Below are positions 1 through 64,000 of a stretch of DNA of 64,000 nt, piece after piece. Within the stretch, counting starts at the first letter, position 1. Every line of letters starts with the position of its first letter. The position numbers were made by a program, and so were the translations under genes. Origin of the DNA: Chryseobacterium lactis (GTDB lineage Bacteria; Bacteroidota; Bacteroidia; Flavobacteriales; Weeksellaceae); the NCBI RefSeq assembly GCF_003815875.1, contig NZ_CP033924.1, positions 1,302,001 through 1,366,000 on the forward strand, given 5' to 3'. The notes below the pieces were generated by a model, which was not told the DNA's origin, did no database searches, and saw nothing but the letters and a program-made list of their open reading frames with translations.

Positions 1-2
1 TA

Positions 3-2138
3 AGAGAAACTGAAGTCATATTCCTGGATGAAATAAAAGAGGCCCTTGAAACATCAGATCCAAAGAACCCGGTTACCGAAGCGCGCTCAGAAAACCTTGC
101 TTACGTAATCTATACCAGTGGAACAACAGGGCAGCCAAAAGGTGTGATGATTGAACACAAAGGTGTAATCAACCTTATCGAATCAATGACGGAGGCTCAT
201 CGTCTTGATGAATACAAACAAGTAGGCTGTTTCTCAAACTATGTATTTGATGCCTTTGTGTATGAAGCTTTCCCTGCTTTGTGTAAAGGGAATACCTTAT
301 GGTTATACAGTAATGATCTTAGAACCTCTGTAGCAGAACTTAATGAATATATTAATGAAAATAAAATAGAGGTCTCCTTTATTCCGCCTGTGTTACTGAG
401 AGAGGTAATAGACCATGGAACGAATTTAAAACTGATCTATGCCGGAGGTGAAAGTTTCCCCGCTTTAGATAAAAATATAGAAAATATTACTCTGATCAAT
501 GAGTATGGACCGACTGAGGGAACTGTTTGCGCCACTCTTCATTACTTTAAAGAAGATAGAAATCCGTTGAATATCGGAACCGCCATTTCTAATACCACCT
601 TGTACGTCCTGGATGGTGATCAACGTGCTGTTCCTGTTGGAGCAATCGGAGAACTTTATATCGGCGGAGCAGGTATTGCAAGAGGATATCTGAACAGAGA
701 AGACCTTACAGAAGAAAGATTTATCACAAATCCTTACCAGACGTTAGAACAGAAAGAAAGAGGCGAGAACGGACGTTTGTACAAAACGGGAGACCTGGTA
801 CGCTGGTTACAGAATGGAGAACTTGAATATATTGGAAGGCAAGACTTCCAGGTGAAAATTCGGGGGTATCGTATCGAATTGGGCGAGATTGAAAATACCT
901 TACTCAGTTATCCCGATATCCGCCAGGCAGCCGTGGTAGCAAAAGAGAATACAACTGGAATGAAATACCTTGTAGGATATTATGCTGCCGATCCGATGAT
1001 TGATCCACAATTGCTTTCGGATTTCCTGATGAGATCCCTTCCGGATTATATGATTCCGAATATTTTTGTTCATCTTGACCGTCTTCCGGTAACCATTAAT
1101 GGTAAATTAGATAGAAAACAACTGCCGGAACCTGAATTTACAAGCATTACAGAATATGCCGCTCCGGAAAATGCACTACAGAAACAATTGGCAGAAATCT
1201 ATGGAGAGGTTTTAGGCCTTGATTCTGGCAATATAAGTATTCATGATGATTTCTTCAGATTAGGAGGAAATAGTATTATGGTGATTAAGCTTATCAGCAG
1301 AATCAAAATGGTTTTGGATGTTCAAATCAAAATCCTGGATATTTTCAAAGAGAAAACAATCCATAAACTATCTCTGATCATTGCCAGACAAGGAAAGGAG
1401 TATAAGGCCATATCAATATTGGGAAGCATGAATAATAACCCGAATATATTCCTTATTCATCCAGGAAATGGAGGGAGTGAGGTATATCAGTCTCTAGCAG
1501 AACAATTAAAGATAAATTATGACTGCTATGGAGTAGATTCTTATAACTTGTATCACGAAGAAAAAATTGATGATCTGAACAGCCTCGCAAGCTATTATCT
1601 GGATCACATTGATCTGATACAGCAGGAAACAAAGCAGGAAGAATACATTCTGTTAGGCTGGTCTTTAGGAGGAAATATTGCATTGGAAATCGCTTCTCAG
1701 CTGGAAAGCAGGGGACAGCAGAAAATTACAGTTTATCTGCTGGATACCATTTTGTATGCTTCGGATCAGAAGTTAGTAGATTTTCTGTCATTTCCTACAG
1801 ATGAAGAATTAAGTAACAGATTGGATGTTCCTGTTGGTGACAGCCATTTTGTGTCTACTAAAAAATTTATGTCTGCAGAATTTGCCATTGCCAAAGCACC
1901 TGTTTCCAATACTCTTCATTCCACAAAAGTGGTATTGTTAAAAGCAATGCTGAGTGGAGAGCCATTTAATGAGGCATTTAATGACTATATGAAAATCTCG
2001 ACGTACAACAATGTGGATTCAATCATCGATAACAAAGAACTTCTAAGCGTTTATCCGATTGAAGCGACTCACCAGTTGATGTTGGAAAAAGAAGAACAGA
2101 TCATGGATATTATTAATAAAACAACAGTGGAACACTAA
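3..2138 (+). CDS. Non-ribosomal peptide synthetase, C-terminal part (A-PCP-TE), 5' end outside the window
   Basis: This is the terminal module of an NRPS. It activates an amino acid, loads it on a carrier and releases the peptide in the cytoplasm. The frame is open from base 3, so the ATG at 144 is internal; motif A3 (YTSGTTGQPKG) already spans it. Further adenylation motifs are NEYGPTEGT (A5), LYKTGDLVRW (A7), GYRIELGEIE (A8) and NGKLDRKQLP (A10). The carrier motif LGGNSI follows, with its phosphopantetheine serine at codon 1272. A type I thioesterase comes next, with GWSLGG and its serine at codon 1662. Reading the specificity pocket by eye against GrsA gives roughly D-A-Y-V-I-A-E-V-C-K. 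This resembles aromatic codes, but the substrate is uncertain. A thioesterase and an exporter follow on the same strand. The family call is firm and the product unknown. Confidence 0.95.
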   Translation, partial: RETEVIFLDEIKEALETSDPKNPVTEARSENLAYVIYTSGTTGQPKGVMIEHKGVINLIESMTEAHRLDEYKQVGCFSNYVFDAFVYEAFPALCKGNTLWLYSNDLRTSVAELNEYINENKIEVSFIPPVLLREVIDHGTNLKLIYAGGESFPALDKNIENITLINEYGPTEGTVCATLHYFKEDRNPLNIGTAISNTTLYVLDGDQRAVPVGAIGELYIGGAGIARGYLNREDLTEERFITNPYQTLEQKERGENGRLYKTGDLVRWLQNGELEYIGRQDFQVKIRGYRIELGEIENTLLSYPDIRQAAVVAKENTTGMKYLVGYYAADPMIDPQLLSDFLMRSLPDYMIPNIFVHLDRLPVTINGKLDRKQLPEPEFTSITEYAAPENALQKQLAEIYGEVLGLDSGNISIHDDFFRLGGNSIMVIKLISRIKMVLDVQIKILDIFKEKTIHKLSLIIARQGKEYKAISILGSMNNNPNIFLIHPGNGGSEVYQSLAEQLKINYDCYGVDSYNLYHEEKIDDLNSLASYYLDHIDLIQQETKQEEYILLGWSLGGNIALEIASQLESRGQQKITVYLLDTILYASDQKLVDFLSFPTDEELSNRLDVPVGDSHFVSTKKFMSAEFAIAKAPVSNTLHSTKVVLLKAMLSGEPFNEAFNDYMKISTYNNVDSIIDNKELLSVYPIEATHQLMLEKEEQIMDIINKTTVEH

Positions 2139-2160
2139 AATAAAGAAACTGTATCAGTGT

Positions 2161-2229
2161 CATTCTGAAAAAAGGTAGTGAAGAATCTTAACCCTTTGTT
2201 TTTAAAGATTCTTTGCTGCTCTCGGAATG
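2161..2229. repeat. Imperfect inverted repeat (REP/MITE-like) between NRPS and thioesterase
   Basis: Arms at about 2161-2190 and 2204-2229 are imperfect reverse complements. The left arm starts CATTCTGA and ends GAAGAATCTT; the right arm starts AAAGATTCTT and ends CTCGGAATG. The pattern CATT..GA..GAAG.AATCTT recurs as a single arm at 10966-10996. This suggests a dispersed intergenic repeat family rather than a simple terminator. Confidence 0.5.
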
Positions 2230-2290
2230 AGAAAAGTCTTACATTGAAAACTTTTTATAGGCTCAGGCATAAAAACCATAAAGAAAACTT

Positions 2291-3010
2291 ATGAACACAA
2301 TATCATCAAAACCACAGCTGTTTTTACTGCATTATGCAGGAGGGGACAGAAACTCATTCCGTCCATTACTGGAAAATCTGCATTCTTATTTTCAAATAGA
2401 AACGCCGGAGCTTCCTGGCAGGGGAAATCGTATGGCAGAACCTTTTCTGAAAAATAAAAAAGAAGCAGTAGAAGAACTGTTAGATCAGATAAAAAAAACA
2501 AGACAGAAAAATGTACCCTATCTCATCTACGGACACAGTATGGGAGCTATACTCGGCCTTGAAATCTGTCGTATCATGGAAGAAAATGGAGACGGCCCGG
2601 AATATTTTATTCCCACAGGATATCCAGGTCCCAACATTAAAAACAATGCTCCTATTGCAGGACTTCCAAGAGCTGAATTTTTTGCTGAGGTTAAAAAACT
2701 AGGCGGATTATCAGATGAGGTCATGGAAATAGAAGAGCTGTTGGATTTTTTTGAACCGGTACTCAGAGCCGATTTCGGATTGCTTGAAAATAAAGAGAAC
2801 AAACCGTTCGAAGGGAAAATACAAACGCCTGTTTATGCCATCATGGGAAAAACAGAACAATATGCACTCAACATCAGGAATTGGAAAAATTATACCGATG
2901 CCGACTGTGAATGTCATATTGTAAACGGGAACCACTTCTTTATCAATCAGAATTTTAATTATCTGGCTCAGGTTATTAAAAATCTGATAAACATAACCTT
3001 AGCTAAATAA
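2291..3010 (+). CDS. Type II (external) thioesterase of NRPS locus
   Basis: A stand-alone alpha/beta-hydrolase of 239 residues, the usual size for SrfAD/GrsT-type thioesterases. These clear misprimed or stalled acyl groups from NRPS carrier domains. The family opening FLLHYAGGDRNSF is at residues 11-23. The nucleophile elbow GHSMG puts the catalytic serine at 83, and the catalytic histidine is probably His215 in NGNHFF. It has no signal peptide, so it is cytoplasmic. It lies about 150 bp after the synthetase and 5 bp before the exporter gene, which supports one biosynthetic unit. The ATG at 2291 fits the family N-terminus. Confidence 0.9.
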   Translation: MNTISSKPQLFLLHYAGGDRNSFRPLLENLHSYFQIETPELPGRGNRMAEPFLKNKKEAVEELLDQIKKTRQKNVPYLIYGHSMGAILGLEICRIMEENGDGPEYFIPTGYPGPNIKNNAPIAGLPRAEFFAEVKKLGGLSDEVMEIEELLDFFEPVLRADFGLLENKENKPFEGKIQTPVYAIMGKTEQYALNIRNWKNYTDADCECHIVNGNHFFINQNFNYLAQVIKNLINITLAK

Positions 3011-3015
3011 CTATT

Positions 3016-4257
3016 ATGACTAAGAAAAAAGAACACGCACTGGCATTTATTTATATTACCATTCTGATTGACATTATCGGAATCGGAATTATTGTTCCCG
3101 TTTTACCGGGATTGATTTCAAAACTGGCGCATGCAAAAGATTTAAGTGTCACCGCGCAATATATCGGATTATTTGTTTCCGTTTATGCTTTAATGCAATT
3201 TTTATTTGCCCCTATTTTAGGAAATTTAAGTGACCGGTATGGGCGGCGGCCTGTTCTTTTATGTTCTTTGCTGGGACTTGGGATCGATTATCTCATTCTT
3301 GCCCTCGCTCCCAATATGGTCTGGCTGTTCATCGGAAGGCTGATTATTGGTATTATGGGATCCAGTATGACGACTGCAACAGCTTATGTTTCAGACATCA
3401 GTACCCCTGAAAAAAAAGGACAGAACTTCGGAATGATAAGCGCTATTGCCGGAATCGGATTTATTATTGGTCCTGTAATTGGCGGGTTGCTAGGACAGTA
3501 TGGGGAACGTGTTCCCTTTTATGCTGCAGCTGCACTAAGCTTACTTAACCTTATCTACGGATTTTTTGTTCTGCCTGAATCCCTTACAGAAGAAAATAGA
3601 CGACCCTTTTCCTGGAAAACCGCTAATCCAATTGGAGTGATGAAAAGTTTAAACAAAGAAATATTAGCTCCCTCACTGATCTTTGCCTTTGTTCTTATTG
3701 CCCTGGCCGGACATGCCATACAAAGCACATGGAATGTCTATACTATGGAAAGATTCAGCTGGAAAGAAGATATGATCGGATATTCACTGGGATTTCTTGG
3801 GCTTTTGATTGCAATCTTTCAAGGAGTACTGATCGGTTTTTTCATCAATAAATTGGGACAGGTGAAAGCAATTGTGGTCTTCCTCTCATTCTATTGCGTC
3901 AGTCTTTTATTATTCGGATTGGCCAATAAAGGATGGATGATGTTTGTGATCATGATTCCTTATGCACTGGGAGGAATGGCTTCTCCCATACTGCAGGCCC
4001 TGATTTCTTCAAAAGTATCTGCAAACAAACAAGGTCTTTTGCAGGGTGGATTATCAAGTGTTCTCAGCATTACCTCAATTTTTGGTCCTTTACTGATGAC
4101 CGGAATATTTTCCTATTTTTCTTCAGGACAAGGGAGTGTGGTATATAGTGGAGCCCCTTTTATTTTAGGTTCTGTCCTGGCTTCTGCAGGAAGTTTATGC
4201 ATTTATCTGGGAATAAAAAATGAAAAACCGGTGGAAAGTGCAATAAAAGACAACTAA
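3016..4257 (+). CDS. MFS transporter, Tet/TCR-like (DHA1-type) drug or product exporter
   Basis: A 413-residue inner-membrane protein of about 12 hydrophobic segments, of the size of TetA-like DHA1 antiporters. The first helix carries DIIGIGIIVPVLP, and the loop between helices 2 and 3 carries motif A in the form NLSDRYGRRP. Near residues 120-160 is the motif C-like run GIGFIIGPVIGG. The start lies 5 bp behind the type II thioesterase, so co-transcription is likely. Export of the NRPS product is the simplest role. Tetracycline-type resistance cannot be excluded from sequence alone. Confidence 0.88.
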   Translation: MTKKKEHALAFIYITILIDIIGIGIIVPVLPGLISKLAHAKDLSVTAQYIGLFVSVYALMQFLFAPILGNLSDRYGRRPVLLCSLLGLGIDYLILALAPNMVWLFIGRLIIGIMGSSMTTATAYVSDISTPEKKGQNFGMISAIAGIGFIIGPVIGGLLGQYGERVPFYAAAALSLLNLIYGFFVLPESLTEENRRPFSWKTANPIGVMKSLNKEILAPSLIFAFVLIALAGHAIQSTWNVYTMERFSWKEDMIGYSLGFLGLLIAIFQGVLIGFFINKLGQVKAIVVFLSFYCVSLLLFGLANKGWMMFVIMIPYALGGMASPILQALISSKVSANKQGLLQGGLSSVLSITSIFGPLLMTGIFSYFSSGQGSVVYSGAPFILGSVLASAGSLCIYLGIKNEKPVESAIKDN

Positions 4258-4270
4258 CCTATTCCGCAGA

Positions 4271-5203
4271 TTGATACCTTTGTCTATCAACGCTTTTGAA
4301 TTGGAAGAATATAAAAAAAGAATTGTAAAGACCATCCGGTACATTGATGAAAATCTGGATGCTGATCTCTCTCTGGAAAAAATTGCCGGGATCAGTGCGT
4401 ATTCGCCATTTCATTTTCACAGAATTTTTAAATTGATCACCGGAGAAACCCTTCAGAACTATATCATCAGAAAAAGAACAGAAAAAAGTGCCTTTTTTCT
4501 GGCGCTGCGCAAAGACGTGGGAATCAAAGATATTTGCTTTGAACTTGGCTTTTCAAATCACTCGGTTTTTACCAAAACATTTAAAAAATATTACGGAGTT
4601 CCTCCTTCAGAATTCCGTAAAACATCTCCCGAAACATTTCACAAGATTTTACAATTACAGCGCAAGAACGGACAAGTCGATACGGTTTTCAGCCAATACA
4701 TTTGCAATATAGAAAACCTGTTAAATTGGACTACAATGAATTTAAAAATCGAAGTAAAAGAAATGCCGGAAATGAATCTGGCGTCTGTAATGAGCTTAGG
4801 AATTGTAAATGTGGAACCGTCTTTCAATGTGTTAGTCGACTGGGCCGTAAAGAAGAACCTCTTTCCCCGGGAAAACGTCAAGATGATTTCTGTATATCAC
4901 GACAGTTTTAAAGTAACTCCACCCGATAAGGTTAGAATTCATGCCTGTATGCTGCTTAAGGAAAAGCTTGAGAAACAGGAAGGAGAAATATTTTCTGAAA
5001 CCCTTGAGGGCGGAAAGTATATCGTGGGCAGCGGAGAGGTCACCCTCCACGATTTTGAGCAATGCTGGGTTTCCCTCTTTTTATGGATGAATGAGCATCA
5101 TTATTCCATGCGGCGAGCGTTTCCTTTTGAGATCTATCACTCAAATTTTAAAGAACATCCTGAAGGAAAAATGATCGTGGATTTTTGTATTCCGGTTTAT
5201 TAA
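4271..5203 (+). CDS. AraC-family regulator with C-terminal GyrI-like effector domain
   Basis: Residues about 12-115 form the double helix-turn-helix of AraC/XylS proteins (DLSLEKIAGISAYSPFHFHR, then FELGFSNHSVFTKTFKKYYG). Residues about 160-308 look like a GyrI/BmrR-type small-molecule-binding domain, as in Rob and SoxS-like sensors. No ATG lies in frame near the N-terminus; TTG at 4271 is the first usable start after the stop at 4244, and TTG at 4280 is an alternative. It lies 13 bp after the exporter gene. A ligand-responsive activator of the export/biosynthesis locus or of the next receptor gene is a reasonable inference. Confidence 0.85.
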   Translation: MIPLSINAFELEEYKKRIVKTIRYIDENLDADLSLEKIAGISAYSPFHFHRIFKLITGETLQNYIIRKRTEKSAFFLALRKDVGIKDICFELGFSNHSVFTKTFKKYYGVPPSEFRKTSPETFHKILQLQRKNGQVDTVFSQYICNIENLLNWTTMNLKIEVKEMPEMNLASVMSLGIVNVEPSFNVLVDWAVKKNLFPRENVKMISVYHDSFKVTPPDKVRIHACMLLKEKLEKQEGEIFSETLEGGKYIVGSGEVTLHDFEQCWVSLFLWMNEHHYSMRRAFPFEIYHSNFKEHPEGKMIVDFCIPVY

Positions 5204-5204
5204 T

Positions 5205-5278
5205 TTCCCGTTCGGAAACAAAAGAATACCTTTCAGTAGAATTTTTTTTACATAAAGGTATTCTTCGTATTACTTTTG
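5205..5278 (+). promoter_or_regulatory. Promoter of TonB receptor gene with paired LytTR-like operator
   Basis: Two 12-bp elements, TTCCCGTTCGGA at 5205-5216 and ATACCTTTCAGT at 5226-5237, start exactly 21 bp apart. A Bacteroidota -7 box TACTTTTG lies at 5271-5278, 45 bp from the start of the second element. The same element pair and spacing occur at 8305 and 11031. A perfect 12-bp inverted repeat (5222-5233 and 5254-5265, AAGAATACCTTT and its complement) overlaps the second element. Direct repeats 21 bp apart are the known geometry of LytTR-domain binding sites such as AgrA. Confidence 0.6.
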
Positions 5279-5296
5279 ATCCAGAAATAAATAACT

Positions 5297-7543
5297 ATGA
5301 AAACTCAAGGACAAAAAATACTATTTCTGATCTCCTTTTTTGCTTTTATAATAGGATATTCCCAGATAAAAGTATCGGGGAAAGTTACCTTTAAAAACAA
5401 AGGGATACCTGAAGTAAATGTCACTTTAAAAGATACATATGACGGAGCGACTACTGATGCGCAGGGTAATTTCTCTTTTGAAACTTCAGAAAAAGGGAGC
5501 CGGATATTAACATTTATCCATCCCAAATATGAAGAAGTTGAAAAAAGTATTAATGTTGACAATCAGGAGGTTGTAATAAGTGTTTCACTTAAAGAGCAGA
5601 TCAGTGAAATTGATGCAATCGTGGTTTCTGCGGGTTCCATTGAAGCCAGCGACAAAAAAAGAGCAACGGCTTTGCTTAGCCCTATTGATATCTATACCAC
5701 TGCCGGTGCAGACGGGCAGATTTCTTCAGCTTTAACTTATCTTCCGGGAGTTCAGAAAGTTGGTGATAAGGAAGGGCTATTCATCAGAGGGGGTACGGGA
5801 ACAGAATCCAAAATCTTTATGGATGGAAGCTTAATCAACAATTATTTCTCTAATTCTATTCCGGGAATTGCGGGAAGAGATCAATTCAATACTTCTCTCT
5901 TTAAAGGAAATATATTCTCAAGTGGCGGATATTCTGCATTATATGGGCAGGCTCTTTCCGGAGCTTTATTGTTGGAAAGTGTAGACCTTCCGGATCAGAG
6001 TTCTTATGATGTTGCAATTTCTCCTATCTTTTTAAGTGGCGGATTTCAGAGGCTTAGTAATGATAAAACCCACTCTTTTGGAGCAACGTTAGGATATTCA
6101 ATGTTAAATCTGATGCAAAAAGCTCTTAACTTCAATACCAATTTCATTGATGCACCACAAGGTTTAAACAGTGATTTTAATTTTAGAATAAAAACAAAAT
6201 CCGGCGGATTTCTAAAATATTACGGGATGTACAACTCCAATAAAATGGGGGTGAAAACGGAAAGCCTGGAACCCGGATATGATTTTGCCCTGGTAAGGCT
6301 CAACGGAGAAAATACCTATCATAACTTATCTTTCAGACAGAAGTTCGGAAAATACCTGCTGAATGTAGGAGGTTCTTATTCATACAACAGATCGGATCTT
6401 AACTTTTCTACGGAGACGAATGATGCAGAATCAGGGAAGACAAGATTGCTGACAGATGGAAATTATATCAACTTCAAAGCTGTTTTAGAAAGAAAAATTA
6501 ATAAAATAAGTGCTATCAGAGGCGGTTTTGAATTAAATAACACCGATGAAAAACTAAACTTCGGAGACGTCAATAAACAATATAACGACCTGATTTCCTC
6601 CGCTTTTGTGGAAACTGATCTGGGCTTTAGCAATGCCTTATCTGCAAAGATCGGAGTAAGGGCAGAAAACTCATCTTTTTTAAACAAAAGCAATATTGCA
6701 CCTCGTTTAGCATTAGCCTACCGCTTTGCAAAAGACTGGACCTCTTCTTTCGCCTATGGTCTTTTTTACCAGAATCCCGAAAGCAAATATATCAACGGTC
6801 CGGCAAATCTGGATTTTCAAAAATCACAGCACTATATTTTTCAGGTGCAGAGAGCTTCAGAGGGAAGGACTCTACGTTTTGAAGCCTTTTATAAAAAATA
6901 TGACCAACTCATCAAGACCTTTAATATCAATCCTGGAAAAGAACAGAATCAACAGATTCAGACTGCTTTAAATAATGACGGCTACGGCTATGCAAAAGGA
7001 TTGGAGTTATTTTGGAGAGACAATAAAAAAACTTTTAAAAATATAGATTACTGGATCACTTATTCGTTTCTGGATTCAAAAAGGGACTTTCTGAATTATC
7101 CGGTGAGCTTAAAACCAAGCTTTGCAGCAGAACATACACTGTCAGCAGTAGTAAAAAGATTCATCCCTGAATGGAAACTAGGTGTAAATATGTCATATAC
7201 CTACACCAAAGGACGTCCTTACTATGATATTGCAACTCAGTTTGACGAGGGAAAATCCATCAATTATGTAAGAAATGAAGGCAGACTGAAAGATTATAAT
7301 GCTCTTAATTTTAGTTTCAATTATCTGCCTAATCTAGGGAAAAAAGATGCCAAAGCATTTATGGTACTGGTATTGAGTGTTACCAATGTTTTAGGATCTA
7401 AAAATGTATATGGATACAATTTTTCTGTAGATGGATCCCGAAGCTCAGCTGTTGTTCCTCCTGTAAATACATTCGTTTTTGTGGGCGCTTTTATAAGTTT
7501 TGGAACAGATAAAACAGAAGATGCGATTAATAATAACCTATAA
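5297..7543 (+). CDS. TonB-dependent outer-membrane receptor with carboxypeptidase-like N-terminal domain
   Basis: A 748-residue outer-membrane receptor. It has a signal peptide (cut near residue 23, after FIIGYSQ) and a carboxypeptidase-regulatory-like beta-sandwich at about 25-110 (KVTFKNKGIPEVNVTLKDTYDGAT), common in Bacteroidota receptors. A plug domain follows at about 120-230, with GLFIRGGTGTESKIFMDG, and then a beta-barrel. It would take up a ligand across the outer membrane using TonB energy. The place after an NRPS, exporter and AraC gene suggests a peptide metallophore, but the ligand cannot be read from sequence. It has its own promoter with a probable LytTR operator and is followed by a secreted partner gene. 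Confidence 0.93.
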   Translation: MKTQGQKILFLISFFAFIIGYSQIKVSGKVTFKNKGIPEVNVTLKDTYDGATTDAQGNFSFETSEKGSRILTFIHPKYEEVEKSINVDNQEVVISVSLKEQISEIDAIVVSAGSIEASDKKRATALLSPIDIYTTAGADGQISSALTYLPGVQKVGDKEGLFIRGGTGTESKIFMDGSLINNYFSNSIPGIAGRDQFNTSLFKGNIFSSGGYSALYGQALSGALLLESVDLPDQSSYDVAISPIFLSGGFQRLSNDKTHSFGATLGYSMLNLMQKALNFNTNFIDAPQGLNSDFNFRIKTKSGGFLKYYGMYNSNKMGVKTESLEPGYDFALVRLNGENTYHNLSFRQKFGKYLLNVGGSYSYNRSDLNFSTETNDAESGKTRLLTDGNYINFKAVLERKINKISAIRGGFELNNTDEKLNFGDVNKQYNDLISSAFVETDLGFSNALSAKIGVRAENSSFLNKSNIAPRLALAYRFAKDWTSSFAYGLFYQNPESKYINGPANLDFQKSQHYIFQVQRASEGRTLRFEAFYKKYDQLIKTFNINPGKEQNQQIQTALNNDGYGYAKGLELFWRDNKKTFKNIDYWITYSFLDSKRDFLNYPVSLKPSFAAEHTLSAVVKRFIPEWKLGVNMSYTYTKGRPYYDIATQFDEGKSINYVRNEGRLKDYNALNFSFNYLPNLGKKDAKAFMVLVLSVTNVLGSKNVYGYNFSVDGSRSSAVVPPVNTFVFVGAFISFGTDKTEDAINNNL

Positions 7544-7592
7544 AAACATAACTTTAAAGAAGACAATATCAATAACTTTAAAAATTAATATA

Positions 7593-8252
7593 ATGAAAAA
7601 ATACCTTTTAAGCTTTGCTTTAGCTTTTATGAGCTTAACCGCTTTTGCTCAGACTGATTATGAAAAAATAATGACTGATAAGATTGCAAAAATCGAAACC
7701 TGTAAAACACCGGAAGATTTCCAGACTCTGGCGAATGACTTTCAAAGGATTGGAAGTAAGGAAAGCTCACAATGGCTTCCACAGTATTATGCAGCTTTTG
7801 CTTCTATTCAAAAAGGAAGAGTGATGATGAGAACAGGAAATATGATGGAACTTGATGCGATTGCATCACAGGCAGAGAAATACCTGGGAATGGCACAGAA
7901 TCTTGCTGGAGCAGACAATGCAGAGATTCATTTGTTGAGAAAAATGACCTTTTCTCTTAGAATGATGGTCAACCCTCAGCAACGTTATATGACCGATGGG
8001 GCAAGAGCGTCAGAGGAACTTACCGTTGCCGAAAAACTGGAACCGGGTAATCCAAGAATAGCCTTGATTAAGGCAGAAGACACCTATTTTACCCCGGAAC
8101 AATACGGAGGAAGTAAGACCAAAGGAATAGAACAGTTTAAGGCAGCCCTGGCAAAGTTTAATGCTTATAAGCCAAAAACAGCTTTAGATCCGAACTGGGG
8201 AAAATCTGAAGCCGAATACTTCATCAGCCTTCCTGAAGAAAAAGCAAAGTAA
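7593..8252 (+). CDS. Secreted/periplasmic protein of unknown function, partner of the TonB receptor
   Basis: 219 residues starting at ATG 7593. The frame is open further upstream, but this ATG gives a clean signal peptide (MKKYLLSFALAFMSLTAFAQ). The mature part is helical, with repeats of alanine, lysine and aromatic residues that could be TPR-like (about residues 45-120), and contains RMMVNPQQRYMTDGARASEE. It starts 50 bp after the receptor and is closed by a terminator, so the two are probably one transcript. I do not recognise a named family. A periplasmic helper of uptake is a guess from position. Confidence 0.75.
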   Translation: MKKYLLSFALAFMSLTAFAQTDYEKIMTDKIAKIETCKTPEDFQTLANDFQRIGSKESSQWLPQYYAAFASIQKGRVMMRTGNMMELDAIASQAEKYLGMAQNLAGADNAEIHLLRKMTFSLRMMVNPQQRYMTDGARASEELTVAEKLEPGNPRIALIKAEDTYFTPEQYGGSKTKGIEQFKAALAKFNAYKPKTALDPNWGKSEAEYFISLPEEKAK

Positions 8253-8273
8253 ATAGAATTGTTTATTCAACTA

Positions 8274-8304
8274 AAAAAAGCCTTCATCCAGTGAAGGTTT
8301 TTTT
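8274..8304. terminator. Rho-independent terminator after receptor operon
   Basis: The stem CCTTCA/TGAAGG with loop TCCAG is preceded by seven A and followed by eight T. The hairpin therefore works in the plus direction for 5297-8252 and could work in both. Confidence 0.8.
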
Positions 8305-8377
8305 GTGCAGTTCAGTGTAAAAAAACAGCCCTTCGGTAAGAAATAATTTTTGATACCTTTAATAAAAACTAATTTTG
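8305..8377 (+). promoter_or_regulatory. Promoter of histidine-kinase operon with paired LytTR-like operator
   Basis: 12-bp elements at 8305-8316 (GTGCAGTTCAGT) and 8326-8337 (CAGCCCTTCGGT) start 21 bp apart. TTTG at 8349-8352 is a possible -33 box. TAATTTTG at 8370-8377 matches the -7 consensus TAnnTTTG, 44 bp from the start of the second element. The 17-bp spacing between boxes is slightly short. Confidence 0.55.
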
Positions 8378-8387
8378 AGCTAAGAAA

Positions 8388-9722
8388 ATGATCATGAAAC
8401 GTAAATTCATTAAAATATTACTTTGGACCTCTTTGGGAACTACTTTGTTCTTCTTTTTATTCTTTAATGAAAAGAATCTCCACTCTTTTTTGATCACACT
8501 GCTGCTCTCCACAATGTATTCCTTTGTATTGGGAATGGGAAACGGATTTATTAATGAATATCTTAATAGAAAATTCCCCTGGTCTGAAGCCACGAAAACA
8601 AGAGCGGTCCTGAGTATTATTTCAATTGTTGTCGGTAATTTTATTCTTGTTTATTTCTGCAACTTTATGAATTATGTTGTGATTCAGAAAACTGCCACTA
8701 TTGAAGAGTTTTTCTCCCAAAAATATGGTTTGACCAACTGGTTTATGATCAATATTGCGCTGCTGATTACTACTTTTCTTCATGCCAAAGGATTTATGGA
8801 GGAGCTTAAAAAGACTTCCAGAAAAGAAGTGGTGGAACAAAAACTGATTGCCAAGTCTGCCAATGCACAATTTGAGAGTTTAAAAAACCAGCTCGATCCT
8901 CATTTTCTTTTTAATTCATTAAATGTTTTAAGCTCTTTAATTGACGAAAACCCGCAGCAGGCACAAAAGTTTACCGCTTCAATGTCAAAGATTTACCGGT
9001 ATGTACTTGAACAAAAAGATAAAGAACTGGTAACGGTGGAAGATGAGATAGAATTTGCGAAAACCTATTGTGATCTTTTAAAAACAAGATTTGAAGACAG
9101 TGTAGATTTTACCTTTGAGGTGAAAAAAGAAGATTACCGAGAATATGTAGTGCCGCTTTCTTTACAGCTCTTATTGGAAAACTGTATCAAACATAATTTT
9201 GCAACGTCTTCAAGACCTTTGATGATAAGGATATTTTCAGACAATGATATCCTCTGTATTGAAAATAACCTTCAGGTACGGGAGCAGATCAAAGAAAGCT
9301 CGGGAATAGGGCTTGCTAATATTGTTCAGCGTTATGCACTTCTCACCAGAAGAAATGTGTTTATCGAAAAATCTGAAGATTATTTTAAAGTAAAGCTTCC
9401 GATGTTGTCATCTAAGCCTAATGTTGTCAGTGTTCAACAGGATGATGAATCCAAAGCTTATCAAAAAGCACAAAAAAGAGTGAAGGAAATCAAGGGATTT
9501 TATACCAACCTGATTTCTTATTGCATTATTATTCCGTTCTTAATTTTTATCAATCTTTTTAGCCGAAGTGGAAACTATTGGTTTTGGTTTCCAGCCGTAG
9601 GGTGGGGAATTGGATTGGCTTCTCATGCATTTCAGGTCTTCGGCGTAGGAGGATCCTGGCAGGAAAAGAAAATAAGGGAGATTATGGATAAACAAAAAAA
9701 CAAACATCATGGAAAGCTTTAA
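8388..9722 (+). CDS. LytS/YehU-type sensor histidine kinase with C-terminal 2TM domain
   Basis: 444 residues. About four N-terminal membrane segments (10-135) are followed by a His_kinase (PF06580-type) core with NQLDPHFLFNSLN (phosphoacceptor His172), and an ATPase part with LLLENCIKHN (N-box, Asn265) and a glycine box SSGIGLANI at 305-313. After the kinase, residues about 350-440 form a 2TM domain (AYQKAQKRVKEIKGFY, two hydrophobic helices, SWQEKKIREIMDKQ) that matches the small proteins encoded downstream. This C-terminal addition is unusual for LytS-type kinases. The partner is presumably the LytTR regulator at 11812. The start may be 8388 or the second ATG at 8394. Confidence 0.92.
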   Translation: MIMKRKFIKILLWTSLGTTLFFFLFFNEKNLHSFLITLLLSTMYSFVLGMGNGFINEYLNRKFPWSEATKTRAVLSIISIVVGNFILVYFCNFMNYVVIQKTATIEEFFSQKYGLTNWFMINIALLITTFLHAKGFMEELKKTSRKEVVEQKLIAKSANAQFESLKNQLDPHFLFNSLNVLSSLIDENPQQAQKFTASMSKIYRYVLEQKDKELVTVEDEIEFAKTYCDLLKTRFEDSVDFTFEVKKEDYREYVVPLSLQLLLENCIKHNFATSSRPLMIRIFSDNDILCIENNLQVREQIKESSGIGLANIVQRYALLTRRNVFIEKSEDYFKVKLPMLSSKPNVVSVQQDDESKAYQKAQKRVKEIKGFYTNLISYCIIIPFLIFINLFSRSGNYWFWFPAVGWGIGLASHAFQVFGVGGSWQEKKIREIMDKQKNKHHGKL

Positions 9723-10014
9723 CGAAGATGATATTCAATATCAGCAGGCTAAACGACAGGTGGATCGCTTAAGAGGTTTCTACAGCCATTTATTCGTCTA
9801 TATCATGGTCAATAGTATTATTGTCTACTATAACTATGAAAGCCTGAAGCCGGGCGAAAGTTATTTTCAATTCAAAAATTTCTTTACTGCCACATTCTGG
9901 GGAATTGGTCTGCTGGCTCATGCTGTCACCGTTTTTTTATTTAAAAGTGATATGATTAGAAAATGGGAGAACAAAAAAATTAAGGAAATTCTCGAAAGGC
10001 AAAACAAACAATAA
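9709..10014 (+). CDS. Small 2TM-domain membrane protein (copy 1)
   Basis: 101 residues. A polar N-terminus (YQQAKRQVDRLRGFYSHL) and two hydrophobic helices flank the short loop ESLKPGESYFQFKNFF. The end, KWENKKIKEILERQ, is conserved with the C-terminus of the preceding kinase and with the proteins at 10026, 11145 and 11462. It overlaps the kinase gene by 14 bases, which suggests translational coupling. It is an inner-membrane protein with both ends probably cytoplasmic. The function of the 2TM family is not known to me; a modulator of the kinase through its matching domain is an inference. Confidence 0.85.
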   Translation: MESFNEDDIQYQQAKRQVDRLRGFYSHLFVYIMVNSIIVYYNYESLKPGESYFQFKNFFTATFWGIGLLAHAVTVFLFKSDMIRKWENKKIKEILERQNKQ

Positions 10015-10025
10015 TTACCAGGCAC

Positions 10026-10334
10026 ATGGAAAATTTAGAAACAGACGATATCCGCTATCAGGAGGCGGAAAAAAGAGTAAAAAGGATCCGCGGCTTCTAT
10101 ATGTTTATCTTCATTTACATAGCTGTCAATTTGTTTATTTTATTTCTAAACTATAGAGAGCTTAAGCCTGGCCAAACGATCTGGCATATAAAATATTTTC
10201 TGCTCCCTTTTTTCTGGGGAATGGGATTGATAGCTTATGGAATGAGAGCTTTTCTGCCCGGGTTTATTCTCGGCAGTAAATGGGAAGAAAAGAAAATAAA
10301 AGAATTAATGGAGAAAGAGAAGGATATTGAATAG
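10026..10334 (+). CDS. Small 2TM-domain membrane protein (copy 2)
   Basis: 102 residues, closest to the preceding gene product. It shows the same order: YQEAEKRVKRIRGFYMF, a first helix, the loop RELKPGQTIWHIKYF, a second helix, then KWEEKKIKELMEKEK. It starts 11 bp after copy 1, in the same transcript. The close pairing suggests a tandem duplication, perhaps forming a hetero-oligomer in the membrane. Confidence 0.85.
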   Translation: MENLETDDIRYQEAEKRVKRIRGFYMFIFIYIAVNLFILFLNYRELKPGQTIWHIKYFLLPFFWGMGLIAYGMRAFLPGFILGSKWEEKKIKELMEKEKDIE

Positions 10335-10391
10335 TAATATGTATTCAATTTGTTAATAATCAACAGTTTTTAATCTTAAAATCATACAGAA

Positions 10392-10961
10392 ATGAATATT
10401 CTAGAAACAGTTTTTGCCATTTCAATGGGCGCATGGTTTGTAACCGAATTTTTGTATAAAAATATACTCAAATCAGGTAAAGAAGATAAAAAAGGAAAGG
10501 ATAGATCTACCCTGAATATCCTTTGGCTGGCCATTCCTTTTTCTATCGCAGCTTCTATTATGATTTCTTCTTACACTGTTTTTCCGATCGTAAAGGGTAC
10601 CTGGATTTGTTATCTGGGCGAATTCTTTATTCTGATAGGAATCATTTTCAGGTTCGTCATTATCAGGTCTTTAGGAAAGTATTTTACAGTGGATGTGACC
10701 ATAAGAGATGATCATCAAATAAAAAGAGAAGGATTTTATAAATACCTGAGACATCCGTCGTACGCTTTTTCTCTGTTGACCTCATTAGGGCTTGGTTTAT
10801 ATCTTAATAACTGGCTGTCGCTGATATTTGCTTTTGTGCCTCCGTTTCTGGCTTTTGCCTACAGAATTAAAGTGGAGGAGCAGGCTTTGGTGGAACAGTT
10901 TGGTGATGAATATATCGAATACAGAAGTAAGACCAAGAAACTCATCCCGTTTATTTACTAG
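10392..10961 (+). CDS. ICMT/PEMT-like integral-membrane methyltransferase family protein
   Basis: 189 residues with about five membrane segments. The C-terminal half carries the isoprenylcysteine carboxyl methyltransferase/phospholipid methyltransferase signature: GFYKYLRHPSY near residues 115-125, then VEEQALVEQFGDEYIEYRSK near the end, which form the SAM-binding site in this family. Bacterial members are rarely characterised and their substrate is unknown; bacteria without prenylated proteins must use something else. It sits 57 bp after the 2TM pair within the signalling cluster. Confidence 0.85.
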   Translation: MNILETVFAISMGAWFVTEFLYKNILKSGKEDKKGKDRSTLNILWLAIPFSIAASIMISSYTVFPIVKGTWICYLGEFFILIGIIFRFVIIRSLGKYFTVDVTIRDDHQIKREGFYKYLRHPSYAFSLLTSLGLGLYLNNWLSLIFAFVPPFLAFAYRIKVEEQALVEQFGDEYIEYRSKTKKLIPFIY

Positions 10962-10965
10962 TTTC

Positions 10966-10996
10966 TGTCATTGTGAGCCTAAGGCGAAGCAATCTT
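10966..10996. repeat. Single arm of dispersed intergenic repeat
   Basis: The 31-bp stretch TGTCATTGTGAGCC...GAAGCAATCTT resembles half of the inverted repeat at 2161-2229, and a repeat type common between flavobacterial genes. It lies just after the methyltransferase stop codon. Confidence 0.4.
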
Positions 10997-11030
10997 TGTT
11001 CAGCCTATCATTTCCGTTAGTCCTAAGCTT

Positions 11031-11104
11031 TTACCTTTCGGATAGCAAATGTTACCGTTCGGTAATATAAAATTGATCTGAGCCTGTTTTCCGACATACC
11101 TTTG
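11031..11104 (+). promoter_or_regulatory. Promoter of second 2TM/LytTR operon with paired operator
   Basis: TTACCTTTCGGA (11031-11042) and TTACCGTTCGGT (11052-11063) differ at only two of twelve bases and start 21 bp apart. TTG at 11073-11075, 21 bp from TACCTTTG at 11097-11104, fits the -33/-7 consensus. The second element starts 45 bp before the -7 box, as upstream of the receptor gene. The pair probably binds the LytTR regulator encoded in the same operon. Confidence 0.65.
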
Positions 11105-11144
11105 ATTCAAGAAAAAGACAAACTAACCTTTAAAACAAAACATT

Positions 11145-11438
11145 ATGGAAATTTTATCCAACAAAGAAACAGTCGCTTACCAGAAAGCTTCAAAAAGAGT
11201 TAAAGAATTAAAAGAGTTTTACGGAAACCTTACCTCTTACTGTATTGTGATTCCATTTCTGGCAGCATTAAACCTTTTGACAGCTCCGGGATATTTATGG
11301 TTCTTATGGCCGATGTTAGGCTGGGGAATAGGAGTTGCATTTCATGCCGTAAACGTATTCGGACTTGGAAAAAGCTGGGAAGAGAAGAAGATAAAAGAAT
11401 TGATGGACCAGGAAAGAGGAAAAACAAAAACATTATAA
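11145..11438 (+). CDS. Small 2TM-domain membrane protein (copy 3)
   Basis: 97 residues and the most similar of the set to the C-terminal domain of the kinase: AYQKASKRVKELKEFYGNL, then SYCIVIPFLAALNLL, then WGIGVAFHAVNVFGLGKSWE and EKKIKELMDQE. It starts the second transcript of the cluster, behind its own promoter. Because its sequence mirrors the kinase's own tail, it could compete with or pair to that domain in the membrane; this is inference. Confidence 0.87.
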   Translation: MEILSNKETVAYQKASKRVKELKEFYGNLTSYCIVIPFLAALNLLTAPGYLWFLWPMLGWGIGVAFHAVNVFGLGKSWEEKKIKELMDQERGKTKTL

Positions 11439-11461
11439 TCACTATTAAAACTTATATAATC

Positions 11462-11752
11462 ATGAACTATCCAGCTGCATATGCAAGAACCAACAGTCTT
11501 AAAAGATTTTACAAAAGCCTTCTCTTTTTTGGGATCGTAGCGATTGTAATACTTCCTTCCGACCTATTTGAAAGCAATATTTTTGAAGATCATATTGTAA
11601 GAATCAGATTGTTTGATGGCTATACCATACTGGCCATCTGGGCTCTTATTTTAACCATAAAAGCAATAAAACTCTTTCTTTTTGACAACAAATGGGAACA
11701 AGATATGATTGAAAAAGAACTTCAAAAAGACAAACAACCGATAGACTATTAA
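11462..11752 (+). CDS. Small 2TM-domain-like membrane protein (copy 4, divergent)
   Basis: 96 residues from ATG 11462. The open frame extends upstream through the previous gene, but this ATG aligns with the 2TM start. It has two hydrophobic helices (SLLFFGIVAIVILP and DGYTILAIWALILTIKAIKL) and the typical end NKWEQDMIEKELQKDK. The N-terminal part, AYARTNSLKRFYKSLL, is a diverged form of the family opening, and the loop is longer. It lies 23 bp after copy 3 and 59 bp before the response regulator. Confidence 0.75.
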   Translation: MNYPAAYARTNSLKRFYKSLLFFGIVAIVILPSDLFESNIFEDHIVRIRLFDGYTILAIWALILTIKAIKLFLFDNKWEQDMIEKELQKDKQPIDY

Positions 11753-11811
11753 TCTGCCTGCTTTTATCTATCTTTATTTCCTAAAAATCTGAAAACCAAA
11801 ATTAAAACTCA

Positions 11812-12555
11812 ATGATCAAGACTGTCATTATCGAAGATGAAAAACCGGCTTCAAGAAAACTAGAGAGAATGTTAAGTAACTTTCCTGAAATTGAGGTAAT
11901 TGCCAAGATAGAATCTGTAGAAGAAGGCGTGGAGTGGTTCACTGAAAATGAACATCCACAATTAATCTTTTCAGATATCGTCCTTGGAGACGGGCTTTCT
12001 TTCGATATATTTGAGAAAGTTCCCACCAAAGGATTTATCATCTATACAACAGCTTTTGATCAATATACCCTGAAAGCTTTCAAATTAAATAGTATCGATT
12101 ATCTTTTAAAACCCATTTTAGAAGAAGATCTTGCCGGAGCTGTGGAAAAATTCAAATCCTTTATTCCTGCCAACGATACTTTTGGTTCTCAGGATATAAA
12201 ACAGCTCATCAGAAAAGAAAAATCTACCCTTTCCAGGGTGTTGGTAAAAATCGGATATAATCTGAAGATTGTACAGACACAGGAAGTGACTTGTTTTTAC
12301 AGTGAAAACAAAATCGTATACCTTCAGACAGAAGAACGTTCTTTTCCCTCAGATTTTACCTTGGACGAACTGGAAGATGTTCTGGATGGAAAGAAATTTT
12401 TCAGGGTCAACAGGCAGTTTATCATTAATTCAGATTATATTAAAAATATCCACACTTCCCCTTATTATAAAGTGGATCTTGAGTTTCAGCCTCAGGAAGA
12501 AATTACAGTAAGCCGGGATCGCGTGAAAGATTTTAAAGATTGGCTGGTCAGTTAA
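11812..12555 (+). CDS. LytTR-family response regulator
   Basis: 247 residues: a receiver domain (1-125) with the acidic pair Glu8/Asp9, phosphoacceptor Asp55 in FSDIVLGDG, the TT pair at 79-80 and Lys100 in YLLKP. A LytTR DNA-binding domain follows at about 145-245 (KIVYLQTEERSFPSDFTLDE, FFRVNRQFIINSDYI, VSRDRVKDFKDWL). Transcription of target genes is the expected output. The LytS-type kinase at 8388 is the obvious partner. Paired 12-bp repeats 21 bp apart upstream of 5297, 8388 and 11145 are candidate targets, so autoregulation is likely. Confidence 0.94.
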   Translation: MIKTVIIEDEKPASRKLERMLSNFPEIEVIAKIESVEEGVEWFTENEHPQLIFSDIVLGDGLSFDIFEKVPTKGFIIYTTAFDQYTLKAFKLNSIDYLLKPILEEDLAGAVEKFKSFIPANDTFGSQDIKQLIRKEKSTLSRVLVKIGYNLKIVQTQEVTCFYSENKIVYLQTEERSFPSDFTLDELEDVLDGKKFFRVNRQFIINSDYIKNIHTSPYYKVDLEFQPQEEITVSRDRVKDFKDWLVS

Positions 12556-12701
12556 AGATCAGTATTTCTTCCCATTTCAAAACCAATGCTGCACCCCAAA
12601 CTCCGCACCTTATAACCCGAATCCCAAAACAATAATACCATGGTCCTTCTACTCTTAATTTTTAAATTATTCCTTTCAGTCTTTGGAGCTTAATGATAGG
12701 C

Positions 12702-13928
12702 TTATTGAGTAAAGAAACTACTTGCAGCCCCCACAAACTGCCGGAATGCCTCAGTAACTTCTTTCTTATGTTTATGCGTTAAAGGAAAAGGAACCATATG
12801 AGAATATTCGTAGGGGAAATCCTGTATTTCAACTTCTGCACCAATATTCCGGTAGCCGCCTTTTAAAGTATTTAAAGCTTCAATCGGAGGAGCCACCGCA
12901 TCTTTTTCCAGGACATAAGCCTTGATTTGAGATTGAATTTCACGCATCCTTTCCTCTCTTTCATTTTGAAAATAGTTGTAGCGCAGCATCTTTTTGAACC
13001 AGCTTTCTTCAGGATGTAAATTCTCATTCTGATAATGCTTTAACCTTCTGTCAAACCGGAAATCAGAACTTAAGAGTTCAGTAAAGGCAGATAGCATTTT
13101 AATCGTAGCTTGGGCATCCATAATATATTTTGAAATCGGAAACATCCGGTCAATCGTCATGCCTCCACAAAAACAAAATACTTTCGACTGCGTGAAAAAC
13201 TTTTCCGGATCTGCCATTTTTATAATCATAGAAAGAAATGAACCTATGGAATACCCGAATAAATCTAAACCGGCGTCAGGGGAAATACTTTGTATTTTGT
13301 TTTGCTTAATATCCTTCACTACTTCAATGATATCAGAATACGTTTGCAACCCTGACCAGAAAAGCCTCTGAGGATGCGCTTCAAGTCTGGAACTTATAGC
13401 CGCATTTACATAAGAAAAATGGGTGTTTTCAGGATATCTCTTTTTTCTGAAATTAACAATTTCCGTCATATGGTGACGGTCACTCCAGATCGGTTCTGCC
13501 CGATTCATATGAAAAGCAATCGGGAACAGAATAATTGCTTTACGGGTTCTTTGGGCCAGCTCATAAGCCCACGGAAGATATTTGTCCCATTTCTTTTCAT
13601 TCAACCCGTGGAAAAAAATAATACATCCCTGAGCTGTTTTCACATCGGCTCTTTTAAGAATATAATATTCAAATTTCTTATTGCATTCTATGTCAAAATC
13701 CTTAATATCTACCGATGGCTGATCATAATGGAGATAAGTGTTCTCATCAATTTCCAGTCGCTGCCGATGTTCGGTACAGTTATGATTGTTCGAACCATGA
13801 AGGGAGTCTGAAGCCTTAGAAATAAAAGGAACAGATTCAATCGTTACATTTAAGTCTTTGATCTCCACATACTCTTTCCCGGAATCAAAGTGACTTTTCA
13901 AAATTTCATACAACTCATAATATTCCAT
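12702..13928 (-). CDS. Alpha/beta-hydrolase-like protein (DUF6051-like)
   Basis: 408 residues without a signal peptide. The core shows an oxyanion-type strand GCIIFFHGLNEKKW (101-114) and the nucleophile elbow LFGYSIGSF with Ser227. A likely catalytic histidine is in YSHMVPF, near residue 382. The first 90 residues are polar and specific to the family. I recall such proteins in Bacteroidota as DUF6051 but cannot verify the number. The substrate is unknown. It is transcribed alone, opposite to the LytTR operon. Confidence 0.7.
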   Translation of the reverse strand: MEYYELYEILKSHFDSGKEYVEIKDLNVTIESVPFISKASDSLHGSNNHNCTEHRQRLEIDENTYLHYDQPSVDIKDFDIECNKKFEYYILKRADVKTAQGCIIFFHGLNEKKWDKYLPWAYELAQRTRKAIILFPIAFHMNRAEPIWSDRHHMTEIVNFRKKRYPENTHFSYVNAAISSRLEAHPQRLFWSGLQTYSDIIEVVKDIKQNKIQSISPDAGLDLFGYSIGSFLSMIIKMADPEKFFTQSKVFCFCGGMTIDRMFPISKYIMDAQATIKMLSAFTELLSSDFRFDRRLKHYQNENLHPEESWFKKMLRYNYFQNEREERMREIQSQIKAYVLEKDAVAPPIEALNTLKGGYRNIGAEVEIQDFPYEYSHMVPFPLTHKHKKEVTEAFRQFVGAASSFFTQ

Positions 13929-14110
13929 AGCAAAAATAACTGAGGTTCATAATTAGAACTTTTAAATTAGGTAATTATTGCGGTAATCTGTTGATTTTGA
14001 AAGGTTAAATGTATTCTAGGCATAAGAGAAAACAAAAATATTGTTCATAATAGAATAAGCTCTTTTCATCTGATTTTCAATGATAAAATTTCCAGTCTTA
14101 ATTAGTTTAA

Positions 14111-15007
14111 CTATCTGTAATCTATTCTGTTAGATTCAGTGTCTTCCAGCTGTTTTAAAATTGATTCCGGGATCTCATCGCTGTCGATCGGGAAACTTAT
14201 TGAATCTGAAATAAAGGTCTTCCGGTCTGCCTTCCGGAAAATTTCGAACAAAGCAATCGGTTCCTGGTTAAAGCTGATACATGTACTGATAAAATGCAGC
14301 TCATGCAGCTTGTAGCCTGGGTTTTTAAGCTTTTCTTTAATATCTTTTATCCTTGAAATAAAATGCCTTTGCCTAATGAAGGTATTGCTGTTCATAATGA
14401 TAAACACATAATCGGAATATGCCGTTACCTTTCCGAAATACTTATGATGGTCGCCACCGCTTCGTTCTACAAAATACTCGCCTGTAGTTTCAGACTTATA
14501 GATTTCCATTGCAGAACGCCAGATTCTGTCTTCTCTGGCCTGGGAAGGATTTTCCGGGAGATTTCTGTTATAAGAATACCAGCATCCGATCAGGCGGTCC
14601 AAAAGAGCTGTATTCAGGCTTACATTATTCATGTCAATCCTCAGATCATTAAAATTAAATGCCTCGGTATTGGAATTAATAAAATCAATATAATTTGAAT
14701 ATCCCAACACTTTCACAATCAGACTGAGTTTGGCCAGATTGGGCTTGCTTGAGGGGATATTTTCATTGTGTTTAAACTTCTTCAGTTTATTGATTATCAG
14801 ATGTTCGTATAAATAATTGATTCCTAAAAGATCCGGCTCTTTTTTTATCCCTTTTTCCAAATGATCATTGGTAATAAGGTCATTCAGTTCCGCACTGATA
14901 TAAGACCATTCCGTTTTTGTGACGTCTTCCCACTGGTTTTTCTTTAAAAACTGGCGGCTTAAGAAATTCATCAGTTTCTCAAGATGCAGGATATCTTCTT
15001 TTTTCAT
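14111..15007 (-). CDS. Hypothetical protein, unrecognised
   Basis: 298 residues, soluble, no signal peptide. The N-terminal 110 residues are helical and charged (LEKLMNFLSRQFLKKNQWED...). The C-terminal part looks alpha/beta and contains LLDRLIGCWYSYNRNLPENP and WRSAMEIYKSETTGEYFVERS, then a run of strands. I do not recognise the family. It is monocistronic, with about 180 bp of AT-rich, featureless DNA on the 3' side and 124 bp on the 5' side shared with the divergent gene at 15132. Confidence 0.65.
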   Translation of the reverse strand: MKKEDILHLEKLMNFLSRQFLKKNQWEDVTKTEWSYISAELNDLITNDHLEKGIKKEPDLLGINYLYEHLIINKLKKFKHNENIPSSKPNLAKLSLIVKVLGYSNYIDFINSNTEAFNFNDLRIDMNNVSLNTALLDRLIGCWYSYNRNLPENPSQAREDRIWRSAMEIYKSETTGEYFVERSGGDHHKYFGKVTAYSDYVFIIMNSNTFIRQRHFISRIKDIKEKLKNPGYKLHELHFISTCISFNQEPIALFEIFRKADRKTFISDSISFPIDSDEIPESILKQLEDTESNRIDYR

Positions 15008-15131
15008 CAGGTTATTTTAATTTTTATTGTAAGACTAATTTAAGATTTTTATCAAACCAAAAGAGACTATTGAAAGACTTTTATATTTTAAAATCAAAAG
15101 ATATTTGAGTAGAAAAATAAACGATAAGACA

Positions 15132-15869
15132 ATGGAAACAAGTATGTTATTAAAAGATGAATCTCTTTGGGACAGAATCCTTGGATTTTCTTTAGATGCT
15201 CCGGATGCTGCTTTTCCTTTCTCAAAAAAGTTGGCAAAAGAAGAAAACTGGAGCTTAGATTTTGCACAGAAGGCCATCGAAGAATATAAAAAATTTGTCT
15301 ACCTCTGCTGTATCCTTCCCAATGGAGCCTCGCCGAGCCAGATAGTGGATAAAGTGTGGCATATGCATTTGATCTACACTCAGAACTATTGGGAAGATTT
15401 TTGCCCCAATATTTTGAAAAAACCGCTTCATCACCATCCATCAAAGGGAGGAATTACAGAAAAACAAAAACATCAGAACTGGTTTGATGATACGTTAACG
15501 AATTACCGGAAAGTGTTTCAGCAGGAAGCACCTGACGACATCTGGAAAGAACAGAAGAAAAAATCTAAATTACAATCCTGGATGAAAAAGATGTCTTTTT
15601 TTTCTCCAGCCTTTATCTTACTGCTGTTATTCTCATGTACAGACGGAGTTGGTTTTACCGGGCTTTTGGTTACAGGAGTGGTATTTGCAATTATTTTCAT
15701 TCTGGGAACAATAGGAGCAATAGTAGGAAATAATGAGGTCTCTGATCCCAATAGAAAAGACCAACAAAACAATAACGGAAGCAGCTGTGGAGGCTCAAGT
15801 TGTAGTGGTGGTGGAGGTTGTGGCGGTGGCTGCGGCGGTTGTGGAGGATGCGGTGGCTGCGGAGGATAA
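15132..15869 (+). CDS. Membrane protein with GRDP-like N-terminus and Gly/Cys-rich tail
   Basis: 245 residues from ATG 15132; TTG 15105 is a weaker alternative. Residues 1-110 contain VDKVWHMHLIYTQNYWEDF, the VWHxH..YxxxC/F pattern of glycine-rich-domain proteins and of TIGR04222-type membrane proteins. Two hydrophobic segments follow (about 155-200). The last 30 residues are almost only Gly and Cys, in CGG repeats after a Ser/Asn-rich linker. The tail might bind metal or form disulphides; nothing in the sequence decides this. It is followed 12 bp later by a small membrane protein, probably co-transcribed. Confidence 0.78.
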   Translation: METSMLLKDESLWDRILGFSLDAPDAAFPFSKKLAKEENWSLDFAQKAIEEYKKFVYLCCILPNGASPSQIVDKVWHMHLIYTQNYWEDFCPNILKKPLHHHPSKGGITEKQKHQNWFDDTLTNYRKVFQQEAPDDIWKEQKKKSKLQSWMKKMSFFSPAFILLLLFSCTDGVGFTGLLVTGVVFAIIFILGTIGAIVGNNEVSDPNRKDQQNNNGSSCGGSSCSGGGGCGGGCGGCGGCGGCGG

Positions 15870-15881
15870 AAAATAATAAGT

Positions 15882-16226
15882 ATGAAAAAAGTTATCATTC
15901 ATTCAGCTCCGGTTGTGATAAGCCTGATATGGCTTTGGGCAACTCATCAGACATTTAATCCCATTATTCTTAAGGGTCCGGACTTTCTAAAGTTCTATGT
16001 AATCCTGTTACTGGGATTCTACGCTTCGGTTTTTATTTTAAATTCCTTTAAAGAAAGTGTTTCAAAAACAACACTTTACTTCGCGGGTTTCATCTTTTTA
16101 TTAGGAATTATAAAGCTGATAAGAGGAGTCATGCTGGGGAAACCTATCGGTTTTCTTATCATGATTTTAATAGCAGAAAGTATTATAACACTGGTTTTTA
16201 TGCTGAGTTCAGCCAATAAAAAGTGA
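15882..16226 (+). CDS. Small multi-pass membrane protein, unrecognised
   Basis: 114 residues with four hydrophobic segments (VVISLIWLWATH, FYVILLLGFYASVFIL, TLYFAGFIFLLGIIKLI, FLIMILIAESIITLVFML), so an inner-membrane protein. No family is recognised. It starts 12 bp after the Gly/Cys-rich membrane protein gene, and the pair ends at a terminator, so the two may act together. Confidence 0.7.
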   Translation: MKKVIIHSAPVVISLIWLWATHQTFNPIILKGPDFLKFYVILLLGFYASVFILNSFKESVSKTTLYFAGFIFLLGIIKLIRGVMLGKPIGFLIMILIAESIITLVFMLSSANKK

Positions 16227-16246
16227 AGTAAAGATCAATAAAATAA

Positions 16247-16274
16247 TAAACCCGAAACAATAATGTTCCGGGTT
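16247..16274. terminator. Bidirectional terminator between convergent genes
   Basis: The stem AAACCCGAAAC/GTTCCGGGTTT has one mismatch and loop AATAAT. It is flanked by an A-rich and a T-rich side, between genes that converge at 16226 and 16293. Confidence 0.7.
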
Positions 16275-16292
16275 TTATATAGGTTAATGATT

Positions 16293-16502
16293 TTAAATAT
16301 CATTCTTCTTGTCTTTTATGGGCTTATAACCATACTTTCGAACCATAACGGAGGTTAGAACCACTAAAATAAGGGTCAGAGCAATGTTTGATTTTTCCGG
16401 ATGTACAATGGCCTGGTAAAGGTTATAACCAAAAACAGCGGATACAACTGAAATCAGGATATTGTTTGCATAAGCATACTGGTTTTTTGTAGTCGTTTTC
16501 AT
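16293..16502 (-). CDS. Small two-helix membrane protein, unrecognised
   Basis: 69 residues: a polar start (MKTTTKNQYAYAN), a first helix around ILISVVSAVFGYNLYQAI, a short loop VHPEKSN and a second helix IALTLILVVLTSVMV, then a basic tail RKYGYKPIKDKK. It has an A-rich leader and ends next to the shared terminator. The organisation resembles many small orphan inner-membrane proteins of flavobacteria; no function can be given. Confidence 0.6.
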   Translation of the reverse strand: MKTTTKNQYAYANNILISVVSAVFGYNLYQAIVHPEKSNIALTLILVVLTSVMVRKYGYKPIKDKKNDI

Positions 16503-16617
16503 AGTAGTATTTTTTATTGTTATTTACTCAGTAAGTATGATAACTTTAAAAACGTTACAGAAAAACTTTATTTTCCTTAGAAAGCAATAACACTACATTT
16601 TCCGGAAGCCCGAAACC

Positions 16618-17805
16618 TTACGAAATCACGCCACTTCCGATCAATTCATCATCAATATACCATGATGCAAACTGGCCTTCAGCAATAGCAGATTGAGGTT
16701 CATCAAATTCTACATAAAGGGCATCTTCAAACTGATAAAGCGTAGCTTTTTGCAAAGATTGTCGGTATCTGAATCTTGACAATACTTCTAGGGAAGCGCC
16801 ATTTTCAAGCCTAAGATCTTCACGTACCCAATGCAGTTCCGAGTTATCGATCCTTAGGGCTTTCTTGTAAAGTCCCGGGAAATGACTTCCTTCTCCTACA
16901 AACAGGATATTATTTTCCATATCTCTGGAAACAATAAAGCAGCTTTCTTTATGGCCACCTATTCCCAATCCTCTGCTTTGTCCGATCGTAAAGAATTGTG
17001 CTCCCTGATGCTTTCCGATTACCTTTCCGTCAGCTTTTTTATAATTGATTTTTCTGGATAAAAATTTCAGCTCTTCCTCTTTAGAAGAGAATACAGGTGT
17101 TTCTTCCTGGAATAAAGGAGAATCTTTGAAAATTTCTACAATCTCACCTTCATTGGGTTTCAACTGTTGTTGTAAAAATTGGGGAAGACTTACCTTTCCG
17201 ATAAAACATAATCCTTGCGAATCTTTTTTATCAGCGGTTACTAATCCGATTTCTTTTGCGATTTCTCTTACCTGAGGCTTAGTCAGTTCTCCGATAGGAA
17301 ATAAAGCCTTAGACAATTGATCCTGGCTTAGCTGGCAAAGAAAATAAGACTGATCCTTATTATTATCTTTTCCGGCCAGAAGATGGAAAATCTCTTTTCC
17401 GTTTTCATCAAAAGTCGAATTGACCCTTGCATAGTGACCTGTTGCCACCTTGTCTGCACCCAGAGACATTGCCGTTTTCATGAAAACATCAAATTTTACT
17501 TCTCTGTTACACAAAACATCCGGGTTTGGAGTTCTTCCTTTCTGGTATTCATCGAACATATAATCCACAATACGTTCTTTGTAAAGTTCGCTCATATCGA
17601 TCACCTGGAAAGGAATTCCCAGTTTCTGTGCCACCATCAGGGCATCATTGCTGTCCTCAATCCAGGGACATTCATCTTCTAGTGTTACCGAAGCATCATT
17701 CCAGTTTCTCATAAACAATGCCACTACCTCATGGCCTTGTTGTTGTAGCAAATATGCTGTAACGCTGGAGTCTACACCTCCTGAGAGGCCTACTACTATT
17801 TTCAT
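16618..17805 (-). CDS. mnmA: tRNA-specific 2-thiouridylase MnmA
   Basis: 395 residues, a slightly long MnmA. It forms the 2-thio group of U34 in tRNA-Lys, -Glu and -Gln, using ATP and a persulfide relay in the cytoplasm. The ATP pyrophosphatase loop GLSGGVDSS is at residues 6-14. The two catalytic cysteines are in [12 protein letters not shown] and in SQGLCFIGK. The tRNA- and fold-closing C-terminal beta domain ends with EGQFASWY. It is monocistronic. Confidence 0.97.
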
Positions 17806-17997
17806 TGTATTTCAATTTTACGAAACTCTTAACGGGAGTTCTTAGTTTGATGCGGCAAAAATACAATTAAAAAATTCGTAAAAAAACCATAATTTTAAAC
17901 ATTGATAAAAACGATAGTCCTATCAATCGCTATTATTTAACACCAATTCAAATGCAATGACGAAAGGATTTAACCAGTAAACAATAAAAATATACAT

Positions 17998-18525
17998 ATG
18001 AAAAAGTTTATTATTCCGTTAATGCTTCTGTTCTCAGGAACCGTTTTTTCACAAATTTCTGTGGGAACGCCAACTCAAGAAAATAACAAATGGACCTTTG
18101 GAGGAGGAATCGGGCTAGGCTTTGGAAGCAACAGCTCATTTTATCTGCAAGCTTCTCCAAGAGTAGGATACAGGCTTACAAATGATTTGGAAGCAGGGGT
18201 CGTGGGAAGTGTTTCCTGGCAGACTTCAGATTATTTCAGATCAACAATGTTTGGAGTAGGTCCATTTGCCAATTACTATATCGGAAGATCATTTTATCTG
18301 GGTGCCAATTATCAGCATTATTTTATTAATTATAGAGATAAATACTATGATTATAAATACAATAGAGAAGAAAATGCATTGTATCTCGGTGGTGGATATA
18401 TGCAAAGGATAGGCAATAATTCTTTTATGCAGATAGGATTGATGTACAATGTACTTTATAAAGAAAGAACAAGTGTATTTTCAAGTGGTTTAATTCCTAA
18501 TATCGGCTTTGTGGTGGGACTTTAA
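17998..18525 (+). CDS. Small outer-membrane beta-barrel protein
   Basis: 175 residues: a signal peptide (MKKFIIPLMLLFSGTVFSQ), then alternating strands rich in Gly, Tyr and Asn (FGGGIGLGFGSNSSFYLQ, GVGPFANYYIGRSFYLGANY) and a C-terminal aromatic/hydrophobic strand, IGFVVGL. This is typical of an 8-stranded OmpW/OMP_b-brl type barrel in the outer membrane. It is transcribed alone and ends at a shared terminator. Confidence 0.8.
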   Translation: MKKFIIPLMLLFSGTVFSQISVGTPTQENNKWTFGGGIGLGFGSNSSFYLQASPRVGYRLTNDLEAGVVGSVSWQTSDYFRSTMFGVGPFANYYIGRSFYLGANYQHYFINYRDKYYDYKYNREENALYLGGGYMQRIGNNSFMQIGLMYNVLYKERTSVFSSGLIPNIGFVVGL

Positions 18526-18622
18526 TCATGATATAAAAATCTTTTGCGTTGATGTTTTTCAACAAAATTATGTGTTTAAATATAACAGAATTCATCTAGC
18601 AAGCATAAAATCAATTAAAAAC

Positions 18623-18651
18623 AAAAAGCACCGGAAACTTCCGGTGCTTTT
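18623..18651. terminator. Bidirectional terminator
   Basis: AAAAGCACCGGAA and TTCCGGTGCTTTT form a perfect 13-bp stem with a very short centre, between the convergent genes ending at 18525 and 18672. Confidence 0.9.
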
Positions 18652-18671
18652 CTATGGTATAAATTATTTAA

Positions 18672-21209
18672 TTATGATTGAGAAGACTTTTCAGCAGCTG
18701 ATTTTTTCGTCTTCTGCGTTTTTCCTATTAATGCATCTTTAGCATCATTAAGATCAAGAACTACGGTTTCTCCTTCATTTAATTGTTTGTTAACCAGCAT
18801 TTCTGCCAATAAATCTTCAATATATTTCTGGATTGCTCGTTTCAATGGTCTTGCTCCAAAATCTTTATCCCATCCTTTTTCAGAAATAAAGTCTTTTGCT
18901 TCCTCAGTTAATTCTACTTTATAACCTAGTTTTTCAAGTCTGCCATAAAGCTTGTTCAGTTCAATATCAATAATTTTCTTGATATCATCCTGTACCAGAG
19001 AGTTGAAGATCACAATGTCGTCAATTCTGTTTAAGAATTCAGGAGCAAATGCTTTCTTAAGGGCATTTTCAATTGTACTTCTTGCTCTTGTATCCGAACT
19101 TGTTTTTTTAGCTGAAGTTCCGAATCCTACACCGTCTCCGAAATCTTTAAGATCTCTTGTTCCGATGTTGGAAGTAAGAATGATAATTGTATTTCTAAAA
19201 TCAATCTTTCTACCTAAACTATCGGTAACGTGTCCTTCATCCAGAATCTGCAACAGAATATTGAATACATCCGGGTGAGCTTTTTCAATCTCATCCAAAA
19301 GAACCACAGCATAAGGTTTTCTTCTTACCGCTTCCGTTAATTGACCACCTTCTTCGTATCCTACATATCCCGGAGGCGCACCAACTAATCTCGAAACAGC
19401 AAATTTCTCCATGTATTCACTCATGTCAATTCTGATCAGAGATTCATCAGACTCGAACAGCTCTCTCGCCATTACTTTAGCAAGCTCTGTTTTACCAACC
19501 CCGGTTGTACCAAGGAAGATAAAGGTACCGATCGGACGATTAGGATCTTTAAGACCGGCTCTGTTTCTTTGAATAGCTTTCACTACTTTTTTCACAGCAT
19601 CTTCCTGACCAATTACTTTTCCGTTCAGCTTCTCGTCCATCTGAGCTAATTTATCAAGCTCATTTTTGCCAACTTTCGTTACAGGAACTCCACTCATCAT
19701 GGAAACCACTTCAGCTACATTTTCTTCCGTTACGGTTTCTTTTTTCTCTTTTACATCCTTATCCCATTTTTCCTGAGCTGCATTCAGTTCCATCTGAAGA
19801 CGTTCTTCTTCATCTTTAAGCTTTCTCGCCTCAAGATAATCCTGAGCTTTTACGGCTTTCTGTTTCATTTCTTTGATGTCCTCGATTTTTTTCTCGAAAT
19901 CAATGATCTCAGTCGGAACTTTCATGTTTTTAATATAAACACGGGATCCAGCTTCGTCCATTGCATCAATAGCTTTATCCGGTAAGAAACGGTCTGTAAT
20001 ATATCTCGATGTCAGATTGACACATGCATTAATGGCCTCAGGGGTATAAACTACATTGTGATGTTCTTCATACTTATCCTTTATCTGATTCAAAATCTGA
20101 ATGGTTTCATCAATGGAAGTAGGCTCCACCATTACCTTCTGGAATCTTCTTTCTAAAGCTCCATCTTTTTCTATATACTGACGATATTCATCCAGAGTGG
20201 TTGCCCCGATGCATTGAATTTCACCTCTTGCCAAAGCGGGTTTAAACATATTGGATGCATCTAAACTTCCTGTAGAACTTCCTGCACCTACAATGGTGTG
20301 AAGCTCATCAATAAATAAGATGACATCTCTGTTTTTTTCCAGCTCCGTCATGATGGCCTTCATTCTTTCTTCAAACTGACCACGGTATTTTGTTCCGGCA
20401 ACTAAACTTGCCAGATCTAAAGTGATCACACGTTTTCCGTAAAGGACCCTGGATACCTTTTTTTGTTGAATTCTTAAAGCTAATCCTTCTGCAATCGCAG
20501 ATTTACCAACTCCCGGCTCCCCGATAAGAAGCGGGTTGTTTTTCTTTCTACGGGATAAAATCTGAGAAACTCTCTCGATTTCTTTTTCACGCCCGATTAC
20601 AGGATCCAGTTTTCCATCTCTGGCTAAAGACGTTAAATCTCTACCAAAGTTGTCCAACGTTGGGGTTTTGCTTTTTGCTGAGCCTAAGTTTCCTGTAGGC
20701 TTTCTCATTTGCTCAAATTCCTCTCTTTCATCATCGTCATCATAAGCACTCATCTGTGGTGCCTGACCGGAATTTTTAAGCATCGTCTGGTATTCTTTTG
20801 AAACTCCTTCGTAGTCGATGTCATAAGCTCCCAGAATATTTGAAGTAGGATCCTCATATTTATATAGAATACCTAAAAGCAGGTGAACGGTATTAATTTC
20901 ATTGCTTTTGTATTGTCGGCATTCTAACTCCGCACGTTTAATGGCATGATCCGCCATTTTGGTGAAAGAAATATTGGTAACCTCCTCAGAAATAGGATTT
21001 AGACTTGCTGTATTTAGAGTTTCAATTTTTCTTCTGATTTGTGTTAAATCCGCATTAAGGTTTTGAAGGATTTCTTTTGCAGAGTTTTCCGTTTTTATAA
21101 TACCTAAAAGTAGATGTTCTGTATTAAGAAATTCACTTTTCAGCCTTTTAGCTTCGCTTTTGCTTTGTTTGAACACTTGGCTCAAACCTTGTGAAAACTT
21201 ATAATCCAT
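18672..21209 (-). CDS. clpC: ATP-dependent Clp protease ATP-binding subunit ClpC
   Basis: 845 residues from MDYKFSQGL; an ATG four codons upstream (21221) is less family-like. The Clp N domain has two repeats (residues 1-150). AAA+ module 1 carries GEPGVGKSAIAEGL, and the middle region has the UVR motif EARKLKDEEERLQ. AAA+ module 2 carries GTTGVGKTELAK and ends in the D2-small domain (KGWDKDFGARPLKRAIQKYI). It unfolds proteins for ClpP in the cytoplasm. It is monocistronic, with an acidic N-terminal linker (YDDDDEREEFEQ) near residue 165. Confidence 0.97.
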   Translation of the reverse strand: MDYKFSQGLSQVFKQSKSEAKRLKSEFLNTEHLLLGIIKTENSAKEILQNLNADLTQIRRKIETLNTASLNPISEEVTNISFTKMADHAIKRAELECRQYKSNEINTVHLLLGILYKYEDPTSNILGAYDIDYEGVSKEYQTMLKNSGQAPQMSAYDDDDEREEFEQMRKPTGNLGSAKSKTPTLDNFGRDLTSLARDGKLDPVIGREKEIERVSQILSRRKKNNPLLIGEPGVGKSAIAEGLALRIQQKKVSRVLYGKRVITLDLASLVAGTKYRGQFEERMKAIMTELEKNRDVILFIDELHTIVGAGSSTGSLDASNMFKPALARGEIQCIGATTLDEYRQYIEKDGALERRFQKVMVEPTSIDETIQILNQIKDKYEEHHNVVYTPEAINACVNLTSRYITDRFLPDKAIDAMDEAGSRVYIKNMKVPTEIIDFEKKIEDIKEMKQKAVKAQDYLEARKLKDEEERLQMELNAAQEKWDKDVKEKKETVTEENVAEVVSMMSGVPVTKVGKNELDKLAQMDEKLNGKVIGQEDAVKKVVKAIQRNRAGLKDPNRPIGTFIFLGTTGVGKTELAKVMARELFESDESLIRIDMSEYMEKFAVSRLVGAPPGYVGYEEGGQLTEAVRRKPYAVVLLDEIEKAHPDVFNILLQILDEGHVTDSLGRKIDFRNTIIILTSNIGTRDLKDFGDGVGFGTSAKKTSSDTRARSTIENALKKAFAPEFLNRIDDIVIFNSLVQDDIKKIIDIELNKLYGRLEKLGYKVELTEEAKDFISEKGWDKDFGARPLKRAIQKYIEDLLAEMLVNKQLNEGETVVLDLNDAKDALIGKTQKTKKSAAEKSSQS

Positions 21210-21361
21210 AATATATCTCATTAGAATAATGGCAACGTTGCCAATTATTCATTATCTAAATTACAAATATTTTACCAAAAATCAATTAATGACTTTATGG
21301 CAGTAAAAAATTTTATTATCTTATTGAAAATGATTAAGTTTGTTATCCTTAAAAATTCGTC

Positions 21362-21586
21362 ATGAGCCCTGAAATTACTACTTACATCGGATATTCCGCC
21401 TCAGTTTTTATCGTACTGAGTTTCATACTGAAAGATGTGAGAAAAATCAGAATCGTTAACATGATTGGCTGTTTTTGTTTTGTCATTTACGGTTTCTTTA
21501 GCGGGCCTTTATGGCCGGTTATTATCCCTAATGGATTAATCTGTTTCATTCAGATCTACCATTTAATAATAAGAAAGAAAGCCTGA
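21362..21586 (+). CDS. Small membrane protein, SemiSWEET/YgjV-like
   Basis: 74 residues with three hydrophobic segments (GYSASVFIVLSFIL, VNMIGCFCFVIYGFF, WPVIIPNGLICFIQIYHL). The middle NMIGCFCFVIYG and the following PNG resemble the half-unit of SemiSWEET/PQ-loop or YgjV-type proteins. No substrate is implied. Its stop TGA overlaps the ATG of the next gene (ATGA), so it is translated together with a glycosyltransferase. Confidence 0.6.
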   Translation: MSPEITTYIGYSASVFIVLSFILKDVRKIRIVNMIGCFCFVIYGFFSGPLWPVIIPNGLICFIQIYHLIIRKKA

Positions 21587-22683
21587 TGAAGAAAAAAATA
21601 CTCACTTCAGCTTTTAGTAATCTGTATACAGACCAGCGAATAGAAAAGGTTTGTAAAACCCTTTTTGATAATGGATATCCTGTAGAGCTGATCGGGAATG
21701 ACTGGGGCGGAAGTGAAAAAATGGAACGCCCATATCCTTTTTCCAGAATACAAATAAAATCTACCAGTTTAAAAACGGCCTATTTTGAGTTTAATTGGAA
21801 ACTGTACCATGAACTGAAGAAAAAAGCTGACAAAAACACAATACTTCATGCCAATGACATTGATGCAATTCTGCCAAATTATCTCATTGCGAAAAAATTG
21901 AATATTCCATTGGTTTTCGATAGTCATGAAATTTTCACAGAAATGCCGGCCATACAAAACCGATTTTCACAGAAATTCTGGCGGGTGCTGGAAAAAAGTA
22001 TTCTTCCTAAGATTCAGTTTATGATGACTGAGAGTGAAAGCTATGCGGAGTGGTTTCATGAAAAATATAATGTTAATGCGGTTGTTGTAAGAAATATTCC
22101 CAGAAAACTTCCTCCTATAGAAGAAGTGCCGGATAATAATCCTAAAATAATTCTGTATCAGGGCGCAATTAATCAGTCCCGTGGTATTGAGAAAGTGATT
22201 CTGGCTATGCATCATATGAAAGGCGCTGTTTTGAAAATAGCTGGTGATGGGCCTAGGAAAAAGACTTATGAAGATCTTGTTATCCAGGAAAGGCTTCAGG
22301 ATAAAGTAATTTTTCTTGGTAAGCTTAAGCCTGAAAATCTGAGAGAAGTGACAAAAACGGCAGATGTAGGCTTCAGTCTTGAAGAAAACAATGGAGTGAG
22401 TTACTATTATTCGCTTCCTAACAAGGTATGTGATTATATTCAGGCCAGAGTGCCACTGGTGATGATTAATTTTCCGGAAATGCAGCGCATAAAAAATCAA
22501 TTTGATGTTGGTGAAATGGTTACGGATCATCAACCCCTTACCATCGAAAAAGCGATTCATAAAATACTCGAAAAAGGAAGGTTATATTACAAAACTGAAC
22601 TCGATAAAGCTGCAGATGTTTTCTGCTGGGAGAATGAAGAAACAAAAATTCTTCAGCTTTTTGAAAAAGCATCAGGTAAATAA
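21586..22683 (+). CDS. Glycosyltransferase family 4-like protein
   Basis: 365 residues with a GT-B fold. The acceptor half contains ILHANDIDAILPNYLIAKK and FDSHEIFTE. The donor half has the GT4 pattern YQGAINQSRGIEKVI, LKIAGDGPRK and the nucleotide-sugar site EENNGVSYYYSLPNKVCDYI. It probably adds a hexose to a cell-surface polysaccharide or lipid; sugar and acceptor are unknown. It is the first of three glycosyltransferases in 3.5 kb, with sufE between. Confidence 0.9.
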   Translation: MKKKILTSAFSNLYTDQRIEKVCKTLFDNGYPVELIGNDWGGSEKMERPYPFSRIQIKSTSLKTAYFEFNWKLYHELKKKADKNTILHANDIDAILPNYLIAKKLNIPLVFDSHEIFTEMPAIQNRFSQKFWRVLEKSILPKIQFMMTESESYAEWFHEKYNVNAVVVRNIPRKLPPIEEVPDNNPKIILYQGAINQSRGIEKVILAMHHMKGAVLKIAGDGPRKKTYEDLVIQERLQDKVIFLGKLKPENLREVTKTADVGFSLEENNGVSYYYSLPNKVCDYIQARVPLVMINFPEMQRIKNQFDVGEMVTDHQPLTIEKAIHKILEKGRLYYKTELDKAADVFCWENEETKILQLFEKASGK

Positions 22684-22699
22684 TCTTTACAAAATTGGT

Positions 22700-22707
22700 T
22701 ATCTTTG
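22700..22707 (+). promoter_or_regulatory. -7 promoter box upstream of sufE
   Basis: TATCTTTG matches the Bacteroidota -7 consensus TAnnTTTG and lies 21 bp before the sufE ATG. The -33 region is only a weak match, so this is a moderate call. Confidence 0.45.
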
Positions 22708-22728
22708 CATAAAGAAATTTGATTAAAG

Positions 22729-23148
22729 ATGACCATAAAGGAAAAACAGCAGGAAATAATTGATGAATTTGCATTTCTTGAAGATTGGGAGCAGAAATAT
22801 GAATATATTATCGATCTTGGAAAAGAACTGAAAGGGCTGCCGGAAGACAAGAAAACCGAAGAAAATCTGATTAAAGGTTGTCAAAGCAAAGTATGGATTG
22901 ATGCCGAATTTAAAGAGGGTAAGCTTTTCTTTGATGCAGATTCTGACGGAATTTTACCTAAAGGGATTGTTTCTCTTCTGGTAAGTATTTATAGTGGACA
23001 TTCTACCCAGGAAATTCTGGATTCTGACTTTGCTTTTATTGCAGAAATCGGCTTACAGGAATTTCTTTCACCATCCAGAGCCAACGGTCTGATGGCGATG
23101 ACCAAACAAATCAAATTTTACGCTGTTGCTTATCAATTGAAATCATAG
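22729..23148 (+). CDS. sufE: SufE-family cysteine desulfurase activator
   Basis: 139 residues, full length for SufE. It accepts the persulfide sulfur from SufS and passes it to the SufBCD scaffold in Fe-S cluster assembly. The acceptor Cys51 lies in KGCQSKVW, and the C-terminal FLSPSRANGLMAMTKQIK closes the fold. It sits apart from a suf operon, between glycosyltransferase genes, and overlaps neither neighbour. Confidence 0.95.
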   Translation: MTIKEKQQEIIDEFAFLEDWEQKYEYIIDLGKELKGLPEDKKTEENLIKGCQSKVWIDAEFKEGKLFFDADSDGILPKGIVSLLVSIYSGHSTQEILDSDFAFIAEIGLQEFLSPSRANGLMAMTKQIKFYAVAYQLKS

Positions 23149-23150
23149 TT

Positions 23151-24119
23151 GTGACCAGAATTTTAGCATATCGTTTTTCTGCATTTGGAGATGTTGCCAT
23201 GACGGTTCCTGTTTTCAGAGAGCTTCTGGAACAGAATCCTGATGTGGAAATTGTCATGGTTTCAAGAAAAAACTTTGAAGCTTTATTTGCGGGCATTCCA
23301 AATGTTATATTTAAAGGAATAGATGTAGACGATTATAAAGGATTTTTTGGTCTAAGAAGGCTAAGTAACGAGCTGATCAAAGAATTTAATCCTGATTTTA
23401 TTGCTAATCTTCATGATGTGATCAGGACTAAAATCATAGACAAAATTTATAGAAGAAAAGGACTAAAGGTTTTTAAAATAGATAAAGGAAAAGAGGAAAA
23501 AGACCACCTTACCGATGTTTGGAATCTGAATAAAGTTCAGCTGGAAAGAACCGTTGAACGGTATGCAGATGTTTTCAGGGCGATGGGGTTTAAAGTGGAG
23601 CTTTCACAAAAACTGAGGCCAGCTTCAGGATCCAAATCAGGAATAGGTTTTGCTCCTTTTGCTCAACATAAAGGCAAAATGCTTCCCCTGGAAAAATCCT
23701 ATGAATTGGTTAGAATTTTAGCTCAAAAACATACCGTATATTTCTTTGGAGGAGGAAAAGCCGAAGCCGAAACTCTTGAAAGATGGGAACGTGAGATTCC
23801 TAATACTAAAAGCCTTGCCGGTAAGTTGAATCTTACAGAAGAACTTAATAAAATCGCCGGATTAGAAGTCATGGTTTCAATGGATTCTGCCAATATGCAC
23901 TTAGCAAGCCTTGTAGGAACCCGTTGTGTTTCGGTATGGGGAGCGACTCACCCTTACGCAGGATTTTTAGGATTTGGTCAAAGCGAAGAAGATGTGGTTC
24001 AGGTAAAAGATTTAACATGCAGACCGTGTTCCGTTTTTGGTGATAAAGAATGTTACAGAGGAGATTGGGCGTGTTTGGAAGAGTTTGATATTCAAAAAGT
24101 GATTGAGAAAATCTTGTGA
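23151..24119 (+). CDS. Glycosyltransferase family 9 (heptosyltransferase-like)
   Basis: 322 residues starting at GTG, 3 bp after sufE. The N-terminal ILAYRFSAFGDVAMTVPVFR is the GT9 opening. The C-terminal half has the conserved VSMDSANMHLASLVGTR with GATHPYAGF, and ends CRPCSVFGDKECYRGDWACL. GT9 enzymes transfer ADP-heptose or similar sugars to the LPS core at the cytoplasmic face of the inner membrane. Action in lipopolysaccharide core synthesis is likely; donor and linkage are not known. Confidence 0.92.
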   Translation: MTRILAYRFSAFGDVAMTVPVFRELLEQNPDVEIVMVSRKNFEALFAGIPNVIFKGIDVDDYKGFFGLRRLSNELIKEFNPDFIANLHDVIRTKIIDKIYRRKGLKVFKIDKGKEEKDHLTDVWNLNKVQLERTVERYADVFRAMGFKVELSQKLRPASGSKSGIGFAPFAQHKGKMLPLEKSYELVRILAQKHTVYFFGGGKAEAETLERWEREIPNTKSLAGKLNLTEELNKIAGLEVMVSMDSANMHLASLVGTRCVSVWGATHPYAGFLGFGQSEEDVVQVKDLTCRPCSVFGDKECYRGDWACLEEFDIQKVIEKIL

Positions 24120-24120
24120 A

Positions 24121-25020
24121 ATGAAGCTTTCCATCTGTATTCCGGTTTATAATTTTGATGTTCGTGAATTAGTTTTTGATTTAAAAAAAGAAATTAAAGC
24201 GTATCATATTGATGCTGAGATTATTTTAATTGATGATGCTTCAAAAGAACATTATAAGCAAATTAATCAACCCTTACAGAATGAGGTTTTTAATTTTATT
24301 TTTCTTGAAAAAAATATAGGACGATCCCGGATTCGTAACTTATTCTTACAATTTTCTACAGGTCAATATCTATTATTTCTCGATTGCGACGGGAAAATCG
24401 TCAATACTAATTTCTTACGACAATATATTCAATTTATACTGGAGAATCCCAGTGCCACTGTTATATATGGCGGTAGAAAGGTATCAGAATTAAATCCGGA
24501 TCAGGATCATTATTTAAGATGGAAATTTGCAGTTGAAAGAGAAAACCTTCCTGTAGAATTACGTAAAGAAAAACCCTTTTTAAGCTTTCAGACTAATAAT
24601 TTTATGATCCGAAAGGAGGTATTGGGAAAAGTAGGCTTTAATCCTGAATTTCAGAAATACGGCTATGAAGATCTTCTTTTTGCAATGGATTTAAAAGCGG
24701 AAAATGTCAAAATTGATCATATTGATAACCCGATTCTTAATAATGATCTTGAAAGCAACATCGTTTATATCGGTAAAGTAGAAGAGTCTGTGGACAGTTT
24801 ATCCAATATGCTTAAAGATCAACATTTGAGTTTGAAACTGTCAGAAGTAAAGCTTGTAAAAATGTATTATAAGTTCAAGAAGATGCCCTTTAATGCTGTT
24901 TTTAGTTTTTTATTTACCATGGGAGAGGGAAGTGTCAAAAGAAAGCTTACAAAAGGAAATGTGAGCCTCCGTTATCTGGATATATATAAGCTTGGACTTC
25001 TTTTGAGAATGATGAAATAA
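24121..25020 (+). CDS. Glycosyltransferase family 2
   Basis: 299 residues from ATG 24121, 1 bp after the previous gene; a start at 24103 would overlap it and add six unfamiliar residues. GT-A features: LSICIPVYNF at the start, EIILIDDASKE, the DxD-like LLFLDCDGKI near residue 93 and FGYEDLLF-type acidic motif YGYEDLLFAM near 182. It likely extends a surface glycan. It is the last host gene before the integrated element. Confidence 0.9.
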   Translation: MKLSICIPVYNFDVRELVFDLKKEIKAYHIDAEIILIDDASKEHYKQINQPLQNEVFNFIFLEKNIGRSRIRNLFLQFSTGQYLLFLDCDGKIVNTNFLRQYIQFILENPSATVIYGGRKVSELNPDQDHYLRWKFAVERENLPVELRKEKPFLSFQTNNFMIRKEVLGKVGFNPEFQKYGYEDLLFAMDLKAENVKIDHIDNPILNNDLESNIVYIGKVEESVDSLSNMLKDQHLSLKLSEVKLVKMYYKFKKMPFNAVFSFLFTMGEGSVKRKLTKGNVSLRYLDIYKLGLLLRMMK

Positions 25021-25038
25021 AAAGTTTCAAATGATTTA

Positions 25039-25092
25039 AAAACAAAAAAATCTCCCAGTTTCCTGAGAGATTTTGTGGGCCCTGAGGGATTC
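25039..25092. repeat. attL: left copy of the 54-bp direct repeat
   Basis: Identical over 54 bp to 39032-39085. It contains the tRNA-Val terminator hairpin and the last 23 bases of the tRNA 3' end plus discriminator, then departs from the tRNA sequence after GGGATTC. It marks the left edge of the integrated element. Confidence 0.93.
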
Positions 25093-25149
25093 TCCATAAT
25101 TCTTATTTTCTCTGTATTCATCATACTTTGTAAGGATTTCATTTCTTGG

Positions 25150-25169
25150 GTATGCCTAAAAGTATGCCT
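25150..25169. repeat. Short direct repeat near left end of element
   Basis: GTATGCCT occurs at 25150-25157 and 25162-25169, 12 bp apart. It lies 58 bp inside attL and is loosely similar to the right-end repeats (GGTATGCCTAAAA against GGTAACCTAAAA). It may be a left arm-type site of the recombinase. Confidence 0.35.
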
Positions 25170-25184
25170 TTATGATAAAAACTA

Positions 25185-25607
25185 CTAACATAATAGAGTA
25201 TTATATATTCTGTTCATAGTCTGACTTATTCCATATTGTATAGTTATGGTTCTTAATTTATAAATACACCAATATTCAATATTTTTAGTTTTGTATTTAT
25301 TAATAATTGCTCTTTTATTTTTGAGCACTTCTGATTGCCCAAACTTAGTTTCCAGAGCATTTAATATTTTATAGTAGTATTCTATGTCTCTATCTAGGAA
25401 AGTCAGAATTACAGTATTTAAAATGTCCCAATAAAATATAAGCTCTGTCCTGTGTGGAGGGAAATTTAAGAACATTTTAGTTTCATTTCCAACCCAAAGA
25501 TAGCTTATATATAGATCATTTTCTGGGATTCTGTCTGGTAGGGTTATTACATCTAGCTCCCAATTATCATATTGGTAGCCTATTCTAAAAGGTATTTTTG
25601 GTTTCAT
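25185..25607 (-). CDS. Hypothetical protein, unrecognised (element)
   Basis: 140 residues, soluble, rich in aromatics (FRIGYQYDNWELDVITLPDR, NLYISYLWVGNE-type strands, FYWDILNTVILTFLDRD). It has no signal peptide and no known motif. It is the leftmost gene of the element, 26 bp after the small membrane protein gene at 25634, so probably in its operon. A cargo or accessory function is possible; nothing more can be supported. Confidence 0.55.
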   Translation of the reverse strand: MKPKIPFRIGYQYDNWELDVITLPDRIPENDLYISYLWVGNETKMFLNFPPHRTELIFYWDILNTVILTFLDRDIEYYYKILNALETKFGQSEVLKNKRAIINKYKTKNIEYWCIYKLRTITIQYGISQTMNRIYNTLLC

Positions 25608-25633
25608 AAAGATTTAAGTATTAAAAAACCACT

Positions 25634-26017
25634 CTACATTGAGTGGTCTTTGTTTTTATTATTTCTTAGTTGCCTATTAATATTTATGTACTGCCTGATT
25701 ATAAATATTATTATTGTAGTTATAAAAATATAGACTGAGACTCTAAATGAAGTGTAGTATGTTACAAAATCTGTTGTTTCTGTGTTGTAGCTTCCTTCTT
25801 TAAAAATCTTGTTTATATCCCCTATAAATAAATAGTATAAAGGAATTATTGAATTAAGTAACATGTATAAAAATGCACCTATTAACCAATGGTATTTCTT
25901 ATTCATATTTAATATACTGTCAATAATATCTTTTGTAATACATGAGAATATTTGTACAACAGAATTAATAAATACATAAAACTCAAATGTTAGCCTAGAT
26001 TTAAATGATTTTTTCAC
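25634..26017 (-). CDS. Small membrane protein, unrecognised (element)
   Basis: 127 residues starting at GTG (MKKSFKSRLTFEFY). Two or three hydrophobic segments are clear: HWLIGAFLYMLLNSIIPLYYLF and FRVSVYIFITTIIIFIIR. The tail is basic and asparagine-rich (RQLRNNKNKDH). The GTG follows directly on the stop codon of a 38-codon gene, so translation is probably coupled. Confidence 0.6.
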   Translation of the reverse strand: MKKSFKSRLTFEFYVFINSVVQIFSCITKDIIDSILNMNKKYHWLIGAFLYMLLNSIIPLYYLFIGDINKIFKEGSYNTETTDFVTYYTSFRVSVYIFITTIIIFIIRQYININRQLRNNKNKDHSM

Positions 26018-26134
26018 TTATTTTCTTCTTGGTTTAAATATCCAATAAATAAAAGCTACAAATGCAGAGAGTACAGCAAGTAATATAAGAAGTATTAAAA
26101 TGTGTTGATAATGGAGGGATAAGATTGTTTTCAT
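26018..26134 (-). CDS. 38-residue single-helix membrane peptide (element)
   Basis: ATG at 26134 and TAA ending at 26018, next to the GTG of the following gene. The peptide has one hydrophobic helix (ILILLILLAVLSAFVAFIYW) with a short polar start MKTILSLHYQH and a basic tail FKPRRK, as in small membrane peptides. Its 5' side carries a palindrome (26165-26178) that probably controls it and the divergent repressor. The coding call rests on order, helix and linkage only. Confidence 0.5.
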   Translation of the reverse strand: MKTILSLHYQHILILLILLAVLSAFVAFIYWIFKPRRK

Positions 26135-26164
26135 AGTAACAGATTTAATTTAAAAATTTAACAT

Positions 26165-26226
26165 TGTCATAAATGACATTATAAACAGTAAAAATAGAAA
26201 TTAACTTTGAATTATCATATATGACA
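26165..26226. promoter_or_regulatory. Two palindromic operators and -7 box between divergent element genes
   Basis: TGTCATAAATGACA (26165-26178) is a perfect palindrome. TATCATATATGACA (26213-26226) repeats it with one base off symmetry, 48 bp on. TAACTTTG (26202-26209) matches the -7 consensus, so the first site would cover the -33 region and the second the start of transcription. This is the layout of a self-repressing XRE regulator. Confidence 0.6.
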
Positions 26227-26228
26227 AG

Positions 26229-26465
26229 TTGGAGAAATCAGAAATTTTAAAATCAGTAGGAAATAAGATTAAGGAGATAAGACTAAGTAAAGGTTTTTCT
26301 CAGCTTGATCTTGTAGGAAAAATGGAGGGTAATATTGATGTAACTAATATTTCAAGAATAGAACAAGGAAGAACTAATCCTACTGTTTATACCCTTTTCA
26401 GAATTGCAGATGCTTTGGAAATTCATCCTAAGGAATTCTTTGATATAGAAATTACAGAAGCTTAA
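26229..26465 (+). CDS. XRE-family HTH transcriptional regulator (element)
   Basis: 78 residues, a single Cro/CI-type helix-turn-helix: IKEIRLSKGFSQLDLVGKMEG, then NISRIEQGRTNPTVYTLFRIADAL and a short acidic tail. The start is TTG 26229, the only frame-fitting start before the HTH. It should repress transcription at the paired palindromes just upstream. By position it is likely the master repressor of the element or of the divergent small-gene operon. Confidence 0.82.
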   Translation: MEKSEILKSVGNKIKEIRLSKGFSQLDLVGKMEGNIDVTNISRIEQGRTNPTVYTLFRIADALEIHPKEFFDIEITEA

Positions 26466-26672
26466 AAAGGCTATTTATATAATATCTTTATATTTTGATC
26501 TAAAGGATTTTCCATCCAATATCCCCTCTATGTTGAATCTACATGTGAGTCTCTAGGGTAAAATATACTATTACATTCATTACATTGCCATGATAATATG
26601 TACCAGATTTTGTGATCTTACTTATATAGGTGATTACAAAACTTGATACAATAATAAGATTTAATAAGAAAT

Positions 26673-26701
26673 ACCACCCTAAATTAATAAGGTGGCATTT
26701 T
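26673..26701. terminator. Probable terminator between converging element genes
   Basis: CCACC(CT)...(AA)GGTGG with an AT-rich loop is followed by CATTTTATT on the plus side and A-rich sequence on the minus side. It lies just before the stop of the gene at 26703. The rest of 26466-26672 holds no supported gene. Confidence 0.5.
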
Positions 26702-26702
26702 A

Positions 26703-27083
26703 TTAAGCATTTTCTAGCTGTAGAGTATCAGCTACAAATTCTTCAAAATCCTCTGAGGAATCTACCTTTACTATCCTCAGCTTACCTACAAAATCACTAG
26801 CTTGCAATGTCTCTATAGCAGATAATTCCTTAGATATTGCCATGAAGTTAAATTGTCTTCCATACAAAGGATCTGATTCTATTTCATTAGCCTGAAACAG
26901 ATATATACTTCCTTCATATATTCCCATTCTTTGAGCTACAGTACCACTAATAACAGTTTTACTAGGGATTTCTCCAGCAATGCCTATTAGAATTACAGGC
27001 ATAAGCCCATTCTTATCTTCATTGGCTCTTTCAGATTTTAACATTTCAACCTTAGCTACAAATGATTTAAATTGTCTTTTCAT
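26703..27083 (-). CDS. Hypothetical protein, unrecognised (element)
   Basis: 126 residues, soluble. It has a basic start (MKRQFKSFVAKVEMLKSERA) and a compact alpha/beta body with GLMPVILIGIAGEIPSKTVI, GTVAQRMGIYEGSIYLFQ and an acidic tail. No known domain. A perfect TTTGAGT-TAAT-ACTCAAA palindrome lies 12 bp before its start. The position between the repressor and a G-rich stretch suggests an element maintenance role, which is inference. Confidence 0.6.
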   Translation of the reverse strand: MKRQFKSFVAKVEMLKSERANEDKNGLMPVILIGIAGEIPSKTVISGTVAQRMGIYEGSIYLFQANEIESDPLYGRQFNFMAISKELSAIETLQASDFVGKLRIVKVDSSEDFEEFVADTLQLENA

Positions 27084-27095
27084 AATTTATATATT

Positions 27096-27113
27096 TTTGA
27101 GTTAATACTCAAA
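27096..27113. promoter_or_regulatory. Operator-like palindrome upstream of element gene
   Basis: TTTGAGTTAATACTCAAA is a perfect 7-bp inverted repeat with a 4-base centre. Its TGAGT half-sites recur in the palindrome at 36085-36100, before the polymerase-like gene. Confidence 0.45.
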
Positions 27114-27244
27114 ATATGTTAGAGATGATGAAGAGTTGTGGGTGGCAGTGAGCCAGAGTAAAAAAAGATGAGGTGATTCTTAAGATGTAAAATAAATCAG
27201 AATATCTTTATTTCTGTCCAGAGAATTTATCTCAATAGGCTAGA

Positions 27245-27296
27245 GGGGGGTGGGGGAGTTTAGAAAATTTAGAAAGGGGGTACTTGATATGAGGGG
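27245..27296 (+). other. G-run cluster in non-coding DNA
   Basis: Four G-runs (6, 5, 5 and 4 bases, at 27245, 27252, 27276 and 27293) on the plus strand lie within an otherwise very AT-rich element, in the 265-bp gap between two genes. I see no ORF here. Structure-forming or origin-like DNA is possible. Confidence 0.35.
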
Positions 27297-27348
27297 AACC
27301 TATGTATAAACAACTCCTCAAAAAAAATTAAAATTTTAAAATTTAGGG

Positions 27349-27585
27349 CTAAGATTCCTTTTTGTAGTACTCTAAATAATAATATTTAGCTTTCCTTACT
27401 AAGATGTCTAGTTTATCCAGTGTAGAGTAATAATCTTCTTCATCTTCAAGTATAGAATGTTCAAATGCTAAAAAATCAGCCATATCATCAAATATATGTG
27501 TTGTTGGGTGGAAGCTTTCAGAGACATTAAATTTAAGCTGTATTCCATTGAGAATATATTCCAGTGTTATTTTTTTCTCATCCAT
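27349..27585 (-). CDS. Small acidic hypothetical protein (element)
   Basis: 78 residues, strongly acidic in the middle (HSILEDEEDYYSTLDKLD), ending YYLEYYKKES. No signal peptide and no known motif. It lies after the cargo operon, 74 bp from the last lipoprotein gene. Its small size and charge are typical of accessory, immunity-type or DNA-mimic proteins, but nothing identifies it. Confidence 0.5.
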   Translation of the reverse strand: MDEKKITLEYILNGIQLKFNVSESFHPTTHIFDDMADFLAFEHSILEDEEDYYSTLDKLDILVRKAKYYYLEYYKKES

Positions 27586-27659
27586 TTCTGCAATTGTAGA
27601 TATTTATACTTTAGAGGCTATGTAATTTATACTGATAAATACTAAGGATTAAAAAAATA

Positions 27660-28148
27660 TTATTTTCTTCCCATATTACCCCTTATAGAGTCTATTAATA
27701 TTAGCTCTTCTCCTTTGATTTTATAAATATATTCAGGATACATTGCATCATTAATTACAAAATCTTTAAAAGTGAATTTATCTAAGTTTTTTTTCTTGTA
27801 TTCTTTAATAAAGTTCTTCCCTATCTTACTTTCATCAATAATATAAGTTGGCTTTAAATTAATATCACTATAGACTCCATAAGGGTTGTATACTTGTTTT
27901 ACACCCCTTGGTTCTAAAGTAATATGTATCAATGTGTCTTTCTCTTGCTTGTCAAAAATTAACTCAAAGATGTACTTTTCATCTTTAGGGTTAATGAATG
28001 GTGTTTTCTTTTTTATCTCTTCATCTGTGGGAATAGGATTCTTTTTCTGATAATCAAGAACTACTTTATATAAGTCATCTTGCAAACCTGATTCTTGTTT
28101 ACAGGATAAAAATATCAATCCTACCAGTACTAATAGCAGTTTTTTCAT
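27660..28148 (-). CDS. Predicted lipoprotein 3 of cargo operon
   Basis: 162 residues with a lipoprotein signal (MKKLLLVLVGLIFLSC, Cys16 lipidated), so it is anchored in the inner or outer membrane. The mature part contains PIPTDEEIKKKTPFINPKDE and a C-terminal IYKIKGEELILIDSIRGN. It shares the size and late YKIK...L..I pattern of the two preceding lipoproteins but is more distant. Its start overlaps the previous gene by 4 bases, so it is co-translated. It could be an immunity or effector lipoprotein. Confidence 0.7.
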   Translation of the reverse strand: MKKLLLVLVGLIFLSCKQESGLQDDLYKVVLDYQKKNPIPTDEEIKKKTPFINPKDEKYIFELIFDKQEKDTLIHITLEPRGVKQVYNPYGVYSDINLKPTYIIDESKIGKNFIKEYKKKNLDKFTFKDFVINDAMYPEYIYKIKGEELILIDSIRGNMGRK

Positions 28149-28678
28149 TCTGTTTTATTAAGATATTCTTTTGGAGGAGGAGGAGGAGCAGGGATTTCAT
28201 ATTCCTTTATAGGATAGAAGTACTTTCTTAAATCTCCTTTAGCTATAAGTTCTAAATGATTGACATCCTTGATTTTATACATAACACCCTTTTGATAATC
28301 ATCACCATTGTAGGCTAATGGGTACTTTTCAATATCATTCTGCTTTAGCTTGTTGGGGGTTTTAATAAGTTGAAACTTTGGGTAATATGGCTCAGTAACA
28401 ATAATTTTGCAACTGTCAGTATAAAAAGTTCCTTCTTTCTTTATCATAAAAGTAGGTTTAATAACATTTTCATATTTAACAGAAAGAATAATTAAGGTGT
28501 CATATCTGTTCAATACATAAAATAAACTTGCTTTTTTTGAAATTTCTTTATGTACTATATCAGTACTTTCTATGACTTTGTCATAGATTTCATCAGAAGT
28601 AAAATAAGGATTTTTTACCTCTTCTTTACAAGAATATAATAACATTAAGCCAAGTAGAGGAACTACTAATTTATTCAT
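28145..28678 (-). CDS. Predicted lipoprotein 2 of cargo operon
   Basis: 177 residues with lipoprotein signal MNKLVVPLLGLMLLYSC (Cys17). It is a clear paralogue of the next gene upstream: both have FYVxNRYDTLI, IKKEG, KIIVTEPYxPxFQ, YQKGxxYKIKDxNHLELI and end in EYEIPxPPxP. No known fold. Tandem divergent lipoproteins behind a secreted RHS-type gene are often immunity proteins; here that is inference. Confidence 0.72.
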   Translation of the reverse strand: MNKLVVPLLGLMLLYSCKEEVKNPYFTSDEIYDKVIESTDIVHKEISKKASLFYVLNRYDTLIILSVKYENVIKPTFMIKKEGTFYTDSCKIIVTEPYYPKFQLIKTPNKLKQNDIEKYPLAYNGDDYQKGVMYKIKDVNHLELIAKGDLRKYFYPIKEYEIPAPPPPPKEYLNKTE

Positions 28679-28687
28679 TTTCTTATA

Positions 28688-29203
28688 TTACATTGTTGGG
28701 GCAGGTGGCATAGGTATTTCATACTCAGGGATTCTATGGAAGTACTTTGTTAGATTACCTTTATCTATTAACTCCAAATGGTTTAAATCTTTTATTTTAT
28801 AAATTAGTCCTTTTTGATAATCACTCCCATCATAATAAGGATATTTTCCTTCATATTCTTTAATAGGTATAAGTTTATTATTTTCTTTTAAGAACTGAAA
28901 TGTAGGTTTGTAAGGTTCAGTTACTATAATTTTATTTTTATTATATTTAAAATAACCTTCTTTTTTTATTGTTTGGGTTGGTTGTAGTATATCCTCATGT
29001 TCAGATGACATTACTATTAGTGTATCATATCTGTTGAAAACATAAAAGATGCTGTCAGCTTTGGAAATATCTTTTTTTGCTGTATCAACCCCCTCTATTA
29101 CAGTTCTATATATTTCATCAGATGAAAAAATGTTGTTTTCATCTTGATTCTTACTGCAAGATGAAAAAAATAATAAAATAGAAAGATATATAATATTTCT
29201 CAT
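28688..29203 (-). CDS. Predicted lipoprotein 1 of cargo operon
   Basis: 171 residues with lipoprotein signal MRNIIYLSILLFFSSC (Cys16). It has the same conserved blocks as the gene at 28145 (SKADSIFYVFNRYDTLIV, KIIVTEPYKPTFQ, YQKGLIYKIKDLNHLELI) and a proline-rich end. It is the first gene after the JAB/RHS protein, 2 bp apart, which makes it the likely cognate partner. Confidence 0.74.
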   Translation of the reverse strand: MRNIIYLSILLFFSSCSKNQDENNIFSSDEIYRTVIEGVDTAKKDISKADSIFYVFNRYDTLIVMSSEHEDILQPTQTIKKEGYFKYNKNKIIVTEPYKPTFQFLKENNKLIPIKEYEGKYPYYDGSDYQKGLIYKIKDLNHLELIDKGNLTKYFHRIPEYEIPMPPAPTM

Positions 29204-29205
29204 AA

Positions 29206-30408
29206 TTACTTTCCTAGATTTTTCAAATTAATTGTACTTGTACCTAAATCCTTTTTATATATGTCTTTGTTTCTCCAATGATACATCCATAAATTACTTT
29301 TTCCTTTGCTAGGAGCATAGTATAGGTAATGAGAGGGGTAATCTGTTTTTCCTGTAGTTCTATAATAATAATTATCTCCTCCTCTTGAAATACCATAATC
29401 TCCATTAGTTTGTCCATTTATAGGAGAAGGTCCATTAACATCTTTGTGGGAGTGGATGTTAAATAATGACTTTGAAGGAGACTGATTAAAAAAATTAGGA
29501 GGAGTAGAATCATCATCATGTCCTGTAAATACAGTATAAGAAACACCCTTTCCTACTTGAAAAGCTTCTAATCCCCATTCTACATCAGAATTTTTAGCTG
29601 CAAACATAAATACATTAGCAGCATCTGTAGGATTTGTTGTTCTTCCAAAATTAATACCTTTAGGATATCTAGGTTCAGCTAATCCATAATCAGTAGCTAG
29701 GCTACTAATAATACTTCCATCATTTGGTTTAGCTTTATCTACTATAACTGGAGCTGTATTTGTCACATTTCCTTTTTTGTCAGTAGCAAATAGTCTATCA
29801 TCATTTCTTTTCTCACTTCCATCATTTGGGTCAACTCTGGTAACTGTACCATCCTGTAAAAGTTTAAAATCAGTAAAAACCTGCCTTCCATCAGGGTCAA
29901 TATTACTTATAGGATTATTCATAACCATGTTATAAGGAGACCAACTGGAATATTCTTCACTCAATGGATCAGGAGAAAACCATCTCCCTGCTGTATCTAA
30001 GTAGGGTTGTGCATCTGGGTCACTCAAATCTATCTCCCTAAACTCTGTAATCTCTTTGGTTTTCTTATTGTACTTTATAGAACCAATATTAACTACTGTA
30101 TCCATATCATGAAATTCCAGATATTTTCCTTTGCTCAGTGTTGCAATCTTAGGATAATAGCCATATTTTTTAAAAGGATTCCCAACAGCAATATTCTTTC
30201 TTCTTCTTTCTGCTTCCTCTGGAGTTAAAGTATCTCTGGTTTTAAGAACTTCATCCATATAAGGTCTACTTCTTTCTTCTTTAGTAAGTTTTACAGGATT
30301 AATCCATTTCTTTTCACTTGTTGGCTTAAGTTGGGTTTTCTTAACCTGAGCCTGTGTAATTCCAGTGAGAAGTACACATCCAGTCAGTACAATTCTTTTC
30401 ATAGTCAT
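29206..30408 (-). CDS. Secreted RHS-core protein with JAB/MPN-like C-terminal domain (putative toxin)
   Basis: 400 residues. A signal peptide (cut after about residue 20, GITQAQ) is followed by a conserved linker (YGYYPKIATLSKGKYLEFHD) and the end of an RHS-associated core (AGRWFSPDPLSEEY, SPYNMVMNNPISNIDPDG, about 140-178). The variable C-terminal part (180-400) has HSH at 319-321, Ser328 and Asp337, with an upstream glutamate in EWGLEAF. This fits a JAB1/MPN-like toxin domain (zinc peptidase fold), but the serine-aspartate spacing is longer than classical. The large RHS shell is missing. It is probably a polymorphic-type toxin; this remains a prediction. Confidence 0.72.
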   Translation of the reverse strand: MTMKRIVLTGCVLLTGITQAQVKKTQLKPTSEKKWINPVKLTKEERSRPYMDEVLKTRDTLTPEEAERRRKNIAVGNPFKKYGYYPKIATLSKGKYLEFHDMDTVVNIGSIKYNKKTKEITEFREIDLSDPDAQPYLDTAGRWFSPDPLSEEYSSWSPYNMVMNNPISNIDPDGRQVFTDFKLLQDGTVTRVDPNDGSEKRNDDRLFATDKKGNVTNTAPVIVDKAKPNDGSIISSLATDYGLAEPRYPKGINFGRTTNPTDAANVFMFAAKNSDVEWGLEAFQVGKGVSYTVFTGHDDDSTPPNFFNQSPSKSLFNIHSHKDVNGPSPINGQTNGDYGISRGGDNYYYRTTGKTDYPSHYLYYAPSKGKSNLWMYHWRNKDIYKKDLGTSTINLKNLGK

Positions 30409-30411
30409 TTG

Positions 30412-31527
30412 TTATTTTGTAAAGTTATTCATTAATTTTTTATTCTCATATTTATCTCTCTCAGTTCTAAGAGAAACAAGCCAGTCTAAATACATTTCCT
30501 CTGGCATTTGTCTGTAACCTATGTCATAAATATGTCCATATTCCTGTGTCATAAGCTCCATGAGTTCCTTTGCTGTAGAGTCTTTCTGCTGAATTATTTT
30601 CAGGTTTTGTGGATTGTCAGTTTTGAGATTGTATTTATCCATTAACTTAGTAAACTGCTCTTTATGTGTTTCAGCCCTAAGAATAAGAGCTTTGGCAAAA
30701 TTGGGGTAAACCTCTATTGCCCTGTTTACAGCTTTTAATACAAATTCTCCATCATTGCCAGGGAAATTCCTATTGTAAGCCTGTGCTAAATCAAATAAGC
30801 ACAATGCTAAACTTTCCTTATCATTCAAAGCCTTCATAAACACACCATTTTTAATGGCATCTAGGTGTATATATCCAGAAGCCATGAGCCATGAATCCTG
30901 AGGGAACATCCCACTGGTAAGCTCTGTATTGTACCATCCATCAGATTTAATCTGATGTTTAATGTACACATGATTAGGAGCTAAGGCTAAATTGGCTGTT
31001 TCTCCTAATTCTTCTGCCAAAATCTTATACAGGTAAGGCATAGAATTACAATTTCCTTTCTTGGTAGCCAACAATTTTGAAACAAACAAATTAGTAATAT
31101 CATTATGCCCAAATACATCATTAAAATCATAATTGAAAGGCTTATACTGTATTACTGTATCTTTTACAGCAATAGGCAAAGTCTGGCACATAATAGAGTA
31201 TATTGCTGCATATTTGCTTACTCTGTCTTTATCAGACTGTTTGTAGGTTAAATCCCTGTTAGCTACAATAGTTTTGGCAAACTTTGTTAAGAACCTGATT
31301 TCATTATTGAGCTGTACTGTGTCTAATTTCCCCTGATAATAAGCATTTTCCACACTGAATACAGCCTCTTTGAAGCTGTATTTTTGCTTATTATTCAGCA
31401 TATTGTCAATGGTCTGGTAGGAATCATTGTAGAACTGATTATTTTGAGCCTTGACTATTCCTGAACTTAGCCATACAAATACTAAGGATATAAAGGATAT
31501 AGTTTTATGAGATAAATATTTTTTCAT
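30412..31527 (-). CDS. Secreted transglutaminase-like cysteine-protease-fold protein (paralogue 2)
   Basis: 371 residues with a signal peptide ending near SSGIVKAQ. The core VSKLLATKKGNCNSMPYLY gives Cys160, LALAPNHVYIKH gives His186, and WYNTEL gives Asn200/Glu202. This is a Cys-His-Asn/Glu arrangement of transglutaminase-like/SirB1 folds. The C-terminal 130 residues are helical and TPR-like (NRAIEVYPNFAKALILRA). It lies outside the cytoplasm. It starts with ATG sharing one base with the stop of the upstream paralogue. A peptidase or transamidase role is plausible; the substrate is unknown. Confidence 0.8.
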   Translation of the reverse strand: MKKYLSHKTISFISLVFVWLSSGIVKAQNNQFYNDSYQTIDNMLNNKQKYSFKEAVFSVENAYYQGKLDTVQLNNEIRFLTKFAKTIVANRDLTYKQSDKDRVSKYAAIYSIMCQTLPIAVKDTVIQYKPFNYDFNDVFGHNDITNLFVSKLLATKKGNCNSMPYLYKILAEELGETANLALAPNHVYIKHQIKSDGWYNTELTSGMFPQDSWLMASGYIHLDAIKNGVFMKALNDKESLALCLFDLAQAYNRNFPGNDGEFVLKAVNRAIEVYPNFAKALILRAETHKEQFTKLMDKYNLKTDNPQNLKIIQQKDSTAKELMELMTQEYGHIYDIGYRQMPEEMYLDWLVSLRTERDKYENKKLMNNFTK

Positions 31528-32981
31528 TATAGTTTATTAGGGTCTATAGGGAAATACTGTGGTTTCTCTGATTCTTTTTTCTTTTGTTCCTGAGCTTTTC
31601 TTAAAGATTCCTGTTGTTTCTGTTTTTGCTTTTCAGCATTAATCTGTTTCATTCTTTCAGCAAGAGCTTCACTTTTTTGTCTGTTGGCTTCACCTTTCAT
31701 ATTCCCCAACCACTCTTCATAAGCTCCTTCTGGCATGGGTATATAACCCAAATTGTCAATATTATTAAACTGGGCTTTAGTTTCCTGTAACAGAGCCAAT
31801 GCTCTTGGATAAAATCTGATATTTTGTAGTTCCTCAGGATTTTCAAGGTTCTTAATTCCTAATTGACCTGCTACATATTGCAGTTTAGCTTGTTGAAAAG
31901 TTGATTTTAGCAGGTTTGCATAAATATTTTTGGGTGAATATTCCAGAGCTTTATCCAAAGTCTTACCCACAAACTCATCCATTCCATATTTATGGGCATA
32001 GCCATTAGCTAAATCTGCATAGAATTGGGCTAATAGCTCTTTTTTGCTCTGTTCTTTCATATAAATATCATTCTGCAAAGCTTCTGATTTTATATAGCCT
32101 GATTCCAGAATTATTGAGCTTGTAGTAAATATACCATTGGTTAATTCTGCATTTTGCCATTCCCCCTCTTCATCCTTAAACTTGACATAAGTATGGTTTG
32201 GAGCAAAGGCTAAATGAGCTTCTGCATTCATTTCCTCTGCCAGCATCAAATAATATAAAGGCATGGAGTGACATTGCCCAGAGCCTGTTTTAAGGAGTTT
32301 GGAAACAAACATTTTACTCCAATCCTTTGCACCCATGTAATCCTCAAAGTCATACTTGATAGCTTTGTGCTGAACTCCTCCAAGCTTCATACCTTTAGAA
32401 AGATATTCAAAAATCATCAGATTTTTATCTGTATTACTTTCAAGATCCTGCTTTCTCTCTTTCATTTTCTGTAAGAGTTGTTTTGCTGTTTTCTGAATTC
32501 CAGATTTAAACTGATTATAATTTTGTTTATCTCCATAATAAGCATTCTCCACAATGAAATTAGCTTCACTTATAGAGAAATTATTACTATCAAGTCCAGA
32601 AAGTTTATTAAAGGCATCATAATAAGATTGTGTTCCTGCTTTACCTGAAAATGAAGGGAGGTTATAATAAGAATCTTCTAAGGCTTGTTGTCTGTAATAG
32701 TTCTCCTGTTTATTTCTGAGTTCCTGCTCCTTAGCTACTTTCCTAAAATCTTCTTCCATCATTCTTGCATTCTGTTGCTGAATCTGTGAGCTTCTAGAAT
32801 TGTACAACCCACCATGAGGAACAGAGGGAACTACAGACTTTGCTGGACTGATATAATTCTGATTAGAGTAATTATGAAAACTACTGGCATTAGGTCTTGA
32901 TGTAGTAGGTAAATTAGGAATTTGCCCCAATCCACACATACTGATACAAAACAAAGGCAAAATAAGTAGCTTTTTCATCAT
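31527..32981 (-). CDS. Secreted transglutaminase-like cysteine-protease-fold protein (paralogue 1)
   Basis: 484 residues. A signal peptide (MMKKLLILPLFCISMCGLGQ) is followed by a long Ser/Asn/Gln-rich linker (about 25-105). The transglutaminase-like core shows GSGQCHSMP (Cys237), FAPNHTYVKF (His263) and WQNAEL (Asn277). A TPR-like segment comes next (DKALEYSPKNIYANLLKS), then a highly charged tail. It is the first gene of the six-gene cargo operon and about a quarter longer than its paralogue because of the N-terminal linker and the tail. Confidence 0.8.
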   Translation of the reverse strand: MMKKLLILPLFCISMCGLGQIPNLPTTSRPNASSFHNYSNQNYISPAKSVVPSVPHGGLYNSRSSQIQQQNARMMEEDFRKVAKEQELRNKQENYYRQQALEDSYYNLPSFSGKAGTQSYYDAFNKLSGLDSNNFSISEANFIVENAYYGDKQNYNQFKSGIQKTAKQLLQKMKERKQDLESNTDKNLMIFEYLSKGMKLGGVQHKAIKYDFEDYMGAKDWSKMFVSKLLKTGSGQCHSMPLYYLMLAEEMNAEAHLAFAPNHTYVKFKDEEGEWQNAELTNGIFTTSSIILESGYIKSEALQNDIYMKEQSKKELLAQFYADLANGYAHKYGMDEFVGKTLDKALEYSPKNIYANLLKSTFQQAKLQYVAGQLGIKNLENPEELQNIRFYPRALALLQETKAQFNNIDNLGYIPMPEGAYEEWLGNMKGEANRQKSEALAERMKQINAEKQKQKQQESLRKAQEQKKKESEKPQYFPIDPNKL

Positions 32982-33132
32982 ATATATTTCTGTGTTTTAG
33001 ACATGTTGCAAGATAAGAAAATTCTCTAATACAAGAATAATTTATTGCCATTTGTGACATGTTTATTGTTGGAAGTATAAAAGAATAATGTTGATATTTG
33101 CTCAATCAAATTAACTTATAAAATTAATTAAT

Positions 33133-33822
33133 ATGTTAAATGAACTTATTCAATTCTATTATAAGAACTTAACTTTAACAGGCTTAATAAAAAAATATTT
33201 TTCTTTTTATTTCTATCTTGTTATAATTATTTATCTTATTCTAGGGGCAGGTATTATATATTTATTCATTATAAAGGATAATCTTTGGTGGTTTTCTCTT
33301 ATTGTTCCATTGCTTGTAGCACTTATGTATGTTATGAAGCTTCTTAGTTATTATACTCTACTAAAGGTATTTCCAGAGTGTACTAAGAACAAAAGTTATG
33401 ACTTAAAAAAATTGAATACTTATTTTTTTGAAGAGTTAGAAAAATATTTAAAAAGTCAACATTTGATTGAAATGGAAGATAACATTATATCTCTATTGAA
33501 AGAAAAGTCACAATCATTGAAAATCCCATTTATATTTATTTCAGGAATATTCTCTGTTCTTTCACTCAGTGTTTTTAATTCTTTGTGCCAAAAATTATAT
33601 GATATTAGTGAAAAAAACTTGAAGGAAATCCTGCTAACAACCATTTTGCTATTTATGATTATTGCATTAGTTATTCCAATATTGTATTATGTCAGAGATT
33701 TTTATTTTAGCTATTATACCCAATATACTAAAATTAACAATTTAATTAACATGTTAGAAGAACACAAACTGAAAAAGAATAGAGAATCTATAAAAAATAA
33801 AAACTACCCCATAATAAACTAA
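33133..33822 (+). CDS. Four-helix membrane protein, unrecognised (element)
   Basis: 229 residues. It has two N-terminal hydrophobic segments (YLVIIIYLILGAGIIYLF, WWFSLIVPLLVALMYVM), a polar, lysine-rich middle of about 60 residues, two further segments (IPFIFISGIFSVLSLSVF, ILLTTILLFMIIALVIPILYYV) and a basic cytoplasmic tail. No family is recognised. It is transcribed divergently from the cargo operon. Pore, anchor or exclusion roles are all possible. Confidence 0.6.
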   Translation: MLNELIQFYYKNLTLTGLIKKYFSFYFYLVIIIYLILGAGIIYLFIIKDNLWWFSLIVPLLVALMYVMKLLSYYTLLKVFPECTKNKSYDLKKLNTYFFEELEKYLKSQHLIEMEDNIISLLKEKSQSLKIPFIFISGIFSVLSLSVFNSLCQKLYDISEKNLKEILLTTILLFMIIALVIPILYYVRDFYFSYYTQYTKINNLINMLEEHKLKKNRESIKNKNYPIIN

Positions 33823-33841
33823 ATTATATGGGGCAGTCTAG

Positions 33842-35119
33842 CTAACTCAAAAACCAATGATAATCTGAATTACCATTAAGTGCTTTCTGAATACCCTTAG
33901 TAAACTCAAAGGCATTCAAATTTCTGTCAAGGAAAGTATCTATATAACTACTTTTATTAGCTTGTGTAAAAAGATTATAAACATCCCAGAGATTAATCCT
34001 TCCATTATCTTCTCTACAGAAATTCTTATCCTCATAGTAATCCTTAGCCATAGTATTAATATGGCTGTCATTGAAATTAAGTAGAGGAATATTCTGTTTC
34101 TCTGTTTTAGGTAAATGTTGATACAACCTACTCTTACCTATAAGCTGGGCAAATTGATGTTCTGATAGATAATCCTGTGTAAGCTCCTTCATCTCTATGA
34201 GATGTAGCTCTGCATTATAGTTCTGTATAGTTTCTACTGCTTTGCTGTATAAATCATTAGCATTAGAAGTTCTTATGTCTTCAAGGAATCCATCTGTAGA
34301 TACACAAAGGTTACAACATACTTTATTCTGAAATCCAATGAAGAACTTGAACTTTTCTAAGGATTTCTTACTGTAGAGATTCTCCTGATTGTATGCTCTT
34401 ACTCCACCAATAGTTAGAGAAAGTTCATTACCATTCACTATTTCAGTAATAGAAGGAACTTTAATAATAAATGCCATTCTTTCATAATAGTTAGTCTTTT
34501 CATGCTCTAAAAGCTCTTTTACAGGCTTATAAATAGCTGAAGGAGTTCTGCCTTTAATTTGATGAGATACCCTAATTTCAGGGGCTGTAATGCTTTGGTA
34601 AGGAAAAGTTTTATTTACAGCACTGATAATACATTCTATAAATTCCTGATGAGCAATAGTTTTTTCATTGTCTCTAGAGAATACAGGAATAATACAATCA
34701 TTCTGTAAGTGATGTAATGTAGCTTCCAGTGTATTAGCCATAATAAATGGGCTGGGCTGATTATTTCCAGCAGTCATATCAGTAGAGTGACTTTCTACTT
34801 TGAGATTGGACATAAAAGAAGCCTGAACTACATTTAAAGATTCAGGCTTATTATCTACTGTGCTGGATTCACCTTTGGGCTGGTCAGGAATATTCATCCT
34901 GCTTGGATAGAATATTTCTGCATCTTCAAAATCCTCATTATCAAGGAAAATATTACCTAGAGATTTATTATCAGATAAATCATTCACTCTCTTAAGCTGT
35001 AAATCAGGTGGAATAGAAGTATTCCTATGATTTATCTCTATTATGTTAGTAGTTTTTGAAATCTCTACATCAAATGCTTCCTCTAGAGAAGCAGGGTTAA
35101 TTTTATTTTTCATATCCAT
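33842..35119 (-). CDS. DUF3871-family protein (element)
   Basis: 425 residues, cytoplasmic, with a disordered first 140 residues. A conserved region from about 145 follows (NDCIIPVFSRDNEKTIAHQE, then MAFIIKVPSITEIVNGNELSLTIGGVRAYN). It matches my recollection of DUF3871, a Bacteroidota family found on mobile elements; the molecular function is unknown. Its start overlaps the end of the ATPase gene by 17 bases, so it works with the DNA-processing ATPase. Confidence 0.75.
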   Translation of the reverse strand: MDMKNKINPASLEEAFDVEISKTTNIIEINHRNTSIPPDLQLKRVNDLSDNKSLGNIFLDNEDFEDAEIFYPSRMNIPDQPKGESSTVDNKPESLNVVQASFMSNLKVESHSTDMTAGNNQPSPFIMANTLEATLHHLQNDCIIPVFSRDNEKTIAHQEFIECIISAVNKTFPYQSITAPEIRVSHQIKGRTPSAIYKPVKELLEHEKTNYYERMAFIIKVPSITEIVNGNELSLTIGGVRAYNQENLYSKKSLEKFKFFIGFQNKVCCNLCVSTDGFLEDIRTSNANDLYSKAVETIQNYNAELHLIEMKELTQDYLSEHQFAQLIGKSRLYQHLPKTEKQNIPLLNFNDSHINTMAKDYYEDKNFCREDNGRINLWDVYNLFTQANKSSYIDTFLDRNLNAFEFTKGIQKALNGNSDYHWFLS

Positions 35120-36026
35120 TTCTACTGAATTGATTATTAGGGTTAGTTGAGTGAATTAATAATGTTTTCCTAGCTTCAAAGTCTGGCTTTAAAGTCTTAT
35201 GATATTGGGGAAACTCTTTATATAAAGTTAAAAGTTCAGCTATAGAATTACATCCCAGAATAGCTTTATATACCTCTTCTTCTGTAGAGACTCTCTGCTG
35301 AATTTGGGAAGGAATTTCCATAGGAATAGATTCATTTTCAGATTTTATGCCTGAATTACACCAATCTAAAATCATCTTTCCTGTTTCAGAGGTAATGATA
35401 AATTCAGGTCTGTTCATGAAGAGTCCTGTCCTGTCTTTACTAGCCTTTGCTAAATGGTTCTCATTCACTAGCTCAAAATTAATAGTAAGTTCATATTCAA
35501 AGCCATCTCTGGTAATTTCCTTAGTACCATGCTTTACTACTTGGGTTTTTCCATTACTAGCTACATCTAGAGAATAGTCTATCTTTCTTCTTGTAGTGGT
35601 TATGACATGGCATGTTGACTGTAATATCTTATTAATAAAAGCCTGATGTCTTGGTGTAACATTAGCCCAGTCTTGGAATCTTCCTCCCAACTTTTCATGA
35701 ATATCAAGACATCCACCTGTACCATTCCACTCATGGGTAATAGAATCTATAATAATTACTTCAATTCCAGAGTTTTCACATAGTTCTATGGCCTGTATGT
35801 ATCTTTCAGGAGAATAAGGAGCTTGTAAATCCAATACATTGTAATTCCCTAAGTCTGAATATAAAGAAGCAGAGGAATTTTCTGTATCTATAACAGCTAT
35901 TTTACTCCAATCCTGTGTCATTCCATAGGCTAATAATAAGGCTGATTTGGTTTTTCCAAATCCAGAAGCACCAGATAATCCTAATCTGAGTTTTACTTTT
36001 TTTCTTTGTGATTGTTTTAATTGCAT
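35103..36026 (-). CDS. RecA/Sak4-like P-loop ATPase (AAA_24 type, element)
   Basis: 307 residues. Walker A GASGFGKTKS is at 19-28, Walker B VIIIDSITHEW near 106-116, and a sensor-like VITTTRRKIDY near 157. These features fit phage Sak4-like single-strand annealing ATPases and AAA_24 proteins, used in recombination or in loading replication proteins. The C-terminal 80 residues are polar. It forms a unit with the DUF3871 gene and diverges from the polymerase-like gene, so both may serve replication of the excised element. Confidence 0.82.
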   Translation of the reverse strand: MQLKQSQRKKVKLRLGLSGASGFGKTKSALLLAYGMTQDWSKIAVIDTENSSASLYSDLGNYNVLDLQAPYSPERYIQAIELCENSGIEVIIIDSITHEWNGTGGCLDIHEKLGGRFQDWANVTPRHQAFINKILQSTCHVITTTRRKIDYSLDVASNGKTQVVKHGTKEITRDGFEYELTINFELVNENHLAKASKDRTGLFMNRPEFIITSETGKMILDWCNSGIKSENESIPMEIPSQIQQRVSTEEEVYKAILGCNSIAELLTLYKEFPQYHKTLKPDFEARKTLLIHSTNPNNQFSRNGYEK

Positions 36027-36084
36027 AGTTTTTGTTTTTATAAGGTGATTTTATTTAGGAAGTTCCTTTATATTTCATTGCATA

Positions 36085-36133
36085 TGAGTTTGATAACTCA
36101 CCCATAGTGGACAGCCCCTAGTGAAATGGGGCT
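36085..36133 (+). promoter_or_regulatory. Palindrome and start-codon hairpin before polymerase-like gene
   Basis: TGAGTT-TGAT-AACTCA (36085-36100) is a perfect inverted repeat, operator-like. AGCCCC (36113-36118) and GGGGCT (36128-36133) form a 6-bp GC stem with a 9-base loop that ends directly before the ATG at 36134. Such a stable stem next to the start is unusual in A-rich flavobacterial leaders and could limit translation. Confidence 0.5.
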
Positions 36134-37564
36134 ATGTTTAATAGAAAAACTGGCTCTGCATTAATATCCAGTTTAAATAATAATTATAGCCCAAATCAGA
36201 ATGCAGGATTTGTTAGTAATGGCTATGAGAGAAGAAGTTCTTTAACTTTATATGTTCCAATGAAAATTGACATAGATGAGATACTGCTTAGAAATCCACC
36301 AGATTTTGAATATGACAGGGATAAATTTGTATATATTCTTCATTTAATAAGCTCTATACCATCAAGAAAGAATAATGTTTTAGATAATAATGCAGGTTAT
36401 ACTCCTGTTAATAAAAGATTATTACAAAGAAGAATTCACAATTACTCTAAGTATATTGACTATTTGGCAGAAAAAGGGCTGGTTGAAGTAGATAAACAAT
36501 TTATTCCAGACAAAAAGTCAGGAGGGTTAAAATTCTCAAAAGAATATATTTCTGTTTTAGTTCCAGTTGAAATAACTAAATGGACATTAATAAAGAGTAT
36601 ATTATATCTTAATCAGAACAAAAATAATCTTTTAACAGAGGGTTTAACATTTCTGAAGAAGTGGTTTGAAGATGGAAAACTTACAGTTAACTTTGAGGGA
36701 GCAAAAGAAGAGCTAAATAAGTTAGCAATTGAAGAAGAGGAATTAGGCTTGCCTAATATTCAGGAAAGATTTAATTCCAGATTAGTTCCCTTGCTTGAGT
36801 TAATGTCTGATTATACTGTTTTTGGAGTAGATAATACTGGTTATAGACTTCATACATCTATTACAAGGTTAAAGAAAGAACTGAGAAAAAACATTAAATA
36901 TGATAACAAGACTCTTGTTTCCATTGATATTGTTAATTCACAGCCTTTTTTGACCCTTCCTCTTTTTGATTTAGAAAAGATTCATACAAATGATATCTTG
37001 TCAAAAATTAAGAGTCCTCTTTATTTTCCAAATTCTGAAATGTCTGATACATTATTAAAGACTATAGAAATGGTAAAAGATGAGGAAGATGTTAAAATTT
37101 TCATTGATTGTGTTTGGAGTGGTAACTTTTATGAGAAGTTTGGGGAGATTCTTCAAAAAGAAGAAATTTTACCAAATGAAAGTTTTCAAGGACTAAGAAA
37201 AAAGGTCAAAGAGATTACCTTTGAATCTATTTATAGTCCTAACACCTCTATTGCTTACAGTAGCTGTGTAAAGATTTTTAAAAGTACATTTCCAAATGTT
37301 TACAAGATTTTTGAGTTAATAAAAACTGGTAGAGGAAATCATCCTGCTTTTTCAATTATGTTACAAAGACTTGAATCTGAATTAATTTTAGAGAAAGCTT
37401 GTAAAATAATAAACAGAATAAATCCAGAGATACCACTTTTTACTATTCATGATTCTATTGCAACAACAGAGGAACATACAACTTTTGTTGAAAATATTAT
37501 GACAAAGGTTTTTACAAAGTATATAGGAAAATCTCCTAAATTTAAATTAGAGAGGTGGGATTAA
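36134..37564 (+). CDS. Compact family-A-like polymerase-fold protein (element)
   Basis: 476 residues, cytoplasmic. Three polymerase motifs stand in order: A, SIDIVNSQPF with Asp265; B, LRKKVKEITFESIYS with Arg355, Lys359, Phe363 and Tyr367, spaced exactly as R754-K758-F762-Y766 of E. coli Pol I; and C, TIHDSIATT with His439-Asp440. Before C, the helix MLQRLESELILEKACKI resembles the Pol I/T7 RNAP equivalent. There is no exonuclease domain; the first 240 residues are unlike Pol I. Motif C with HDS recalls T7 RNA polymerase, while Phe363 favours a DNA polymerase. It is probably the replication polymerase or primase of the element. Confidence 0.7.
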   Translation: MFNRKTGSALISSLNNNYSPNQNAGFVSNGYERRSSLTLYVPMKIDIDEILLRNPPDFEYDRDKFVYILHLISSIPSRKNNVLDNNAGYTPVNKRLLQRRIHNYSKYIDYLAEKGLVEVDKQFIPDKKSGGLKFSKEYISVLVPVEITKWTLIKSILYLNQNKNNLLTEGLTFLKKWFEDGKLTVNFEGAKEELNKLAIEEEELGLPNIQERFNSRLVPLLELMSDYTVFGVDNTGYRLHTSITRLKKELRKNIKYDNKTLVSIDIVNSQPFLTLPLFDLEKIHTNDILSKIKSPLYFPNSEMSDTLLKTIEMVKDEEDVKIFIDCVWSGNFYEKFGEILQKEEILPNESFQGLRKKVKEITFESIYSPNTSIAYSSCVKIFKSTFPNVYKIFELIKTGRGNHPAFSIMLQRLESELILEKACKIINRINPEIPLFTIHDSIATTEEHTTFVENIMTKVFTKYIGKSPKFKLERWD

Positions 37565-37573
37565 CCACCTCTT

Positions 37574-38767
37574 TTACTGTAATTTAGAATTTAACCTATT
37601 CATCTGTTCACCAACTTTTTCCTTTACAACCTTAGCATAATGTTGCTGAGTAATTCCAATCTCTGAATGACCTAAAAGCTCAGATACTATCTCCATAGGT
37701 ACATCATTATAAAGTAGAATAGTGGAAGCAAAGGTTTTTCTGGCTATATGATGGGTAAGAGTCTTATTGATACCTACAATCTCAGCTATCTCCTTTAGAT
37801 AAGAATTGAACTTCTGATTAGTTATAACAGGGAGAAGCTGAGTTTCTGTTCTGTATTTATTCAAAATACTTTCAGCTTTAGATAACAATGGAATGTCATA
37901 ATCTCTCTTAGTTTTCTGTCTATGAATATGAATCCACTTATTACTATCATAGCCTGTCTGAATATCATTTGCCTTTAAGTTTGACATCTCTGTATATGCT
38001 AATCCAGTATAACAACAGAAAATAAACATATCAGCAACTTGTTGTAATCTTTCAGATGCAAATTGGTATTTCTCCAATGCTTCCAACTCTTCTTTAGATA
38101 AGAATACAACTTGTTTCTTAGGTTTCTTGTTCTTGTAGAGTAGGAAAGGGTCTTTAGCTAAGTAGTCCAGTCCTACAGCTAACTTAACAATCTGTTTGAA
38201 TCTTTGTATAGTTTTATGAACTGTGTTCTGCTTAAACTGCTTCTCAGCCTTTAGATAGAACTCAAACTCAGTAATAAATGCCATAGTCATGTCTATAAGA
38301 AGGTAATCAGATTTTTTGTACTGATGCTTTATGAAAGACTTTACATGAGCCTGTGTCTGGTAGAACTTAGCTACAGATACTTTAGTGGTAGAAATACCTA
38401 TCAGCTTTTCCTGTTTAGTGATATGAAGGAGGAACATTTCAGTAATTGATTTATCCTGCTTGATATTTTCTCCTTTGTACTGTTTGTAAATATCATCTAC
38501 ATCAAAGTCCTTTTCCTGAACTTGTAGGAATAAAAAAGCCTGATTAATGTCTTGTTTAATCAGGCTTAGTTGAGTGTTGATTTGATTATTTATTTTATTA
38601 GGAGGAAATGCCTTTTGCTTTGCAGCATTCCAAGAATTTGGGTTTATAAAAACACCTGTTGAGAAAGGTTTTCTTTGGCTGTCTAAAGTGATTCTACATT
38701 CAATTGCACAGACTCCTTTTGTGTTAATTCTGTTTCTTCTGATTAAAAATAGTATTGAAAGTTTCAT
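37574..38767 (-). CDS. Tyrosine recombinase/integrase of the element
   Basis: 397 residues. It has an N-terminal arm-binding-like domain (1-100), a SAM-like core-binding domain (105-210) and a catalytic domain. Box I reads CCYTGLAYTE with Ala257 where most enzymes have Arg, a substitution known in Bacteroidota IntDOT-like integrases. The other residues are in place: Lys287 region (RQKTKRDY), HIAR (340-343), LLGHSE His367 and nucleophile Tyr377. It lies next to attR and five GGTAACYTRA repeats, and should catalyse integration into and excision from tRNA-Val. Confidence 0.92.
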   Translation of the reverse strand: MKLSILFLIRRNRINTKGVCAIECRITLDSQRKPFSTGVFINPNSWNAAKQKAFPPNKINNQINTQLSLIKQDINQAFLFLQVQEKDFDVDDIYKQYKGENIKQDKSITEMFLLHITKQEKLIGISTTKVSVAKFYQTQAHVKSFIKHQYKKSDYLLIDMTMAFITEFEFYLKAEKQFKQNTVHKTIQRFKQIVKLAVGLDYLAKDPFLLYKNKKPKKQVVFLSKEELEALEKYQFASERLQQVADMFIFCCYTGLAYTEMSNLKANDIQTGYDSNKWIHIHRQKTKRDYDIPLLSKAESILNKYRTETQLLPVITNQKFNSYLKEIAEIVGINKTLTHHIARKTFASTILLYNDVPMEIVSELLGHSEIGITQQHYAKVVKEKVGEQMNRLNSKLQ

Positions 38768-38789
38768 AGTATTAATGAGGGTTTGAGTT

Positions 38790-38936
38790 GGTAACCTGAG
38801 AATTTTTTGGTAACTTAATTGGTAACCTGAGTTTAGATTATTAAGGTGAAATATTAAGTAAATTAAATAAGATAATTCACAAAAAATAAGGATGAATTTT
38901 TAATATGGTAACCTGAAAGAAATTATGGTAACCTAA
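38790..38936. repeat. Five GGTAACYTRA repeats at right end of element
   Basis: Copies start at 38790, 38809, 38821, 38907 and 38927, all on the plus strand. Four read GGTAACCTRA and one GGTAACTTAA. They lie in a 264-bp non-coding stretch between the integrase start and attR. They are probably arm-type binding sites for the integrase, and perhaps a target for its own regulation. I see no gene in 38768-39031. Confidence 0.75.
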
Positions 38937-39031
38937 AATTCTGCCTTAAAATTGAAAAATAATGAGATTTAAAAACTTAGGATTTAAATAAGAATTGCTG
39001 TAAACTCCCATGAATAGAGAAGAAAAGTTTT

Positions 39032-39085
39032 AAAACAAAAAAATCTCCCAGTTTCCTGAGAGATTTTGTGGGCCCTGAGGGATTC
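39032..39085. repeat. attR: right copy of the 54-bp direct repeat
   Basis: Exact match to 25039-25092. It continues into the intact tRNA-Val gene, so integration regenerates the tRNA 3' end and its terminator. Confidence 0.93.
39036..39066 (-). terminator. Terminator of tRNA-Val genes
   Basis: On the minus strand AATCTCTCAG-GAAA-CTGGGAGATT forms a 10-bp stem with one G-T pair and a GAAA tetraloop, followed by a T-run. A second copy lies in attL at 25043-25073. Confidence 0.85.
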
Positions 39086-39143
39086 GAACCCCCGACCCTC
39101 TGGGTGTAAACCAGATGCTCTGAACCAACTGAGCTAAGAGCCC
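39069..39143 (-). tRNA. tRNA-Val (anticodon TAC), copy 2
   Basis: 75 bases including the discriminator A; CCA is not encoded. The acceptor arms GGGCTCT/AGGGCCC pair over seven positions. The D-stem is GCTC/GAGC, the anticodon stem TCTGG/CCAGA with loop TTTACAC, so the anticodon is TAC (valine, GTA). The T-loop TTCGAAT is normal. Its 3' end is the attachment site of the element. Confidence 0.96.
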
Positions 39144-39177
39144 TGAAATTTTTTAAAAGGCTTCAGTATCCTTTTTG

Positions 39178-39252
39178 TGGGCCCTGAGGGATTCGAACCC
39201 CCGACCCTCTGGGTGTAAACCAGATGCTCTGAACCAACTGAGCTAAGAGCCC
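39178..39252 (-). tRNA. tRNA-Val (anticodon TAC), copy 1
   Basis: Same 75 bases as the neighbour at 39069, separated by 34 bp and transcribed first. Tandem identical tRNA genes probably share one promoter to the right. This copy is not disturbed by the element. Confidence 0.96.
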
Positions 39253-39294
39253 TCTATACTTGTTCTCTTGTTTAGAGTGGTGCAAATATACGAC

Positions 39295-40542
39295 TTATTT
39301 AGAAATCTCCAAATTTTTTTCTAAAAAATCTCCAACAACAAAGTTGCTTCCGCCGATAAAAATCATTTCTTCATTTGTACAGCGCTCTTTAGCAGAAAGA
39401 TAGGCTTCCTGTACAGAATTGAAAATTTTATAAAAAATTTTCGCCTCTTGTAGTAGGTTTTCATAATCTTCCGGGTGCCTGCCTCGGTTGACAGAGGGTT
39501 TTGCAAAATAAAACTCAGAATTTTCAGGGAGTAAACTCATTACTTCATCTATTTTTTTGTCGTTGACAAATCCCAAAATGACATGCTTGTGCTTGTCAAT
39601 AGAATTCAATTGGGAAAAAACATATTCCAAACCTGCCTGGTTGTGTCCTGTATCACAAATCGTCAATGGATTTTTTGAAAATTCAAACCATCGGCCAATA
39701 AATCCTGTATTTTGGTGAACGTTCAGTAAGCCTGCTTCCAGATTTTCTTCAGAAATGGTAAACTGAAGCTTTTTTAATTCTTCAACAATGGCCAAAACAA
39801 CACGGATGTTCTTCTGCTGATAATTTCCTTTGAGATCAGAAATAAATTCGGTGTGCAGTAGGGTAGCATCAATAAAAGGAGCGTTTTCCTGAGCCGCTTT
39901 TTCTTTGATAATATTTTTTACCACTTCATTTTCATCTCCAGAAATAATCGGGATGTTTTTTTTGATGATTCCTGCCTTTTCTCCAGCAATCTCCTCAATA
40001 GTGTCTCCTAAAATGTTTTGATGATCCAGTTGAACATTGGTAATAGCCGAAACTAATGGTGTAATAATGTTGGTAGAATCCAGCCTGCCTCCCAATCCAA
40101 CTTCAATCAAAGCAAAATCTGCCTGCTGCTGATGGAAATACTCAAAAGCCATGATCGTTGTAAACTCAAAAAATGAAGGGCGGATGTCTTCGGGGATGTT
40201 TTTAAGCTTTTGGATAAAATCAAAAACGAATTCTTTATGGCAATTCTTTCCGTTGACTTTAATGCGTTCTGTGAAATCGATCAGATGGGGTGAATTGTAT
40301 AACCCTACCTTATAACCTGCTTCCTGAAGTACTGAAGCCAGCATATTGCTTGAAGATCCCTTTCCGTTGGTTCCGCCAATATGAATGCACTTTATCTTAT
40401 CCTGAGGATTTCCAAAGAAAGCGCAAAGCTTAGTAATATTATCAAGCCCCGGCTTATAGGCTTTCTGCCCGTCCAGCTGATAGTTGGGCATTTGTACAAA
40501 AAGCCAGTCGATGGCTTCCTGATATTGTTCTTGTGTCATCAT
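39295..40542 (-). CDS. folC: Bifunctional dihydrofolate/folylpolyglutamate synthase
   Basis: 415 residues. The P-loop is GGTNGKGSSSNMLA, near residues 56-69, then YNSPHLIDFTERIKVNG, the catalytic-site strand ALIEVGLGGRLDSTNI, and a Mur-ligase C-terminal domain (ICDTGHNQAGL, HVILGFVNDKKI). It adds glutamate to dihydropteroate and folates in the cytoplasm. It is the first host gene after the tRNA-Val pair. The start may be 40542 or one codon later (MMTQ). Confidence 0.96.
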   Translation of the reverse strand: MMTQEQYQEAIDWLFVQMPNYQLDGQKAYKPGLDNITKLCAFFGNPQDKIKCIHIGGTNGKGSSSNMLASVLQEAGYKVGLYNSPHLIDFTERIKVNGKNCHKEFVFDFIQKLKNIPEDIRPSFFEFTTIMAFEYFHQQQADFALIEVGLGGRLDSTNIITPLVSAITNVQLDHQNILGDTIEEIAGEKAGIIKKNIPIISGDENEVVKNIIKEKAAQENAPFIDATLLHTEFISDLKGNYQQKNIRVVLAIVEELKKLQFTISEENLEAGLLNVHQNTGFIGRWFEFSKNPLTICDTGHNQAGLEYVFSQLNSIDKHKHVILGFVNDKKIDEVMSLLPENSEFYFAKPSVNRGRHPEDYENLLQEAKIFYKIFNSVQEAYLSAKERCTNEEMIFIGGSNFVVGDFLEKNLEISK

Positions 40543-40640
40543 GATACAAAATTCTCAAAAGTTTTATAAAAATGAAACAATAATTTTTTTTAACTGTAAC
40601 TTTTTTATATTTAAGTCGTCTAATAAGGAAAAATCTTAAT

Positions 40641-40705
40641 ATGAAATCGGTGTGATTTACAAGTATAAATACTGATGAGATGACACGATTCCATATGACC
40701 ACTAA
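40641..40705 (+). promoter_or_regulatory. Conserved hairpin-forming leader upstream of the TolC-family gene
   Basis: ATGAAATCG (40641) and CGATTCCAT (40686) are near reverse complements. The right arm extends into CGATTCCATATGACCACTAA, and 18 of its 20 bases recur at 52121-52140 upstream of exbD, with the same left arm 47 bp before. Both copies lie about 20 bp before a start codon. Confidence 0.5.
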
Positions 40706-40726
40706 AAAACAAATAAACATATACAT

Positions 40727-42052
40727 ATGAAAAAAGTTTGGATTATCGTTTTTGGATTAGCCTGTTTGGGATTGAACGCCCAGAAGAAATGGTCCTTAAA
40801 AGAATGCGTAAGCTATGCAGTGGAGCATAATCTTCAGGTTATCCAAAATCAATATAACAAACAGTCTCAAGATGCTAGCCTTAAAATTGCCAGAAAAGGA
40901 TATCTGCCTTCTGTTTCAGCAGGAATGAACAATTCTGTCAGCTTTGGGCAACTTTCACTAGGAACAGGAAGTATCAGAAACGACAGATTCAGTAACAGTG
41001 CTAATCTGGGAGCTGACATTTTAATATACAATAATGGAAGGCTTGAAAAAAACGTTAGAAAAGCTCAATTTGATGTAGAGGCAAGCCAATATGATATTGA
41101 AACGATCAAAAATGATATTTCTCTCCAAATCGCTCAGCAATATCTGACGGCACTTTTAAACAAAGAGATTGTGAAAATTTCTCAAAGTGCGGTAGGAAAT
41201 GCTCAAAAGCAATTTGACAGGGCAAAAATAACGACAGATGTGGGAACTACTGCCCAAACTGTTTTGGCAGAAGCAGAAGCTGCTTTGGCTAGAGAAAAAC
41301 AAAATCTTAAGACCGCAGAAGTGAATGTGGGAAGAGCTTTATTTGCTATTGCTCAACTTTTACAGCTTCCTGACTATAAGGGGTTTGATGTTGAAGATGT
41401 TAATGTTCCCGATGCGTTAGAGTCACAGTTGCAATCTGCTGACGAAGTATTGGCTACGGCATATGATATTCAGCCTCAGATTAAAGCTGCAGAAAGCAGG
41501 ATAAGATCTGCAGAAGCGCAGACGGAAGTGAGTAAAACCGCATTCTGGCCTACACTTACAGCAAGTGCAGGAATTTCTTCCTTTTATAATAACATATTAA
41601 ATGGAGCAACCAGTGGCACTACTCAGCCTGGTCTATTTGAACAATATAAAGATAATTTCGGACAGAGTGTAGGGCTTTCTCTGAATGTCCCTATTTTCAA
41701 CAAAGGAATTACTAAATTGCAGGTAGAGCAATCCAAAATAAATGAAAGCCTGGCGAAAGTTACTTTGGAGCAACAAAAGCAGACGGTAAGACAAAATGTT
41801 CAAAAAGCACAGTTTGATGCCGATGCGAATTATGAAAATTACCTTGCAGCGGTAGAAGCGGAGAAGAGTACAAAATTGGCTCTTGAATTTGCTGATAAAA
41901 GCTACACTGCAGGGAGAACAACCATTTATGATGTTAATATTGCCAGAAATAATTATGCAAATGCACAGGGATCAGTAGCGCAGGCGAAATATAATTATCT
42001 TTTCAGTCTTAAACTATTGAGTTTCTATGCAGGAATTCCATTAAGTTTGTAA
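40727..42052 (+). CDS. TolC-family outer-membrane efflux protein
   Basis: 441 residues with signal peptide MKKVWIIVFGLACLGLNAQ. Two related TolC repeats are visible: WSLKECVSYAVEHNLQV at the start of the first, and YDIQPQIKAAESRIRSAEAQ at the start of the second, each with long coiled-coil segments and amphipathic strands. It forms the trimeric outer-membrane exit duct of RND, ABC or MFS pumps. No pump gene stands beside it, so its partner is encoded elsewhere. A short repeated hairpin-type sequence (40641-40705) precedes the start. Confidence 0.92.
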   Translation: MKKVWIIVFGLACLGLNAQKKWSLKECVSYAVEHNLQVIQNQYNKQSQDASLKIARKGYLPSVSAGMNNSVSFGQLSLGTGSIRNDRFSNSANLGADILIYNNGRLEKNVRKAQFDVEASQYDIETIKNDISLQIAQQYLTALLNKEIVKISQSAVGNAQKQFDRAKITTDVGTTAQTVLAEAEAALAREKQNLKTAEVNVGRALFAIAQLLQLPDYKGFDVEDVNVPDALESQLQSADEVLATAYDIQPQIKAAESRIRSAEAQTEVSKTAFWPTLTASAGISSFYNNILNGATSGTTQPGLFEQYKDNFGQSVGLSLNVPIFNKGITKLQVEQSKINESLAKVTLEQQKQTVRQNVQKAQFDADANYENYLAAVEAEKSTKLALEFADKSYTAGRTTIYDVNIARNNYANAQGSVAQAKYNYLFSLKLLSFYAGIPLSL

Positions 42053-42053
42053 A

Positions 42054-42644
42054 ATGTCTATCCAATCGTTAGAAAAATATTTACCTCAAAATACACTTAA
42101 ATATCTAAGAATTTGGTTTTCAGAGTACTATATCCACATAAAAGTTACACGAAACAGAAATTCTAAACTGGGAGATTACAGAAAACTTCCGGATAATTCT
42201 CATGAAATTACAGTAAACTCAACACTTACTCCTCAACTTTTTTTCTTTGTGCTGACTCATGAACTGGCCCATTTAATCGCCTTTGAAAAATATGGACGAA
42301 GAATCTCTCCGCATGGAAATGAATGGAAGGAAACCTTTAGAAATATGCTTGTAGAAAGCCTTGAGATCTACGATGAAGAATTAAAGCCAATTATTGTTCG
42401 TTTTTCAAAATCACCGAAGGCAAATTTCATGGCAAGTCCTGATCTGGTAAGATATTTTCACACTGAAAAACAGGATGATAACCTCCGTTTTATCGAAGAA
42501 CTGGAAAAGGGAGAATTTTTTATATATCGCAACGAAAAGTATTTATTGGAAGGTCTGATCAAAAAGAACTATCTTTGTAAGAACCTGGCTACTGGAAGGA
42601 AGTATTCTTTCAAACCTTTAGCGAGAGTAGAAAAATGTAGCTAA
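42054..42644 (+). CDS. SprT-like zinc metalloprotease-fold protein
   Basis: 196 residues. The HExxH motif in THELAHLIAF (about 72-81) and the downstream PHGNEWKETFR with His, Glu and Trp fit the SprT/Wss1-like family. Zinc binding by the two motif histidines and a third residue is expected. A C-terminal SprT-type zinc ribbon is visible only in part (YLCKNLATGRKYSFKPLARVEKC). It starts 1 bp after the TolC-family gene. In other organisms SprT-type proteins act on DNA-protein crosslinks or ribosomes; the role here is open. Confidence 0.85.
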   Translation: MSIQSLEKYLPQNTLKYLRIWFSEYYIHIKVTRNRNSKLGDYRKLPDNSHEITVNSTLTPQLFFFVLTHELAHLIAFEKYGRRISPHGNEWKETFRNMLVESLEIYDEELKPIIVRFSKSPKANFMASPDLVRYFHTEKQDDNLRFIEELEKGEFFIYRNEKYLLEGLIKKNYLCKNLATGRKYSFKPLARVEKCS

Positions 42645-42646
42645 GA

Positions 42647-43729
42647 ATGTTAAAATCAGATAGATACTGTGTGATAATGGCGGGAGGAATCGGAAGTCGG
42701 TTCTGGCCAATGAGTACGCAGAAATTTCCAAAACAGTTTCAGGATATTTTAGGGACTGGCCGTACGATGATTCAGCAAACTTATGACAGAATCAGTAAGG
42801 TAATTCCTAAAGAACAGATATTTGTAATCACAAATAAAGAGTATGTAGCGCTTTCTCATCAGCAGCTTCCGGAAATTCCTGAAGAGAATATTGTCGGTGA
42901 ACCGTTGATGAAAAATACGGCGGCATGTAATCTGTACATGGCCAACAAAATTGCTGAAATTGATCCGGATGCTACGATGATCGTTTTACCGGCAGATCAT
43001 CTTATCCTTAAAGAAGATGTATTTTTGGAAAAAGTAGAGCTTGCATTTGATGTAGCTTCAAAACATGACTATCTGGTGACCCTGGGAATCACTCCTACAA
43101 GACCCGATACCGGATATGGATATATTCAGTTTGTAGAAAAAAAGGGCTCAGAATATTTTAAGGTTAAAACATTTACCGAAAAACCGATTCTGGAAATTGC
43201 TCAAAGCTTTTTAGAAAGTGGAGATTTCCTTTGGAATGCAGGAATATTTGTATGGAATGTAAAGAGTATTCACCATGCTTTTGACCTATATCTTCCTGAA
43301 ATGATGCAGCATTTTATGGCTTGTGAATACAATTCAGAAAAAGAAAACAGCTGTATTGAAACCATTTACCCGAAGGTTCAGAAAATATCTATTGATAACG
43401 GGATTTTAGAAAAGGCAAAGAACGTATATGTAATTCCGTCCGATTTGGGATGGAGCGATCTGGGAACATGGACTTCGGTTTATGAGAATACAGATAAGGA
43501 TAATGACGGAAATGCTGTGAAACTGAAGCACTTGCTTGCTTACAATTCAAAAGGAAATATTATCCGTTTAAAGAACAATAATAAGGCAGTGATCATTGAT
43601 GGTCTCGAAAACTATATTATTGTAGATACAGATAAAGCACTTCTGATTTGTCCTCGTGACAATGATCAACTGATTAAAGATTATGTGCTTGATCTGAAAA
43701 GTTTCAAAAAAGGAGAGAGATTTATGTAA
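42647..43729 (+). CDS. manC: Mannose-1-phosphate guanylyltransferase
   Basis: 360 residues. The nucleotidyltransferase loop is MAGGIGSRFWPMSTQKFPKQ, at residues 10-29. Substrate motifs are NTAACNLYMAN, LPADHLI, FTEKP and FLWNAGIFVW. It makes GDP-mannose from GTP and mannose-1-phosphate in the cytoplasm, for surface polysaccharides. It starts 2 bp after the SprT-like gene. There is no fused mannose-6-phosphate isomerase domain, so it is a single-function enzyme. Confidence 0.94.
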   Translation: MLKSDRYCVIMAGGIGSRFWPMSTQKFPKQFQDILGTGRTMIQQTYDRISKVIPKEQIFVITNKEYVALSHQQLPEIPEENIVGEPLMKNTAACNLYMANKIAEIDPDATMIVLPADHLILKEDVFLEKVELAFDVASKHDYLVTLGITPTRPDTGYGYIQFVEKKGSEYFKVKTFTEKPILEIAQSFLESGDFLWNAGIFVWNVKSIHHAFDLYLPEMMQHFMACEYNSEKENSCIETIYPKVQKISIDNGILEKAKNVYVIPSDLGWSDLGTWTSVYENTDKDNDGNAVKLKHLLAYNSKGNIIRLKNNNKAVIIDGLENYIIVDTDKALLICPRDNDQLIKDYVLDLKSFKKGERFM

Positions 43730-43761
43730 TATTTGGTATATTTTCTGCTGAAATTTAGGCT

Positions 43762-44427
43762 ATGATTAAAAAGACAACGCGATTTTCGATTTTTGTGTTC
43801 CTATTTTTAGGGATCTTAGCATTTTCTCAGGAGAAGAAAAAGTTTTCCAGTATTCCAAATGTTTTACAACAGATAGAACCTAATGATAGAGTAGATTCAT
43901 GGGTATTGGTATACAATAGTTATGGAAAAGGTCAGGAAATTAAGACTTCCGGTGGAAAGTTAAGCTATACTCCGCAGTTTTCAGGATTCAATCTGTTTCC
44001 TACTGAAGACAGTTTTTATTATATAGCTTATTCCCAGGGGGGGAAGATCAATTATGTAATTGATGTGGAAGCCCTTAAAAAATTCGTAGGAAAGATAGAT
44101 AATGCCCAGGAAGCTGCCATCGTACTGGCGGCAGATGGCTATATCGTTGATGAAGAATTTAAAGATCTTGCAGGTAATTATCATGAAGATCGGTCAAATT
44201 ATTATCTGGACTTAGGTAAACTGACTTCAAAGGAATGTCCTTATCAGAAAACACATTATACTTTAACAATAAATAAAGCTACAGGAATTACAACCAATGT
44301 GAAAGACAATGGAACTTATATTGAGCTTTACAATAAAAAATGTGCTAATAACCCGAGACTTTTAAAGATCGAAAAAAAGGAAGAACCTAAGAAAGATGAG
44401 CCTAAAAAAACAACCAAACGCAAATAA
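43762..44427 (+). CDS. Secreted hypothetical protein
   Basis: 221 residues with a signal peptide (MIKKTTRFSIFVFLFLGILAFSQ). The mature domain is mixed beta (LVYNSYGKGQEIKTSGGKLSYTPQ, DSFYYIAYSQGGKINYVID) and ends in a long lysine/glutamate-rich tail (KKEEPKKDEPKKTTKRK). I do not recognise it. The gene end overlaps the next start by 32 bases in another frame, so the two genes are translationally linked. Confidence 0.7.
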   Translation: MIKKTTRFSIFVFLFLGILAFSQEKKKFSSIPNVLQQIEPNDRVDSWVLVYNSYGKGQEIKTSGGKLSYTPQFSGFNLFPTEDSFYYIAYSQGGKINYVIDVEALKKFVGKIDNAQEAAIVLAADGYIVDEEFKDLAGNYHEDRSNYYLDLGKLTSKECPYQKTHYTLTINKATGITTNVKDNGTYIELYNKKCANNPRLLKIEKKEEPKKDEPKKTTKRK

Positions 44428-44929
44428 AAACTACGAAACCGAGCGATTGATCATCCGTCCGATGTCTTTGGAGGATGCCGAATTCATTTTTGAGTTATAT
44501 AACGCCCCAAAATTTATCCAATATATAGGTAATCGCGGTGTAAATTCCCTTACTGACGCAGAAAACTACATTAAAAACAGATTTCTTCCACAGATTGAAA
44601 GATTAGGTTACGGAAATTATCTGGTGATTACCAAAGAAGGAAATCATAAAATAGGAGGAGTGGGAATTTTTGAAAGGGAAGGGCTTGATATCGTTGATAT
44701 CGGATATTCTTTATTAGAAAAATTTGAAGGAAAGGGATATGCCTATGAAGCTGCACAAAAAGTAAAGTCGATAGGGATGGACGAATTCGGATTGCCAAAA
44801 ATATCTGCCATTATTTCAAAAGATAACGTTTCTTCTCAAAAATTGATTGAAAAATTGGGATTAAAATTCAAGAAACATGTTACGCTTCCCGGTGAAGATG
44901 AAGAACTGAACTACTATGAAACAGAATAG
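44396..44929 (+). CDS. GNAT-family N-acetyltransferase (RimJ/RimL-like)
   Basis: 177 residues. The N-terminal ETERLIIRPMSLEDAEFIFE is the family opening. The acetyl-CoA site is in GYSLLEKFEGKGYAYEAAQK (near 105-124), then SAIISKDNVSSQKLIEKLGL. Substrates of this subgroup include N-terminal amines and small amines; none can be assigned. ATG 44396 lies within the end of the previous gene. Confidence 0.88.
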   Translation: MSLKKQPNANKNYETERLIIRPMSLEDAEFIFELYNAPKFIQYIGNRGVNSLTDAENYIKNRFLPQIERLGYGNYLVITKEGNHKIGGVGIFEREGLDIVDIGYSLLEKFEGKGYAYEAAQKVKSIGMDEFGLPKISAIISKDNVSSQKLIEKLGLKFKKHVTLPGEDEELNYYETE

Positions 44930-44967
44930 AACTTCAAATAGTTCTTCTGAATTGTTTACAATAAATA

Positions 44968-44996
44968 AAAACGGCGGCCATTTGGCCGCCGTTTTA
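44968..44996. terminator. Bidirectional terminator
   Basis: AAAACGGCGGCCA-TT-TGGCCGCCGTTTT, a 13-bp GC-rich stem between the convergent genes ending at 44929 and 45013. Confidence 0.92.
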
Positions 44997-45012
44997 TTGT
45001 TTATGGCAAAGA

Positions 45013-46923
45013 TTATTTTTTAATAATTTTAAGCGTTTTTGTCGTACCATTTTCAAGCTGGAAGGTAATCATATACAATCCGGTAGTCAAATCACTTAAG
45101 TTGATTTCCGAAGCAGGAGCAAGTGTTTTCACGCTTTTTCCGGAAAGATCATTGATTTGGATCGCTTTAATTCCTTTTACATCTGAAATTTTAATTACCT
45201 CACTGAAAGGGTTAGGGTAAACAGAGATCTGCTCTTTAGCCTTAGCATTCACATCGGATACACCTAAAGCTGTACTTGTAAATTCATAAGCGCCCATGTC
45301 CGGAACAGCTCCTCTTAACGTTCCACTGAAGTCTGTAGTAACTTCCGGAAGAGAGGTTCCTTTATTGTCTAAGCCTGAATTTGAGCTAGGATCTAAATGT
45401 AAATCCGTTGCACTTACAAATACCGGAGCAATGTTAAGAGAATTTACATTTCCTCCATATCCGGTTTGAATATCCGTTAATGCCGTTTTGTCAGATCCGA
45501 TAAATCCTAATGCAGTACCGGTGGTAAAATAATCGTTATAATTTATATTACCAAAAATGGTATTAGAAGCACCGGATGTATAGATTGAATATCTGCTACC
45601 ACCCGTTTTGTTATTAGCTAAAATATTGTTTCTGACATCCAAAGCACCCGCAGCAGTTACATTCGTAGAGTTTACATAAAAAGCGGCAGATATTCCTGTC
45701 TCCGAGTTGGAAGTATTAAGATTTACCGTATTGTTATAAATTTTATAACCCGCTCCTGAATAAACAAATATTCCTGCAGCTTGTCCTGCGCCTGTTGCCA
45801 GAACGTCAGAAATAACGTTATTGTAAACCAGTGTATTAGCTGTAGTTGATGAAGAGCCTAACACAATAGCCTGCATTAAGTTTCCTGTAAGAGTATTTTT
45901 AAGACCGGACATCTTATTAGAATATACTTTTACGTTAGGAGTTACACCTCCCACATATACTCCGCTGCTGTTTACATAGGTTAGCGCTCCGCTGATTTCT
46001 GTAATGGTATTATTGTAAACATTCGTGGAAACATTGGTTGTTCCTGGTGAAATAGCGATTCCCGATACATAATTAATGCCACTGCCTGAAGTGTTTTTAG
46101 CACTGATTGTATTGCCGTTGATTGTAGCATTGTTAGTTCCGGCGCCTAAGTTAATTCCTAAAGAACCTGCTGGAGTGGTTGAAGAACCTGCATCCGGACG
46201 GGAAATAGCAATAGTGTTATTACTAATAGTGGACGTTCCGCCTACTCCTGCAACATAAATTGCATTTTGAATAATATTATTGGTTACGGTATTTCCGGTT
46301 ATTAGAAGGTTGTTTCCATTTCCGGCAGCGGTGTTGGCAAGAACAAAAATACCATTAAATCCGGTTCTGATATCGTTATTTTGAACCGTAATATTGTTAA
46401 AATATCCTGCTACCGTCGATCCGTTTGCAATGATTAAGTTCGTAGAACCTGTGGTCCCGTTAAGGAGAATCGAATTTTTAATAGTCACATTCGTAAGTGG
46501 AGCCGCACTTGCTGCAGATCCCATATAAATAACGGAAGAGCCTGTTGCTGCAGTATTACTGATGGTAAGATCTTTCGTTGTTCCTCCAACAGTGGAAGAC
46601 CCATCAATCGTAACATTAGAACCCTGAATGTTGACAAGAGGTGCCGATGCAACAGCTCCACCAATGGTAGCCGTAACGGTGGGCTTAATGATAATTGAAG
46701 AGTATGTAGTAACTGCATTTAAAGCTGCCGTTGCTGTCTCTGTGGTATTGGCAGTAATGCTTAAATTGATATTTCCCTGATGCACTCCTGTATTAATTGC
46801 ATCAAAGGCACCTTTCAATGTGGTGTAAGTAGCGGTTGCTGTTCCTGAACTTGCTGTCACGTTAACCTGTGCATTTGCATAAAGGCCTAGTAATACCAGA
46901 CCCGAAAGTAGAGCTTTTTTCAT
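45013..46923 (-). CDS. Secreted beta-helix protein with type IX secretion C-terminal domain
   Basis: 636 residues. A signal peptide (MKKALLSGLVLLGLYANAQ) is followed by about 500 residues of repeated Asn/Thr/Gly-rich strands (for example NNLLITGNTVTNNI, ISNNTIAISR, VYNNTITEI), typical of a right-handed parallel beta-helix. The last 80 residues are a T9SS type A sorting domain (ISVYPNPFSEVIKISD...LSGKSVKTL...GLYMITFQLENGTTKTLKI). It is exported through T9SS and attached to the surface or released. The function (adhesin or polysaccharide binding) is unknown. It is Asn- and Thr-rich, with low Cys. Confidence 0.85.
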   Translation of the reverse strand: MKKALLSGLVLLGLYANAQVNVTASSGTATATYTTLKGAFDAINTGVHQGNINLSITANTTETATAALNAVTTYSSIIIKPTVTATIGGAVASAPLVNIQGSNVTIDGSSTVGGTTKDLTISNTAATGSSVIYMGSAASAAPLTNVTIKNSILLNGTTGSTNLIIANGSTVAGYFNNITVQNNDIRTGFNGIFVLANTAAGNGNNLLITGNTVTNNIIQNAIYVAGVGGTSTISNNTIAISRPDAGSSTTPAGSLGINLGAGTNNATINGNTISAKNTSGSGINYVSGIAISPGTTNVSTNVYNNTITEISGALTYVNSSGVYVGGVTPNVKVYSNKMSGLKNTLTGNLMQAIVLGSSSTTANTLVYNNVISDVLATGAGQAAGIFVYSGAGYKIYNNTVNLNTSNSETGISAAFYVNSTNVTAAGALDVRNNILANNKTGGSRYSIYTSGASNTIFGNINYNDYFTTGTALGFIGSDKTALTDIQTGYGGNVNSLNIAPVFVSATDLHLDPSSNSGLDNKGTSLPEVTTDFSGTLRGAVPDMGAYEFTSTALGVSDVNAKAKEQISVYPNPFSEVIKISDVKGIKAIQINDLSGKSVKTLAPASEINLSDLTTGLYMITFQLENGTTKTLKIIKK

Positions 46924-47084
46924 GTGAATTGAATTATGGTTTTTACCAAATATATAACAAATAATTCAATGCGTTAAGGTTTTTACATGAAAATTTACTT
47001 TAAATCGGATATTTTGTAAAATGAAATAAGATTGACCTTTATGCAGGTGCAAAAATTCCCAATATTAATAGGAAAAGAGAAGTT

Positions 47085-47534
47085 TTATCCTTCAAGTATT
47101 TGATCAGCAGCTGTTTTGGAAGTTACTTTTTCAATAACTCTGGTACAGATTCCTTTTTCGTCGAAAATAAAGGTAGTTCTTACAATTCCCATATAAGTTT
47201 TACCAAAAGTTTTCTTCTCCTGCCAAACTCCAAATTTCTCAATGATACCTTTATTTTCATCAGCAATAAGATCGTATGGGAAAGCAAATTTGCTGTGAAA
47301 ATTTTTCTGCTTCTTTACAGAATCTCCGCTTATTCCCAACAACTGAAATCCTGCTTTTTCAAGTTTAGAATAATTGTCGCTCAAATTGCAGGCCTCCACC
47401 GTACATGTTGGAGTATTGGCTTGTGGATAAAAGAATATGACAAGCTTCTTTCCGATTAGTTTTGATGAAGTTATTGTTTCTCCATCCTGATTGATTCCTT
47501 CAAATTCTGGTAATTTGTCTCCAACTTTCAGCAT
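47085..47534 (-). CDS. bcp: Peroxiredoxin of BCP/PrxQ type (thiol peroxidase)
   Basis: 149 residues. Peroxidatic Cys44 in NTPTCTVEACNL and resolving Cys49, five residues apart as in E. coli BCP. It reduces hydroperoxides in the cytoplasm with thioredoxin. It is divergent from the nth gene, 33 bp away, so promoters overlap. Confidence 0.95.
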   Translation of the reverse strand: MLKVGDKLPEFEGINQDGETITSSKLIGKKLVIFFYPQANTPTCTVEACNLSDNYSKLEKAGFQLLGISGDSVKKQKNFHSKFAFPYDLIADENKGIIEKFGVWQEKKTFGKTYMGIVRTTFIFDEKGICTRVIEKVTSKTAADQILEG

Positions 47535-47567
47535 AATGATTTAATTTTGTTCAAATTTAAGGGTAAA

Positions 47568-48185
47568 ATGACAAAAAAGCAAAGAGCCGAGCTCGTTCAA
47601 GTAGAACTGGATAAATTGTATCCTACCACACCTATTCCTTTAGACCACACCGATCCATATACATTAATGGTTGCCGTAGCACTTTCAGCCCAGACCACAG
47701 ATAAAAAAGTAAATCAGGTGACCCCTGATCTTTTTGCTGTAGCAGGAACTCCACAAAGAATGGCCAAGCTGGAAGAATTTGAAATCAAAGAACTGATCAA
47801 AGAAATAGGATTATCCAACACCAAAGCCAAGAATTTGAAAAGAATGGCAGAGCTCCTATTGGAAAGACATAACGGAATTGTTCCCCAAACCTATGAAGAA
47901 CTGGAAGCATTGCCCGGAGTAGGGCACAAAACGGCTTCTGTGGTAATGAGTCAGGGATTTGGATTTCAGGCTTTTCCTGTAGATACACACATTCACCGTC
48001 TGATGACCCAATGGAAACTTACATCCGGAAAAAATGTCGTAGAAACTGAACGTGACGCGAAGAATCTTTTCCCAGAAGAAGTGTGGAATAAACTTCACCT
48101 TCAGATTATTTTCTACGGAAGAGAATATTCTCCTGCCAGAGGAAAAGGAGAAAAAGATTTTATTACTAAAATGTTGTTTGATTAA
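47568..48185 (+). CDS. nth: Endonuclease III-like DNA glycosylase without Fe-S cysteines
   Basis: 205 residues from ATG 47568; the open frame reaches further up, but this ATG gives the usual start. The HhH motif is LPGVGHKTASVV with catalytic Lys121, and PVDTHIHRL gives Asp139. So base excision of oxidised pyrimidines with AP-lyase action is retained. The usual C-x6-C-x2-C-x5-C cluster at the end is absent: residues after YGREYSPARGKGEKDFITK contain no Cys. The end seems natural, with the stop inside a perfect palindrome. The family call is firm; activity without the cluster is inferred. Confidence 0.9.
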   Translation: MTKKQRAELVQVELDKLYPTTPIPLDHTDPYTLMVAVALSAQTTDKKVNQVTPDLFAVAGTPQRMAKLEEFEIKELIKEIGLSNTKAKNLKRMAELLLERHNGIVPQTYEELEALPGVGHKTASVVMSQGFGFQAFPVDTHIHRLMTQWKLTSGKNVVETERDAKNLFPEEVWNKLHLQIIFYGREYSPARGKGEKDFITKMLFD

Positions 48186-48218
48186 CCATGTCAAGGTTTT
48201 AAACCTTGACATGGTTAA
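48182..48218. repeat. Perfect inverted repeat over the nth stop codon
   Basis: 37 bp: an 18-bp arm TTAACCATGTCAAGGTTT, one centre base, then its exact complement. It includes the TAA of nth. It may act as a terminator in the plus direction despite a weak T-run, or be a dispersed palindromic repeat. Confidence 0.6.
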
Positions 48219-48229
48219 AAGGAAGGTAT

Positions 48230-48676
48230 TTAACAATCCAATAACCTTCTGTGATAGTTAATCTGTCCCAGATGATAATCCAGGTGAGCAATCAGATGAA
48301 TCAGGAAGTAATCGGTGGTCATTTTGCTTTCAAAAACAACCAGAGGATATTCTTTTTTCAGATCATCTTCCGATAGCGTACCCAAAACTGAATCGATCAT
48401 TTCTATGGTTCCCTCCACTTTTTCTATAAGCTCAGCTTTTGGAACGTCCTTTAGTGAGAATTCAAGGTCACGCTGTCTTACATAATCGGTATTTCCGAGG
48501 TGTGTTCCTACAAAATGATTGAGGTTTCCTACCAGATGAAGACATAGATTTCCGGCGGAATTGGCTATGTTTTTATCTGTTTTCCAAAGATTTTCTTCGT
48601 TTTGATAAGCTTCTATCTCTGTTTTTAGTTTGTTTAAATCTCTGTTGTAAAGAGATCTCAGGCTTTCTGTGATCAT
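48230..48676 (-). CDS. DinB-like (DUF1572-type) putative metal-dependent enzyme
   Basis: 148 residues of four helices. Histidines that could bind a metal lie in LCLHLVGNLNHFVG (about 46-59) and FLIHLIAHLDYHLGQINYHRR (about 122-142). This is the pattern of DinB/DUF1572 proteins, which include thiol-transferase-type enzymes of Firmicutes and Bacteroidota. No substrate can be assigned. Confidence 0.82.
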   Translation of the reverse strand: MITESLRSLYNRDLNKLKTEIEAYQNEENLWKTDKNIANSAGNLCLHLVGNLNHFVGTHLGNTDYVRQRDLEFSLKDVPKAELIEKVEGTIEMIDSVLGTLSEDDLKKEYPLVVFESKMTTDYFLIHLIAHLDYHLGQINYHRRLLDC

Positions 48677-48721
48677 ATCAGTTTTTGTTTTAAATTTTTG
48701 CTTTTTACAATATTCTTAATT

Positions 48722-48752
48722 AAAAAGGCACTGATTGTAAGTCAATGCCTTT
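48722..48752. terminator. Terminator
   Basis: AAAAGGCA/TGCCTTTT with CTGA/TCAA mispairs, flanking a 7-base loop. On the minus strand it lies just after the DUF885 gene (48759). Confidence 0.7.
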
Positions 48753-48758
48753 TAGTAT

Positions 48759-50555
48759 TTATTTCTGTTTCTTTGCCCAAAGCTCCATCTTTCTGTTCAG
48801 AACATCCAATGGAAGGCATCCCTGGCTCAATACTTCATCGTGGAAGCTTGCCAGATTGAATTTGCTGCCAAGTTCTTTTTGGTATTTTTCTCTCAATTCA
48901 CGGATTCTTAAAGACCCGATTTTATATCCTAAAGCCTGTCCCGGCATTGCCATATATCTTTCTACTTCTGCTACAGCAGCTCCTTCATCATAAGAAATGT
49001 TGCTTAAAAAGTATTTGATAGCCTCTTCTCTGGACATTTTTCCGGTGTGAAGGCCTGTATCTACCACAAGTCGTACTGCTCTCAGCATCTGGTCGCTCAG
49101 ATAACCCATTTTCTGGTAAGGATCTGTATATAACCCAAATTCAGGGCCTAATGTTTCACAATAATGTGCCCATCCTTCACCATACGCTCCAAACCATCCG
49201 AATCTCATAAACTTAGGAAGCTTTTCATTTTCCTGTTGCAGAGAAACCTGATAATGATGCCCCGGAATAGCCTCATGAAGGAAAAGAGACTCCATTCCTG
49301 AAGTTACATTAAACTTGGTAGGATCAGGAAGCGGTACATAAAATATTCCTGCTCTTTTTCCGTCCGGAGTTCCAGGAATATATTCTGCACTGGCACTTGC
49401 TTCTCTGAATTTCTCTGTCTGCCTGATTTCAAACTTTGTTTTCGGTGTTACGTTGAACATCGTTTTCAGTTTCGGAGTGATTTTCGTTAAAATACTGTTG
49501 AATCCGTTCAAAACATCCTTAGACGTTTTATAAGGCATTGCCTTCGGATCTGTTTTTACATGAGTAATAAACTCTTCCAGGGTTCCTGAAAATCCTACTT
49601 GTTGCTTCACTTTTTCCATCTCTGTACGAAGCATGGCAACCTGCTGGAGCCCAATCTTATTGATTTCCTCCGGAGATTTCTTAGTAGTTGTCCAGCTTTT
49701 TACATAATAGCTGTAAATTTCATTTCCATTGGGAAGGCTGTTGTATCCATCAGTATCTCTTCCTTTTGGCAGATATTCTTTTTCTAAAAAGGTTCCCATT
49801 TTGGTATAAGCGGGAATGATCTTTTTGGTAATAGCGTCTTTATAAAGTGCTGAAAATTTATCTTTTTGGGCTTGGGTAAAGCTTTTCGGGAAGTTTTTAA
49901 TGGGCCCGTAAAAGATATTCTTTTCCATATCCGGTGTAATGATTTCCTCAGCTTTCATTTGAGGAATCATTTTAATAACCAGTTTCTTAGGAAGAACGAC
50001 TTTATTGTTGATTCCCTCACGGAAGTTTTCTGCTGCTGCATCCATCCATTGTGGGAATTTTTCCATTCTTTTCAACCAGTCACTATAATCTTTTTCAGTT
50101 TTAAAAGGCTGGCTTCCCTGTCCGCTTCCATACAATGGGAAATTTAAAGGAAGACCTCCAAATTGCGTGAAAGGAATATATTCCGGATGATAGGCATAGG
50201 CTTCTATTTTATCTTTTAAGGTATAATCAAGCACATCATATACTACCTTATCTTCATCAGAAAGAGTTTTGTAATCTACGTGATCCAGCTGTTTCTGCAC
50301 CGAATTATAAAAGGCAACTTCTCCTGAAATAAAATCTTTGTCGATATTAATGGGGAGTTGATCATTGTATCGGGTATCTCCCTGAGAAGTAGCATCTAAA
50401 GGGTATAATTTAAGGTACTGCTCATAATAATTAGCAGCAATAGAATCCAGATTACTGGGGGTTACTTTGGTAAGAGGAGAGTCCGACTTCCTGCAAGAAG
50501 CAAGAGCAAGCATCAATCCCAGTCCTAAAATACTTTTTGATACAATATTTTTCAT
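48759..50555 (-). CDS. DUF885-family lipoprotein (putative carboxypeptidase-fold)
   Basis: 598 residues with lipoprotein signal MKNIVSKSILGLGLMLALASC (Cys21). The mature part contains the family zinc-type motif LFLHEAIPGHHYQVSLQQ (about 432-449, HE...HH) and, further on, AYGEGWAHYCETLGPEFG and EVERYMAMPGQALGYKIG. It is an envelope-located, putative metallocarboxypeptidase or hydrolase. The substrate is unknown. Full length for the family. Confidence 0.9.
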   Translation of the reverse strand: MKNIVSKSILGLGLMLALASCRKSDSPLTKVTPSNLDSIAANYYEQYLKLYPLDATSQGDTRYNDQLPINIDKDFISGEVAFYNSVQKQLDHVDYKTLSDEDKVVYDVLDYTLKDKIEAYAYHPEYIPFTQFGGLPLNFPLYGSGQGSQPFKTEKDYSDWLKRMEKFPQWMDAAAENFREGINNKVVLPKKLVIKMIPQMKAEEIITPDMEKNIFYGPIKNFPKSFTQAQKDKFSALYKDAITKKIIPAYTKMGTFLEKEYLPKGRDTDGYNSLPNGNEIYSYYVKSWTTTKKSPEEINKIGLQQVAMLRTEMEKVKQQVGFSGTLEEFITHVKTDPKAMPYKTSKDVLNGFNSILTKITPKLKTMFNVTPKTKFEIRQTEKFREASASAEYIPGTPDGKRAGIFYVPLPDPTKFNVTSGMESLFLHEAIPGHHYQVSLQQENEKLPKFMRFGWFGAYGEGWAHYCETLGPEFGLYTDPYQKMGYLSDQMLRAVRLVVDTGLHTGKMSREEAIKYFLSNISYDEGAAVAEVERYMAMPGQALGYKIGSLRIRELREKYQKELGSKFNLASFHDEVLSQGCLPLDVLNRKMELWAKKQK

Positions 50556-50668
50556 TTTCAGAATCTTTATGAAACAAAAATAGGTATTATTAGGAGATTC
50601 AGGCCCATTGACTTACCTGATTTTAAAAAAATAATTTTCAAAATCCTTTTAACTTTGAATCAATTTTT

Positions 50669-50676
50669 TATCTTTG
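50669..50676 (+). promoter_or_regulatory. -7 promoter box upstream of 50725
   Basis: TATCTTTG fits TAnnTTTG and lies 49 bp before the ATG at 50725. The -33 region (CCTTTT) is a partial match. Confidence 0.4.
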
Positions 50677-50724
50677 TCCAAAACATTTAACAATCATATT
50701 ATTACAGTTCTTTTTTAAGAAAAA

Positions 50725-51186
50725 ATGAAAGGGATTTTAAAAATTTACCATCCGGAGGAAACGCTAAAATACAATATCAGAAATACTTATTGTAAGGCAG
50801 TTTACAGCAACCAGCAACACTTTTTAGAGGTTGAAATTATAACGGATGACAGTTTGGATCACGTAGACGATGATTCTTTACAGTACAAGTTTCCGCAGCT
50901 TTCACTTGAAGTTTTCGATTTCCCGATCGAATCGGCGGAAATAGAAGGAATAACAATAAAAATCAATGACTCTGATGAGGAAAATTACACAGAGGTAGAT
51001 CTTTTCGATGACGAAGATGCCTACATCTATGATAACGAGCTTCTTTTTGAGAAAAATGAAGAGGGCGAGCTTCAGGTCATTTGGAAGGGAACCATTGATG
51101 ATTTTTATACCGGGTCCGATACACCGATTCCTTTTAGGTTAAAATGTGAATTCAGCCAGGATGATATTGACGTAGGCGAAGATTAA
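50725..51186 (+). CDS. Acidic hypothetical protein
   Basis: 153 residues, very acidic (runs such as DDEDAYIYDNELLFEKNEEGE). It is predicted as beta-rich with no signal peptide. No known motif. It stands alone between the DUF885 lipoprotein and the exbB operon. Confidence 0.65.
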   Translation: MKGILKIYHPEETLKYNIRNTYCKAVYSNQQHFLEVEIITDDSLDHVDDDSLQYKFPQLSLEVFDFPIESAEIEGITIKINDSDEENYTEVDLFDDEDAYIYDNELLFEKNEEGELQVIWKGTIDDFYTGSDTPIPFRLKCEFSQDDIDVGED

Positions 51187-51321
51187 CAGCCGTCTGCTTC
51201 ATTTTTTATAACAAATTTCTTTTCAAAATTTCTTTTGGAAAGAAATTTGCTATTTGTAAATTCTAACAAAATTTAAGTTGTTTTTAAGCAATTTTTAAGA
51301 TATCAATTCATAATATTCCAC

Positions 51322-51329
51322 TACATTTG
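51322..51329 (+). promoter_or_regulatory. -7 promoter box upstream of exbB
   Basis: TACATTTG fits TAnnTTTG and lies 31 bp before the exbB ATG at 51360. Confidence 0.45.
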
Positions 51330-51359
51330 TCGTTGAAACTTTAATAAAATTCACATTTA

Positions 51360-52064
51360 ATGCTGTTAACGGAACTTTCTCAGATTTTATTTGCACAAAT
51401 CGCTACACCCGCAGTTGCTACAGACAATTTAGAGTTCTCATTTTGGAAGATCATGTTCCATGGAGGTGCCTTCGCTAAAATAGTGATGGCCACGGTTTTA
51501 CTATTGGGAGTGTTTTCTCTGTATCTGTTTTTTGAAAGATTTTTCTTTATTAGAAGACTGACTTCAAAGACAGATTCCAATTTTATGAACAATATTGAGG
51601 ACTTTATCAAAGCCGGAAAAATAGAGGCTGCTTCAGATTATTGCAAAACACAAAATTCTCCGGAAGGTAGAATTCTTGAAAAAGGAATCTCAAGATTGGG
51701 ACGCCCTGTTTCGGATATTGTAAGTGCGATGGAAGCTCAGGCTCAGGTAGAAGTTGCCAATATGGAAAAGAATCTTAACCTTTTAGCGGTAGTACCAAGT
51801 ATTGCCCCGATGTTAGGACTTTTAGGTACGGTTATCGGGATGATTATCGCTTTCTTCAACTTGTCTCATGCAACAGGATCTTTCTCACCAAAGACCCTTT
51901 CTGAAGGTATTTATACTGCCCTTGGACAAACGGCTGTAGGTCTTGCGGTAGCTATTCCTGCAAACTTCTGCTACAATATTCTGTTAACAAGAATTGATAG
52001 ATTTGTATTGAAAGCACAAAATATGTCAGGAGAATTTTTAGATCTTATCAACAAACCTTTATAA
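51360..52064 (+). CDS. exbB: ExbB/TolQ/MotA-type proton channel protein
   Basis: 234 residues: an N-terminal segment, a first helix (IVMATVLLLGVFSLYLFFERFF), a cytoplasmic domain, and two C-terminal helices (LLAVVPSIAPMLGLLGTVIGMIIAFF, LSEGIYTALGQTAVGLAVAIPANFCYNILL), with the Pro-Gly-rich pore regions of the family. It forms the inner-membrane pentamer that drives TonB with proton flow. The exbD and tonB genes follow directly. Confidence 0.93.
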   Translation: MLLTELSQILFAQIATPAVATDNLEFSFWKIMFHGGAFAKIVMATVLLLGVFSLYLFFERFFFIRRLTSKTDSNFMNNIEDFIKAGKIEAASDYCKTQNSPEGRILEKGISRLGRPVSDIVSAMEAQAQVEVANMEKNLNLLAVVPSIAPMLGLLGTVIGMIIAFFNLSHATGSFSPKTLSEGIYTALGQTAVGLAVAIPANFCYNILLTRIDRFVLKAQNMSGEFLDLINKPL

Positions 52065-52073
52065 ATCTTTCTT

Positions 52074-52140
52074 ATGAAATCGCTGTCAGGAATGTTCTTA
52101 TAAGGAAGTATTTAAGTAAGCGATTCCATCTGACCATTAA
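52074..52140 (+). promoter_or_regulatory. Conserved hairpin-forming leader upstream of exbD
   Basis: ATGAAATCGCTGTC (52074) and CGATTCCATCTGACCATTAA (52121) repeat the arrangement seen at 40641-40705, with arms that pair (ATGAAATCGC with GCGATTCCAT). It lies 19 bp before the exbD ATG. Confidence 0.5.
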
Positions 52141-52159
52141 TAAATATTAGAATAAACAG

Positions 52160-52558
52160 ATGAAAATTCAGAGAAGAAATAAAGCAAATCCGGAATTCAG
52201 TTTAGCAGCGATGACAGATGTTATCCTGTTGATGCTGATCTTCTTTATGATAACGTCTTCTGCCGCCAATCAGAGTGCAATAGACGTGAATCTGCCAAAG
52301 GCCGGAACTACAGAAGATAATATTCCTAATCCTCTGACAGTAAGTATCAAGCCTGACGGATCTTTTTTCGTGGATGATAACCCCGTGAATAAAGGAGAAC
52401 TGGAGCAAATTATTGTAGATAAATTAACCAGTCAGACCAATAAGTCTTTTACCATCAGGGCTGACGAAAATACATTGCATAAAGATGTTGTTTTTGTGAT
52501 GGAAATTGCTGAAAAACATAAATTTAACATTGCAATTGCAACGGTAAAAGATAAATAA
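52160..52558 (+). CDS. exbD: ExbD/TolR-type periplasmic-linked transport protein
   Basis: 132 residues. The single membrane helix carries FSLAAMTDVILLMLIFFMITS, with the functional Asp in TDVIL near residue 21. A periplasmic domain ends HKDVVFVMEIAEKHKFNIAIATVKDK. It completes the ExbB-ExbD motor. Confidence 0.93.
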   Translation: MKIQRRNKANPEFSLAAMTDVILLMLIFFMITSSAANQSAIDVNLPKAGTTEDNIPNPLTVSIKPDGSFFVDDNPVNKGELEQIIVDKLTSQTNKSFTIRADENTLHKDVVFVMEIAEKHKFNIAIATVKDK

Positions 52559-52594
52559 CAATCCGGTTTTTCCGGAAAGAATCATTATTGTAAG

Positions 52595-53479
52595 ATGAGA
52601 AGCTATACAGCAAATAGAAATGAAGAAAATAAAGATAGAGTAAAAAGCGCTTTGCTTTCTATTCTTATCTGGGCTGCCATTTTGCTTTTTGTTTTTTTAT
52701 ATAAATTAAAACCCGAACTGGATAAGGATCCGGAAACGGTGACAACGATGCTGGTAAACTTCGGTGACAACAGAAATGGAAATGGTGTTGAAGAACCCGC
52801 AGAACAGCCGGGAAGCTTAGCTGCAGCTACTGAAGAAGTAACTCCGGAGCCTGCAGAAACCCCTGTTCCGGAAACTAAAACGGTAGTAAAACCGGAACCT
52901 GCGCCGGAACCAAAGAAAGTTGAAGCCAAGGAAAAGGTTATTACCGGAAACAGCAAGAAAAATACAGTTCCTAAAAAGGAAGAATCTAAAAAAGCTGAGA
53001 AAAAAGAAGCTACAAGTACCAGTGCTTCAAAAACCAATAAAAAATCCGGAGCCGCCACAGCAAATGCTAAAACAGGAAATGGTGACGGAAAAGGAAATGC
53101 CGCTATTGGAAATCTGATAAGAGGTAGAGGAACAAAAGCGGGAAGCCAGGGAACAGGAGACGGAATCGGGAATGCAGGAGATCCTTTAGGCGGAGATGGA
53201 AACGGAGACAGTAAAGTAGGAATAGATCGAAAATTGGTAGGCTATATTCCGGGAACCATGGGAAGAGGAGGATCACAACCATCTCACAGTTGTACAGCAA
53301 GCGGATCGATTACAATTGCTTATACGGTAGACAAAGCCGGAAATGTAGTTTCTGCAAGACGATCCGGAGGAGTTTCGGATCCTTGTGTATCATCCACATC
53401 TGTAACGTGGGTTAAGAAGTATGTGAAGGCAGAAAAAGCTGCTACATCCTCTACCGGAACTTATAAAATTACCTTCTAA
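52595..53479 (+). CDS. tonB: Energy transducer TonB
   Basis: 294 residues: a short cytoplasmic start, one helix (ALLSILIWAAILLFVFLYKL), a long Pro/Glu/Lys-rich linker (PAETPVPETKTVVKPEPAPEPK) and a Gly/Asn/Asp-rich stretch (GNGDGKGNAAIGNLIRG). A small C-terminal TonB-like domain follows (SGSITIAYTVDKAGNVVSARRSGG to the end). It spans the periplasm and energises receptors such as the one at 5297. It is the third gene of the exbB-exbD-tonB unit. The low-complexity linker is longer than in most TonB. Confidence 0.88.
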   Translation: MRSYTANRNEENKDRVKSALLSILIWAAILLFVFLYKLKPELDKDPETVTTMLVNFGDNRNGNGVEEPAEQPGSLAAATEEVTPEPAETPVPETKTVVKPEPAPEPKKVEAKEKVITGNSKKNTVPKKEESKKAEKKEATSTSASKTNKKSGAATANAKTGNGDGKGNAAIGNLIRGRGTKAGSQGTGDGIGNAGDPLGGDGNGDSKVGIDRKLVGYIPGTMGRGGSQPSHSCTASGSITIAYTVDKAGNVVSARRSGGVSDPCVSSTSVTWVKKYVKAEKAATSSTGTYKITF

Positions 53480-53484
53480 AATAT

Positions 53485-53508
53485 AAAAGCACTTTATTCA
53501 AGTGCTTT
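53485..53508. terminator. Bidirectional terminator between tonB and the following gene
   Basis: AAAAGCACTT-TATTC-AAGTGCTTTT, a 10-bp stem with a T-run on both sides. It overlaps the last codons of the convergent gene at 53494. Confidence 0.8.
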
Positions 53509-53886
53509 TTTTAATTCATTTATTCTGTTGATTATCGGTAAGGCGAAGATTCCACTTGTCTGGAGGTAAAGCTCATAAAAAGTCTTTGCTTTATCCTGAA
53601 AATCTTTATCCTGAGCCTCTCTGTTCTTGAAGTAAAAAAGATTACCCAACATTTCGTAATAATCTTTGTGGTCCCTTTCTTGTCTCTCGTTGACAATCTC
53701 TATTATTTCTTCTTTGGTTTTGGAAGAAATTTCTGTGAAATTCATTTTGAAAATATCTCTCATTAAGGTGTCAAAATCCAGTTCTTTTTGCATTAAACTT
53801 TCTTCAGGTTTGTCTAAAATGAGTTTTTCCAATGCCTGGGTTAATTGGCGAATAAGTCTGAGAGTGAATTCTTTATCTGTAATCAT
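53494..53886 (-). CDS. Helical hypothetical protein
   Basis: 130 residues, all-helical and charged (LIRQLTQALEKLILDKPEES, DFDTLMRDIFKMNF, EEIIEIVNERQERDHKDYYEMLG). No signal peptide and no known family. A ten-copy GTTGCTA array (53901-53970) lies 15 bp before its start codon, where a promoter would be expected, so expression could depend on array length. Confidence 0.65.
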   Translation of the reverse strand: MITDKEFTLRLIRQLTQALEKLILDKPEESLMQKELDFDTLMRDIFKMNFTEISSKTKEEIIEIVNERQERDHKDYYEMLGNLFYFKNREAQDKDFQDKAKTFYELYLQTSGIFALPIINRINELKKALE

Positions 53887-53900
53887 AACGGGATAATTTT

Positions 53901-53970
53901 GTTGCTAGTTGCTAGTTGCTAGTTGCTAGTTGCTAGTTGCTAGTTGCTAGTTGCTAGTTGCTAGTTGCTA
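53901..53970. repeat. Ten-copy tandem heptamer GTTGCTA
   Basis: Exactly ten perfect copies of GTTGCTA, 70 bp, followed by GTG. It lies between the ATG of 53494-53886 and the stop of the S23-like gene at 53980. It could change in copy number by slippage. Confidence 0.97.
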
Positions 53971-53979
53971 GTGGGTTAG

Positions 53980-54345
53980 TTATGTACGCCAGTTTAATTG
54001 GACGTATTTTATAAAATTATTTATTTTTCCTCCTAAGAGTTTATATTGTTCTGATTTTTCTTTAAACCCTGAATTTATTTGGGGGTAGAGCCTTGTGATC
54101 TTTGAAAGGTGACACACTGTTTCGTCACAGCTGGCTTGAGAATAAGTCAGGAATTTGATAAAATCTCCTTTGTAAATTTTTCTCCCATAGCCTTCCACAA
54201 TATTAGTAACAACGGAATCTGCAGAACGTCTCAATTGACTGCCCAGTTCATATAGTTCATATTTGGGTAATTGAAGCGAAAGTTGGTGAGTTTCTATAAA
54301 CAACTCAAAGGCAATGTTATAAACATCAAGTTTTTCGTAGCTCAT
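53980..54345 (-). CDS. Four-helix-bundle protein (S23/23S rRNA intervening-sequence family)
   Basis: 121 residues. MSYEKLDVYNIAFELFIE, LGSQLRRSADSVVTNIVEGYGR and the final helix fit the S23/IVP four-helix-bundle family, best known from intervening sequences in 23S rRNA genes, though most copies stand elsewhere. The function is unknown; some act with mobile DNA. Here it is flanked by heptamer repeats on its 3' side and by a related degenerate string (AACTAGTAACTGCC, AACCAGCAAC) on its 5' side. Confidence 0.9.
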   Translation of the reverse strand: MSYEKLDVYNIAFELFIETHQLSLQLPKYELYELGSQLRRSADSVVTNIVEGYGRKIYKGDFIKFLTYSQASCDETVCHLSKITRLYPQINSGFKEKSEQYKLLGGKINNFIKYVQLNWRT

Positions 54346-54400
54346 AATATAAATATTTTAACAATAAAAATAACTAGTAACTGCCAACCAGCAACTTTAA

Positions 54401-55804
54401 TTAGGCAAAAAACAAATATGCCAACGCAATGGAAGTAATAATACCAACCAGATCCGCCAGAAGCATTGCAATTACGGTATATCTCGTATTCTTTACGGCT
54501 ACGGCACCAAAATACACGGCAATCACATAAAATGTCGTATCTGAGCTTCCCTGAAGAACCGCTGCCAATTTACCCTGGAAGCTGTCCGGGCCAAATGTAG
54601 ACATCGTATCTACCATCATTCCTCTTGCTCCTGAACCGGATAAAGGTTTGATTAAAGCTGTTGGAAGTCCGTCAACAAATCGAGGGTCAAGGTTTGCGAT
54701 ATTCGCTACCCATTTCATCCCGTCAATTACCACATCAAAAACACCTGAAGTTCTTAATAGTGAAATAGCAATGAGCATTCCCACCAGATAAGGGATGATC
54801 TTTACACAGGTAGTGAAACCTTCTTTTGCCCCTTCAATAAAAGCATCAAAAACGTTGATTTTTTTATAAAGAGCTCCAAGTACAATTGCTAAGAAAATAA
54901 AAAGAATAAGCGCGTTACTTAAGACCTGGCTGAAAATATCCAGTTCACTTTTGCTAAGTCCTGTAAGATACCATACAAGAAGACCAATAATTAATGAAAC
55001 TCCGCCTATGTAAATAAGAACGGCTGGTTTTAATAAATTGATTTTCTGATATAAAGAAACGATGATCATAGCTGCTAAAGTAGCTGCAAACGTGGCGATC
55101 ATACAGTATAGGAAGATATCTGTAGGATTTTTTGAGCCTGCAGAAGCTCTGATTGCAATGATAGAAACGGGTATAAGTGTCAGTCCTCCGGCATGTAGAC
55201 AGAGGAACATAATCTGTGAATTGCTGGCAGTATCTTTATTGGGATTTAGGGTCTGGAGGCTTTCCATAGCTTTTAAACCAAAAGGAGTGGCCGCATTATC
55301 CAAACCAAGGAGGTTCGCACTGAAATTCATCAGCATATGCCCGAATGCAGGATGGTTTTTCGGGATTTCCGGAAATAATTTGGAGAAAAATGGCTGGATC
55401 AGACGGCTTAAGAGATTGATACCTCCTGCTTTTTCTGCGATGCTCATAAAACCCATGAATAGAGTCATGATTCCAATAAGTCCAAGGCAAATTTTTACTG
55501 CGGTTTCTGAGGTTCCAATAACCCCATCAGTTTCCTGAACACGATAAATCTGTACCTCTTGTTTTAAAGAATCTGTTTTATAATGGATTCTGCTGTCTGC
55601 AAAATCGTTTTTTTTCATCAGATTATCTTTCACAACAGGAGAAAGGGCTGCTATAGGCTGGGATGTAATCTTCACTGTATCACCGCCTTTTCCTACTACC
55701 ATATCGTTGAAAATGGTTTTGTAGTTGCTTGATGAAATATATTTTATACTGGCAATGGCAATGGCAATAATAATAAAAGCCGACCAAATTCTGCTAAGAA
55801 CCAT
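54401..55804 (-). CDS. SpmA-SpmB-like nucleoside-recognition (Gate domain) membrane protein
   Basis: 467 residues with about ten membrane helices. Two Gate domains (about 120-230 and 340-460) are fused, where SpmA and SpmB are separate proteins in Bacillus. The first has LIGIMTLFMGFMSIAEKAGGI and NLLGLDNAATPFGLKAM. The second has GFTTCVKIIPYLVGMLIAIS and SGSGARGMMVDTM with LQGSSDTTFYVIAVYFG. It probably transports a nucleoside-like or other solute across the inner membrane. A periplasmic insertion lies near residues 28-100. Confidence 0.86.
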   Translation of the reverse strand: MVLSRIWSAFIIIAIAIASIKYISSSNYKTIFNDMVVGKGGDTVKITSQPIAALSPVVKDNLMKKNDFADSRIHYKTDSLKQEVQIYRVQETDGVIGTSETAVKICLGLIGIMTLFMGFMSIAEKAGGINLLSRLIQPFFSKLFPEIPKNHPAFGHMLMNFSANLLGLDNAATPFGLKAMESLQTLNPNKDTASNSQIMFLCLHAGGLTLIPVSIIAIRASAGSKNPTDIFLYCMIATFAATLAAMIIVSLYQKINLLKPAVLIYIGGVSLIIGLLVWYLTGLSKSELDIFSQVLSNALILFIFLAIVLGALYKKINVFDAFIEGAKEGFTTCVKIIPYLVGMLIAISLLRTSGVFDVVIDGMKWVANIANLDPRFVDGLPTALIKPLSGSGARGMMVDTMSTFGPDSFQGKLAAVLQGSSDTTFYVIAVYFGAVAVKNTRYTVIAMLLADLVGIITSIALAYLFFA

Positions 55805-55840
55805 CTGATTGATTTAATTGTTTAAACTTATCAAAAATAC

Positions 55841-56042
55841 TTCAAACCACAAAAGTCACAAAAGATTTTATTTTTAAAACACTTTAGTCCACTTGAGTAC
55901 GTTTAAAATAATGCAACATAAAAAGTTCACATAAGATGAAAATCAAAGATTTTTAAAAAGCTTAAGTGTTCTTCTCAGCAGCATTTTATCTATTTTATAA
56001 AAACTTAAGTGTTTAATTCTTTTGTGAATTTTGTAGTTGAAA
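55841..56042. repeat. MITE-like element with imperfect inverted terminal arms
   Basis: Left arm about 55841-55888 (AACCACAAAAGTCACAAAAG, then AAAACACTT) and right arm about 56001-56042, which read as complement gives AACTACAAAATTCACAAAAG and AAACACTTAAG. They are about 110 bp apart. It fills most of the 249-bp gap after 55804. No gene is seen. It looks like a non-coding mobile or palindromic repeat. Confidence 0.55.
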
Positions 56043-56053
56043 TAAAGAGGTAT

Positions 56054-56563
56054 TTACTCTTCGAGGTAGACAAGATGTCCTTCAAAATTATCATCCAGAT
56101 TTCTCAAAACCTTCGCATCATCCATTTTTTTAACCAATTCATCAATGAAAAAGTTTTTCTCAAAAAACTGGCGATGAATTCCGGGAAGGAGTTCCATGAA
56201 GAAATCCATGCCGATTTTGTTGTTGTGAAGATCCATTTTGGTTTCTAAAGGCTGATTGGGAAACAGTTCCTCATGCATATCGGTCATTCTTTTGCAGAAT
56301 TCTAGAGCCTTTTTAGGAGAAGAGATTTTACAGCAATACATCATAATGAAACAACACCAGAGTGCATGTCTGAAGGCATTTCCGATGCCATTGGTGGATG
56401 CGGTCTTCGGGAATTTTTTCTGTGCAATAGTATACGCCTTTAAAGTGGCATGAAAGCTCAATATAGCAAAAAGAGGATGGGGGAGAACAAGTGACAAAAG
56501 ACGGATAATCTTTTTAAAACTCATACTCCTGATGGTATTGAAAAATATCTTAAAGGTCCTCAT
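56054..56563 (-). CDS. DUF6973-like hypothetical protein
   Basis: 169 residues. Conserved residues are in GNAFRHALWCCFIMMYC (about 61-77) and MDLHNNKIGMDFF (about 109-121), with KRMTDMHEELFP between. The H...HE...DxxNNxxG layout fits my recollection of DUF6973, a family seen in secreted Bacteroidota proteins. No signal peptide is clear, though a hydrophobic stretch occurs near residues 22-40. Function unknown. Confidence 0.65.
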   Translation of the reverse strand: MRTFKIFFNTIRSMSFKKIIRLLSLVLPHPLFAILSFHATLKAYTIAQKKFPKTASTNGIGNAFRHALWCCFIMMYCCKISSPKKALEFCKRMTDMHEELFPNQPLETKMDLHNNKIGMDFFMELLPGIHRQFFEKNFFIDELVKKMDDAKVLRNLDDNFEGHLVYLEE

Positions 56564-56570
56564 AAATAAA

Positions 56571-56596
56571 AATCTCTCCCCAATTAGAGAGAGATT
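56571..56596 (-). terminator. Terminator after accD
   Basis: AATCTCTC/GAGAGATT stem, loop about 10 bases; on the minus strand it is followed by TTTTTATTT. Confidence 0.85.
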
Positions 56597-56617
56597 GTAT
56601 TGTTTTTGTTACAAATC

Positions 56618-57472
56618 TTATGCCTTTACAGCTAATAAATTAACCGTTTTTGCAACAGTATCCTGAATTTCAGTTCTTTTTACGATGAAATCTACAAATC
56701 CTTTTTCCTGTAAGAATTCTGAAGTCTGGAATCCTTCCGGTAAGTCTCTACCGATTGTTTCACGGATTACTCTAGGTCCTGCGAAACCGATCAATGCTCC
56801 CGGTTCAGCCATAATGATATCAGCGGTCATCGCGAAAGATGCTGTAATTCCTCCAAAAGTAGGGTCACAAAGGTAAGCGATGTATAGAAGTCCCGCTTCT
56901 GAAAGCTGAGCAAGCTTAGCTTGTACTTTAGCCAACTGCATCAAAGAATAGGTTGCCTCCTGCATTCTTGCTCCTCCGGACTGACAAATGATCATGTACG
57001 GAAGTTTGTGCTCAATACAGTAATCTATAGCTCTTCTGATTTTCTCTCCCATTACGGAACCTAAAGATCCTCCGATAAAAGCAAAGTCCATACAAGAAAC
57101 TACCATTTCAGTTCCTTTTACAGTTCCTACCGCATTTCTGATGGAATCGGTAAGTTTTGTTTTTGCTTTTACTTCTTTTAAACGGTCTTTATAAGGCTTT
57201 GTATCTTTGAAGTTTAAGATATCGATACTTTCAACATTGGCATCCAGTTCGGTAAATTTACCGCCGTCAAAAAGGATGTCAAAAAATTCCGCACTTCCTA
57301 TTCTTACATGAAATCCATCTTCAGGAGAAACGTAATTATTCCTCTTTAGTTCATCATGTTCCACAACTTTTCCTGATGGAGTCTGATGCCATAGGCCTTT
57401 GGGAACGTCCTTTTTTTCATCAGTAGAGGTGGTAATGTTTTTTGCTTTTCTTTTAAACCAGTCGAATGCCAT
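56618..57472 (-). CDS. accD: Acetyl-CoA carboxylase carboxyltransferase beta subunit
   Basis: 284 residues. The crotonase fold with [53 protein letters not shown] and [14 protein letters not shown] is clear. It transfers carboxylate from biotin to acetyl-CoA in fatty-acid synthesis, with AccA. The N-terminal zinc ribbon of E. coli AccD (four Cys) is absent: residues 25-54 ([21 protein letters not shown]) contain no cysteine at the matching places. It is followed by its own terminator. Confidence 0.94.
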
Positions 57473-57562
57473 TTTTTATGAGTATTAATGTATAAATGTA
57501 AAATGTACCAATGTAAATGCATTCTCATGAATACTTTTTACATTGGTACAAATGTACAGTTC

Positions 57563-58633
57563 TTATTTTAAAGTATTTACGTTATTTAAATCTTCAAATG
57601 CTTTCACCAATCTTGAAGAGAAAGTATCCTCACCTTTTCTTACCCAAACTCTTGGGTCATAGAATTTTTTGTTTGGTTTTTCTTCTCCTTCAGGGTTTCC
57701 GATCTGAGCTCTTAAATAGTCGATATTGTTTACCATGTAGTCTCTAACGCCTTCTGTATAGGCAAACTGAAGGTCAGTATCGATATTCATTTTGATTACT
57801 CCGTAATCGATTGCTTCTCGGATCTCTTCTAAAGTAGATCCTGAACCACCGTGGAATACAAAATTAACCGGCTTAGCAGCAGTTCCGAATTTCTCCTGAA
57901 CGTATTTCTGAGAATTGTCAAGGATTTTCGGAGTAAGTACTACGTTTCCTGGCTTATAAACTCCGTGAACGTTACCAAAAGCAGCAGCAATAGTAAAGTT
58001 GTCAGAGATAGCTCTTAATTTTTCATAAGTATACGCTACGTCTTCAGGCTGAGTATATAGTTTAGAATTATCTACATCTGAATTGTCAACACCATCTTCT
58101 TCACCACCAGTCACTCCGATTTCTACTTCAAGAGTCATCTGAAGTTTAGCCATTCTTTCAAAATATTTAGCAGAAATTTCGATGTTTTCTTCTAAAGGCT
58201 CTTCAGAAAGGTCTAACATGTGAGAAGAGTAAAGAGATTTTCCTGTTTGCTTGAAGAATTCTTCGTTAGCATCCATTAATCCGTCGATCCAAGGAAGTAA
58301 TTTCTTTGCACAGTGGTCTGTGTGTAAGATTACTGTTGCTCCGTAAGCTTCTGCAAGAGTATGAATGTGCTTCGCTCCGGCAATTGCTCCTAAGATTGCA
58401 GACTTCTGTCCGTCATTGCTTAATCCTTTCCCTGCATTGAAAGCAGCTCCACCATTTGAAAACTGGATAATTACAGGAGAATTTAATTTCGCTGCAGTTT
58501 CCATCGTAGCGTTTATGTTGCTTGATCCAATTACGTTTACTGCAGGTAATGCAAATTTGTTTTCTTTAGCATACTGAAAAATATCAGTAACTAACTGACC
58601 TGTGGCAACTCCTGCCGGAAAAATTCTGCTCAT
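57563..58633 (-). CDS. fbaA: Class II fructose-bisphosphate aldolase
   Basis: 356 residues, class IIA size. Catalytic Asp106 and zinc-ligand His107 are in LHTDHCAKK. Further zinc ligands lie in FGNVHGVYK and FHGGSGST. It splits fructose-1,6-bisphosphate in glycolysis and forms it in gluconeogenesis, in the cytoplasm. It stands upstream of accD, 90 bp apart. Confidence 0.96.
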   Translation of the reverse strand: MSRIFPAGVATGQLVTDIFQYAKENKFALPAVNVIGSSNINATMETAAKLNSPVIIQFSNGGAAFNAGKGLSNDGQKSAILGAIAGAKHIHTLAEAYGATVILHTDHCAKKLLPWIDGLMDANEEFFKQTGKSLYSSHMLDLSEEPLEENIEISAKYFERMAKLQMTLEVEIGVTGGEEDGVDNSDVDNSKLYTQPEDVAYTYEKLRAISDNFTIAAAFGNVHGVYKPGNVVLTPKILDNSQKYVQEKFGTAAKPVNFVFHGGSGSTLEEIREAIDYGVIKMNIDTDLQFAYTEGVRDYMVNNIDYLRAQIGNPEGEEKPNKKFYDPRVWVRKGEDTFSSRLVKAFEDLNNVNTLK

Positions 58634-58703
58634 GTTTTACTTTTTATTATAAATTTATTAGGTGTTTTAATTTCGTGTAAAGGTAATCATTTTTGAGGAA
58701 TGC

Positions 58704-59570
58704 CTAATTTCTTTTGTCTTTACCCCAAAGCAGCTTCTGACGGATGGTTTCGTAGAAACTTAAATTATTAGGCTGTACCAGAAGAAGCTGGAAAGCAGCC
58801 TTTTTGATAATGATTTCCTTGTCTGTTTCGATGTGTATCAATCTTGAATCTAATGAAAGGGAGTATTGTGGTACCCGGCTTTCTACACGGAATTTTATTT
58901 CTACTTTGTCATTCACAACCAGCGGCCTCACATTCAGATTATGCGGAGCGATTGGAGTGATGACGAAGTTTTCGTTATTAGGTGAGATGATAGGTCCGCC
59001 ACAGCTTAAAGAGTAGGCTGTAGATCCGGTTGGTGTAGAGATAATTACTCCATCTCCCCAGAATACATTTAAAAATTCATCATTGATGTAAGAATCAACA
59101 GTGATCATTGATGTGGTTTCTTTTCTGGAAACCGTAACATCATTCAATGCATAAGGAAAAGACCCTTCCAGTTTTGGAGAGACAACTTCTATGACTGAAC
59201 GGCGGCTTGTTTTTACATCTCCTTTTAATATTGAATCCAGTTCCTTGAAAGCTTCTTCTTTGGTGAAAAAGGCCAGGAATCCTAGTCTACCGGTGTTTAC
59301 ACCTACTACAGGAATTTCAAGATCTTCAATAAAGGTTAGAGAATTTACAATGGTTCCGTCGCCCCCAAAAGTGAAAAACAAATCCACTTCTTTATCCACA
59401 AGATCCTGCTTACTGTTAAAGGTTTCGAAAATCTTTGAAAACTGAAGTGCTTCAGCCATTTCATCATACAAAACAGATTTTACGCCTCTGCTTTCAAGCT
59501 CAGAGATAAACTTGCTTAAATATAAAAAAGTATCAAGATCTTTTTTCTGAGAATATATGGCTGCCTTCAT
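58704..59570 (-). CDS. nadK: NAD kinase
   Basis: 288 residues. FTFGGDGTIVNS carries the GGDGT motif (69-73); the NAD site is in YALNDVTVSR and GVIISTPTGSTAYSLSCGGP. It makes NADP from NAD and ATP in the cytoplasm. It starts 1 bp after the CBS-domain gene, so the two are co-transcribed. Confidence 0.96.
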   Translation of the reverse strand: MKAAIYSQKKDLDTFLYLSKFISELESRGVKSVLYDEMAEALQFSKIFETFNSKQDLVDKEVDLFFTFGGDGTIVNSLTFIEDLEIPVVGVNTGRLGFLAFFTKEEAFKELDSILKGDVKTSRRSVIEVVSPKLEGSFPYALNDVTVSRKETTSMITVDSYINDEFLNVFWGDGVIISTPTGSTAYSLSCGGPIISPNNENFVITPIAPHNLNVRPLVVNDKVEIKFRVESRVPQYSLSLDSRLIHIETDKEIIIKKAAFQLLLVQPNNLSFYETIRQKLLWGKDKRN

Positions 59571-59571
59571 G

Positions 59572-60225
59572 TTATATTTCTATGAATTTTTGGAAAAAAC
59601 CGAATCGATCTTTAAACAGATCGGTTTTCTCATCAGAATAGTATTTTTCAACAATTCTGTAATCGTACCGGTCAAAAGTAGCGTCTATCGAGCTTAGATT
59701 TTCATTGCTGATCTTTATGGTTACATGAATTACTTCATCAGACATAAAACTTATGAATCCCCCATAGAATTTGGAATTATTGCTCTCTACAATATTGGCA
59801 ATCTCTGTCATCGAATATTTTCTGGAAGGAGTTTCTATGGTAAGAATGGCTCCCGATTCTGAAAATAGCGGATAGCGTGACAAATCCTGAAAAATATCAT
59901 CACAGGTAATATAACCCAGATATTTTTCATTTTTATTGATCACCGGAATGACATTGGAGCTGAACGTATAAAACAGACGAATACTGTCCATGATATTATG
60001 GTCTTCCAGAACAGCAAATCGTTCAATCTGATGTTCCAGATCTTTCAGTGTACCACCGTCTTCCTCGTAAAGAAAGTCCTTGGCAAGAGCTCCGTAAAAA
60101 TGATGGGATTTTTTAATGAAAATGTGGGAATATCCAAAATCCTCCAGCATATTTCTGGCCGACTCTATTGAATCAGACAGGCTAAAACACGGGAAGTCTT
60201 TTGAGATATAGTCCTTGATAAACAT
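59572..60225 (-). CDS. CBS-domain protein upstream of nadK
   Basis: 217 residues with two CBS units (about 1-70 and 80-135: ESARNMLEDFGYSHIFIKKS, SNVIPVINKNEKYLGYITCDDIF) and a C-terminal ACT-like part (ILTIETPSRKYSMTEIANIVE). CBS pairs bind adenine nucleotides, so regulation of NAD kinase or sensing of energy charge is plausible. The gene order CBS-nadK supports this. Confidence 0.86.
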   Translation of the reverse strand: MFIKDYISKDFPCFSLSDSIESARNMLEDFGYSHIFIKKSHHFYGALAKDFLYEEDGGTLKDLEHQIERFAVLEDHNIMDSIRLFYTFSSNVIPVINKNEKYLGYITCDDIFQDLSRYPLFSESGAILTIETPSRKYSMTEIANIVESNNSKFYGGFISFMSDEVIHVTIKISNENLSSIDATFDRYDYRIVEKYYSDEKTDLFKDRFGFFQKFIEI

Positions 60226-60309
60226 TGTGCTAATTTATAAAAAATTAAATGAAACTTTTTCTGAAATCACCACTTTTTTTGAGCTTAAATGAAAAAAGTG
60301 ATTCTAAAA

Positions 60310-60340
60310 TTTGTTTGTAATGAAAAAAAAAGTACCTTTG
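60310..60340 (+). promoter_or_regulatory. Perfect promoter without a protein gene downstream
   Basis: TTTG (60310-60313), 19 bp, TACCTTTG (60333-60340): the exact -33/-7 consensus. The next gene on the plus strand starts more than 1 kb away, and a plus-strand terminator follows at 60377-60419. Confidence 0.65.
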
Positions 60341-60346
60341 TCGCCT

Positions 60347-60419
60347 TTCATTTTTACTTTTTATTAGATTTATTTCAAACTGCACTGTCTGTTAATGACA
60401 TATGCAGTTTTTTTATTTT
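60347..60419 (+). ncRNA. Candidate small RNA of about 70 bases
   Basis: The span runs from the expected transcription start, about 7 bp after the -7 box, to the end of a terminator. No reading frame of note lies inside, only an 8-codon ORF. The 3' hairpin AAACTGCA/TGCAGTTT with TTTTTTTATTTT is a good terminator on this strand and overlaps the end of the trmH-like gene on the other. No known RNA family is recognised. Confidence 0.4.
60377..60419 (+). terminator. Plus-strand terminator of candidate small RNA
   Basis: AAACTGCA...TGTC / GACA..TGCAGTTT with a loop of about 7, followed by T7-A-T4. The minus strand has no T-run, so it serves the plus strand. Confidence 0.7.
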
Positions 60420-60943
60420 AGGGCTTTTGCAAATTCCCACATGACAATTCCGGCACACACACTTACATTCAGAGAATGTTTGGTTCCAAGTTGAGGAATT
60501 TCCAGGAAAACGTCTATATCAGGCAATACTTCGTCACTTATTCCTTCCACTTCGTTTCCTAAGACCAGGGCATATTTTTTTGATTTGTCAATTATAAAAT
60601 CAGTAATTAACTGGCTATCGGTCGTTTGTTCGATTCCTATAATTTCGTAGCCTTTGCTTTTTAAATCTGTGATGGCTGTATTCGTATCTGGTCCATGAGA
60701 CCAGTCCACACTTTCTGTAGCTCCCAGTGCTGCTTTATGAATTTCACGATGAGGAGGCTGAGGCGTAATTCCGCAAAGGATTATTTTTTCTATGAGAAAA
60801 GCATCTGCTGTTCTGAAAGCTGCCCCTACATTGTGCATACTTCTGATATTATCTAAAATGATAACCACGGGAACTTTATCAACCTTCTTGAATGTTTCTA
60901 CATCGATTCTGTTAAGTTCCTCCAGTTTTAATTTCTGTACCAA
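60413..60943 (-). CDS. TrmH/SpoU-family RNA 2'-O-methyltransferase
   Basis: 176 residues. SPOUT knot motifs: IILDNIRSMHNVGAAFRTAD (motif 1), YALVLGNEVEGISDEVL (motif 2) and IPQLGTKHSLNVSVCAGIVMWE (motif 3). It methylates a ribose in tRNA or rRNA with SAM; the short form lacks an extra RNA-binding domain. The target is not known. Confidence 0.92.
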   Translation of the reverse strand: MVQKLKLEELNRIDVETFKKVDKVPVVIILDNIRSMHNVGAAFRTADAFLIEKIILCGITPQPPHREIHKAALGATESVDWSHGPDTNTAITDLKSKGYEIIGIEQTTDSQLITDFIIDKSKKYALVLGNEVEGISDEVLPDIDVFLEIPQLGTKHSLNVSVCAGIVMWEFAKALK

Positions 60944-60948
60944 TTGTT

Positions 60949-61569
60949 TTATTTTGTTGAGATTAATTTTCCGTCTTTATAGACTTCTGTCTTTTCAATG
61001 CTTCCGTCCTCCCGGTAAAATATCCTTTTACCGTTACGTTTATCATTGGCTAATTCTGTTTCACGTTCTAATTTTCCGGATGGATAATACGTTTTCCATA
61101 TTCCTTCAGACAGTCCTTTTTCATAGCGTCCCTGTTGCTTTACCGTTTTTCCATCTTCATGATAAAGGGTGCTCTCACCGTCCAGTTTCCCGAATTTATA
61201 ATTGGAAACCTCATTTATTTTCCCATTGGGAGAGTAGAATGTGGCCGTAGAGTTATCATCATAGATGTTCTTTTCGCCATTTCTGTAATATTCTTTCGAG
61301 AGAAGAACTCCATTTTTGTCGTAATACTCCCAGTCTTTATATTTATATCCTTTTTTATTTTCTCCCTTGGCTTTTACTTTTCCGTTGTCATGGTAATAAA
61401 CGGCATCACCATCTATCTTTCCTTTTTTCCATTCCACGACATTTTTTACCTGCCCGTTGTCAAAGAATTCCTTACAGGATCCTTCCTGTAATCCGTCTTT
61501 AAATCCGCATGGTTTCTGCGCCAACATCAAAGTAGAAGCAGAAAAAAATAATAGAAAAACGTATTTCAT
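60949..61569 (-). CDS. Secreted MORN-repeat protein, YwqK-antitoxin-like
   Basis: 206 residues with signal peptide MKYVFLLFFSASTLMLAQ. Seven or so repeats of the form G..YYHDNGKVKAKGEN..KGYKYKDWEYYDKNG follow, the MORN-like pattern of the so-called YwqK family antitoxin. The name implies toxin neutralisation, but in Bacteroidota these exported proteins are mostly uncharacterised. It ends 5 bp before the RNA-methyltransferase gene and runs divergent from 61625. Confidence 0.85.
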   Translation of the reverse strand: MKYVFLLFFSASTLMLAQKPCGFKDGLQEGSCKEFFDNGQVKNVVEWKKGKIDGDAVYYHDNGKVKAKGENKKGYKYKDWEYYDKNGVLLSKEYYRNGEKNIYDDNSTATFYSPNGKINEVSNYKFGKLDGESTLYHEDGKTVKQQGRYEKGLSEGIWKTYYPSGKLERETELANDKRNGKRIFYREDGSIEKTEVYKDGKLISTK

Positions 61570-61601
61570 AGCTATTTTTATTTCAAAAATACTAAAATAC
61601 T

Positions 61602-61609
61602 TATATTTG
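61602..61609 (+). promoter_or_regulatory. -7 promoter box upstream of 61625
   Basis: TATATTTG matches TAnnTTTG, 15 bp before the ATG at 61625. Confidence 0.4.
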
Positions 61610-61624
61610 ACTCAAAAATATACT

Positions 61625-62224
61625 ATGAAAAAATTACTTACTTTATTCATATTAATGTTGGGCTTCACCTACTCACATGCTCAAAATACATATTATCCTC
61701 AAGCTTTTTTTGATAAAAAAATGGCTCGCGATATGCTGGCATTCGGGAATTCTGCTATTGAAGGAGTAGCTTCTACCAAACAGAAAACGGCTTTAGGAAT
61801 CAAACCTTTATTGGGAGAAAAGCATTATGCAAGACAAGGAACAGTTGTGATGCTTTTTCCGGTAACGCCATATTTTCAGGAGTTTTATGATATGAGAAGA
61901 AAATATGAGAACAAGAAAACCACCGTATACATGTCTGAAGAAGCTTTTAAATACAGAGTAGAAGCATTAACAGATGATCGCGGAAGATTTAAGTTTGAAA
62001 AACTGAAACCCGGAAAATATTACCTTGAAACCATTATCAATTTTACAGCGTCCGCAAGCTATCAGAAGCAAACCGGTACAACAGATACTTATAATGGTAT
62101 GGGAGGATATATGTATTCCACACCTATATATAACACCTTTTTCTACGGCTATTCAGCGGCCAACAGGGAGAGCAAATTTGTAGAAATAAAACAGGACGGA
62201 GAAATGAAAGAAATCAAGCTTTAA
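61625..62224 (+). CDS. Secreted hypothetical protein with carboxypeptidase-like domain
   Basis: 199 residues from ATG 61625; the frame runs open upstream through an antisense region, but this ATG gives signal peptide MKKLLTLFILMLGFTYSHAQ. The region TDDRGRFKFEKLKPGKYYLETI is the beta-strand pattern of Cna-B/carboxypeptidase regulatory-like folds. The end has MGGYMYSTPIYNTFFYGYSA, aromatic-rich. Function unknown. Confidence 0.75.
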   Translation: MKKLLTLFILMLGFTYSHAQNTYYPQAFFDKKMARDMLAFGNSAIEGVASTKQKTALGIKPLLGEKHYARQGTVVMLFPVTPYFQEFYDMRRKYENKKTTVYMSEEAFKYRVEALTDDRGRFKFEKLKPGKYYLETIINFTASASYQKQTGTTDTYNGMGGYMYSTPIYNTFFYGYSAANRESKFVEIKQDGEMKEIKL

Positions 62225-62233
62225 AGCTTGATT
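62212..62233. terminator. Palindromic terminator over the stop codon
   Basis: AATCAAGCTTT-AAAGCTTGATT, perfectly symmetric, followed by TTTTATTTT. The TAA stop of 61625-62224 lies inside it. Confidence 0.8.
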
Positions 62234-62235
62234 TT

Positions 62236-63114
62236 TTATTTTCTGTTCATAATCTGATGCACATTTTTCTCGATATTCTGAGCTAATGTTTCCATAGGAA
62301 TATCATTTTCATCATTGTTGAAAGGATCTTCAATTTCTTCAGCGATCAATTCAAGACTCATCAGAACATAATATACAAAAACGGTAAGCGGGATCATAAA
62401 AAGACCGATGGTAATGACATAGGCAATGGGTAATGCAAAAACGTATAAGATGATAAACTTCTTGATGAAAGAAGAATAAGAGTAGGGAATGGGCGTATTT
62501 TTAATTCTCTCACAACCTCCGCAGACATCAAGAAAACCTGAAAGTTGAGTATCCAGATAAAGCATTTCTACATCTGAAATTTTACCTTCTTTTTTAAGCT
62601 GATTCAGTTTATGGTTTAAAAGAATTACGATTTCGCTTGGCCCATGGTTTTTTAAGGTCTTTTCGATTTCAGAATAATCTTCGTCCAAAGCCAACCTCGT
62701 TGATTCCTTGGAAAGATGTTTGGCTAAAAAGTGAGGGAAAAATTTTAAGTACCTTGAAATCTGTTCTGCATCCTGACGGTTGTCTCCAAGAATTGTATTG
62801 ATTTTTATAGCAAAATTTCTGGTATCATTCACCAGTTTGCCCCAAAGCTTTCTCCCTTCCCACCATCTGTCATAGGCGGTATTGGTTCTGAAGACCAGCA
62901 ACAAAGAAAGCACAAATCCCAATAGAGAATGAATCATTCCCACATTGCTGATCCCCGATTTTGAAGTAAGATGGAGATATTCTACCTCCAGATATTGAAT
63001 CCCCCAGGAATATAATCCTATAAGAATCATGCTTGGAAACAATATTTTTAAGGTATCGCTTTTGTGTAAGCTGAAAAGGATTTTAAGGAAATGTTTGGTA
63101 TTATAGGCTCTCAT
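62236..63114 (-). CDS. Bestrophin-family (UPF0187) membrane protein
   Basis: 292 residues. The family region is RTNTAYDRWWEGRKLWGKLV (about 76-95), with later segments FALPIAYVITIGLFMIPLTVFVYYVLM, LELIAEEIEDPFNNDENDIP. Bestrophins form pentameric anion channels; bacterial ones may conduct sodium or anions. It is in the inner membrane. Confidence 0.9.
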   Translation of the reverse strand: MRAYNTKHFLKILFSLHKSDTLKILFPSMILIGLYSWGIQYLEVEYLHLTSKSGISNVGMIHSLLGFVLSLLLVFRTNTAYDRWWEGRKLWGKLVNDTRNFAIKINTILGDNRQDAEQISRYLKFFPHFLAKHLSKESTRLALDEDYSEIEKTLKNHGPSEIVILLNHKLNQLKKEGKISDVEMLYLDTQLSGFLDVCGGCERIKNTPIPYSYSSFIKKFIILYVFALPIAYVITIGLFMIPLTVFVYYVLMSLELIAEEIEDPFNNDENDIPMETLAQNIEKNVHQIMNRK

Positions 63115-63198
63115 AAATTCGCTAATGTTGTCTTTAATTTTAAAATGTAGATTGGAGATATTTTCTAGTCCTTCTTCTTATTTCCGGGAGTTACTTTT

Positions 63199-63543
63199 TT
63201 AGGTTTGGGTTGCCCAGATTCTGAACTGTGTTGCTTTAGTTGAATTTACCCTGTACCCAACTGAAATTATTGCATCTAAATTATAAAATTCTATTTCCCT
63301 ACTTATAGTTCTATTTCCCTCCTGCTGAACTTGTGCAATTTTTGCACTTGTTGAATCCTTTTGAAGTTCATTTACTTCATAAATATTGCCTAGATGCTTG
63401 GTGATAACACTTCGCTCAACACCAAACAGCTCAGCAATAGACTTTTGAGGCAGCCATATAGACTCATTATGTAATAATACATTAAGTTTTACATCTCCAT
63501 TTGAAGTTGTATAAAGAATAAAATTTTGAGCATTCTCCTCCAT
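63199..63543 (-). pseudogene. Truncated RhuM-family (Fic-associated) virulence-type gene
   Basis: 114 residues. The N-terminal IWLPQKSIAELFGVERSVITKHL and the following FYNLDAIISVGYRVNSTKATQFRIWAT are the RhuM family start. The usual family protein is about three times longer and continues after FRIWAT. Here the frame meets a stop right after ATQT. In the next frame a charged tail (PKPKKVTPGNKKKD) runs to a stop near 63176, perhaps the remnant of another gene. It is probably a decayed fragment at a rearrangement point. Confidence 0.75.
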
Positions 63544-63708
63544 ATGGGTAAAGTTCTAAAAAAAAATCTAAAAAATGAAATTTTGAATTTTATACCGAAG
63601 TAAAATCTTTCGGAAACTTTGGCCATTGGTTTTTACTGGCTGTCTTAGTTCAGATTTTCTCAATTTTCAAAAAAACACTATTTTTATTTCGCATTAAATA
63701 CAAAATAC

Positions 63709-64000
63709 ATGATCCTCGAAAACGTAGATGTTATCAATGATATCAGTAAAGAAGATTTTCAGAAGAATTATTTTAAAAAGCAGAAACCTCTTTTGATCAA
63801 AAATTTTGCAAGTCGCTGGGAGGCTTTTGATCTTTGGAATCTTGATTATATTAAAGAGAAAGCAGGTGATCAGGACGTTCCGCTCTATGATAATAAGCCA
63901 GCCAATGCTGCTAAAAGTTCCGATGCTCCGGTAGCAAATATGAAAATGAAAGAGTATATTGATACAATCAAATCCAGGCCTTCAGACCTTCGGATTTTCT
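63709..64000 (+). CDS. Cupin-like/JmjC-type protein, 3' end outside the window
   Basis: 97 codons visible. ISKEDFQKNYFKKQKPLLIKN is the opening of the cupin_8/JmjC-like family (2-oxoglutarate/Fe(II) dioxygenase fold), then WEAFDLWNLDYIKEKAGDQDV. Protein or tRNA hydroxylation is the usual role in this family. The catalytic HxD region lies beyond the window end. Confidence 0.82.
   Translation, partial: MILENVDVINDISKEDFQKNYFKKQKPLLIKNFASRWEAFDLWNLDYIKEKAGDQDVPLYDNKPANAAKSSDAPVANMKMKEYIDTIKSRPSDLRIF

What the first reader, a model, noticed from the sequence alone, without database searches (positions are those of the whole stretch)
27660..32981. Six-gene cargo operon: two secreted transglutaminase-like proteins, a secreted RHS-core/JAB-like protein and three lipoproteins
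Genes run in one direction with overlaps or gaps of at most 9 bp. All six products carry export signals. The RHS-core remnant and JAB/MPN-like C-terminus suggest a toxin module without its large shell; the lipoproteins are candidate immunity proteins, and the Cys-His enzymes could process or cross-link the effector outside the cytoplasm. I know no named system with this composition.
Basis: partly seen in the sequence, partly recalled or inferred. Interest (0 to 1): 0.8.

Follow-up and report, generated by a model that had tools for sequence, protein, structure and literature searches.

The report
Shell-less RHS toxin with menin-fold enzymes
A mobile stretch of bacterial DNA carries an exported protein predicted to be a toxin, lipoproteins that likely protect its owner, and two exported, likely enzymatic proteins, one of them modelled and predicted to fold like the human protein menin, that would likely trim the toxin outside the cell interior; the same gene set, with toxin ends swapped, recurs in many Bacteroidota.

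The parts
31527..32981 (-). TG1: exported transglutaminase-like protein, long paralogue (484 aa); C237-H263-E279 predicted triad
30412..31527 (-). TG2: exported transglutaminase-like/TPR protein, short paralogue (371 aa); C160-H186-E202 predicted triad; predicted menin-like fold
29206..30408 (-). Shell-less RHS toxin candidate (400 aa): signal peptide, constant leader to about residue 174, half RHS core (131-174), JAB/JAMM C-terminus (about 256-397; E277, H319, H321 invariant in 57 of 57)
28688..29203 (-). Lipoprotein, candidate immunity protein; paralogue of the next gene; relatives lie beside JAB-type toxins in L042 and L044
28145..28678 (-). Lipoprotein, candidate immunity protein (tandem paralogue; 146-nt block 71% identical)
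27660..28148 (-). Third lipoprotein, no relative among the other 13 loci clustered; role unknown, immunity by position only
37574..38767 (-). Tyrosine integrase of the island
25035..25092 (+). Island end: 58-nt direct repeat (att)
39028..39085 (+). Island end: matching 58-nt repeat (98%), overlapping the 3' end of tRNA-Val
39068..39143 (-). tRNA-Val (tac), integration target; a second copy at 39177-39252

Best explanation
This operon is most likely a mobile polymorphic toxin-immunity system: it encodes an exported, shell-less RHS protein whose JAB/JAMM end is predicted to be the toxin, lipoproteins that would shield the owner's envelope, and two exported proteins (TG1, TG2), predicted to be menin-fold cysteine enzymes, that would grip the half-RHS-core leader and cut the toxin free. 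Shown here: constant leader with swapped C-termini, matched swapping of the downstream gene, near-obligate coupling of leader, TG1 and TG2, an invariant Cys-His-Glu in both TGs, and the island with its att sites. Predicted: the menin-like fold (modelled for TG2; TG1 is its homologue) and the JAMM fold. Inferred: toxicity (metalloprotease action in the envelope of a rival), immunity, and that the leader is the TG substrate. Least certain are the chemistry (cutting is preferred to cross-linking because no Gln column of the leader is conserved and the transglutaminase-like proteins LapG and McjB are peptidases) and the step across the outer membrane, for which no component was found.
Against: No activity has been measured. 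The leader is low-confidence in the model, so no binding mode can be read. Foldseek gives menin only E 4.7e-3 and sequence profiles do not link the TGs to menin. The window TGs fall below the Pfam transglutaminase cut-off. The third residue of the triad is Glu. A Lys column of the leader (K95, 93%) is conserved, which a cross-linker could use. No dedicated outer-membrane exporter is in the operon. The rhizobial arrangement fits ligation of toxin to shell as well as cutting.
Confidence: 0.7

Rival explanations
1. The TGs are transamidases, not peptidases: they covalently attach the half-core toxin to an RHS shell made elsewhere, to the cell surface, or to each other, so that the toxin is displayed or loaded rather than released.
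For: On rhizobial plasmids the RHS core is split over two genes with a TG gene between them; such a split would need rejoining or non-covalent assembly. K95 of the leader is conserved in 93% of 87 leaders. Zhang et al. 2012 (PMC3482391, passages) proposed anchoring for inactive N-terminal transglutaminase domains of RHS toxins.
Against: No Gln column of the leader reaches 85% identity over 87 leaders; no shell-like gene was seen in the Bacteroidota loci.
Confidence: 0.25
2. The TGs act as menin does, as non-catalytic peptide-binding scaffolds or chaperones that hold the half-core and keep the toxin inactive until export.
For: Menin-like fold over most of TG2; human menin binds a short MLL1 peptide in a pocket that holds Ser155 and His181 (PMC8022399, passage), 26 residues apart as are our Cys and His.
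Against: Cys, His and Glu are invariant in 166 of 166, which a pure scaffold would not need.
Confidence: 0.15
3. The RHS gene is an orphan tip cassette, a silent reservoir for recombination into full-length RHS genes of the same genome.
For: Extra toxin copies behind TG fragments or with a truncated leader occur in L044/L071 and L116; RHS-core hits with long open frames are common in the genus.
Against: The gene has its own signal peptide and a conserved leader stretch (residues about 77-109) upstream of where most canonical RHS hits begin (about residue 100 or later; a few begin at 83-96, one decayed hit at 64); it is kept with TG1 and TG2 across the phylum.
Confidence: 0.07
4. The TG proteins are themselves the effectors (for example wall or protein cross-linking) and the RHS protein is their partner.
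For: Transglutaminase-like domains are used as toxins elsewhere (PMC3482391, passages).
Against: TG1/TG2 are constant while the RHS C-terminus and the downstream gene vary together.
Confidence: 0.05

Closest known systems
Polymorphic toxin systems, RHS type (Zhang et al. 2012, PMC3482391)
   Same: Constant N-terminal part, variable C-terminal toxin domain, immunity gene downstream, RHS core motif before the toxin. Its table lists 'Proteases: Transglutaminase' for two RHS toxin families, Ntox13 and Ntox10, the latter in Bacteroidetes (passages)
   Different: No RHS repeats or shell; only the second half of the core; two separate exported transglutaminase-like proteins with complete Cys-His-Glu. 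The text seen there describes inactive transglutaminase domains fused N-terminally to RHS arrays
TANFOR polymorphic toxins of Bacteroidetes (Jana et al. 2020, PMC7073777)
   Same: Bacteroidota, signal peptide, swapped C-termini, immunity gene
   Different: Large proteins with a TANFOR domain and a proposed type IX route; no TANFOR hit here; the word transglutaminase is absent from that paper's main text
Transglut_core2 / SirB1-like proteins (PF13369)
   Same: Transglutaminase-like domain followed by TPR; rhizobial relatives pass the Pfam cut-off
   Different: Here exported, in pairs, with a toxin; below the Pfam cut-off themselves
Menin (PF05053)
   Different: Exported bacterial proteins with the catalytic Cys; no sequence-profile match. 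PMC10318531 (passages) calls menin solely eukaryotic, with Ser in place of Cys, and says some family members keep the full triad
LapG (C93), periplasmic transglutaminase-like protease
   Same: Exported transglutaminase-like cysteine enzyme acting on an exported partner protein
   Different: LapG releases large adhesins under c-di-GMP control (search listing and abstract starts only; the rest recalled); nothing of that kind was annotated here

Membership tests
Polymorphic toxin systems | Constant N-terminus with unrelated C-termini | tested here: met
   Leader 0.77, different-group C-termini 0.21, shuffled 0.20 over 38 toxins with the Chryseobacterium-type leader
Polymorphic toxin systems | C-termini from known toxin families | tested here: met
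   Of 31 toxins scanned (30 representatives of 94 plus the window's), 9 hit a toxin or effector family above its cut-off: Toxin-JAB1 1, Tox-REase-7 2, TreTu_C 1, Tox-MPTase2 2, Peptidase_M91 1 (25.7 bits, cut-off 25), Ntox17 1, Ntox44 1
Polymorphic toxin systems | Cognate immunity gene downstream | tested here: met
   By position and matched swapping only: 64 of 320 same-group pairs and 0 of 3166 different-group pairs share the gene, not corrected for relatedness
Polymorphic toxin systems | Toxicity and its relief | not testable with these tools
   needs the bench
Full RHS proteins | RHS repeats forming a shell | tested here: not met
   No RHS_repeat hit in the 400-aa protein; only TIGR03696 positions 33-75
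JAMM/MPN peptidases | Conserved Glu and His-x-His metal site | tested here: met
   E277, H319, H321 invariant in 57 sequences; PF15659 above cut-off; zinc and activity not tested
JAMM/MPN peptidases | JAMM fold | tested here: met
Transglut_core2 (PF13369) | Profile score over the curated cut-off | tested here: not met
   14.7 and 12.2 bits against 23.5; rhizobial relatives score 25.9 to 50.5, so the link is transitive
Transglutaminase-like cysteine enzymes | Cys-His-acid triad | tested here: met
   166 of 166, acid is Glu; activity not tested
Menin (PF05053) | Sequence profile | tested here: not met
   No match in the window's genome at E up to 10
Menin (PF05053) | N-terminal helices, transglutaminase-like domain and TPR in one fold | tested here: met
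TANFOR toxins | TANFOR domain (TIGR02542) | tested here: not met
   NCBIfam scan of the toxin gives only Rhs_assc_core
Type IX substrates | C-terminal sorting domain | tested here: inconclusive
   No such NCBIfam match in the six proteins; a diverged signal is not excluded

The most novel reading that the evidence does not exclude
TG1 and TG2 are living, catalytic bacterial relatives of menin: they take the loose half-RHS-core peptide into the pocket that menin uses for MLL, and cut or join it in trans. A toxin system that lost its RHS shell, and with it the shell's own protease, replaced both by a pair of menin-fold enzymes, and menin itself would descend from such an exported bacterial peptide-processing enzyme by losing the catalytic Cys.
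Probability: 0.27. Interest if true: 0.93.

Novelty: new variant of a known kind. Interest (0 to 1): 0.8.

Why it matters
RHS toxins are understood as shells that hold and cut their own cargo (recalled). Here the cargo end lives without a shell, in many Bacteroidota, and is nearly always accompanied by two dedicated exported proteins that look like enzymes; on rhizobial plasmids the core is split in two with one such protein encoded between the halves. That makes a concrete, testable claim about trans-acting maturation of RHS toxins, gives a genome tag (TG1-TG2-leader) for finding new toxins and immunity proteins, and offers candidate bacterial counterparts for menin, a drug target in leukaemia that has been described as solely eukaryotic (PMC10318531, passages).

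Tried and rejected
Anti-phage defence: no PADLOC hit in the ten proteins scanned except one at E 0.47. BSAP-5i immunity match of 28688 (18.1 bits, cut-off 150): residues 4-60 only, far below the cut-off, rejected. Type VI dependence: sheath family PF05943 is absent from 173 of 173 genus genomes, but this model may miss the Bacteroidetes type, so inconclusive. Phage origin: no match in 50,697 phage records; three viral-collection contigs carry both TGs with, by eye, a leader-like ORF beside them; they were not counted. Sequence link to menin: the Pfam profile and a core profile against PDB sequences both failed; a likeness of the menin stretch around His181 is recalled and shown by no call. Rhizobial TG in viral contigs: none. 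The phylum-wide search (7 of 395 genomes) scored at most four candidates per genome and missed two of the six known genes of the window's own genome, so it is a lower bound; the surroundings of its five hits outside the genus were not looked at. A motif test for shell genes in the Bacteroidota loci found none in 93 ORFs of 600 aa or more; shells elsewhere in the genomes were not searched for. No paper naming this gene set was found in the searches, all in an open-licence library only.
Full report
1. The observation. Six genes on the minus strand, 27660-32981, with overlaps of at most 4 bases and gaps of at most 9 bases, are present as described. Three products have lipobox signal peptides and three type-I-like signal peptides (read by eye). 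The 400-residue protein holds the end of an RHS core (TIGR03696) and Toxin-JAB1 (PF15659).

2. Where it sits. The operon is cargo of a 14.0 kb island: 58-nt direct repeats at 25035-25092 and 39028-39085 (98%), the right one overlapping tRNA-Val, and a tyrosine integrase at 37574-38767. Three relatives were compared at this site; all have the two tRNA-Val genes and none has the island. In two (L140, L142) the flanks abut directly; in L141 971 bases lie between that do not match the island.

3. The gene set recurs. The window's genome has two further loci with both TG paralogues and a leader of 67-69% identity but another C-terminus. In 173 genomes of the genus, leader hits with E up to 1e-20 number 57, four of them under 400 nt, in 38 genomes (the next hits are RHS cores at E 1.6e-17 and worse). 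TG hits longer than 850 nt number 102, in the same 38 genomes. Of 57 leaders 56 have a TG (full or fragment) within 8 kb on the same strand, 51 with two long TGs (23 both upstream, 28 one on each side); the one without, in G108, is a partial leader. None of 102 long TG hits lacks a leader. Eighteen shorter TG pieces exist, and seven genomes have only such pieces and no leader. Some match to the leader query, mostly RHS cores, occurs in 159 of 173 genomes, so TG is tied to this leader and not to RHS in general.

4. Beyond the genus. A scan of named genomes with the TG alignment kept the best 78 distinct loci out of 244 relatives, in Chryseobacterium, Flavobacterium, Sphingobacterium, Aquimarina, Tenacibaculum, Polaribacter and others. 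By rule, 74 of 78 have two TG ORFs of at least 300 residues and a leader ORF of at least 250 on one strand; L110 has the three genes with a shortened TG1 ORF, L125 has both TGs and an 89-residue leader piece near its contig end, and L113 and L121 run into contig ends. These loci were found by TG, so one TG is there by construction; the second TG and the leader are not. A few loci are the same places as ones fetched earlier under other ids; identical proteins were counted once in the protein counts.

5. It is a polymorphic toxin-immunity system. There are 94 distinct leader proteins, pieces included, in 37 C-terminal groups. The 38 with the Chryseobacterium-type leader and a long C-terminus share 0.77 identity in the leader on average; pairs from different C-terminal groups share 0.21, shuffled sequence 0.20. 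Pfam scans of 30 of the other 93 give Tox-REase-7 (2), TreTu_C, Tox-MPTase2 (2), Peptidase_M91 just over its cut-off, Ntox17 and Ntox44 above cut-off, and weaker Reprolysin/M10, M91 and cell-wall hydrolase hits; 17 of 30 have no hit at E up to 0.01 and two more only hits to non-toxin families. Of 94, 84 have a C-terminus of at least 150 residues and a gene within 60 bases downstream. Among these, homologous downstream genes occur in 64 of 320 same-group pairs and 0 of 3166 different-group pairs, not corrected for relatedness. With a crude signal rule the group holding Tox-REase-7 and TreTu has downstream proteins without export signal in 15 of 15, the other groups in 3 of 69; of 711 other ORFs of similar size in loci L053-L130, 535 lack one. 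So the compartment of the presumed immunity protein follows the toxin type, and the window's lipoproteins point to an envelope target for the JAB protein (inference). Relatives of lipoproteins 28145 and 28688 lie beside JAB-type toxins in L042 and L044.

7. The leader. Over 87 leaders (7 of 94 dropped as short or weak: L042, L044 9502, four of L091, L125) the columns with at least 85% identity include N77, P78, F79, T90, L91, S92, G94, K95, E98, I108, G109, R142, W143, D147, P148, P158, Y159, P166, D171, P172 and G174; none is Gln. Residues 133-184 of the alignment profile match YenC2 650-700 (E 1.1e-4), in the RHS core. In the toxin model (mean pLDDT 70.2) residues 127-177 are below 50 while residues from about 181 are mostly confident; residues 258-397 match JAMM proteins. 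So the half-core looks like a loose peptide when its shell is missing.

8. The rhizobial clue. TG relatives occur in 5 of 72,556 plasmid records. In Neorhizobium (L132) and R. lentis (L133) a shell gene of 1855 or 1832 residues ends in or soon after the first half of the RHS core; then comes TG; then a small gene that begins, after a signal-like stretch, with the second half of the core. In L133 that ORF as called starts upstream of the signal-like stretch, so its true start is a guess. L132's shell has RHS repeats and TcdB_toxin_midN. R. leguminosarum (L134) shows a 146-residue ORF ending like such a shell, TG, and a small gene beginning with the second core half, with an unsplit RHS core nearby. 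Two Mesorhizobium plasmids have TG and a half-core gene behind a Tn3 transposase, without a shell in the stretch seen. The TG gene therefore travels with the half-core even where a shell exists.

9. Mechanism. Chain: export by Sec (sequence reading), TG1/TG2 act on the half-core leader (inferred), toxin released or displayed (inferred), delivery to a rival (unknown route), action by the variable C-terminus, protection by the downstream gene (matched swapping shown, activity untested). Cutting is preferred to cross-linking at roughly two to one.

10. Known or new. Polymorphic RHS toxins, JAB toxins and transglutaminase-like proteins are each known. PMC3482391 (passages) describes inactive transglutaminase domains fused to RHS toxins and lists 'Proteases: Transglutaminase' for Ntox13 and for Ntox10, the latter in Bacteroidetes; PMC7073777 (outline and passages) describes the TANFOR class. 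The two-enzyme, shell-less combination was not found in the searches listed under Tried and rejected, all in an open-licence library.

Noticed in passing
L015, L016, L048, L049, L051, L078, L081, L085, L086, L093, L095, L096, L097, L128: Relatives of a TonB-dependent receptor, FecR and sigma-factor trio lie in the same stretch (beside TG1 where looked at), and the toxins of these loci, where grouped, are all of the Tox-REase-7 group, as if the operon were switched on by a surface signal. L047 and L050 show FecR and sigma only.
   Followed up: partly
L044:7109-10359 and L071; L116:5730-6957: Extra toxin genes behind a 75-82 residue TG tail or with a truncated leader, like orphan cassettes.
   Followed up: partly
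L046:11320-13431: TreTu-type toxin followed by a 95-residue gene and a macro-domain protein, possibly immunity against an ADP-ribosylating toxin.
   Followed up: no
window 36134-37564 and L046:5475-7037: The same kind of 476/520-residue protein (no Pfam hit for the window's) lies near the system in two different genomes; may belong to the mobile element.
   Followed up: no
L042:8679-9871: JAB-type toxin gene broken into a 215-residue and an 86-residue ORF with the immunity genes kept.
   Followed up: no
G004, G080, G098, G133, G151, G164, G173: TG fragments in genomes without a long TG hit: decayed loci.
   Followed up: no
window 33133-33822: Divergent ORF with hydrophobic, membrane-like segments (by eye) and no family, next to the start of the operon.
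   Followed up: no
L136, L137, L138: Three contigs of the viral collection hold both TGs and, by eye, a leader-like ORF; in L137 the order is reversed: leader, lipoprotein-like gene, TG2, TG1.
   Followed up: partly
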